Made by a program: the position numbers and the translations under genes. Positions 1 through 32,594 of a stretch of DNA of 32,594 bases are shown piece by piece; positions within the stretch are counted from its first letter, which is position 1, and the number at the start of each line of letters is the position of its first letter. Where the stretch lies: positions 1 through 32,594 of the forward strand of contig JACASX010000012.1 in NCBI GenBank assembly GCA_013390745.1. The letters are read 5' to 3'. Origin of the DNA: Marine Group I thaumarchaeote. GTDB taxonomy: Archaea > Thermoproteota > Nitrososphaeria > Nitrososphaerales > Nitrosopumilaceae. Below the pieces are notes generated by a model, which searched no databases, had not been told where the DNA came from, and saw only the letters and a program-made list of their open reading frames with translations.

Positions 1-1
1 C

Positions 2-640
2 AAGGAGCCAAAGCCAAAGAAAAGGGCAATACAGTTGGAATGGGAACCAGAACCAAAGCAGGACATAAAGAAAGAACGAAAAGACTACGAGAATGAATTT
101 CTTACACGCTATAGGAAGCAGGAAAAAGCAAAGCCAAAGAAAAGGGCAATACAGTTGGAATGGGAACCAGAACCAAAACCAAAACCAAAACCAAAACGAG
201 ACATAAAGAAAGAACGAAAAGACTACGAGAGGGAGTATGTATCCAAATTTACAAAATTACAAAAAACTAAATTAAAAATTGCCGCATTAGAGCAAAAATT
301 AAGACTTAGTCAAATAGAACTTGAGGAGCCAAAAACAGATCGAAAGAAAGAACGAAAGGAATACGAGAATGAATTTCTTGCACGCTATAAGATTCAGCAA
401 AAGGCAAAGCCAAAGAAAATGGCAATGCAGTTGGAATGGGAACCAGAACCAAAGCAGGACATAAAGAAAGAACGAAAAGACTACGAGAATGAATTTCTTA
501 CACGCTATAGGAAGCAGCAAAAAGCAAAACCAAAGAAAAATGTATCAAAGCTATTAACGCCTGAACCAAAAATAGATCGAAAGAAAGAACGAAAAGACTA
601 CGAGAAAGAATACCTATCTAGATTAAAAAACAATCTATAA
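2..640 (+). CDS. Lys/Glu-rich tandem-repeat protein, 5' end outside the window
   Basis: The reading frame is open to the left edge, so the first visible TTG (position 35) is an internal Leu codon and not the start. About 212 residues are visible. Five copies of a roughly 20-residue motif, consensus KKERKDYENEFLTRYRKQ, begin near bases 62, 200, 338, 458 and 575. They are separated by Pro/Glu/Lys-rich spacers containing WEPEPK, one of which has expanded to a (Pro-Lys)n run. The fourth copy with its spacer (421-539) is nearly identical in DNA to the first (25-143), indicating recent duplication or gene conversion. The protein is very highly charged, has no signal peptide or membrane segment in the visible part, and probably alternates helices with extended linkers. 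One further copy of the motif is at the N-terminus of the coiled-coil protein encoded at 1225-2040 on the other strand. I do not recognise a family; a scaffold or cytoskeleton-like role is only a guess. Confidence 0.75.
   Translation, partial: KEPKPKKRAIQLEWEPEPKQDIKKERKDYENEFLTRYRKQEKAKPKKRAIQLEWEPEPKPKPKPKRDIKKERKDYEREYVSKFTKLQKTKLKIAALEQKLRLSQIELEEPKTDRKKERKEYENEFLARYKIQQKAKPKKMAMQLEWEPEPKQDIKKERKDYENEFLTRYRKQQKAKPKKNVSKLLTPEPKIDRKKERKDYEKEYLSRLKNNL
25..539 (+). repeat. Imperfect tandem repeats within the left-edge gene
   Basis: Repeat cores begin at about 62, 200, 338, 458 and 575, giving periods of 138, 138, 120 and 117 bases, all multiples of three. Segments 25-143 and 421-539 differ at only about three positions over 119 bases, and the first part of this unit recurs at 145-177. 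Degenerate copies lie between them. The pattern is that of an in-frame coding repeat that has expanded and been homogenised. Confidence 0.85.
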
Positions 641-671
641 ACCTTCTAAAAATTTAAGAGTGTCATGAATC

Positions 672-746
672 GGACCCGTTGCATAGCCTGGATAGTGCGA
701 ACGCTTGCGGAGCGTTAGGTCGCAGGTTCGAATCCTGCCGGGCCCG
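672..746 (+). tRNA. tRNA-Arg (anticodon GCG)
   Basis: A complete cloverleaf can be folded: acceptor 5' strand 672-678 with 739-745, a D stem GCAT/GTGC, anticodon stem AACGC/GCGTT around the loop TTGCGGA (anticodon GCG, reading CGC and CGU), and a T stem GCAGG/CCTGC around TTCGAAT. The discriminator is G746. CCA is not encoded. The third acceptor pair is an A-C mismatch (A674 with C743), so the acceptor stem is imperfect. No intron is visible. Confidence 0.9.
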
Positions 747-748
747 CC

Positions 749-753
749 TTTTT
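749..753 (+). terminator. Oligo-T terminator after tRNA-Arg
   Basis: Five T residues follow the tRNA 3' end directly. T-runs are the usual intrinsic termination signal of archaeal RNA polymerase. The run merges into the TATA-like box of the next gene. Confidence 0.35.
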
Positions 754-760
754 ATTTAAT
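751..760 (+). promoter_or_regulatory. TATA-like box for the FMN-binding protein gene
   Basis: TTTATTTAAT is centred about 28 bases before the ATG at 785. This spacing predicts transcription starting at or very near the start codon, that is, a leaderless mRNA. Confidence 0.4.
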
Positions 761-784
761 TAGGATTAAAAAAAAATATTTTCT

Positions 785-1228
785 ATGATTATTATTACTG
801 AAGAAATTAAAAATTTTGTTAATTTTCAAAAACTAGGGTATGTTGCAACAATCTCTGCTGATAATACACCTAATCTATCTCCCAAAGGCACTATCATGGT
901 ATTTGATGAATCATATCTGGCTTTTGCTGATATTCATTCACCTCAAACGGTAGAAAATTTAAGACATAATCCATCAACTGAAATTAATGTAGTTGATCCG
1001 TTTCGTAGGAGAGGATATCGTTTTAAGGGAATCGCAGAAATAATTTCATCAGGTGATAAATTTAATAAAATTATTTCATATTACAAAGAATCTGGAGTTA
1101 AAAGCTCGATCAAATCTATCATCTTAGTGAAAATCGAAAAGGTAAGTGAAGTACTTTCACCACTTTATGATCTTGGTTATACAGAAGAAGAATTAAAAAC
1201 TAAATGGAAAAAACATTATAAATTTTAA
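785..1228 (+). CDS. Pyridoxamine 5'-phosphate oxidase-like FMN-binding split-barrel protein
   Basis: The 147-residue product resembles short single-domain members of the PNPOx-like split-barrel family. The N-terminal part (residues about 10-40, GYVATISADNTPNLSPKGT) is the typical strand-turn-strand that packs against flavin. The segment around ENLRHNPSTEINVVDP and the following RGYRFKGIAEI match the family's second half. Such proteins bind FMN, F420 or heme and act as oxidoreductases or flavin carriers in the cytoplasm; the substrate cannot be predicted. Because this window also encodes F420 biosynthesis, a deazaflavin-binding role is possible but unproven. The gene stands alone, 38 bases after the tRNA, and its stop codon overlaps the stop codon of the convergent coiled-coil gene. 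Confidence 0.8.
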   Translation: MIIITEEIKNFVNFQKLGYVATISADNTPNLSPKGTIMVFDESYLAFADIHSPQTVENLRHNPSTEINVVDPFRRRGYRFKGIAEIISSGDKFNKIISYYKESGVKSSIKSIILVKIEKVSEVLSPLYDLGYTEEELKTKWKKHYKF

Positions 1229-2040
1229 TCCAACTTGGCAGATTTTTTTTGGTGTTCCCGTTCATTTTCAAGGGCTTTTTTTACTGCGTTCAACTCTGTA
1301 AGTGTGGTCTGCAATTTTTGATTCATTGATGCTACTACTGCACTAGCCGCATCAACAATTTTATCAGTTCCCTCACTCTTACTGGATTTTACCATTTCAT
1401 CTTTAATGAATTTCAGCTCCCTAAATCCAGAATCAAGATCCTTTCTTTTTTGCATTATTTCGTTTTCAAGTTTTTCTTTTTCTTCCCTCATTTTCTTAAA
1501 ATCTGGAGAATTATCCGCATTTGTTCTAACAGATTCAAGTTCACTGTTGTATTTCTTAATTTCATCCTTTATTTCAGATAATTCTCTTTTAGAATTGCTT
1601 ATTTCTTCAGTTAGCAAGTTTTGTTTCTTATATTCCTCTGCTATTTTTGCATTACCTTCAGTTTTTTTCTGGAGTTCATTATTTGTTTTGAGTAGTTCTA
1701 CTCGAGCTAATTTGGTTTTTGAAATAATGTCAGCGTATTCACTGTTTGATTTCTGAATATCTTCTTTTATACCGCTCAATACTTTTTTTGTATCCATTAA
1801 ATTTTTTATTGTAACATTGTATTCCTGTTTGACAGATTCGAATTTTGTAGAGAGTGAGTCCGGTTCTTTTTTTTGTATTTTAGCTTCAACTTGATTTTTT
1901 TCATCTGATTCTATTTCTATATTTTTTTTATTTTTTGACGTATTCTTTGGTTTTGCTTTTTCCTGCTTCCTATAGCGTGTAAGATATTTTTTCTCGTAGT
2001 TTTCTGATTCTTTTTTTTCGGAGCTTCCAAACCATTTCAT
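1225..2040 (-). CDS. Coiled-coil protein with an N-terminal copy of the YE..YLTRYRKQ motif
   Basis: The product is about 271 residues from the preferred start (ATG ending at 2040, MKWFGSSEKK). Another ATG lies two codons upstream, but the GGTGA Shine-Dalgarno-like sequence fits the 2040 start better. Residues 7-26 repeat the left-edge motif (YEKKYLTRYRKQEKAKPK), followed by a basic, low-complexity linker. From about residue 60 to the end the sequence is strongly heptad-like, with abundant Lys, Glu, Leu and Ile, which predicts long coiled coils. There is one non-helical break near DNSPDFKKM. No signal peptide or membrane segment is seen. It lies about 25 bases behind the small membrane protein gene and is probably the last gene of the 6111-to-1225 cluster. 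The family is not recognised. Coiled-coil proteins of this sort are often structural or scaffold proteins, but that is inference. Confidence 0.75.
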   Translation of the reverse strand: MKWFGSSEKKESENYEKKYLTRYRKQEKAKPKNTSKNKKNIEIESDEKNQVEAKIQKKEPDSLSTKFESVKQEYNVTIKNLMDTKKVLSGIKEDIQKSNSEYADIISKTKLARVELLKTNNELQKKTEGNAKIAEEYKKQNLLTEEISNSKRELSEIKDEIKKYNSELESVRTNADNSPDFKKMREEKEKLENEIMQKRKDLDSGFRELKFIKDEMVKSSKSEGTDKIVDAASAVVASMNQKLQTTLTELNAVKKALENEREHQKKSAKLD

Positions 2041-2065
2041 ACACATTCACCTTTTTTTATATTCA

Positions 2066-2263
2066 TTATCTCCTTATTTTCCCTCTTACATACTTTAAGT
2101 AAAAACCAATTCCACCAAAAATGAATCCAGATACCAGTGCAAGTATTGCTAATTCGGGATGCTCCTGGTACTGTGTTGGACCAACCATGAATAATACCGC
2201 GCCAAAAATGATCAAAAATAAGGATGTACTTCTTTTTGGTTTGTTGTGTTCATTATGTACCAT
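2066..2263 (-). CDS. Small two-helix membrane protein
   Basis: About 65 residues from the ATG ending at 2263; a TTG at 2272 overlapping the lysS stop (TTGA) would give 68. A polar N-terminus (MVHNEHNKPKRST) is followed by two hydrophobic segments (SLFLIIFGAVLFMVG and LAILALVSGFIFGGIGFYL) joined by a short polar loop, and a basic tail (KYVRGKIRR). This suggests a small integral membrane hairpin with both ends in the cytoplasm. The gene follows lysS without a gap and precedes the coiled-coil gene, so it is probably co-transcribed. Function unknown. Confidence 0.65.
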   Translation of the reverse strand: MVHNEHNKPKRSTSLFLIIFGAVLFMVGPTQYQEHPELAILALVSGFIFGGIGFYLKYVRGKIRR

Positions 2264-2268
2264 GATGA

Positions 2269-3873
2269 TCAAATATGCCTGTAAATAGCATCTGCAACCT
2301 TTTTCTTTCCAATATCTTCAATAAACGGTCCAATTTTTGGTCCACGATCTTTTGAAAGTATGATTTGATAAAGAATTTTGAAAAAGTCTTTTGGTTGAAC
2401 CTGATTTTCCTTTGCTATACTATATATCGAATTTTGCAGATCTTCCAGTGTTTCATCCTTTTGTAATAAATCGGCTAATTGTTTCAAGGCAACTTTAGAT
2501 GAATCATTAACCACTATCTTAGTAGCAGGTATTTTTGTTTCTTCAAAGTCATCAGAATAATTTCCAGCTAGTTTGATCAGTTCTTCTACACTATCTTTTC
2601 CCTCTTCCTTTATTGTACCATAATCAATCAGCTTTGAAGTTACGTATTCTATCCGATTATCTTTGAATATTTTACATAATTCTACTAACAGTCTATAGCT
2701 TACATGCGTGCTAGGATGATCTGAAGGTCTTAGAAGATTAACATACTCATAAAGCCCCTTGGATTTTACAAGTTTTGCTTCGTTGCCCACTTTAGTTTTT
2801 CCAAAGTAAATGCTTTCTAATTCATTATATTCGTCCATTAGTGCAGGGATATCTTCAAATCCAACCTCTCTTGCACCAGTGATTCTCTTGTAAAGTAAGA
2901 GAAGAATTGATTTAGGTGTTCCATATGTTAACCATCTTTGTGATGTTACAACATTTCCAAGAGATTTTGATATTTTTTTGCCGCCTTTATCCAAAAACAT
3001 TTCATACTTTACATGGTGAGGATGTGGGAATTCAAGTATTTGATCCGAAACCCAGTCGTTTACTTTGACTGAGTCCATGATGTCTTTTCCATGTGCTTCA
3101 AATCTTATATCAAAGGCTTGCCATCTGGCAGCAAACTCAACTTTCCATGCTAGCTTTCCAAGATCATTTGTGATATGAGCTTCTCCTTCATGCCCACAAC
3201 CCTTCAAAGTATACTTGTTATAACCAATAGTGGAATCTTTGCATCTGTATCTAACTTTTTTTTCATCCTCAAGGTATTCATAAGATTCTGTGGTGTATAG
3301 TTTGTCACAGTTTTGACATACTGGAAAATATGGCAAAACATTTTTGAATTTTGTTTGACTCGTTAATTCTTCAACCTTATTTCCAATTTCTTTGCTGCTT
3401 GCAAGTATTCTATGAATTTGTTCCTTTAAGATACCATTTTTGTAAGTATCATGCGCTGTCCTGTGCACATATTTTATTCCTAATTTATCAAGTCCCTCTA
3501 GGAGCATGCTGCTCATATGACTTCCGTAAGAATCATGGCATTTTCCATATGGATCTTCAATGGCAGATACTCTTCTACCCATATTTTCTTCTTTGACATC
3601 TAATCCCTCTGGGATTTTTCGTAATCCATCTAGATCATCTGAATATGCTATCAATTCAGATTTGTAGCCCAAATTTTCAAGAGCTAATTTTACACCGTAT
3701 GCCCTAACAGCATCGCCTAGACTACCAATATGTGGAATGCCGGAAGCACCTAACCCACTTTCTACCCTAATAATACCATCAATGTCTCGTCCAAGCTGTT
3801 TTTCACGTTCAATTAATTCAAAGGCTAGTTTGTCTATCCATGTACCCTTACCAATTATTTTTTGTTCAGTCAT
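2269..3873 (-). CDS. lysS: Class I lysyl-tRNA synthetase
   Basis: The 534-residue protein is the class I (archaeal-type) LysRS, which attaches lysine to tRNA-Lys. The HIGH-like motif is HIGS at residues 48-51 (GIPHIGSLGDAVRAYG), and the KMSKS-like motif is KISKS near residue 300 (GGKKISKSLGN). A zinc-binding knuckle region contains CQNC and later Cys residues ending in GCGHEGE (about residues 187-230). The C-terminal helical region is of the kind that recognises the anticodon. Length is normal for the family. The start ATG is preceded by AAGGT at a spacing of about five bases. The stop of elp3 lies three bases upstream, so the two genes are almost certainly co-transcribed. No class II LysRS is present in this window. 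Confidence 0.95.
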   Translation of the reverse strand: MTEQKIIGKGTWIDKLAFELIEREKQLGRDIDGIIRVESGLGASGIPHIGSLGDAVRAYGVKLALENLGYKSELIAYSDDLDGLRKIPEGLDVKEENMGRRVSAIEDPYGKCHDSYGSHMSSMLLEGLDKLGIKYVHRTAHDTYKNGILKEQIHRILASSKEIGNKVEELTSQTKFKNVLPYFPVCQNCDKLYTTESYEYLEDEKKVRYRCKDSTIGYNKYTLKGCGHEGEAHITNDLGKLAWKVEFAARWQAFDIRFEAHGKDIMDSVKVNDWVSDQILEFPHPHHVKYEMFLDKGGKKISKSLGNVVTSQRWLTYGTPKSILLLLYKRITGAREVGFEDIPALMDEYNELESIYFGKTKVGNEAKLVKSKGLYEYVNLLRPSDHPSTHVSYRLLVELCKIFKDNRIEYVTSKLIDYGTIKEEGKDSVEELIKLAGNYSDDFEETKIPATKIVVNDSSKVALKQLADLLQKDETLEDLQNSIYSIAKENQVQPKDFFKILYQIILSKDRGPKIGPFIEDIGKKKVADAIYRHI

Positions 3874-3876
3874 TAT

Positions 3877-5457
3877 TTACCTTAATTGCTTCGACATGTA
3901 TGGTCCATCTAATGAGTAGCCCAATTTTTTGTAATATTCACGTGTGCCAACTGCACTAATCGCAAGAAGTTTTTTTGCGTCAAAATTCTCTTTCGATATT
4001 TTTTCTGCCTCATCCATCAATTTTCTACCTAACCCGGAATGCTGAATACTGTTTTCTTCGTGTTCACCAATCTTAATTGATTTTCCAAATACATGAAGCT
4101 CCCTAACTATACATGAATTTGGAGTAATTTCATCTCTATGTGCCAATTCACTTGGTTTTCTTAAGCGTAAGAATCCATAAATTGTTTCATCTTCATCGTC
4201 AAAAGAAATGAAAGTCTCTCTTCCATTTGAGGAATCATATTCTTCTTTGCCAAGTTTCAATAATTCCGAAGGCATATTTTTTCTAGAAAGCCCAGCCTCT
4301 CTGCATCTAATACATTTACAAGAAAATCCTTCATCCTTCAATCGTTTGTGAACAATTTGCCTTAGATTGCCTGCTTTTGGACCAGCCTGAATTTCACCAG
4401 GTGTAATTTCTCTCTGAATGCGCATAATTCTAACCCATTTTGGAACCATTTTTTTTGCTTCAGTAAGTACATGTAACATTTCTTCGTCAGTATACGGCTT
4501 GTATTTTTTTTCTAGGTAATCGTTGTACAGTGGGGTATTTTTCAAAACCAATGATGGATATATCTTTAACATGTCTGGTTTGAGATTCGAGTCATTGAAT
4601 AGCTTCTTGAAATCATTGACGTCTTCATTAGGTGTCATAGTAGGCAAGCCTGGCATCATATGCGCAACTATTTTGTATCCGGAATCCTTTGAAATTTGGA
4701 ACGAATCTATAACATCATTGTAGTCGTGTCCTCTATTAACAATCTTGTAAACTCGCTCGTGTAGACTTTGTACGCCAATCTCAACTCTTGTTATGCCATA
4801 TGAGAGCATTAGGTCAACATGTTCTTTTTTACAATAATCTGGTTTTGTTTCAATAGTGAAGCCAACATTCCTGTTTTTTGCCTTCTGATTATTTTCCATG
4901 GCAATTTCCAAGTTTGGTGATGGAAATCCATTTAATGCATCGTAGCATGATTTGATAAAGTTCTCTTGATAATCCTTTGGCATGAAAAGAAATGTTCCAC
5001 CAACAACAACTAATTCTATTTTAGTTGTGTCGTGTCCAAATATGTGTAGCTGGTTAAGTTTTGAAGTGATCTGAATATTTGCATCATATCCATTTTTAAT
5101 GGAACTGATTGTAACAGGTTCTTTTCCCGTATAGCTATTTGGTGTATTGAATTCAATTCCACCTGGACAATAGGTGCATCTTCCATGGGGACATGCATAT
5201 GGTTTCGGCATTAGTGCAATTACCGCTACGCCGGATGCGGTTTTTACTGGTTTTTTAAGCAAAATCTTTTGGAGTTTTTCATACGATTTTCCATCCACCG
5301 TTGATAAAATTTCATAGTTTTTTGGAATTTTATCCAAAGAGTATTTTGTACAAATTCTTTTGATCTCTGTTTTTGCGTGATTTTTTGTAGGTTCAGTAAT
5401 TTGCAATAGACTTTGTGATATCTCACGACATGCATTAGAGAAATTTGTGTTTTTCAT
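3877..5457 (-). CDS. elp3: Elp3-type tRNA uridine-34 carboxymethyl transferase (radical SAM plus acetyltransferase)
   Basis: The 526-residue protein has the two-domain structure of archaeal Elp3. The radical SAM domain carries the cluster-binding cysteines in CPHGRCTYCPGG (C89, C94, C97). Further typical segments are FTIETKPDYC, EIGVQSLHERVYKIVNRGHD and AHMMPGLPTMT. The C-terminal GNAT domain (about residues 440-526) has the acetyl-CoA loop QHSGLGRKLM and ends with YYKKLGY. Elp3 uses acetyl-CoA and SAM chemistry to build the cm5 group on U34 of tRNAs; in archaea it works without the eukaryotic Elongator partners. A Cys-containing linker (CKCIRCREAG) lies between the domains. It is 12 bases from the upstream membrane protein gene and three bases from lysS. 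Cytoplasmic. Confidence 0.95.
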   Translation of the reverse strand: MKNTNFSNACREISQSLLQITEPTKNHAKTEIKRICTKYSLDKIPKNYEILSTVDGKSYEKLQKILLKKPVKTASGVAVIALMPKPYACPHGRCTYCPGGIEFNTPNSYTGKEPVTISSIKNGYDANIQITSKLNQLHIFGHDTTKIELVVVGGTFLFMPKDYQENFIKSCYDALNGFPSPNLEIAMENNQKAKNRNVGFTIETKPDYCKKEHVDLMLSYGITRVEIGVQSLHERVYKIVNRGHDYNDVIDSFQISKDSGYKIVAHMMPGLPTMTPNEDVNDFKKLFNDSNLKPDMLKIYPSLVLKNTPLYNDYLEKKYKPYTDEEMLHVLTEAKKMVPKWVRIMRIQREITPGEIQAGPKAGNLRQIVHKRLKDEGFSCKCIRCREAGLSRKNMPSELLKLGKEEYDSSNGRETFISFDDEDETIYGFLRLRKPSELAHRDEITPNSCIVRELHVFGKSIKIGEHEENSIQHSGLGRKLMDEAEKISKENFDAKKLLAISAVGTREYYKKLGYSLDGPYMSKQLR

Positions 5458-5469
5458 CTGTTATTATAA

Positions 5470-6111
5470 CTATTTTTCAATATGATTCTTTATAGAAATT
5501 TTACGGTCAAGTATAGCTATAATTCCAACAATTACGATTGCCAAGATTTCCAAATATAGCCAATCCAATCCTTGGAATCGGAAAATTTCAACTGTAAAAG
5601 GAGAAAGCAGTGGAAATCCACTTGTTGAACCGGGATAAATTTGTCCAGCAAGCCAAGTATCAAAAGCAATATGTGATATGATGGCAGAAAATGAGATAGC
5701 TGCCAAGCGATAGTCTTTTTTTCCAAAAGCATACAGCATTATCACAGCAATAATTATTGCAAATGGGAATGAATGTACAAAGCGTGAAATCATTTCCACA
5801 TTAAAAAACTGCAGTAAATGATCAGCATCAACCAGTAATGCAAAAGCTCCAGTCATGAATACATATTTCAGACTTAAACTAACTGCCCCCGCAATCATTC
5901 CAAATAATACATGCCCAAAAATATGTTCTAGGCTTGGATTGCTAACTATAAGCGGGCTCCCGATTATAGACGAGTCATCTGTAAAAATAAATCCAGTTAG
6001 GGAAAAACCAAAAGACAAAATTGAGAAAATAACACATGATTTTATAAAAAATTTTATTTGTCCTGATAATTTCACATGTAAAAATATTTTCTGGCTGTTT
6101 TTAATCTTCAC
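5470..6111 (-). CDS. Membrane-bound metal-dependent hydrolase-like protein (DUF457/YdjM type)
   Basis: About 213 residues with several hydrophobic segments. The motifs fit the DUF457/YdjM family: an N-terminal His in HVLFGMIAGA, the acidic LVDADHLLQF, FVHSFPFAI, and SHIAFDTWLAG, where His and Asp residues at membrane edges could bind a metal. The family is thought to be membrane hydrolases, but substrates are mostly unknown. The start is uncertain. The GTG at 6111 gives a long polar lead (MKIKNSQKIFLH), while a GTG at 6075 (VKLSGQIKFF) has the A/T-rich ATTAAAAA about 26 bases before it and could be the leaderless start. The gene is the likely first member of the cluster running through elp3 and lysS. 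Confidence 0.65.
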   Translation of the reverse strand: MKIKNSQKIFLHVKLSGQIKFFIKSCVIFSILSFGFSLTGFIFTDDSSIIGSPLIVSNPSLEHIFGHVLFGMIAGAVSLSLKYVFMTGAFALLVDADHLLQFFNVEMISRFVHSFPFAIIIAVIMLYAFGKKDYRLAAISFSAIISHIAFDTWLAGQIYPGSTSGFPLLSPFTVEIFRFQGLDWLYLEILAIVIVGIIAILDRKISIKNHIEK

Positions 6112-6192
6112 TATTGGTTGATAAAATTACAATACTGCACATATCCAATATTATGAATAACTTTCAGTCGTCATTTATTTTTTGTAGGTTTT

Positions 6193-6645
6193 TTATTTTT
6201 TCTTTCTTTTTTTACTACGAGATTTGGTTTTTCTTTCCAAACTCTTTCTGTATTCCAAATTTTTTAATTTAGCTAATTCAACTTTAATCGCAGCATTCTT
6301 TGTTTGGTTGTCAAGAAACTTTTTACCATCATCAGTAAGGATAGTTTTGTCCTTATCATCAACTGTTACATATCCAGCCTTGAGAAGATTTTGAACAAAC
6401 ATTTTTTTCAGTTCATCCAACTTTGGCGGTGTTTTTTTCGATTTAGTTTTTGTTTCTTTTACACCTTGCTGAAGTAATAGGGTTGTAAGATAATCAGTGC
6501 CTTTTTCCAGATGTTGAATTTCTTCAGTTTCAACATTCTTATTTTCATCGTGATGCTTTTTTCCACCTAATAGATGTGAAGATAAAGCATCCGTCTTATC
6601 AGGTTTTGTCTCCTCATTAATTTGATCAATTCCACTTTCCGGCAA
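6193..6645 (-). CDS. Basic-tailed protein with a winged-helix-like segment
   Basis: The 150-residue product begins at a TTG that has the TATA-like ATAAATTC centred about 26 bases upstream. The first 60 residues are polar and probably disordered. Residues about 75-115 (LDELKKMFVQNLLKAGYVTV, then a turn and ILTDDGKKFLDNQ) resemble the last helix and wing of a winged-helix domain. The tail ends in the very basic KTKSRSKKRKKK, suggesting nucleic acid binding. I do not recognise a named family. It is single, 81 bases upstream of the DUF457-like gene on the same strand. A role as a small chromatin-like or RNA-binding protein is a guess. Confidence 0.6.
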   Translation of the reverse strand: MPESGIDQINEETKPDKTDALSSHLLGGKKHHDENKNVETEEIQHLEKGTDYLTTLLLQQGVKETKTKSKKTPPKLDELKKMFVQNLLKAGYVTVDDKDKTILTDDGKKFLDNQTKNAAIKVELAKLKNLEYRKSLERKTKSRSKKRKKK

Positions 6646-6666
6646 TATCGATCTAGAGTAACGCTT

Positions 6667-6674
6667 GAATTTAT
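6667..6674 (-). promoter_or_regulatory. TATA-like box for the basic-tailed protein gene
   Basis: On the minus strand this reads ATAAATTC, centred 25-26 bases before the TTG start ending at 6645. This favours the TTG as a genuine leaderless start. Confidence 0.4.
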
Positions 6675-6684
6675 GTTCTTTTTT

Positions 6685-8124
6685 CTATGAGAAGAACATC
6701 ACTCTTAGATAAAATGCCCCAAACGCAACCATTGTTGTTATAATCATTATTGGCATACCCTTGATAAGAAACTCTCTAAAGAATATTCTATATCCAAATT
6801 TTTCACAAATTGCTATCGCTACAAGATTTGCACTTGCTCCAATTAACGTACCATTACCACCAAGATCTGCACCAAATGCTAGTGCATACCACAGTGGATT
6901 GTACGTATAATCTGCTAATGTTTTAGAAAATGACGTGTCAGCTGAGATGTTCTCTATAATTGGAATCATTGTCGCAGTAAATGGAATATTATCTACGAAG
7001 GCAGATGCAAAGGCAGACGTGAGAACAATTGTGAATAATGTTGTACCAAGATCACCGCCGGTAATTTCCAATATGTTATGAGCAAGTAGTTCTAAGGCAC
7101 CAGAAACTTCAACACCACCTACTATTACGAACAATCCACAGAAGAAAAGCAGTGTAGGCCATTCTACATGTCTAAATGCTACTTGTGGTTGTTTGCCAGT
7201 TATTACCAAAAGTATTGCCGCACCGCCTAACGCAATTATAGATACTTCTAGGCCTATCATGCCATGTAGCATAAACATTAGAATTACAGCACCAAGAACT
7301 ATTGCTGATTTTTTTAGCAACATTTTGTCTTTGATTTCTTTTGATGCGTCTAACTCCTGAAGCTTTTGAACATTTTCCGGTTTTTGTTTGAGATCTTTTC
7401 TAAACATGATTTTGAAAAGTAAAATTGCAACACCCATAGTTAGAATAATTTCTGGTGTCATGTGGTATGCAAATGTCATAAAATCAATTCCAGCTGCAGA
7501 GCCAATCATAATGTTTGGCGGATCACCTATCAGAGTTGTTGCTCCACCAATGTTGGATGCAAAAATTTGAGCTAAGATAAGTGATATGGGATTTATGTTT
7601 AATATTCTACAGACTGAAATTGTAACAGGCACCATAAGCAATACCATTGTCACGTTATCCAGAAATGCAGAACCAACGGCAGTTATTATTGCCAGTAAAA
7701 TCATTAACTTCCATACATTTCCTTTTGAAATTTTTGCAGCCTTGATTCCAATGTACTGAAAGATTCCTGTCTCTCCTAGAATACCAACAATTACCATCAT
7801 TCCTAAAAGCAGTCCAATTGTGTTGAAGTCAATCGAACCGATTACAAAGTCTACACTGTCATGCGGATCAAGTGCTCCAGTAGAAAATAGAATAATCAGC
7901 ATTACCAGTGCACCAAAAAGTGCAAGAGCAGTTCGATGTACCACTTCCGTAATCAAAATGACATACATGCCAATCAAGACGCCCAAAGTTGCCATCATTG
8001 TAATGGTAAGTTCTAATCCAACATACTCTGGAAGCGTGAACAACATAACATTCAGCACTACAAGTGCTACTATTCCAATTACCAAGCCTCTCATTGAAAA
8101 ATGAGATGCGATCTCTACATCCAT
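6685..8124 (-). CDS. ArsB/NhaD-family ion transporter (SLC13-like permease)
   Basis: The 479-residue protein has about eleven hydrophobic segments and the family's internal twofold symmetry. The first half has SAFLDNVTMVLLMVPVTI followed by GGATTLIGDPPNIMIG. The second half has SAFVDNIPFTATMIPII followed by LGGNGTLIGASANLVAIA. These paired DN...T and GxxGTLIG motifs form the ion or substrate site in the ion transporter superfamily. Relatives include the arsenite pump subunit ArsB, the Na+/H+ antiporter NhaD and dicarboxylate carriers; sequence alone does not decide the substrate. No arsA, arsR or arsC is near, which makes Na+/H+ or anion transport as likely as arsenite export. The ATG is preceded by A/T-rich boxes at about -25. 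Confidence 0.85.
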   Translation of the reverse strand: MDVEIASHFSMRGLVIGIVALVVLNVMLFTLPEYVGLELTITMMATLGVLIGMYVILITEVVHRTALALFGALVMLIILFSTGALDPHDSVDFVIGSIDFNTIGLLLGMMVIVGILGETGIFQYIGIKAAKISKGNVWKLMILLAIITAVGSAFLDNVTMVLLMVPVTISVCRILNINPISLILAQIFASNIGGATTLIGDPPNIMIGSAAGIDFMTFAYHMTPEIILTMGVAILLFKIMFRKDLKQKPENVQKLQELDASKEIKDKMLLKKSAIVLGAVILMFMLHGMIGLEVSIIALGGAAILLVITGKQPQVAFRHVEWPTLLFFCGLFVIVGGVEVSGALELLAHNILEITGGDLGTTLFTIVLTSAFASAFVDNIPFTATMIPIIENISADTSFSKTLADYTYNPLWYALAFGADLGGNGTLIGASANLVAIAICEKFGYRIFFREFLIKGMPIMIITTMVAFGAFYLRVMFFS

Positions 8125-8186
8125 TTACTAGTTGTAAAATTTTTGCATATATTGTAGTATATAGTTAAAATTTATTTCAGATTAAG

Positions 8187-9209
8187 TCATGCAATTTTTT
8201 TGGAATTGATGAAAACTCCTTTTTTACTCGTAATTTTACCTATTTCATAAGTTGCTAGCTTGTGTTTTTTGAAAATAGACATAATTTTTGTAACATTGTT
8301 TTTTGGTGAAATGATGCAAAATCCTATTCCCATGTTAAACGTCTTGTACATTTCCTTGCTATCAACACCACAATCTTGAATTAACTGCATTAGTGGAGGC
8401 GTTTTGGGAAGGTTGTCCAGGTCATATCCAATGTTTTTTAATCGTAAGAGTTTGGTGAACGAGCCACCAGTAATGTGCGCAAGTCCATGGATCTTGCATT
8501 TTGCCAATGCCTCTAGTACTGGCTTGACGTAAATCTCCGTAGGCTTTAGCATAGCACTGCCTAGATGGCCTATTCCCTTTATTTTGGAATTTAGTTTGTA
8601 TTTCGATAATAGCACACTTCTTGCGAGTGTGTATCCATTAGAATGAAGACCACTACTTTTGACCCCGATTATTACATCTCCAGGCTTAATTGACTTTCCA
8701 AGCATCATCTCCTTTTTTGAAAGAATTCCTACAACAGTGCCAGCCAAATCCATTGCAAAATTCTTTCCAGAAAACAGATCAGGCATGATGGCAGTTTCTC
8801 CACCAATAATTGGTACCTGGGCTTGCTTTGCACCTTTTGCAAGTCCCCTAACTACTTTTTTGAAAATATTCTGATTATTTTTATTCGCAGCTATATAGTC
8901 AACAAACGAAATTGGTGTTGCACCAATGCAAATTATGTCGTTTACATTCATTGCTATACAATCTATGCCTATTGTATCGTATTTTTTCAGCATGTTTGCA
9001 ATTATGATCTTTGTACCGACTCCGTCTGTATGTGTAGCCAAAAATTTGTTCCCAGACATTTCAACTATCCCAGCATAATGCCCAAAACCATGTACTACTT
9101 TTGCTAATTTTTGCATCTTGTGAGTTGATGATATAATTTGTCCAATCGCACCCTGGCTTTTTTTAATCTCAGTAATGTCTACTCCTGCTTTTTTGTATGT
9201 AGTTACCAT
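8187..9209 (-). CDS. purM: Phosphoribosylformylglycinamidine cyclo-ligase (AIR synthetase)
   Basis: The 340-residue PurM closes the imidazole ring of purines, turning FGAM and ATP into AIR in the cytoplasm. Family motifs are clear: THTDGVGTK (residues 59-67), the metal/ATP-binding NVNDI (88-92), GGETA (136-140), SSGLHSNGYTLAR, and HITGGSF in the C-terminal half. Length is normal. The start ATG (MVTTYKKAGVDI) fits the family N-terminus. The PAC2 gene ends one base upstream, so the two are co-transcribed. I see no functional reason for the pairing. No other purine genes lie in this window. Confidence 0.95.
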   Translation of the reverse strand: MVTTYKKAGVDITEIKKSQGAIGQIISSTHKMQKLAKVVHGFGHYAGIVEMSGNKFLATHTDGVGTKIIIANMLKKYDTIGIDCIAMNVNDIICIGATPISFVDYIAANKNNQNIFKKVVRGLAKGAKQAQVPIIGGETAIMPDLFSGKNFAMDLAGTVVGILSKKEMMLGKSIKPGDVIIGVKSSGLHSNGYTLARSVLLSKYKLNSKIKGIGHLGSAMLKPTEIYVKPVLEALAKCKIHGLAHITGGSFTKLLRLKNIGYDLDNLPKTPPLMQLIQDCGVDSKEMYKTFNMGIGFCIISPKNNVTKIMSIFKKHKLATYEIGKITSKKGVFINSKKIA

Positions 9210-9210
9210 A

Positions 9211-9936
9211 TCACATGTACATATTAGAGTCTATTTTTCTGTGCGCTGTATATTTATCTGAAAGTTCCCTAAAGTCAGCATCTATTCGTTTTTTCTCCTT
9301 TCTAAGTTCAGTTGTATCAATGTTCATATCATATGCTCTATTGACAGCCTTTACCAAGGTAGCAGCCGCAAGTGGATCCGGACCCTTATCGTTTGCTTTT
9401 ACTAATAGAGTAACCCCTTGAATTTTTCGCACTAAACATTCATTTAGTAATCCACCAGCAACGCCAGTGATAAATCCCTGTGGTATCATCTTAATATCAT
9501 TGCCTTCCATAACACGACATAGGTCTTCTTCCGCAGCACAGAACGCTTTATCATCATGACCTGTACTAGCAACACCGTCTAGAATCACGATTTCATGCGA
9601 GCCCTTTTTTTCTGCCCAATCTAAAATTGTATTAACAATATCATGCAAGCCAAAAGGCAGTGTAACTTCGCATATTATTGCACAGATTGTTCCATCATTG
9701 TTTGAGTATAAACGGAACGGATGTCTCAGTCGTCCTTGCATGAAAACAGTTGATGGAGGCAGGTGCCTTGATCTAAGATATGCAATCTCTTTCATTTTCA
9801 GCTTATCAATCATGCAACCTACAGCTAATGGACCCACAAGACCAGCACCCACAAATCCCGCAAATATTATAGGACTTTTCAAAACAGTTTTTTTGATTTC
9901 ATATACTTCATTATCTGGTGATAATCTATTTTTCAC
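9211..9936 (-). CDS. PAC2-family protein (proteasome assembly chaperone-like)
   Basis: The 241-residue protein matches the archaeal PAC2 family: IIFAGFVGAGLVGPLAVGCM near the N-terminus, an alpha/beta core with EIVILDGVAS, and IPQGFITGVAGGLLNECL. In eukaryotes PAC2 helps assemble the 20S proteasome core. Archaeal members include assembly chaperones and proteins of unknown role, so a chaperone function is a family-level inference. The C-terminal third (TTELRKEKKRIDADFRELSD) is helical and charged. The GTG start is weakly supported; no Shine-Dalgarno sequence or well-placed TATA box is seen. It is followed one base later by purM. Confidence 0.85.
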   Translation of the reverse strand: MKNRLSPDNEVYEIKKTVLKSPIIFAGFVGAGLVGPLAVGCMIDKLKMKEIAYLRSRHLPPSTVFMQGRLRHPFRLYSNNDGTICAIICEVTLPFGLHDIVNTILDWAEKKGSHEIVILDGVASTGHDDKAFCAAEEDLCRVMEGNDIKMIPQGFITGVAGGLLNECLVRKIQGVTLLVKANDKGPDPLAAATLVKAVNRAYDMNIDTTELRKEKKRIDADFRELSDKYTAHRKIDSNMYM

Positions 9937-9985
9937 ACTTTGTTAAATTTTGGTAGGCTAATTATTCCTTTACTGAATAATAATG

Positions 9986-10330
9986 CTAGTCACGATTTTT
10001 CATAAATAGATTAAGCATGGTGGTACCATTTTCTGTAATAGAGTAAATAACATTTGGACCAACTGATTTTTTTGTAATGAATTTATAGTCAAGACATAGA
10101 TGCAGATAGTTTAGGAAAGATCTTTTCATTCTAATTTTTGATTTAGCATACAAATCAGAGAATGTTATAGAGTTATTACGGAGTTGGTATAGCAGTTTCA
10201 GCAATGATAGAGTACTATAGTCACGTGTCCTAGCTTTTACCGCATCTAACACTTGCTCATGTCTCTGTATTATGAAGTCATTAAACTGGTCTGCCACCTC
10301 AATAGGAACATAAGTCAATCTAGCTCTCAT
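9986..10330 (-). CDS. Small winged-helix DNA-binding protein
   Basis: The 114-residue protein has a helical N-terminus (FNDFIIQRHEQVLDAVKARTRDYST) and then a winged-helix pattern. The helix LLKLLYQLRN is followed by ITFSDLYAKSKIRMKRSFLNYLHLCLDYKFITKK (helix-turn-helix) and the wing VIYSITENGTTMLNLFM. This resembles archaeal single-domain regulators with a wing ending in 'T..G'. It is alone on the minus strand and divergent from the Ca2+/Na+ antiporter gene 166 bases away. Two exact TACGGTA repeats, ten bases apart, sit directly in front of its ATG, suggesting autoregulation. Its target genes cannot be told. Confidence 0.7.
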   Translation of the reverse strand: MRARLTYVPIEVADQFNDFIIQRHEQVLDAVKARTRDYSTLSLLKLLYQLRNNSITFSDLYAKSKIRMKRSFLNYLHLCLDYKFITKKSVGPNVIYSITENGTTMLNLFMKNRD

Positions 10331-10354
10331 TACGGTATTGTACGGTAAATTACC
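10331..10354. promoter_or_regulatory. Possible operator: two TACGGTA direct repeats and an overlapping GGTAA/TTACC palindrome
   Basis: TACGGTA occurs at 10331-10337 and again at 10341-10347, one helical turn apart, immediately before the ATG of the winged-helix gene. The second copy overlaps an inverted repeat GGTAA-A-TTACC (10344-10354). The site lies where the core promoter of that gene must be, so a bound protein would block transcription. Binding by the winged-helix protein itself is inference. Confidence 0.4.
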
Positions 10355-10464
10355 TTATTAATCTTAACGTGAGTTTTTTTTGAGCTGTCCTACCCATATC
10401 TTGAGCTGGCTATTACTGCTAGATCTAGATTGGTTGTTTCAAGGGTAAAATTTCAGTAAGACGC

Positions 10465-10477
10465 TTGTTTTAAACAA
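10465..10477 (+). promoter_or_regulatory. TATA-like box in a 6-bp inverted repeat, for the antiporter gene
   Basis: TTGTTT-T-AAACAA is a perfect 6-bp inverted repeat with a one-base centre at 10471, exactly 26 bases before the GTG at 10497. The core TTTTAAA is a good archaeal TATA box, and the spacing predicts a leaderless mRNA beginning at the GTG. The symmetry may simply reflect the TATA box, or be a regulator site. Confidence 0.5.
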
Positions 10478-10496
10478 ACCAATTTCAAGATTTCAC

Positions 10497-11432
10497 GTGG
10501 AAATTGCCATTAATGCATTGCTAACCGTTGTTGGTATTGCGATGTTATGTTTTGGTGGAAACTGGTTAGTAAGTGGCGGTGTATCTATTGCCAAAAAACT
10601 TAGGATTAGTCAAATGGTAATAGGTTTAACAGTTGTAGCATATGGAACATCAACTCCTGAGCTAGCTGCAAGTATAGCAGCTACAGTAGGGGCACATACA
10701 GATCTAATCTTGGGTAACATAGTTGGAAGCAACATCAGTAACGTAGGAATGGTAATTGGGATATCCGCAATCATCTCTCCTTTGGTAGTAAGCAAGGCAA
10801 CTACAAGAAAAGAAGTTCCAATCATGATTGGTGTGATGTTACTCTTGGTTGCAATATCTGTGGATGGAGAAATCTCACAGTACGATGGAATTTTGTTAAT
10901 TGTTGGCTTGATCGCGTTTACAGTTTACACGCTTTCAAGGGCTAAAAAAGAACGGAAGCAGGAAGAGGAAGATCCGACAGCTCAAAAATCATCTGTTCCA
11001 CGAGCAGTAGGATTGATTGCTATTGGCTCGGGCCTCCTATATTTTGGAGGGCTTGTTACAATCGAAAATGTAATATCGATTGCACAAGGCATCGGAATAT
11101 CTGAAACTGTAGCAGGAATAACCATAGTTGCCATAGGGACATCACTTCCAGAACTTATCACGTCAATAGTTGCAATAAAGAAAGGACATACTGACATAGG
11201 AATTGGAACCATCGTTGGAAGCAATATTTATAATATCCTTATGATCATGGGCGTTGCTTCTGTGATAACTGGTATAGCTGTTGTGCCAGGCATCTTCACT
11301 GATTATTTGGTAATGATTGGCTTTGCTATTGTCCTGATTGCATTCTTAAGATCCGGTATAATTCCCAGACCTGCTGGAATTGGATTGGCAATTGCGTATG
11401 CAGCGTATCTTGGTTACACTTTACTACTTTAG
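10497..11432 (+). CDS. Ca2+/Na+ antiporter of the CaCA family (YrbG-like)
   Basis: The 311-residue membrane protein has about ten hydrophobic segments and the two inverted alpha-repeats of the CaCA family. Repeat 1 has AYGTSTPELAASI and LGNIVGSNISNVGMVIGI. Repeat 2 has AIGTSLPELITSIVA and IGTIVGSNIYNILMIMG. The Glu in each (T/S)PEL and the Asn/Ser of GSN form the cation site. Such proteins exchange Ca2+ for Na+ or H+ across the cell membrane. A central loop rich in Lys and Glu (RAKKERKQEEEDPTAQKS) separates the halves. The GTG start is set by the TATA box 26 bases upstream. The gene is alone on its strand; its 3' end faces the stop of the large secreted protein gene. Confidence 0.92.
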   Translation: MEIAINALLTVVGIAMLCFGGNWLVSGGVSIAKKLRISQMVIGLTVVAYGTSTPELAASIAATVGAHTDLILGNIVGSNISNVGMVIGISAIISPLVVSKATTRKEVPIMIGVMLLLVAISVDGEISQYDGILLIVGLIAFTVYTLSRAKKERKQEEEDPTAQKSSVPRAVGLIAIGSGLLYFGGLVTIENVISIAQGIGISETVAGITIVAIGTSLPELITSIVAIKKGHTDIGIGTIVGSNIYNILMIMGVASVITGIAVVPGIFTDYLVMIGFAIVLIAFLRSGIIPRPAGIGLAIAYAAYLGYTLLL

Positions 11433-11441
11433 ATTCTCTTT

Positions 11442-14400
11442 CTAACCAACTTTGATTATCCCAACTTTGACTAGATGCTGAATTCCTGAAACGAAAGTGT
11501 TGTCATCAATCGCTCCATCAGCCCACCAGCTTGCATTATTTTTTATCCATCCTGGAACTTCTTGTGAGGCTGAAGACTCTGACGCTACAGTAGGAGGTAT
11601 AACCATTATTCCTTCTTTGATAAGAAATTGAATTCCTTGCAGGAATGATGAATCATCAATCGCTCCATCAGCCCACCATTCAGCGTTGTTTTTTATCCAT
11701 CCTGGGATGGCAGTTACAGATTTTGCAGTAGGTTGGACTTGTTGCTGTGCGTTTGGATCCAATGAAAATGATTTCATCATGTGGATGATTTCGTCATAAT
11801 GGGCATCAGCAACTTGTTCATATGATTCGACTGGTATCGCCCATGAACCCTTTCCATCATATATTAGACCAAATATTTTAACAATGGGATATTCTTTGCC
11901 TGTTATTTTACCTGATATGTTCTTCCATTCAAGCGTGAAAGTCGTCTTAACAAAGTATACTTTTCTGTTGTCATTAGTGTAAAAAACGTCGGAATCCACC
12001 GTCTTAAAATCAGAACATTTTCTGTCGTCTGCTGCAAATGTATAATCTCTACACTGTTCCCACTGATTTTTTTCTATTGCTCGTAATACCTTTGAATCAG
12101 AACGGTTATCTAGAGTATCATCATCATTCCAAAACACCTGAGCGCTTGTCTTCCAATTATAGTGGTCATGAAATGCTGCTAATGCATCAGAATGTCCTTC
12201 TGCTAAAACCCAATTATCAGGGTATTCAATTGAAAATTTGTTAAAATCTTCATCTGTATATTTTTTGAAGGTAGAATCTGAAGTTACAACAGCTGGTGTT
12301 GGAGTTGGTGTTGGAGTTGATGTTTGCGTTGGGTTCATTGAAAATGATTTGTACATATGTGCGATTTCGTCAGAATGTTCTGGATAAGTACCAACTGATT
12401 CAGACGTAACCTCCCAGCTGCTAGTATTTCCCACAAATATTATAGCTACAGTACTAACAACGTCGTATTTTTTACCGTTTATTATATAACCGTCATAATC
12501 TGATGGATTCTGCCATACAATCGTGTAAGTCATTGATACAAAGTATGCCTTTTTGTTATCATTCGTGTACATAACATAGGAATCTCCTGCCTTAAAGTTA
12601 GAACATTTCCTATCGTCTGCGGCAAACGTATAGTCTCTACACAGTTCAAATTGAGCTGTTTCTATACCTCGGAACAACTTTGAATCATAACGATTGTCAT
12701 GAGGATCATCTTCATTCCAAAACACCTGAACGTCCGTTCTCCAATCGTATTGGTCATCAAAGTATGCTAATGCCTCATTCCATTGTGATAGAATTTTTAT
12801 ATCATCTTCAAAAATCCAATTATCAGGATATTCAATTGAAAATCTTTTCTTATTATCTACGAATGTTTTGAAGGTAGAATCTGAAATGATCTTTGTTTGT
12901 GTTGGTTCAGGTGTTGGCGTAGGCGTTGGTGTAGGCGTTGGTGTAGGCGTTGGTGTAGGTGTTGGTGTAGGAGTTGGTGTAGTTGTGGTTGTTGGTTGTA
13001 ATTTGGGTTTTACAACAACATCAAAGATTACGGTTCCAATATTATGCCCTTTCCATGAGGCAGATACAGTATATTCGCCAATGTTGTTACAGCAAACTTG
13101 TACATAATTTTCAAAGTAGCCAGTACTAGTAGATACAACCTTTTGTTCAGAAGTTTTGCCACTAGGTTCGGTAACTGTCATATGAACCCATGTGGCTGAT
13201 CTTGGATCTACAACAGTTCCAAAAATTTTTATTTTTTCAAATCGTGAATCATCGCCCGCTCGGTAAGGAAGTTCTAATTTAGTTTTTTCAACGGAGATTG
13301 TTCCCCATTGTTTATCAGGTGTAGGAGTTGGTGTAGGGGTTGGTGTGGGTGTTGGAGTAGGAGTTGGTGTAGGGGTTGGAGTAGGGGTTGGAGTAGGGGT
13401 TGGAGTAGGAGATGGTTTTTTTGTGAAAGTTGTCGAATCAGATATAACACCATATGTTGCTCTTACAGTGTATTTTCCACTTTGTTCCATAAGGGTACTA
13501 GCAATATTTACATCCGTTGAAAAATTCCCTGAATTTGATTCTGTTAATGATTTGTAAAAGATAACATTCCCATTGGGAGCAATAATCATTATGTCAACAT
13601 CTAGATTTGAAGATCTGTTATTCACTTTACCATAGATGGTAATTACATCCTCATTTTGATAAGAAGATTTGTCAGTTGCCACATTAACGTGGGCTATTGG
13701 TGGTGGTTCAGGTATAGGTGTTGGAGTTGGTGTAGGTGTTGGAGTTGGTGTAGGTGTTGAAGATGTGGTTTGTAAAAATGGTTTAAGGTTTTCCTTCCAT
13801 GAAGAAACTAATTCTTGATATTCATACTGGCAGGTTTTGGCTCTGAAATCTGGTAGTAAACCAGATGTTACTAAATCACTATTTAACGAAGGATCCTTTC
13901 CGTAAGCATGACATGCCAAGTTAACGAATCGTTGAGGATTTGTCGAATGCACATCTGCAAAGTCACCAATATTACCATTAATGCTAGACACCATGTAGTC
14001 CCATGCTGCATCTCTAATAGCATCATTTCCAGTATTTGCATCTGAAAATTCCAGAAGCACATAGGAAGACATACTGTCTGCAGCATCTTCCCGTGCTGTA
14101 GGTATTGGTATATCATAAATATCGATCACCGCATGACCAAACTCATGATAAAAAATACTGTCAATTACATTTAGGACACGATCGTCTACGGTTGGATTGA
14201 ACTTTGTGCAGTTAGATTCCATTGGTCCACAAAAAACATTTGGCGCATATTCATAGCCATGTAACCGTAACCATTCCATATTCACAAAATGATCTGCGAT
14301 TAATTCATAACAATATACTATGAAACTTCGTTTTTGCTCTGGATCAAAAACCTTTGGATAATAATATGCGTTTGACGTTCCACATTCTGCAACTCCAACA

Positions 14401-14624
14401 ATGACATCGTGAGGTAAACGGAACTCTTCGTTAAGGAACGCAACTTGAGTTTCAAAATATTGTTCACTTTTTATCCAGCTTTCAAATTCAGTATAATTGT
14501 CTGTTGGATTGTATGCCAGGATAAAGTCACCCTGGTCTGGAATAGCGAATGCCTCCGGAATCATCAATGGCATCGATGGCGGGACAAAAAGCATGCTAAC
14601 TAGGAAAATTCCGAAAAATACCAA
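11442..14624 (-). CDS. Large secreted mosaic protein: DUF4344-type metallopeptidase, beta-sandwich domains, two PsbP-like domains, Thr-Pro linkers
   Basis: The 1060-residue product has a hydrophobic leader ending near EAFA (about residue 28). Residues about 30-285 form a DUF4344-like putative metallopeptidase with HEFGH (160-164) and REDAAD (E179), the expected zinc ligands. A Thr-Pro linker (289-305) leads to an Ig-like domain (about 310-400). A second linker (405-436) leads to another beta-sandwich domain (about 440-540), and a third (546-573) to a PsbP-like domain (about 585-765). A short linker (768-778) precedes a second, clearly duplicated PsbP-like domain (about 787-960); both contain CRDYTFAADDRKCS. 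The C-terminus has two copies of a 38-residue repeat beginning [IV]PGWIKNNA (973-1011 and 1023-1060), which I associate with Thaumarchaeal exported proteins. The start is TTG. Upstream in-frame codons encode KVTRKNNF without a standard start codon. It probably acts at the cell surface; peptidase activity is unproven. Confidence 0.8.
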   Translation of the reverse strand: MVFFGIFLVSMLFVPPSMPLMIPEAFAIPDQGDFILAYNPTDNYTEFESWIKSEQYFETQVAFLNEEFRLPHDVIVGVAECGTSNAYYYPKVFDPEQKRSFIVYCYELIADHFVNMEWLRLHGYEYAPNVFCGPMESNCTKFNPTVDDRVLNVIDSIFYHEFGHAVIDIYDIPIPTAREDAADSMSSYVLLEFSDANTGNDAIRDAAWDYMVSSINGNIGDFADVHSTNPQRFVNLACHAYGKDPSLNSDLVTSGLLPDFRAKTCQYEYQELVSSWKENLKPFLQTTSSTPTPTPTPTPTPTPIPEPPPIAHVNVATDKSSYQNEDVITIYGKVNNRSSNLDVDIMIIAPNGNVIFYKSLTESNSGNFSTDVNIASTLMEQSGKYTVRATYGVISDSTTFTKKPSPTPTPTPTPTPTPTPTPTPTPTPTPTPTPTPDKQWGTISVEKTKLELPYRAGDDSRFEKIKIFGTVVDPRSATWVHMTVTEPSGKTSEQKVVSTSTGYFENYVQVCCNNIGEYTVSASWKGHNIGTVIFDVVVKPKLQPTTTTTPTPTPTPTPTPTPTPTPTPTPTPEPTQTKIISDSTFKTFVDNKKRFSIEYPDNWIFEDDIKILSQWNEALAYFDDQYDWRTDVQVFWNEDDPHDNRYDSKLFRGIETAQFELCRDYTFAADDRKCSNFKAGDSYVMYTNDNKKAYFVSMTYTIVWQNPSDYDGYIINGKKYDVVSTVAIIFVGNTSSWEVTSESVGTYPEHSDEIAHMYKSFSMNPTQTSTPTPTPTPAVVTSDSTFKKYTDEDFNKFSIEYPDNWVLAEGHSDALAAFHDHYNWKTSAQVFWNDDDTLDNRSDSKVLRAIEKNQWEQCRDYTFAADDRKCSDFKTVDSDVFYTNDNRKVYFVKTTFTLEWKNISGKITGKEYPIVKIFGLIYDGKGSWAIPVESYEQVADAHYDEIIHMMKSFSLDPNAQQQVQPTAKSVTAIPGWIKNNAEWWADGAIDDSSFLQGIQFLIKEGIMVIPPTVASESSASQEVPGWIKNNASWWADGAIDDNTFVSGIQHLVKVGIIKVG
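12294..12322 (-). repeat. Hexanucleotide repeat coding for a short Thr-Pro linker
   Basis: Repeats of an ACNCCN-type six-base unit on the coding strand give TPTPTPTP between the two PsbP-like domains. This is the shortest of four such linkers in the gene. Confidence 0.75.
12909..12990 (-). repeat. Hexanucleotide repeat coding for a Thr-Pro linker
   Basis: About 80 bases of six- and twelve-base units (plus strand GGTGTAGGCGTT and variants) encode alternating Thr and Pro before the first PsbP-like domain. Several twelve-base units are identical in a row, which suggests recent slippage. Confidence 0.85.
13318..13412 (-). repeat. Hexanucleotide repeat coding for the longest Thr-Pro linker
   Basis: About 95 bases of six-base units, including several GTAGGGGTTGGA units in a row on the plus strand, encode some 32 residues of alternating Thr and Pro between the two beta-sandwich domains. 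Unit loss or gain would keep the frame. Confidence 0.85.
13711..13759 (-). repeat. Hexanucleotide repeat coding for the linker after the peptidase domain
   Basis: Units of GGTGTTGGAGTT type on the plus strand give (Thr-Pro)n followed by IPEPPP, separating the HExxH domain from the first Ig-like domain. Confidence 0.8.
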
Positions 14625-14679
14625 AAAATTATTTTTTCTCGTAACTTTTTACTTTGACTAGCGCACCAATAAGTCTGAT

Positions 14680-15939
14680 CTAGGTCCTTTCGTATCTGAA
14701 TTTTTTAATTTTGATCAGATCAAAGTAAGAGCCAAACTTTGAATCATCTACATTGTCTAAACCCTCGTCGTTTGGTTCATTTTCAAATGTTCTGAGAATT
14801 TTGTATGTGGTGTTTCTTTCTGCGGGAATCCTGCCAACATCTCTGACAAGGCGTCGGATTTGCTTTGGCTTCAACAGTTGGCCATGCTGTGAGCCTGCAG
14901 CAGTTGAGATGCTTTCATTGATCAGTGTTCCTCCAAAGTCGTTTGCGCCACATTTCAGTAGTTGCTGTGACATTTTTTCACCCGTTTTTACCCATGACAT
15001 CTGTATGTTGTCGATGCAGTTGTTCAACATGATTCTGGAAACCGCATGTGTCAGCATTATATCGTCTGAATCAGCACCAGGTTGAATTCCCTTGTGCAAA
15101 CCATGCTTGTACATGGGCGCCTCTGTATGTATGAAATTGAGTGGTACAAATTCGGTAAAGCCTCCAGTCTCCTTCTGTATTTTGCGAATGATCCCAATGT
15201 GATTGGCACGATCTACATAACTTTCCACGTGACCATACATCATAGTTGACGTTGACCTTATCCCAATCTTATGAGCAGTTTTGATAACCTTAATCCAGTC
15301 CTTAACAGAAATCCTACCAGGCGAAATTTTATCACGCATTTTTTGATCTAAAATTTCAGCTGATGTTCCTGGAATCGTACCGACTCCCGCATTTTTTAAT
15401 CTTAAAAGATAATCTCTTATGGTAATGCCGTTTCGTGTTGCTCCATACAAAATCTCTTCAGGTGAAAATCCATGAATGTGCATCTTTGGAATTTCTTTCT
15501 TTATCTCACGACAAATTTTTTCATACAGTTCTCCATCCATGTCAGGTGGGAGACCGGCTTGTATGCAAACTTCCGTCGCACCTAATTCATGTGCCTCCTT
15601 GGCTCTTCTAACTATTTCTTCTATTGGGAGGAGATAACCTTCCTCTTCCCTGAAATCTCTGCTGAATGCACAAAATCCACACTGTTTTATGCAGACATTT
15701 GTGAAATTGATGTTTCTGTTTACAACATATGTTACAATATTTCCTACCCTTCTTTTTCTAAGTTCGTCAGCTACGGAGCAAACAAGTTCAAGTTCAATTC
15801 CTTTTGCGGCAAATAGCATTACAGAATCTTTTATATCGATTTCCTTTTCTGATAATGCGTCGTTTAGTATTCCAGCAATGATTGGATCAGCATGTTTAAG
15901 TTTTGAATCCAAATTTGTAGTTTCCAAAGTCATCTCCAA
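14680..15939 (-). CDS. cofH: FO synthase subunit 2 (CofH), radical SAM
   Basis: CofH (419 residues) joins 5-amino-6-ribitylaminouracil to a tyrosine-derived fragment. Its product is used by CofG to make FO, the deazaflavin core of coenzyme F420. The radical SAM cluster motif is CIKQCGFC, in the usual context NFTNVCIKQCGFCAFSR near residue 85. Other family segments are EVCIQAGLPPDMDGELY, IHGFSPEEI and GTIPGTSAEIL. It overlaps the end of cofG by ten bases. A strong Shine-Dalgarno sequence AGGAGGG, inside the end of cofG, is placed correctly for the TTG at 15939; the ATG at 15933 is the alternative. This indicates translational coupling with cofG. Length is slightly above the usual, mainly from the C-terminal tail. 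Confidence 0.93.
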   Translation of the reverse strand: MEMTLETTNLDSKLKHADPIIAGILNDALSEKEIDIKDSVMLFAAKGIELELVCSVADELRKRRVGNIVTYVVNRNINFTNVCIKQCGFCAFSRDFREEEGYLLPIEEIVRRAKEAHELGATEVCIQAGLPPDMDGELYEKICREIKKEIPKMHIHGFSPEEILYGATRNGITIRDYLLRLKNAGVGTIPGTSAEILDQKMRDKISPGRISVKDWIKVIKTAHKIGIRSTSTMMYGHVESYVDRANHIGIIRKIQKETGGFTEFVPLNFIHTEAPMYKHGLHKGIQPGADSDDIMLTHAVSRIMLNNCIDNIQMSWVKTGEKMSQQLLKCGANDFGGTLINESISTAAGSQHGQLLKPKQIRRLVRDVGRIPAERNTTYKILRTFENEPNDEGLDNVDDSKFGSYFDLIKIKKFRYERT

Positions 15940-17099
15940 AATTCCCTCCTAACATAGTTTTCATCATCGGAAAGTTTTTCGATTTTTTCTTTTAGATTAG
16001 GATTGATCATCTTGATAAATTTTGGATATACTGGAAACCGTGCCTTTAATTCAAAACTCTGCTCAGCGCATTTACTTTCTAATGTGTTAATTTGTGGCCA
16101 AGCGAATTCTGGGTTAACATAATCTACAGTTATGGGCGAGATTCCTCCCCAATCATTTATTCCAACGTCAAGAAAATCTTCATAATTACTTGGCGATAGA
16201 TTTGGCGGAATTTGAATATTCATTTCGGGTAAAATTATTCTTGCTATGGCTACTATTCTCTTAAAATATTGTTGAGGTGTAGATGGATGATCTTTCATCC
16301 TTGTATCCTGTTTGGGTTCAAAGTTTTGTAAGATTACTTCTTGAATGTTTTCAAATTGTTCATGAAGTTTTTTGATTGTAAAAAGAGAATCAATTATTTC
16401 CAGTTCATTCTCGCCTATTCCAACCAAAATTCCCGTAGTCATGGGAATTTTTAATTCTCCCGCATTTTTTAAGATCTGAATCCTAGCTCTTGGGTCCTTG
16501 CTTGGTGCATCATGGTGCGGCATTCCTTTTTCTAAAAGTCGTTGACTAGAGTTTTCTAACATGAGCCCCATGCTGACATTTGTTTTTTTCAGGTCATTCA
16601 TCTCAGATTTGTTAAGGTTTCCAGCATTAGTATGCGGAAACAGTCCTTCATCTAATACTAACTCAGAGCAGTGAGCCAAGTATTCGCCAGTGGATGAAAA
16701 TCCATTTTTTCTAAGCCACCTTGAAGCCTCATCATATTTTTGCTCTGGGCTTTCACCTGTAACAAGCAGTGCTTCCACACATCTGAGTTTTGCCGCTGAT
16801 TTTGCTAGTTTTTTAACGTCATCTGGATTCATCATAGAAAGTTTGGATTCTCCAATTTCAGCCTTGTATGTACAATAGGAACATGTATCTCTGCAAAGAT
16901 TTACGATGTTAAAGAACGCCTTCTTAGAAAAAGAAATGACTTTTCCCTTATGCTGGTCGCGAAGATTGTTCGCCACTTTGAAAATTTTTTCTGAATTGTA
17001 TTCTGAATGCAAAAAGATCTCATGAGCCTCATCTTTTGCAACTTCCTTGCCATCCAAAACTTTGTTCAAAGGCTCAAAATCAAATTCTAATCTGCTCAA
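15930..17099 (-). CDS. cofG: FO synthase subunit 1 (CofG), radical SAM
   Basis: CofG (389 residues) carries out the second radical step of FO formation, closing the deazaflavin ring. The cluster motif is CRDTCSYCTY near residue 68, with the family's ALLVTGESPEQKYDEA, FPHTNAGNLN, MGLMLENSSQRL, TTGILVGIGE and the C-terminal DWGGISPIT. The start is TTG (MSRLEFDFEPLNK), with A/T-rich sequence upstream but no Shine-Dalgarno sequence. It sits 42 bases behind the HtrA-like gene and overlaps cofH. The other F420 genes in the window, cofD and cofC, are about 11 kb away; cofE is not in the window. Confidence 0.93.
   Translation of the reverse strand: MSRLEFDFEPLNKVLDGKEVAKDEAHEIFLHSEYNSEKIFKVANNLRDQHKGKVISFSKKAFFNIVNLCRDTCSYCTYKAEIGESKLSMMNPDDVKKLAKSAAKLRCVEALLVTGESPEQKYDEASRWLRKNGFSSTGEYLAHCSELVLDEGLFPHTNAGNLNKSEMNDLKKTNVSMGLMLENSSQRLLEKGMPHHDAPSKDPRARIQILKNAGELKIPMTTGILVGIGENELEIIDSLFTIKKLHEQFENIQEVILQNFEPKQDTRMKDHPSTPQQYFKRIVAIARIILPEMNIQIPPNLSPSNYEDFLDVGINDWGGISPITVDYVNPEFAWPQINTLESKCAEQSFELKARFPVYPKFIKMINPNLKEKIEKLSDDENYVRREFWR
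15944..15950 (-). promoter_or_regulatory. Strong Shine-Dalgarno sequence for cofH within the end of cofG
   Basis: On the minus strand AGGAGGG encodes the Arg-Arg pair of the cofG C-terminus and lies four bases before the TTG start of cofH. It is the clearest ribosome binding site in the window and supports translational coupling and the TTG start. Confidence 0.7.
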
Positions 17100-17141
17100 T
17101 AGAAGAGGTGTTTAATTTCAAGTATTTATTTTTGATTTTAA

Positions 17142-18284
17142 TTACAGATCTGGTCTTTCAACTAATTCCAAAGTTATATGTAAAAATTCCCCATCCCTTA
17201 GAATTCCCAAAACCATTTCGTCACCTACGGATTTTTCACGTTGTAGATGAATCAATATATCACTAATTTTTCTTACTTCCTTACCATCTACAGAAATTAT
17301 AATATCACCGCCTGCTGGATATTCCTTACCACCAGATTCAAGTGTAATTGTCCTTTCTTTTAATCCAGCTTTATCTGCAGGACTACCATCCACAACTGTA
17401 ATGATCATGAATCCTTTTGCCTGTTTGAGTCCTAGAGCTTGGGCAAGATCTGGATCAATATTCTGACCCGTAATGCCAATCCATGGATGATGATACTTCC
17501 CATATTCTATTAGAGCAGGCACTATTTTTGAGACAGTATTTGATGGAACAGCAAATCCAATTCCAACAAATTCACCAGTTAAAGACTGGATTGCTGTATT
17601 GATTCCGATTACTTGCCCCTTCATATTCAATAACGGTCCACCTGAATTCCCTGGATTTATTGCCGCATCAGTTTGAATAACATCTGGAATTGAAAATGCT
17701 GTGTCTGGAGTAGCTATCAATCTTCCCATTTGACTTACAATTCCGGAAGTCATTGAACCTGAAAGCCCAAATGGATTTCCAATCGCAGCTACCTGTTCAC
17801 CAACCTGAAGTAATGATGAATCACCCATTTGTAATGGATGTAACAATCGCGGTTTTTCACTAACTTTGATGACTGCTATATCAGTAAATTTGTCTTCTCC
17901 TATTATTTCAGCACTGTATTGACTGCCATCCAAAAATGTTACCGTTGTCTTGTTAGCACCATCTACAACATGTGCATTTGTAATAATATGACCAAGATTA
18001 TCATAAACGAAACCAGAGCCCAGACCACCAGTATCTGTTGCCGAGCCAATTCTTTCAACCTTGATTTTCACAACACTCTCTTCAGATTTTTCAAATAATT
18101 CTATCAACGTGAGATTGCTTTTTGGTGATGATAATACATCTCCTAATGTTATAGCATCATGACCATTTGAAGTGATTAGATCAGGCGTTCCAATTTCTTG
18201 TGAGGGAATGAGAATGAATGTAAAGAGTAAGATGATTGCGGTAGCACCTACGATACCTCCAACAACAAATCCAGATTTTGCCAA
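17142..18284 (-). CDS. HtrA/DegP-like membrane-anchored serine protease with a PDZ domain
   Basis: The 380-residue protein starts with a single hydrophobic anchor (about residues 5-27), so the protease faces outside the cell. The trypsin-like domain (about 65-260) has a complete catalytic triad: H105 in ITNAHVVDGA, D135 in TDIAVIKV, and S214 in INPGNSGGPLL. One PDZ domain follows (about 265-375, with GFMIITVVDGSPADKAGLK and GGDIIISVDGKEVR). HtrA proteases remove or refold damaged exported proteins. The start is TTG with ATAAAAAATA upstream. It lies between the glycosyltransferase and cofG with gaps of about 40 bases and may be part of the same transcription unit. Confidence 0.92.
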   Translation of the reverse strand: MAKSGFVVGGIVGATAIILLFTFILIPSQEIGTPDLITSNGHDAITLGDVLSSPKSNLTLIELFEKSEESVVKIKVERIGSATDTGGLGSGFVYDNLGHIITNAHVVDGANKTTVTFLDGSQYSAEIIGEDKFTDIAVIKVSEKPRLLHPLQMGDSSLLQVGEQVAAIGNPFGLSGSMTSGIVSQMGRLIATPDTAFSIPDVIQTDAAINPGNSGGPLLNMKGQVIGINTAIQSLTGEFVGIGFAVPSNTVSKIVPALIEYGKYHHPWIGITGQNIDPDLAQALGLKQAKGFMIITVVDGSPADKAGLKERTITLESGGKEYPAGGDIIISVDGKEVRKISDILIHLQREKSVGDEMVLGILRDGEFLHITLELVERPDL

Positions 18285-18321
18285 GTGTTTACAGCCTCTT
18301 ATTTTTTATCTATAAACTATT

Positions 18322-19533
18322 CTACACATTAATGGATTTTTGAACTTGACCCTTCATATGATATGTTCTACCCCTCCACGATATTGCTGTCTTACTTTTA
18401 GCTTGAATTAAACCGGCCAAAAAGCCACTAACTACAATAAAGCTGCCAACAGGTGCAAATAACGAGTATTTTATTTTCAGATCAAGTCCCTTCGTTGCAT
18501 CTAATATTCCCCCGATGTACACAAGTATAGAGGCAATGCATGATATTGCAAAAAGTATCAAAAATGAATCCGTACTATTGAAAAAAATTATCGAGTATCC
18601 CAATATCGGGAACGGCATAAATAATAAAAATAAAACACCAAAAAAACTTGCTACAGCAATTTTTGCATTTTGTAGATACAGTGGTATCATGAGTCTTTTA
18701 AGCGCATTCCATAATGTTGGCATGTCTCTTGCCCATATCGCATCAACAAGATGCTCGCCCCTAACCATGCGCATTTTGAAGCCAGATTCTTTGACTTTTC
18801 TTCCAAGTGCGCCATCCTCAACTAGTTCGCCTTTCACACCTTCATGTGTTCCAACTGAATCATAAGTAGATTTTTTGATGATGAAAAAACTTCCAAAAAA
18901 ATATCCAGTACCTTTTGATGTGTCATTCACTCGTAAAGCAGAAAATCTTGTATGTAAGAATGTGGAAATCATTGGCAATGTTATCTTCGTTATTTTATCC
19001 AAACATAGCATTCTTGGAATAACTGTTAGCGCATCAAGATCTAATGATAGCAAATGAGATACGGCAAGAGAAATCACAGAACTTGTGTGAACTGTATCTG
19101 CATCAGTAAATAACAATAAATTTCCTGAAGCCTTCTTGTATCCTTCAATGCATGCCCAGTTCTTTCCTATCCATCCATCTGGTTTTGGTTTCGCATCTAC
19201 CGAAATAACTTTTGGAAATTTTTTTGAATATTTTTTTATTATATCTCCGGTTGAATCATTTGACGAATCATTAATTGTGACAATCTCATAGTTATCGTAA
19301 TCCTGTTTTATGAGTGAATCAAGACATTTCTCAATAAATTTTTCTTCATTTCGTGCAGGTAAAATTATTGAGACCTTTGGTTTTTCATGTTCCTTTTTTT
19401 CGAATTTATCCAAGAATGGCGACTCGTGGAATGTCTTTAACATGGATTTTATTAAAGCAATCCACGTTGCTGAAACTCCGATTAAAATTGCAACAAGTAT
19501 GTAATTGATGATATCTAGTACTATGTTTATCAA
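18322..19533 (-). CDS. Membrane-associated family 2 glycosyltransferase
   Basis: The 403-residue protein has an N-terminal membrane helix (about 5-27), a GT-A catalytic domain and several C-terminal membrane helices (about 300-385). GT2 signatures are VSIILPARNEEKFIEKCLDS, the nucleotide-binding VTINDSSNDST, KPDGWIGKNWACIEG and the metal-binding LLFTDADTVHTS. The layout resembles HpnB/CrtQ-type glycosyltransferases acting on lipids, with ISWRGRTYHMKG near the end. The acceptor is unknown; membrane lipid or polyprenol glycosylation is plausible. It starts with a TTG immediately after the SRPBCC stop codon, with no bases between, so translation is coupled. Confidence 0.87.
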   Translation of the reverse strand: MINIVLDIINYILVAILIGVSATWIALIKSMLKTFHESPFLDKFEKKEHEKPKVSIILPARNEEKFIEKCLDSLIKQDYDNYEIVTINDSSNDSTGDIIKKYSKKFPKVISVDAKPKPDGWIGKNWACIEGYKKASGNLLLFTDADTVHTSSVISLAVSHLLSLDLDALTVIPRMLCLDKITKITLPMISTFLHTRFSALRVNDTSKGTGYFFGSFFIIKKSTYDSVGTHEGVKGELVEDGALGRKVKESGFKMRMVRGEHLVDAIWARDMPTLWNALKRLMIPLYLQNAKIAVASFFGVLFLLFMPFPILGYSIIFFNSTDSFLILFAISCIASILVYIGGILDATKGLDLKIKYSLFAPVGSFIVVSGFLAGLIQAKSKTAISWRGRTYHMKGQVQKSINV

Positions 19534-19953
19534 TTATGAATTCTCAGCCTTTTGTTTTATTGATTCTAGGGCTTGTTCCGTCCCACTACGTATATGCTTC
19601 TTAATCATACCAGTAAACATACCAGCCAATCCTGACATTTTAACATCCCAGTTAGCCTCAAGTAAAGAACTACCATCTTTAGGTTTAAGAGTTAATGTTT
19701 TTGAACCTTTGATTATTCCTTTGGTGAATTCAGCGTAGATTTTTTCTTTTGGTTGTATGGTAATTTTTTGCATGCACTTAGAATCTCTAAATGCAATTGT
19801 TATCTCCCGAGTTACTACATTCCCATCTCTAGAAATAATTCTTGTTTCTTTAGTACCCTTCCAAAATTTTGGTTCATTATCAAGATCTGAAATTATATCC
19901 CAAACTCTATCGACTGGTGCATTAATATCAATAGATGTATCTATGATTGCCAT
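19534..19953 (-). CDS. SRPBCC (START-like) small ligand-binding protein
   Basis: The 139-residue protein fits the SRPBCC superfamily (polyketide cyclase/CoxG-like). It begins with a beta strand and helix (IDTSIDINAPVDRVWDIISD) leading to DLDNEPKFWKG, followed by antiparallel strands and a long C-terminal helix (IKKHIRSGTEQALESIKQKA). Such helix-grip folds bind hydrophobic ligands. The direct coupling to a membrane glycosyltransferase suggests a lipid-like ligand, but that is inference. The ATG has the A/T-rich TATTTTTAAAA about 25 bases upstream, so it is probably the first, leaderless gene of the unit running to cofH. Confidence 0.82.
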   Translation of the reverse strand: MAIIDTSIDINAPVDRVWDIISDLDNEPKFWKGTKETRIISRDGNVVTREITIAFRDSKCMQKITIQPKEKIYAEFTKGIIKGSKTLTLKPKDGSSLLEANWDVKMSGLAGMFTGMIKKHIRSGTEQALESIKQKAENS

Positions 19954-19998
19954 ATAGACACGGTTTTTTTTAAAAATATTAGTCTTGGTTCCGTAATT

Positions 19999-20007
19999 AA
20001 TTTTAAA
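19999..20007 (+). promoter_or_regulatory. TATA-like box for the EMAP-type tRNA-binding protein gene
   Basis: AATTTTAAA is centred about 25 bases before the ATG at 20028, supporting that start over an out-of-frame ATG at 20021. The 74-base divergent spacer also holds the box of the SRPBCC gene. Confidence 0.45.
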
Positions 20008-20027
20008 CCCTGAAATGAAGATGGGTT

Positions 20028-20351
20028 ATGCCCATTAGCTATGATGACTTTAAGAAATTAGATTTACGAGTTGCAAAAATACTCAAAATAGAAGAGATTC
20101 CTGGCAAAACCAAAATCGTTAAGGGAGAGATAGATCTTGGCGATGAAACCCGAGATGTTATTATAGGCGGTGCAGAATTTTATGAACCTGAAGATTTGAT
20201 TGGTAAAACTGTGATAGTAGTTGCCAATTTAGAACCCAAAAAAATGGCCGGTGTAGAATCCAATGCTATGCTTTTAGCAGCTGATGTTAACGACAAACCA
20301 TTTTGGTTATCTGTTGATCCTAAAGTACAGCCTGGAACACAAATAAAATAA
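20028..20351 (+). CDS. Stand-alone tRNA-binding (EMAP/OB-fold) protein, MetRS beta-like or CsaA-like
   Basis: The 107-residue protein is a single EMAP-II-type OB fold: DFKKLDLRVAKILKIEEIPG, then KIVKGEIDLGDETRDVIIGG, IGKTVIVVANLEPKKMAGVESNAM and the terminal VQPGTQIK. This domain is found at the C-terminus of bacterial MetRS, as the free MetRS beta subunit in some archaea, and as the chaperone-like CsaA. The sequence fits tRNA binding in trans to MetRS, but MetRS itself is not in this window. Length equals a complete domain. Confidence 0.87.
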   Translation: MPISYDDFKKLDLRVAKILKIEEIPGKTKIVKGEIDLGDETRDVIIGGAEFYEPEDLIGKTVIVVANLEPKKMAGVESNAMLLAADVNDKPFWLSVDPKVQPGTQIK

Positions 20352-20380
20352 TTTTTTACAAATTTAATTTAAACATTTAA

Positions 20381-20938
20381 CTAGTAATTCATTAATTTTT
20401 TTTCTTCAAGTAACGCATGAAGATTGTTAACAGATCTGTATACATCTGGCTCTTTTTTTGCGCCAGTACAAACTAGTTTTCCAGATGAAAACAAAAGAAT
20501 TACAGTTTTAGGCTCAACCATTCTGTGTATGAGACCCGGAAATTGTTCTGGTTCATACATACTTCTTGGAAGTGTTCTTGCAGCTTGTTCTAGATGTATT
20601 CTTCCTCCTAAATTAATTGAGGCTACAATATTTTGAACAACTACAACCGCATCTTTTTTTACCTTAACTCCTCCCTTGCGTAGTTTTTGAACAACAAGTT
20701 TTACAGCTTTACGAGACATTGCTTCAGACTTGGCTCCGGTGCATACCATCTTACCAGATGAAAAAATTAGAGTAGCTGTCTTTGGTGAACCGATTCGAAA
20801 AACTAAACCTGGAAACTGATCAGGATGATACTCCACATCTGCAAATTTACGTGTTATTTCGTTAAGATCCATTCTTTGGTCTACTGATGCTGAGGCAACT
20901 ACATTTTCAATACTGACAATAGGTTTTGTTTGAGGCAA
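20381..20938 (-). CDS. tbp: TATA-box-binding protein
   Basis: The 185-residue TBP has the two direct saddle repeats typical of the family. Repeat 1 (about 8-90) contains EYHPDQFPGLVFRI and TLIFSSGKMVCTGAKSEA. Repeat 2 (about 98-180) contains MYEPEQFPGLIHRM and ILLFSSGKLVCTGAKKEP. It binds the TATA box and recruits TFB and RNA polymerase. The start is TTG; the frame is closed upstream by a stop codon six codons back with no ATG or GTG between. GTTTTTATTA 23-32 bases upstream supports this as a leaderless start. It is divergent from the DUF1512 gene. Confidence 0.95.
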   Translation of the reverse strand: MPQTKPIVSIENVVASASVDQRMDLNEITRKFADVEYHPDQFPGLVFRIGSPKTATLIFSSGKMVCTGAKSEAMSRKAVKLVVQKLRKGGVKVKKDAVVVVQNIVASINLGGRIHLEQAARTLPRSMYEPEQFPGLIHRMVEPKTVILLFSSGKLVCTGAKKEPDVYRSVNNLHALLEEKKLMNY

Positions 20939-20960
20939 ACAGTGGTGTTCTAATCATCCA

Positions 20961-20970
20961 TAATAAAAAC
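20961..20970 (-). promoter_or_regulatory. TATA-like box for tbp
   Basis: Minus-strand GTTTTTATTA is centred about 27 bases before the TTG of tbp, the distance expected for a leaderless transcript. TBP therefore probably uses its own product type at this promoter. Confidence 0.5.
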
Positions 20971-21018
20971 AATCACCATCTGTTTAGCCTGTAATAGCAC
21001 ATTTTTGTTGTCGAATAG

Positions 21019-21026
21019 TTTAATTT
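21019..21026 (+). promoter_or_regulatory. TATA-like box that decides the start of the DUF1512 gene
   Basis: TTTAATTT is centred 26 bases before the GTG at 21049, but overlaps the alternative TTG at 21025. This makes 21049 the likely start. Confidence 0.45.
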
Positions 21027-21048
21027 GATAAAATGTTTGCTTTGGTTT

Positions 21049-22173
21049 GTGGATTTTAGCAGTCTAGATATACTTGACGAGTTTTTTGGCACGGGTGGTG
21101 ATTCAAACCCGTTTATGATGCTTATTTGGTTCCTTCCCATTATTCTTTTTGTATTCTATGGTCAACGAATACAACTAATCATCACTTCTAGAGACATCAA
21201 AAAAGATATGGCAAAGCTGGAACAATTTAGGAATGATTCTAGAAATGAACTAATTGATTATGTTAAACAAAAACTATCTCCTAATGGTGATCCAACCCAA
21301 AAACTTGACAGATTCTTTGATTACTTTACAGTCATGCCGGTGGATATTGATCCAAATGGAATAATTCCTAAAATCCATCATCTTGTACGTTCAAGAGAAG
21401 ATACTACAAGAAAGCAGGTCAAGTCTATGTTCTCGGAAATTAATACATTGGAGGTTACGAAAGTTCAAAATCTTTTGGAAATAGTAACAACATTACAACT
21501 TTTACACAAAGTTGTGAGACATTTGTTTTTGACTGCAAAAAAACAAAACAACTATCCACTTATTCTACCATTGCAGATGCTACTTCCGTTTATTATGGAA
21601 CAGGCTGAGGCTCTTAAGGACGCTATTCCTGCATTTAAAAAGGGACAGCCAATCGGTGATGGAATTGGTCCACTTGTAGTTGGTGGAATGATGCTTGATA
21701 CTAAAAAACAAAATGCTGAGTTTGAAACTGTTTACAGCGAGTCGGAATTTGACGGCAGAAAATTAATTCTGCTAAAGGCTGAAGGTCCATATGCTACTGT
21801 TGGTAGACCAGGCGAAGCTACTGAATCAATCGTTGAAAAACTCAAACCCGATGTCATAATTATGATTGACGCTGCGTTAAAACTAGAGGGTGAAGATTCA
21901 GGAAGTGTTGCACAAGGATTTGGAGCTGCAATAGGTGGGATTGGAACTGATAGATTTAAGATCGAAGCAATAGCCACAAAATATGATATTCCAATATTTG
22001 CAATTGTAGTTAGGCAGTCTGTTAAAGAGGCAATCACACTCATGAAGAAAGAAATTTCCGATCAAGCTGAAAATGTCAAAAGTCAAGTTTATGAAATGAT
22101 AACCGACAATTCAAATCCTAATCAAACTGTACTTGTTATAGGCGTTGGAAACACTTTGGGGGTTGCTCAATAA
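21049..22173 (+). CDS. DUF1512 family archaeal membrane-anchored protein
   Basis: About 374 residues from the preferred GTG (VDFSSLDILDEFFG); a TTG at 21025 would add eight. One N-terminal membrane helix (PFMMLIWFLPIILFVFYG) is followed by a basic cytoplasmic region and helical segments (IHHLVRSREDTTRKQVKSMF, LLEIVTTLQLLHKVVRHLF). A C-terminal alpha/beta domain has GIGPLVVGGMML, AEGPYATVGRPGEATESIVE, VIIMIDAALKLEGEDSG and GVGNTLGVAQ. I recognise this as the archaeal DUF1512 family; its function is unknown. The Gly- and Asp-rich segments suggest a nucleotide- or metal-binding enzyme domain, as inference only. Its stop overlaps the ATG of the following zinc-ribbon gene (TAATG). Confidence 0.82.
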   Translation: MDFSSLDILDEFFGTGGDSNPFMMLIWFLPIILFVFYGQRIQLIITSRDIKKDMAKLEQFRNDSRNELIDYVKQKLSPNGDPTQKLDRFFDYFTVMPVDIDPNGIIPKIHHLVRSREDTTRKQVKSMFSEINTLEVTKVQNLLEIVTTLQLLHKVVRHLFLTAKKQNNYPLILPLQMLLPFIMEQAEALKDAIPAFKKGQPIGDGIGPLVVGGMMLDTKKQNAEFETVYSESEFDGRKLILLKAEGPYATVGRPGEATESIVEKLKPDVIIMIDAALKLEGEDSGSVAQGFGAAIGGIGTDRFKIEAIATKYDIPIFAIVVRQSVKEAITLMKKEISDQAENVKSQVYEMITDNSNPNQTVLVIGVGNTLGVAQ

Positions 22174-22352
22174 TGTCTAAGAAAAATGAAATTATAACTG
22201 CATATACTTTACAACAATGTAATTCCTGCAAAGAACAATCCAAACAAAAATTTTCTGATGGTGATTATGTTTTCAAAGAAATTTCAAAATGTTCTTCATG
22301 TGATGGACAAGTAATGGTCACAAAAATTTTTGGAGAATCTCTTACCCAATAG
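22173..22352 (+). CDS. 59-residue zinc-ribbon protein coupled to the DUF1512 gene
   Basis: An ATG shares a base with the DUF1512 stop codon (TAATG) and opens a 59-residue frame ending in TAG. The product has two Cys pairs, CNSC (residues 16-19) and CSSC (40-43), with a charged hairpin between them: a typical small zinc ribbon. It starts MSKKNEIITAYTLQQC and ends GQVMVTKIFGESLTQ. Translational coupling suggests a partner role for the DUF1512 protein. The last eleven bases overlap the convergent methionine aminopeptidase gene. Its function is unknown. Confidence 0.8.
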   Translation: MSKKNEIITAYTLQQCNSCKEQSKQKFSDGDYVFKEISKCSSCDGQVMVTKIFGESLTQ

Positions 22353-23235
22353 TAGTTACTGTGACGCCAGTTTGAGTTGGAATAAACGTATGCTCTGCTT
22401 GTGCAACCGTTTTGCCGCTTGCTTCAACAAGAATTGCATACGCTTTGACTGCCTTCTTTTTAATCAAAATGTCTAACAATCTTCTGGCTTCCTTTTCTTC
22501 CCATTCCTTTACAATCCATCTTAATGCAAATGGTAACATGTTAAAATTATCCCAGATAAATTCCAGTAATTTGTTAGCTTCATCGTCTTTAGTCCTTTTT
22601 CTTGAAGACAGAGCAAAGATGTTTTTAATTTTACCGTTACGAACGAATCCTAAACCATTTTTAGCTGTAACAAATGGTTCACATGCATATGCTTCATCTT
22701 CTGAAAAATCAAATGAGCCAATTGACCACATGTTAGGAACTGTTTTTCCTGCATGAATTGTATATTGATCAAGTGAATGACCGCTGAGATTGGCAATCGG
22801 TTTAAACCCCATATCCATTATAGTATTTTGAATTTTTCTTCCAACATCCTTTGATTTCACGCCTGATTTGATCATTGACATTGCTGCCTCCAAAGCATTT
22901 TCTGCAGCCTGAACCAATGAATCGTATTGGGAATCATAATTCACTGTTACAGCGGTGTCAGCTATATACCCATTAATCTGAGCGCCAAGATCAATTTTTA
23001 TCAAGTCAGAATCTGAAACTGTTTTTGGGTCGTTTGGCTCAGCAGTGTAATGTGCTGCTACTTCATTCAAACTAGTATTAACAGGAAATGCACATTTTGC
23101 ACCTCGTTTGATAATTTCTGATTCCACATATTCACAAATTTCTGCTAGGGTACTGCCAATCCAATCTTTCTTACGAACATTCTCTCTTACTTCTCCCGCA
23201 ATTTTTCCCGCTTTTACGTAGTCTTCAATCTGCAT
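22342..23235 (-). CDS. map: Type II methionine aminopeptidase
   Basis: This enzyme removes the initiator Met from new proteins. From the second in-frame ATG (23235) it has 297 residues. The dinuclear metal ligands then fall at D82, D93, H153, E186 and E281, almost exactly the numbering of the Pyrococcus furiosus enzyme, and H63 is the conserved active-site His. The TATA-like ATATTAATA centred 28 bases before this ATG also favours it over the ATG at 23256, which would add MQNQSVL. Motifs include LIKIDLGAQINGYIADTAV, NLSGHSLDQYTIHAG, ACEPFV and AEHTFI. The longer insertion before the C-terminal domain is typical of type II enzymes. The 3' end overlaps the small zinc-ribbon gene. Confidence 0.95.
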   Translation of the reverse strand: MQIEDYVKAGKIAGEVRENVRKKDWIGSTLAEICEYVESEIIKRGAKCAFPVNTSLNEVAAHYTAEPNDPKTVSDSDLIKIDLGAQINGYIADTAVTVNYDSQYDSLVQAAENALEAAMSMIKSGVKSKDVGRKIQNTIMDMGFKPIANLSGHSLDQYTIHAGKTVPNMWSIGSFDFSEDEAYACEPFVTAKNGLGFVRNGKIKNIFALSSRKRTKDDEANKLLEFIWDNFNMLPFALRWIVKEWEEKEARRLLDILIKKKAVKAYAILVEASGKTVAQAEHTFIPTQTGVTVTTIG

Positions 23236-23258
23236 TAACACTGATTGATTCTGCATGC

Positions 23259-23267
23259 TATTAATAT
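23259..23267 (-). promoter_or_regulatory. TATA-like box for map
   Basis: Minus-strand ATATTAATA is centred about 28 bases before the ATG at 23235 and only a few bases before the ATG at 23256. It therefore argues for the shorter protein. Confidence 0.45.
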
Positions 23268-23318
23268 CATAATCAAATTCTCCCTATTCTCGGAACTAAA
23301 GATTAGAATAGGCTGGCT

Positions 23319-23465
23319 CTATCTAATTATTTCCTTCAGCATTGAATTTTGTTGGTATCGTGCATTTTTTAGCATAAATTTTAAAAACCTAATTTCTGAT
23401 TTTATTAATTTGACTTCAATTTTAACCAGGTCCTTTCGTAATTCCTCAGAGTGACCATATACCAT
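23319..23465 (-). CDS. Possible 48-residue helical protein in the map/tRNA-Pro gap
   Basis: The 335-base gap between map and tRNA-Pro contains an ATG-to-TAG frame on the minus strand. The product begins MVYGHSEELRKDLVKIEVKL and ends NSMLKEIIR. It has no Pro, is rich in Lys, Glu, Ile and Leu, and would form one long amphipathic helix. A T/A-rich stretch (TTTTTGTATTTTATTA) lies 15-30 bases upstream and could hold a TATA box, though its position is not ideal. A chance frame cannot be excluded, because a 69-codon frame runs over the same bases on the other strand. The rest of the gap (23466-23591) shows only a weak TATA-like sequence for the tRNA. Confidence 0.35.
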   Translation of the reverse strand: MVYGHSEELRKDLVKIEVKLIKSEIRFLKFMLKNARYQQNSMLKEIIR

Positions 23466-23591
23466 AGGAAAGCAATAGGTAATAAAATACAAAAATGATC
23501 AAGTTATGAATTTCTGACTTAGTTATTGTAATTTTCTGACATAATGGAATCTCATCTATTGTCTTAAATTGGGCAATTGTTTTTGTTTGCT

Positions 23592-23665
23592 GGGAGTGTG
23601 GTCTAGCTTGGTATGATTCTGCGTTTGGGACGCAGAGATCGCGCGTTCGAATCTCGCCACTCCCA
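23592..23665 (+). tRNA. tRNA-Pro (anticodon UGG)
   Basis: The acceptor stem GGGAGTG/CACTCCC is perfect, and A23665 is the discriminator. The D stem GTC/GAT is short. The anticodon stem CTGCG/CGCAG encloses TTTGGGA with anticodon TGG, reading CCA and other Pro codons by wobble. The T arm GCGCG-TTCGAAT-CTCGC has one C-T mismatch at the fourth pair. CCA is not encoded and no intron is visible. TTAAATT about 25 bases upstream is a candidate TATA box. Confidence 0.92.
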
Positions 23666-23731
23666 TATTTTATCTATAAAGAATTAGTGATATTTAGAAC
23701 AAAATATTAACGATATACGATAAATTTTGTC

Positions 23732-24238
23732 ATGTTTCTCAAAGTTCTCATGTTAAAGCAGGATGATCCTAGAAAATGTAGTGCTGCAAAATTAGTAAAA
23801 TTTGGTCTTGCAAAACCTGTTACACGAACTGCCTCACGTACATTGATTTTAAACCCATTTTCAAAAAAAACATTATTGAAATCAGACAAAAAATTTGTTA
23901 ACTCTATTACTGGAATTGATTGTTCGTGGAATCTCGTTACATCAGCCTTCAAAAAGCCATTTACAGGCATATCAAGAAAGCTTCCACCATTATTAGCAGG
24001 AAACCCCATGAATTATTCCAAATTAAACAAATTGTCTACTGTAGAGGCATTGGCTGGGGCTGTCTACATTTTGGGAGAGCCTGAGTTAACACACACACTT
24101 CTTCAAAAATTCAAATGGGGTAACACATTTTTCGAACTAAACAAAAACCTCCTACAAGACTACTCAAAAGCCCAGTCAGAGTCTGAGATTCTTGAAATTT
24201 GTCACGAATATAGGCTTGCTAATGCTCAATTTACGTAA
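23732..24238 (+). CDS. tsr3: Tsr3-type rRNA aminocarboxypropyltransferase (DUF367)
   Basis: The 168-residue protein is an archaeal Tsr3. It transfers the 3-amino-3-carboxypropyl group of SAM to a pseudouridine-derived base in the decoding region of small-subunit rRNA. Family features are the opening QDDPRKCSAAKLVKFGLAKP, then LNPFSKKTLLKSD, the GIDCSWNL core and the strongly conserved RKLPPLLAGNPMNYSKLNKL followed by STVEALAGAVYILGE. Length is typical of archaeal members. The ATG has AAATATTA 23-30 bases upstream, fitting a leaderless mRNA. It lies 66 bases after tRNA-Pro on the same strand. Confidence 0.93.
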   Translation: MFLKVLMLKQDDPRKCSAAKLVKFGLAKPVTRTASRTLILNPFSKKTLLKSDKKFVNSITGIDCSWNLVTSAFKKPFTGISRKLPPLLAGNPMNYSKLNKLSTVEALAGAVYILGEPELTHTLLQKFKWGNTFFELNKNLLQDYSKAQSESEILEICHEYRLANAQFT

Positions 24239-24265
24239 TGTTGATCAATTTTACTAACAATTACA

Positions 24266-24273
24266 GATTTATT
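24266..24273 (+). promoter_or_regulatory. TATA-like box for the APC permease gene
   Basis: GATTTATT is centred about 28 bases before the ATG at 24298, as expected for a leaderless transcript. Confidence 0.35.
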
Positions 24274-24297
24274 CAAGTGTAATTCAGTCGCTTCGAT

Positions 24298-26664
24298 ATG
24301 AGCGCGGAAACCAATTCAAGTGGACTTGTTCGAAGCCTTTCCCTTTCACAGGCAATAATGATTGGTGTTGCATCAATGATTGGCGGAGCCATATTCGTGT
24401 TAGTAGGACCTGGCATATCAGCTGCAGGCCCTGCTTTGATAATCGCATTTCTTCTTAATGGAATTATCACTCTCTTTACTGCATTAACTTATGCTGAACT
24501 AGGATCTGCCTTGCCCGCAACTGGTGGAGGATATAAGTGGGTAAGAGAGGGACTACCCAGACCAAATTCATATCTAAGTGGTTGGATGGCATGGTTTGCG
24601 CATACTATAGCAGGCAGTCTATATGCAGTTGCGTTTGGAACATTTTTTGGGCATCTGTTAAAGTCTGCAGAAATAATTGATGATACATTTGGAATTCCTC
24701 TTGAAAAGTTATTTGCTATAATTGCAATTATCATATTTGCTTTTGTCAACATTAGGGGTTCTTCACATACAGGAAAAGTAGGCAGTGCAATCACTTTTAC
24801 ACAATTAGGAATCATTGCTGCTTTGGTCATAGCTGCTCTTGTGGCTATGACGTTTACGAATCCAAACTGGCCAACTAATTTTCGAGATTTCTTTCCTAAC
24901 GGTACATCCGGTCTTATCTTGGCAATGGGTATTACATTCATAGCATTTGAGGGCTATGAAATTATTGCACAGGCAGGAGATGAGATTAAAAAACCGAAGA
25001 AGAATATTCCTAAAGCTATTCTTATTTCATTAGGAATAGTAGTTTCTGTCTACATTCTTTTTGCTTTTGTCTTTATTGGTGGACTTGATCCTTTACAAAT
25101 TGGACAGCCTGCATGGGAGTTTATTGGAGGTTATGGTGAGCTTGGAATAATTGAAGCTGCTGAATACTATCTTCCATTTGGTGCACTAATTGTACTGGCA
25201 GGTGGGTTTGTGTCAACATTGGCTGCATTAAACGCAACAACATTTGCCGCAAGCCGTGTTTCCTTTGCTATGGGAAGAAATCACGATTTACCTCCAGTGT
25301 TTGGTAAATTACATCCTAAATATCGAACGCCTTTTGTATCTACAATATGCTCTGCCGTCGTTATGATCACACTCGCAATGTTATTTGATCTAACAATGAT
25401 TGCGCTTGCCGCAACTGTTATGTTTTTGTTTTTGTTTGCCCAAGTTAACGTAGCCTGTATTACAATTCGAAGAATGGCTAAAGAAAAAAAGTTAACGTAT
25501 GGTTTTAAGACTCCATTCTTTCCTGTAGTTCCAGCTATTGGTTTTGCCGTTGTTTCTATCCTTGCTGTTTACTTGCTGTTTGCCCAACCACTTAGCTGGG
25601 CAATCGCTCTTGTTTGGATAGGAGTAGGCTTTTTGATTTACAGATTGTATACGTCAAAAAGAGAGAAACAAGCCATCGCGCCCCTTGTATTCAACCAAGA
25701 GCCTGAAGAAAGAAAGGAGTACAGGATTTTAGTAGTATTTTCCAAGAATACAGCCACTAAACTTGCCAAGATTGCAGCTGCAATTGCTGATCAAAAAGAA
25801 GGCGAAGTGTCTTTTCTTAGTGTTATAACTGTACCAAAGCAAACCCCATTATCTTTTGCAAACAAAGCTGGCGAGACCGGAATTGGTGTATTTGATGAAC
25901 TCAAGAAATCAATTTCACATTCAATACGACATAGATATCTTGTCAGGCTTTCCCATGATCCTACAGAGGCCATATTAGCTACGGCTGAAGATGAGGGAAT
26001 TAACACCATGATAATTGATTTCTCCTTTTTACGGAATAATAGAAAATTATTATCGCTATCTACTTGCGATATAATTGGAGTAATACCAGGAAAAGATTTT
26101 GACAAGGATATGTCAAACCTCATTGTTTCATATGATAAAGGGCGTCACTCAAACCTTGGACTTGAAATCGCACACGCAATTTCAGCTGATTCCAAAAGTA
26201 AGATAAGAGTTGTTCGTGGCATTACACAGTCACCAGAAGCTGAAGTCGAAATTATTAACAAAATTAATGAGGTTATGTTTGATCTAGACCTCAAAAAAAT
26301 ACAATTTGAAAAGGTGTACCCAAAAACAAAAAACATGCTAATATCATCTGAACTTTTGAAGAGCTATAACAAAACAAAGAACGGTGTTCTAATTTTAGGT
26401 GCTGGAAACCAAGCTGATACGGCGTTTAGCCCAAAGGCATTAGAGCTAGCAGATAAATCAAAAAAGACAGTATTCATAATACGCAATCATTTGTTCTCAG
26501 AATTTCATACTAGATCATTTTTCAATATATTATTGCAAATAGTCAAAGAGAACAAGATACTATATCGTATTTACATTGAGATTTTAGCAGGAATGTCATT
26601 CGTAAAATCTAAGCAGAAGATTGGAAGATACGACGAAGAGTATTTTGATTCAAAATCTGAGTAA
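24298..26664 (+). CDS. APC-family amino acid permease fused to UspA-like cytoplasmic domains
   Basis: The 788-residue protein has an N-terminal transporter of about 450 residues with twelve or so membrane helices. The first carries the APC signature VASMIGGAIFVLVGPGISAAGP, and a conserved segment reads FIAFEGYEIIAQAGDEIKKP. The remaining 320 residues are soluble. Residues about 470-600 (EYRILVVFSKNTATKLAKIA to CDIIGVIPGKD) have the alternating alpha/beta pattern of a universal stress protein, and a second similar unit follows (about 602-755, NLIVSYDKGRHSNLGLEIAH). APC-Usp fusions occur in archaea and bacteria; the Usp part may bind nucleotide and regulate transport. The substrate, presumably an amino acid or amine, is not determined. 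It is a single gene with rnpB downstream on the same strand. Confidence 0.88.
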   Translation: MSAETNSSGLVRSLSLSQAIMIGVASMIGGAIFVLVGPGISAAGPALIIAFLLNGIITLFTALTYAELGSALPATGGGYKWVREGLPRPNSYLSGWMAWFAHTIAGSLYAVAFGTFFGHLLKSAEIIDDTFGIPLEKLFAIIAIIIFAFVNIRGSSHTGKVGSAITFTQLGIIAALVIAALVAMTFTNPNWPTNFRDFFPNGTSGLILAMGITFIAFEGYEIIAQAGDEIKKPKKNIPKAILISLGIVVSVYILFAFVFIGGLDPLQIGQPAWEFIGGYGELGIIEAAEYYLPFGALIVLAGGFVSTLAALNATTFAASRVSFAMGRNHDLPPVFGKLHPKYRTPFVSTICSAVVMITLAMLFDLTMIALAATVMFLFLFAQVNVACITIRRMAKEKKLTYGFKTPFFPVVPAIGFAVVSILAVYLLFAQPLSWAIALVWIGVGFLIYRLYTSKREKQAIAPLVFNQEPEERKEYRILVVFSKNTATKLAKIAAAIADQKEGEVSFLSVITVPKQTPLSFANKAGETGIGVFDELKKSISHSIRHRYLVRLSHDPTEAILATAEDEGINTMIIDFSFLRNNRKLLSLSTCDIIGVIPGKDFDKDMSNLIVSYDKGRHSNLGLEIAHAISADSKSKIRVVRGITQSPEAEVEIINKINEVMFDLDLKKIQFEKVYPKTKNMLISSELLKSYNKTKNGVLILGAGNQADTAFSPKALELADKSKKTVFIIRNHLFSEFHTRSFFNILLQIVKENKILYRIYIEILAGMSFVKSKQKIGRYDEEYFDSKSE

Positions 26665-26697
26665 TGTTGAAATTACTGACTGAATTAACATAACCAA

Positions 26698-26981
26698 GTG
26701 TGAGCTGGTGGACGACACGCTGCTACGGCAGAGGAAACTCCTCCCTTCATACAGGATGTGTGATCTGTAGATGGATAGTCAGAGATGGCTGGCAACAGAA
26801 CAGAAAAAAATCCCATCTGGAGTGTACAATGATGGTACTGCCTGAGGTTTCCAGAGACGGAATGAAAATCTGTCCCGCACGAAGCAAGGCCAAAACGAAC
26901 CATATGTTCCTGTACTAGGTTCAGGTAGGCCGCAAAGCGAAATATCGTTAAAACAGAAGGAGGGTTACGGCCAGCACTCAC
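26698..26981 (+). ncRNA. rnpB: RNase P RNA (archaeal type)
   Basis: This stretch lacks a plausible gene and is much richer in G and C than its surroundings. It shows RNase P RNA landmarks in order: GAGGAAACTCCTCCC near the 5' end (CR I and the P4 5' strand), GGCAACAGAACAGAAAA in the middle, AGCAAGGCCAAAACGAACC, and at the 3' end ACAGAAGGAGGGTTACGG (CR V and the P4 3' strand). P4 can pair as CCTCC (26740-26744) with GGAGG (26959-26963). The ends pair as P1: GCTGG near 26704 with CCAGC at 26971, extended outward with two mismatches. The RNA is the catalytic subunit that trims tRNA 5' leaders. Its 3' end touches the stop codon of the convergent membrane protein gene. Confidence 0.88.
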
Positions 26982-28271
26982 TTATTCTTTTGGCTCAAAA
27001 CCTTTTGGTAGCGCACCACGTTTACTTGATTGTTTGTCTTCAGTCTTTTCTTCAACCTGTGGTTTTTCTTCATCGTAGTAACTTCTATGTTCATTATAAT
27101 CTTCCAAACCTGTTACTTGTGCCTCTCCTCTAACAGTCTGGTATCCTCCGGAGCCTGCACTTGTCTGTACACTAGTGAGTTGTGATGGGTCAATACCAGT
27201 TTGTTGATAATGTCCTTTCTCTTTCTTTAGTTTTCTCCAACTCATCAGCATCATTGCAACACCACCTAGTCCTGCCATGCCAGCCATACCATAGAGAATA
27301 AAGGCTGGGAATTCTCCAGCTGATGTTGATGCATAACCTTCAGGTGCATTTGGAGTAACGCCAAAAATTTCTGAATTTCCTAAAATATCTCTGTTTGCAA
27401 ATCCAATTATGTCGATACTTGCATTACCAGATGACTCGTAAGTTGTCACTCGGTATATTTTATCAGAACTAAACGTAGATTCGTGTACTTGTTCTCTTAT
27501 CAATCCCTCTCGAATACTGCTTTCTCCCATTGTAAAGGACGAAATTACAGAGCCTGTTTGAAATCCATATTTTGAAGCATCTGCACCTATTCCAGTTGGA
27601 TCAAACAAAAAGTGCCAGTTTCCAATCGGCTGTGCTTTTATTTCATCTCCGTCCATTAGTCTGGTAGAAAGAAGTTCTCCAGCATCACTAGCCTTAAGTG
27701 ATAAAGCCAATGCTGGTGTGAATCTTTCAAAGACTGAGATTGGCATGTTGATTTCAACGTCACCGTATGTGGGTGTACTTATTACAACAGGTCCAACGAC
27801 ACCAAACCCTCTCCAGTCTGTATCCAAAAGAGTTGGACTATTTTCGGAGCCGGCTTTAATCACAAAATTGTGAATTGTAGGATGTAGTATGATAGTATAA
27901 TCTACCGACATGCTTGAAGTTCTTCCAGTCATTAATGATTTGTATTCCACAGTAAGGTCAGTAATCTGAGCTATGCTACCTTGTGAAGCCATGTACGAAT
28001 TTATCCTTGAAATCAATGATTGCACGCTAGGATTTGATGAATCAGCAGAAAATGTAATTTGGTTATTTTTTCCATACATCGTTTCAGCTAGGTTCCCGCC
28101 ATCCGAATAGTCTATGTTAACTGATCTTTGGTATGTCATCTTAGCAATTGCAGTATCTGAGTTAGGGTCAATAGTAACTTCCAGCTGAGATGATGCTAAA
28201 ACAGGTGAAATGCTTCCAATAGCAATAAAAATGGACAAAAATGCTATAATTACTACAATTTTCCTTTGCAC
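26982..28271 (-). CDS. Membrane-anchored surface protein, unknown family
   Basis: The 429-residue product has a cleavable-looking signal peptide (IVVIIAFLSIFIAIGSISPV, ending VLASS near residue 28). An extracellular region of about 290 residues is rich in beta strands, Ser and Thr. One membrane helix follows (about 326-346, FILYGMAGMAGLGGVAMMLM), then the stop-transfer sequence SWRKLKKEKG and a cytoplasmic tail of about 80 residues. The tail is polar, with many Gln, Glu and Lys, and ends GALPKGFEPKE. I do not recognise a named domain; it looks like a conserved Thaumarchaeal surface protein. The start is GTG. It is divergent from cofD, with 108 bases between, and convergent with rnpB. Confidence 0.72.
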   Translation of the reverse strand: MQRKIVVIIAFLSIFIAIGSISPVLASSQLEVTIDPNSDTAIAKMTYQRSVNIDYSDGGNLAETMYGKNNQITFSADSSNPSVQSLISRINSYMASQGSIAQITDLTVEYKSLMTGRTSSMSVDYTIILHPTIHNFVIKAGSENSPTLLDTDWRGFGVVGPVVISTPTYGDVEINMPISVFERFTPALALSLKASDAGELLSTRLMDGDEIKAQPIGNWHFLFDPTGIGADASKYGFQTGSVISSFTMGESSIREGLIREQVHESTFSSDKIYRVTTYESSGNASIDIIGFANRDILGNSEIFGVTPNAPEGYASTSAGEFPAFILYGMAGMAGLGGVAMMLMSWRKLKKEKGHYQQTGIDPSQLTSVQTSAGSGGYQTVRGEAQVTGLEDYNEHRSYYDEEKPQVEEKTEDKQSSKRGALPKGFEPKE

Positions 28272-28317
28272 TAACTTTCACTTATTATATCTTTAATTAA
28301 TTTTACCCAAAAAATTA

Positions 28318-28327
28318 CTATAAAAAT
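28318..28327 (+). promoter_or_regulatory. Candidate TATA box for cofD-cofC
   Basis: CTATAAAAAT lies about 55 bases before the cofD start. It would give a transcript with a leader of about 30 bases, consistent with the Shine-Dalgarno sequence at 28369, unlike the leaderless genes around it. Confidence 0.35.
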
Positions 28328-28368
28328 GATAAAGTAATATTGGAAGCCTTACTTTGCTAAATGGTTCT

Positions 28369-28373
28369 AGGAG
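28369..28373 (+). promoter_or_regulatory. Shine-Dalgarno sequence that sets the TTG start of cofD
   Basis: AGGAG lies six bases before the TTG at 28380. An ATG at 28361 is out of frame with cofD and would give only a short peptide. Confidence 0.6.
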
Positions 28374-28379
28374 AAAAAA

Positions 28380-29300
28380 TTGATTACAATACTTGCTGGT
28401 GGCTCCGGCTCAGTTAAGATGGTGAGGGGATTTGCTTCTCAAAGAACCGATATTAACGTGGTTACTAATGTAGGGGATAATTATTGGCTTTATGGGATGT
28501 ATATCTGCCCAGACATTGATACCATTACTTATGGATTAGCTGATTTACTGGACCATGATAAAGGATGGGGAATTAAGAAAGATACATTTGGATTTTTACG
28601 ACAGATGGAAATTTTTGGAGAAGAGACATGGTTTAGGATAGGTGATAGGGATACTGCCACTCATCTTACCAGAACTAATATGCTAAAAAACGGTAAGAGT
28701 TTGAGCTACATTACAAAATGGATGTGTGAAAAATTTTCAATTGAAATTAAAATAATGCCAGTTACTGATAATACGATGGAAACTAGAATTATAACAGATA
28801 AGGGTGCCATGCACCTTCAAGAGTTTTGGGTTAAGCATAGAGGATTGGATGAAGTAAAAGGAATTGAATATCAAGGTTCAGAGAAGGTTCGCCCAAACCC
28901 AGATGCTATGAACGCAATTCATGATTCTAGTCTTATAGTTATTGCTCCAGGCAATCCTCTCACCAGTATAGGTCCAATGTTAGCAATCAAGGGTATACGG
29001 AAAGAGTTGGCAAAAAAGAAAAACAAAGTGGTGGCTATAAGTCCTATAATTGGAAATTCTGCCATTACTGGACCCACCGGAAAATACCTGGAGGCGGCTG
29101 GAATTGAAGTTTCAGCGTTGGGTGTTGCAAAGATGTATGCAGATGTTTGTTCCAACATAATTATCGATACTAAAGATCGTATGCTAACAAAAAAAATTGA
29201 GTCATTGAACATAAATGTGCATGAAACAAAAATTAGAATGATAAACAAACAATCCGAAGATGCACTAGCGGCATCCATTCTAAAACAATTCCATCATTGA
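28380..29300 (+). CDS. cofD: 2-phospho-L-lactate transferase (CofD)
   Basis: CofD (306 residues) transfers the phospholactyl (or related) group from its guanylylated donor to FO, giving F420-0. The N-terminus MITILAGGSGSVKMVRGF is the family's nucleotide-binding start. It is followed by VTNVGDNYWLYGMYICPDID, the conserved ITYGLADLLD and GWGIKKDTFGF, and later IVIAPGNPLTSIGPMLAI and VVAISPIIGNSAITGP. Length is typical. The start is TTG with a Shine-Dalgarno sequence. cofC begins one base after the cofD stop, so donor synthesis and transfer are co-expressed. cofG and cofH are about 11 kb upstream on the other strand. Confidence 0.95.
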   Translation: MITILAGGSGSVKMVRGFASQRTDINVVTNVGDNYWLYGMYICPDIDTITYGLADLLDHDKGWGIKKDTFGFLRQMEIFGEETWFRIGDRDTATHLTRTNMLKNGKSLSYITKWMCEKFSIEIKIMPVTDNTMETRIITDKGAMHLQEFWVKHRGLDEVKGIEYQGSEKVRPNPDAMNAIHDSSLIVIAPGNPLTSIGPMLAIKGIRKELAKKKNKVVAISPIIGNSAITGPTGKYLEAAGIEVSALGVAKMYADVCSNIIIDTKDRMLTKKIESLNINVHETKIRMINKQSEDALAASILKQFHH

Positions 29301-29301
29301 G

Positions 29302-29928
29302 TTGAAAATTTCAGCGATAATTCCAGTTAAGACTTTTTCTAAGGCTAAAAAAAGATTAAACTTACAGCAAGCAGTAAAGGAAAATATATGCAATCTAATG
29401 TTGCAAGAAGTTCTTAAGACTGTGTATAATTGCAAACTTGTTAACAAAATAGTTCTTGTGTCAAAGGATGAGACAGCATTAAAGATTGGTAGACAATTTG
29501 ATGCCATAGAGATTTTTGATAACGAATCTGGCGTTAACGACGCTGTCAGTTTAGCCGATCAGTATATTTCAGATAAGAAATTTGATTGTTCAGTTATCTT
29601 TCCACAGGATATACCCATAATGACGTCTTCCGATATAGATAACTTGTTAGGTTTCGTCAAGTCTAAAAACTCTGTAATTATTGTTCCATCTAGACAATTT
29701 AACGGGACAAATGCACTAGTTAGATGTCCTGCTGACATAATGAAGACGAATTATGATATGGGTAGTTATACATTTCAGATGGACGCCGCAAGAACAAAAA
29801 CTGAGAACATATCGATTGCACTAATTCGTAGAATGATGCTTGATATTGATGATGAACATGATCTTGCATTTATGCTAAAACAAAACGACAAACTAGACTT
29901 TTGTAAAAAAATAGAATCATGCTTCTAG
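29302..29928 (+). CDS. cofC: 2-phospho-L-lactate guanylyltransferase (CofC)
   Basis: CofC (208 residues) activates 2-phospholactate (or phosphoenolpyruvate in some lineages) with GTP to make the substrate of CofD. The nucleotidyltransferase N-terminus is visible as ISAIIPVKTFSKAKKRLN, and the metal-binding region as IFPQDIPIMTSSDIDNLL. The motif GTNALVRCP fits the GxNAL segment of the family. The start is TTG, one base after the cofD stop, without its own Shine-Dalgarno sequence. Its last twelve bases overlap the convergent CPBP protease gene. Confidence 0.92.
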   Translation: MKISAIIPVKTFSKAKKRLNLQQAVKENICNLMLQEVLKTVYNCKLVNKIVLVSKDETALKIGRQFDAIEIFDNESGVNDAVSLADQYISDKKFDCSVIFPQDIPIMTSSDIDNLLGFVKSKNSVIIVPSRQFNGTNALVRCPADIMKTNYDMGSYTFQMDAARTKTENISIALIRRMMLDIDDEHDLAFMLKQNDKLDFCKKIESCF

Positions 29929-30906
29929 TGTATGCTTTCTCGAATACACATAATTTAATACCAGAACTGCAACTGAAATTATTCCAGTTACAACTAGCAT
30001 TAATTCGAGTGTGTTTAGCAAAGAATGTGAAAATGCATCACCTATAGAAATTTGATTAATATCAGCTACAATGTAGCCATAAGAAAAAATGAAATAGTTA
30101 GTTGCCCAGTGAATTAGAACAGCAGGAATAAACCCGTATCTGAAATATACCCATCCGATTATAATTCCACTAGCAATCGCCTGTGCCAATTTACCAATGC
30201 TCCACGCTTCATCTGAAAAAATATGTGCCGCACCAAAAAGTATTCCTACTATAACAATCACCAATAACGCCTTTTTCATATTTACATTACGAAGATTTTT
30301 CCATGGCCACCATAATGATTTTACAAAAAATTTAAAGGATAATTTGTGCGAATATAACATAAAAAGTGGAAGTCCAATCAGCACAACTCTAAAACCCAGT
30401 TCTTCTATTATTGGCGCAAGCGATATATCAAAAAACTGAATTAGTTGGTTTGGTGCTTCTGGCTGCTCAATCGAGATACCAACAAATTCCTGCACAGCAA
30501 TTATGCCGGCAGACACAATCACTAGAATGGAAAACCATTTAATGACAGCGACAATATAGTTGTCTTGGATTTTATAACTTCCTTCAGAAATCATTGATTG
30601 TAATACGGCGACAAAATTTTTTTTTGGACCGAATATTGCAACTGTGAAGAGAATCAAAAAAGTACACCATATTACAATAAACCCAACTCCTAACTCAAAT
30701 TTTACTGGAACTTCAAAACCTATTCCCGCAAGAAAAAGGCTTAAGCTATCCATAGGATATTCGTGCGTTATATCATCTCCAATTTCTGAATTGAAAACCA
30801 GGTATGCCCCAGTGGGAAATGACAAAACCATCAAACAAAAAATTACTGATATTAATGCAGTATGCGGTATTGCTAGTCCTTGTAAAATTTTGTTTTTGGA
30901 TGACAC
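29917..30906 (-). CDS. CPBP-family intramembrane metalloprotease (CAAX protease-like)
   Basis: The 329-residue membrane protein has about eight hydrophobic segments and the CPBP active-site motifs: EELGFR (E168, E169, R173), FGAAH (H228) and HWATN (H266, N270). These residues hold the catalytic site of Rce1-like proteases within the membrane. In eukaryotes Rce1 trims prenylated proteins; prokaryotic members serve in peptide maturation, immunity or signalling, so the substrate is unknown. The start is GTG, six bases after the aIF1 stop, so the two genes form a probable operon. The 3' end overlaps cofC on the other strand. Confidence 0.88.
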   Translation of the reverse strand: MSSKNKILQGLAIPHTALISVIFCLMVLSFPTGAYLVFNSEIGDDITHEYPMDSLSLFLAGIGFEVPVKFELGVGFIVIWCTFLILFTVAIFGPKKNFVAVLQSMISEGSYKIQDNYIVAVIKWFSILVIVSAGIIAVQEFVGISIEQPEAPNQLIQFFDISLAPIIEELGFRVVLIGLPLFMLYSHKLSFKFFVKSLWWPWKNLRNVNMKKALLVIVIVGILFGAAHIFSDEAWSIGKLAQAIASGIIIGWVYFRYGFIPAVLIHWATNYFIFSYGYIVADINQISIGDAFSHSLLNTLELMLVVTGIISVAVLVLNYVYSRKHTLEA

Positions 30907-30912
30907 TTTTTT

Positions 30913-31221
30913 TCAGTGTAATTCTATTGTTTCTTCAGCAAAACCAAGCTTTACCAACGTGTCCTTAATTGTATCTCTATGGTCACCCTGTAAAAACACA
31001 TAGCCATCTTTTGCAGTTCCACCACATGCATATTTGTTTTTTAGCTCTCTTGCAACATTTCCTAGGTTGTTAATCTTAGGATCAAGTCCCTCAATCATGG
31101 TTCCCTTTTTCCTAAAACGTCGAGTCTCAAGACGTATTATAATATGGGTACTATCTTTGTCAAGGTCGCCACAGGCGCACAAATCATCAGGAAGTCCACA
31201 TGTATTACAAATAACCGCCAT
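30913..31221 (-). CDS. Translation initiation factor aIF1 (SUI1 family)
   Basis: The 102-residue protein is archaeal IF1/SUI1, which binds the small ribosomal subunit near the P site and controls start-codon selection. The core has IIIRLETRRFRKKGTMIEGL, the typical basic loop, then LKNKYACGGTAKDGYVFLQG and HRDTIKDTLVKLGF. The N-terminus carries Cys5, Cys8, Cys15 and Cys17 (CNTC and CAC), a possible zinc knuckle seen in archaeal members. The ATG is preceded by an A/T-rich TAATAATATG at about -30. It is first in a two-gene unit with the CPBP protease. Confidence 0.94.
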   Translation of the reverse strand: MAVICNTCGLPDDLCACGDLDKDSTHIIIRLETRRFRKKGTMIEGLDPKINNLGNVARELKNKYACGGTAKDGYVFLQGDHRDTIKDTLVKLGFAEETIELH

Positions 31222-31295
31222 TACTTCGAAGTCTGATGCTCTAGCATATTATTAAGCCTTATCGATATAAAATAAAGTAAATTACAAGATCCTAG

Positions 31296-31304
31296 TATTT
31301 TTTA
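31296..31304 (+). promoter_or_regulatory. TATA-like box for the p27-type zinc-ribbon gene
   Basis: TATTTTTTA is centred about 28 bases before the TTG at 31328, which supports that non-ATG start. Confidence 0.45.
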
Positions 31305-31327
31305 CAAACTAATTTTGTATTATATCA

Positions 31328-31654
31328 TTGCCAAATGATATAACGCAAAAAGCAATTAAGATGATACTTAACGGTGGTACTTTACTAAGCGAACCATGCC
31401 CATATTGCAAGGGTGTAAGGGTTATGAAAGATGGCTATGCATTGTGTGTAAATTGTGGAAAAGAGCCAGAACAAAAACCAACAAAAACACAAACTAAGGA
31501 AAAAAAATCTGTTTCTACACTAAAAACACTAGAGCAGAAACTTGAAAAATTGTCTAGTCAACTCGAAGGGGAAAATGAGCCAACAAAACAACAGGAATTG
31601 ATAAAATCTATTGATTTGTTAATAGATGTTATAGCAAAATTAAAGTCGAATTAA
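31328..31654 (+). CDS. Autoantigen p27-type (Sjogren/scleroderma autoantigen 1) zinc-ribbon protein
   Basis: The 108-residue protein fits the archaeal p27/UPF0148 family. A helix (ITQKAIKMILNGGTLLSEPC) leads into a zinc ribbon with Cys24, Cys27, Cys40 and Cys43 (CPYC, CVNC). A Lys/Gln-rich linker and a predicted coiled coil at the C-terminus follow (LEQKLEKLSSQLEGE). Function is unknown in archaea. The start is TTG (MPND); the nearby ATG is out of frame. Sec61-beta follows after 40 bases on the same strand. Confidence 0.85.
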   Translation: MPNDITQKAIKMILNGGTLLSEPCPYCKGVRVMKDGYALCVNCGKEPEQKPTKTQTKEKKSVSTLKTLEQKLEKLSSQLEGENEPTKQQELIKSIDLLIDVIAKLKSN

Positions 31655-31660
31655 AAAAGT

Positions 31661-31671
31661 TTTTATCTTTA
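31661..31671 (+). promoter_or_regulatory. TATA-like box for the Sec61-beta gene
   Basis: TTTTATCTTTA lies 24-34 bases before the ATG at 31695, suggesting a separate leaderless transcript. Confidence 0.4.
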
Positions 31672-31694
31672 CACTTCTGCTTTCAATACTAAGT

Positions 31695-31862
31695 ATGGCT
31701 GATAAAAAGAAAAACGCACCGTTGCCGGCATCTAGTGCAGGTCTACTAAGATTCTTTGAGGACGAAACCAAAGGAGTAAAGATTGATCCAAAAATTATCA
31801 TTTCTATGCCAATAAGCATTGTTGCAGTTTCGTGGGCTATAGATCTATTACTAATTCCATAA
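31695..31862 (+). CDS. secG: Protein translocase subunit Sec61-beta (archaeal SecG)
   Basis: This 55-residue protein begins MADKKKNAPLPASSAGLLRF, the typical polar N-terminus of archaeal Sec61-beta with a Pro/Ser/Ala segment and a Gly-Leu-Leu-Arg-Phe motif. The sequence FEDETKGVKIDPK follows, then one membrane helix (about 34-53, IIISMPISIVAVSWAIDLLL). It is the small subunit of the SecYEbeta channel for protein export. Length is normal. DUF2070 starts five bases after the stop codon, so they are co-transcribed. Confidence 0.93.
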   Translation: MADKKKNAPLPASSAGLLRFFEDETKGVKIDPKIIISMPISIVAVSWAIDLLLIP

Positions 31863-31867
31863 ATATC

Positions 31868-32594
31868 ATGTCGGATTCAAATGACATTCAAAACATTCAC
31901 AGACGGTACACACTTACTCTAATTAATCCAGCATCATTCTACGTTTCTTTGTGTGGCTCTATCGCTATTGCATCCATAATTTCTTTTCTTTGTTTTAACA
32001 ACTACATTCAAAATTATGAAATACTCTATCATCTGCCAGCTGTTATAGCTGTATTACTTGCTATACAGTACTTAGATTCACGTTTTACTAAACATAAGGA
32101 GTATTCAAAATCATTGCACATGTCATTTTTTGGAAATACACTGTGGTTGATCACTGTAGTAGGAGGAATTATCGGATCTGCTATACTATCAAAGGAACCA
32201 ACATTGTTTTATCTTGCTATTGGCATGTTCATATTTTCTAGCTTTAGGATTGGCATTATGACAACCACACTTGGAGTAAACATGAAAAAAGCGTGTGTAT
32301 TGTGCTTTATCCAACCATTAGCAATGTTTTTTGTTCTAATTCCTATTGAGATGTGGTCTGTTCTTTACGATGTACAATCACTGGCATTTGGAATTGCATT
32401 TTTAGCTGTAGCAGTTGTTTGGTCATATTTAACAAACAGATCTGGATTACCTGTGATAAAAAGTACACACAAGTTATTGCAAGCATATTTGCAGTCAGTC
32501 TCTCAAAATGATCCGAGTGATATGGAATCGATAATAATTGAAACATCTAAACCATCAAACATTTCAACATCCCAAATTCGTTTCTCCACAAATG
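31868..32594 (+). CDS. DUF2070 family membrane protein, 3' end outside the window
   Basis: An open frame from the ATG at 31868 runs off the right edge; about 242 residues are visible. It starts MSDSNDIQNIHRRYTLTL and contains about six to seven membrane helices between residues 25 and 190. Among them are GSIAIASIISFLCF, LPAVIAVLLAIQYL, LWLITVVGGIIGSAIL, FYLAIGMFIFSSF and SLAFGIAFLAVAVVW. The end of the visible part is soluble. This N-terminal half matches what I know of archaeal DUF2070 proteins, which have a large soluble C-terminal domain of unknown function. It lies five bases after Sec61-beta, suggesting a link to protein export or the membrane, by context only. Confidence 0.75.
   Translation, partial: MSDSNDIQNIHRRYTLTLINPASFYVSLCGSIAIASIISFLCFNNYIQNYEILYHLPAVIAVLLAIQYLDSRFTKHKEYSKSLHMSFFGNTLWLITVVGGIIGSAILSKEPTLFYLAIGMFIFSSFRIGIMTTTLGVNMKKACVLCFIQPLAMFFVLIPIEMWSVLYDVQSLAFGIAFLAVAVVWSYLTNRSGLPVIKSTHKLLQAYLQSVSQNDPSDMESIIIETSKPSNISTSQIRFSTN

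Follow-up and report, generated by a model that had tools for sequence, protein, structure and literature searches.

What would a peptidase-like mosaic protein do outside the cell of an ammonia-oxidizing archaeon, and how would it be held there? The question is raised by a 1060-residue open reading frame (11442–14624, minus strand; listed TTG start at 14624–14622) on a 32.6-kb contig that was analyzed over its whole length (the window) and belongs to a 1.08-Mb archaeal genome that is 86% complete. The host is a non-photosynthetic archaeon, as had been supposed, of what we take to be a Nitrosopelagicus-like genus of ammonia-oxidizing archaea (AOA) in the family Nitrosopumilaceae. The family ranks among Earth's most abundant archaea, and to our knowledge the means by which they attach or display proteins outside the cell are largely unknown.

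The reading frame is real, and the layout proposed for it in a preliminary description is borne out: a secreted mosaic with a signal-like N-terminus and modular domain content. From the N-terminus, it comprises a signal peptide, a DUF4344 domain, and then Ig-like regions, PsbP-like domains, and WIKNNA repeats, a pair of each, with a Thr-Pro linker ahead of each of the Ig-like and PsbP-like modules. Four such linkers had been described and all four tracts are seen (residues 289–303, 13716–13760; 405–436, 13317–13412; 547–572, 12909–12986; 769–777, 12294–12320; all features of the protein lie on the minus strand). NCBIfam matches of the ORF to internalin, SslE and other families were dropped as Thr-Pro low complexity far under the cut-offs, and its PHROG matches also sit on the Thr-Pro tracts. 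With moderate confidence, the protein is predicted to be a surface-retained extracellular zinc endopeptidase.

Export would proceed through a cleavable signal peptide, T/M-RKNNFLVFFGIFLVSMLFVPPSMPLMIPEAFA (14544–14642). Sequence comparison suggests that translation probably starts not at the listed TTG but at an in-frame ACG 18 nt upstream (14642–14640), which would supply the charged beginning of the signal peptide. At the DNA level, the 5′ end of the gene resembles the 5′ ends of further exported genes in the genus (82–88% identity for the three longest matches), and copies of this signal-peptide cassette were collected from the window and from L191, L192, L199, L200, and L201. No ATG, GTG, or TTG start common to all copies was found. 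In five copies, from three genomes, the frame opens no more than a few codons from a stop, and in these same five ACG lies exactly ten codons ahead of the glycine in (F)GIFLV; the sixth copy has ATG there. ACG may be a real start codon of the cassette genes, although its conservation alone is weak proof because the copies descend from a recent common ancestor. When more ACG-start cassettes were sought with a short pattern, allowing two mismatches, counts were no higher than in the control; two near-exact extra matches were examined and attributed to chance.

The DUF4344 putative metallopeptidase domain (PF14247; residues 41–279, 13788–14504) is matched with an E value of 2.4e-43 and 148.9 bits against a Pfam cut-off of 29.6, over positions 6–219 of the 220-position model. 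Its HEFGH motif (residues 160–164, 14133–14147) contains putative zinc ligands and the catalytic base, and is followed after 14 residues by E179-x3-D183 (14076–14090), the putative third zinc ligand and a helper. REDAAD occupies residues 178–183, which puts E179 where it had first been placed. An E-x3-D arrangement of this kind recalls thermolysin and the M48 peptidases. H160, E161, H164, E179, D183, and H226 are invariant in an alignment of 26 sequences from archaea, cyanobacteria, proteobacteria, and others; with the profile match, this supports a probable metallopeptidase with H160, H164, and E179, as first proposed. Structure prediction had been suggested as a way to see whether these three residues come together. 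In an AlphaFold2 model of the domain (pLDDT 85.9, pTM 0.87), they are predicted to lie on adjacent, confident helices, HEFGH within a long helix (120–143 of the model) and E179 at the beginning of the one that follows (152–167), past an eight-residue loop. The domain is expected to adopt a zincin fold of the gluzincin type, although a Foldseek search with the model gave no significant hit among solved structures, whether zincins or not; no solved structures related to the domain by sequence were found. A literature search found no DUF4344 protein with tested activity.

DUF4344 is present in 16 of 250 genomes of the family, and in a tree the window domain falls among other Nitrosopumilaceae sequences with moderate support (86/83) and on a long branch. 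Of 14 Nitrosopumilaceae DUF4344 proteins whose N-terminal side is intact, 12 carry WIKNNA. No WIKNNA was found in Nitrosocaldus-like genomes, and there an apparent N-terminal membrane helix and a coiled coil precede the domain. One genome (G031) has tandem DUF4344 genes (L002/L005), the second interrupted by a stop codon. The HExxH motif, which homologs had been expected to keep, is replaced by HQxSH in four distant ones (L019–L022) from a single genus of Nitrosopumilaceae; by eye, both histidines and the downstream E-x3-D are kept. Three of the four have a WIKNNA-like repeat, and L022 lacks its N-terminal part. Their motif suggests that these proteins are probably metal-binding, catalytically dead pseudopeptidases, so that the DUF4344 domain would exist also without catalysis. 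Such HQxSH DUF4344 proteins with WIKNNA in related genomes, and the fact that non-catalytic modules make up most of the window protein, would fit a protein that serves in adhesion or binding at the surface and whose DUF4344 domain is no longer catalytically relevant. This is very unlikely, however, as the window copy, though otherwise divergent in sequence, retains the invariant family residues.

If the window protein is an extracellular peptidase, its C-terminus offers a candidate for how it is retained. What recurs across the whole family is the WIKNNA repeat, a point that had escaped the preliminary description. The two repeats reported at the protein end start at residues 976 (11592–11711) and 1026 (11445–11561, at the extreme C-terminus). 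A genome-scale search gave them E values of 3e-23 and 5e-21, respectively, which are inflated because both repeats contributed to the profile. Their consensus is IPxWIKNxAxWWAxGxIxDxxFxxGIQxLIxxGII, and they are modeled as two-helix hairpins (pLDDT about 70–77 for repeat 1). WIKNNA occurs in all 111 Nitrosopumilaceae genomes searched, across 22 genera and with 3 to 48 copies each (23 in the window's genome), and in none of 16 genomes from other families of the order. It matched no NCBIfam family and Pfam at chance level only; no example was found among solved structures or phage records, and the string WIKNNA did not occur in a literature search. The repeat has apparently not been described before.

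By a crude hydrophobicity score rather than a trained predictor, a signal-like hydrophobic N-terminus was seen in 45 of 45 distinct complete WIKNNA ORFs and a later membrane-like segment in none, although 45 overstates the independent cases because many are orthologs. The repeat lies near one end in 42 of these carriers (at the extreme C-terminus in 26, near the N-terminus in 16). The window protein likewise has its repeats near one end, a signal-like N-terminus, and no later membrane helix. On the basis of position and distribution, WIKNNA is probably a surface-retention module, and would stand in for a membrane anchor. Found in every family genome examined, on exported proteins with no other visible anchor, it is a concrete candidate for surface attachment.

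Between the DUF4344 domain and the repeats lie the Ig-like and PsbP-like modules. Ig-like region 1 (residues about 311–400, 13425–13694) is MG2-like but below the cut-off (PF01835, residues 337–400, 25.7 versus 32.8 bits). Ig-like region 2 (residues 437–543, 12996–13316) has a paralog in the same genome, being 50% identical over 111 residues to a 240-residue exported WIKNNA protein (G000 C2, L238). PsbP-like domains 1 (residues 584–762, 12339–12875) and 2 (residues 785–955, 11760–12272) were both recovered, in agreement with the preliminary description, by a hold-out profile of seven relatives from which the two window copies had been left out (i-E 6.4e-12 and 8.8e-14, respectively). The same profile found no match in 1000 shuffled copies of the protein. 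Direct Pfam scores of the window copies are under the cut-offs (PsbP, 18.4 versus 23.5 bits; PsbP_2, 14.4 versus 27 bits). Of nine aligned PsbP-like domains, including the two from the window, six match PsbP_2 at E ≤ 0.1 and all nine have a cysteine pair in common; two further full-length AOA relatives, found with the family profile, pass the PsbP_2 cut-off. Among solved structures, the family profile best matches PnsL1, a PsbP-like NDH subunit, and a PsbP protein. The model of the PsbP-like region (pLDDT about 54) has a strand-helix order compatible with a PsbP fold, but its Foldseek matches are weak and of mixed kind, resembling NTF2 and cystatin; results for the C-terminal model were set aside because model confidence is too low.

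The presence of PsbP-like domains in this host is less of a surprise than had been suggested. They occur in 19 of 121 genomes and 11 of 22 genera of the family, as an ordinary module of exported proteins, and therefore say nothing about photosynthesis; a link to it was dropped. Three PsbP-like exported proteins (L209, L214, and L138) also have in common a GGGCLIATAxxGSE... stretch near the C-terminus, which may be another surface-sorting or anchoring element.

The same modules are found on other proteases. WIKNNA is joined to clostripain C11 in L191 (E = 9e-41), and together with a PsbP-like domain to subtilase S8 in L141 (E = 9.5e-8). L209 combines a PsbP-like domain with matrixin M10 (E = 8.9e-7) and TPRs, and L009 a PsbP-like domain and two WIKNNA repeats with a HENGH motif weakly like Peptidase_Mx. 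In the window's own genome, L230 has TPR, WIKNNA, and HELGHSISLGH, matrixin-like in appearance by eye. A search for comparable architectures in other genomes, as had been suggested, found modular counterparts. A G090 protein with MG2-like and PsbP-like domains, two WIKNNA repeats, and a proline-rich linker comes near the C-terminal half of the window protein, and L012 of G150 has PsbP-like, DUF4344, plastocyanin, and HYR domains and two WIKNNA repeats. As the modules recur with other catalytic domains, and in G090 and G150, the architecture is a reused kit and not a one-off. We tentatively propose, at somewhat less than even chances, that in WIKNNA the Nitrosopumilaceae have a new surface-retention module that defines the lineage, a socket for swapped proteases and other catalytic or binding domains, and that the window protein is among its largest products, recombined from modules found elsewhere in the same genome and genus.

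Several WIKNNA-linked protease families within one genus would also fit an envelope housekeeping protease, one that matures or turns over the cell's own S-layer and surface proteins and does not feed on outside protein. Predicted surface retention points the same way, as does the S-layer of N. maritimus, which is made of an Ig-domain protein and for which the mode of anchoring is not settled (PMC11153153). Housekeeping predicts wide conservation, however, and the DUF4344 gene is absent from the other 30 genomes of the genus (present in 1 of 31). It lies in a variable slot (10497–15939; L183–L189) bordered upstream by cofH (FO synthase subunit, 14680–15939, minus strand) and on the other side by a cation/calcium-exchanger-like gene (10497–11432, plus strand), both identified by reading. 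The slot is empty in G025, G017, G028, and G029 and filled with unrelated genes in G004, G024, and G008. A housekeeping role is accordingly unlikely.

The flanking genes, read as cofH/cofG, a tRNA synthetase, a phosphoribosyl ligase, and others, keep the same order in related genomes. Mis-binning was dropped as an explanation, given this gene order and the copies of Ig-like region 2 and WIKNNA elsewhere in the genome. A viral origin was likewise dropped, as relatives of the DUF4344 and PsbP-like domains were not found in viral contigs. Elsewhere in the window, two ORFs (35–640 and 1225–2046) are charged and have in common a repeated peptide of the type YExxxLTRYRKQEKAKPK.

A slot that is empty in some close relatives and holds unrelated genes in others might instead carry a weapon or defense factor against other microbes or viruses, and DUF4344 is among the effector domains of bacteria-killing type IV secretion systems (PMC6536674). 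We regard this as quite improbable here: no immunity-like or defense gene was recognized by reading beside the DUF4344 gene, no relatives were found in the viral collection, and the Thr-Pro linkers and WIKNNA repeats suit retention on the producer.

The surface-retained endopeptidase remains the favored reading. After export, the DUF4344 domain would hold zinc by H160 and H164, with E179 as a probable third ligand, and would use E161 as the catalytic base to cleave proteins outside the membrane. Probably glycosylated, the Thr-Pro linkers would keep the enzyme at a distance from the cell. The PsbP-like and Ig-like domains would serve for spacing or binding, while the WIKNNA hairpins at the C-terminus would keep the protein on the envelope in lieu of a membrane anchor. 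The protein may act on the S-layer or on polymers outside the cell, as first suggested. WIKNNA is paired with four or more protease families, and a streamlined Nitrosopelagicus-like lineage is among those where this occurs; the pairing bears on whether these autotrophs use outside protein, which one study reported of sponge-associated, not free-living, relatives.

Exported proteases have been reported in sponge-associated, not free-living, AOA; they are S8 subtilases and an M72 metalloprotease, and one of them bears adhesive HYR domains (PMC6790972). The window protein would likewise be an exported AOA protease, but of the DUF4344 type and from a Nitrosopelagicus-like genome. Exported peptidases have been proposed to serve mixotrophy in deep-sea MG-I archaea; DUF4344 is not among the families named in the part of that report consulted (S08A, M28A, M14A, M22, M01, and S26; PMC4660358). 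The window domain resembles DUF4344 (PF14247) in its full-length profile match far above the cut-off, its HExxH, and its downstream E-x3-D. The archaeal relatives found are mostly about 330–460 residues long with one or no extra module, whereas the window domain heads a mosaic of 1060. As for PsbP and PsbP_2 (PF01789, PF18933), AOA relatives of the window domains match PsbP_2; unlike those families, the window copies form an extracellular module of a non-photosynthetic archaeon, have a conserved cysteine pair, and fall under the Pfam cut-offs. L012, from Nitrosopumilaceae outside the genus, is similar in being exported and in having a PsbP-like domain, DUF4344, and two C-terminal WIKNNA repeats, but differs in module order, in the added plastocyanin and HYR domains, in its single PsbP-like domain, and in lacking long Thr-Pro linkers. 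Finally, the AOA S-layer protein of the NmSLP type is an array of about ten Ig-like domains (PMC11153153); in contrast, the window protein has two Ig-like regions only, together with a peptidase domain.
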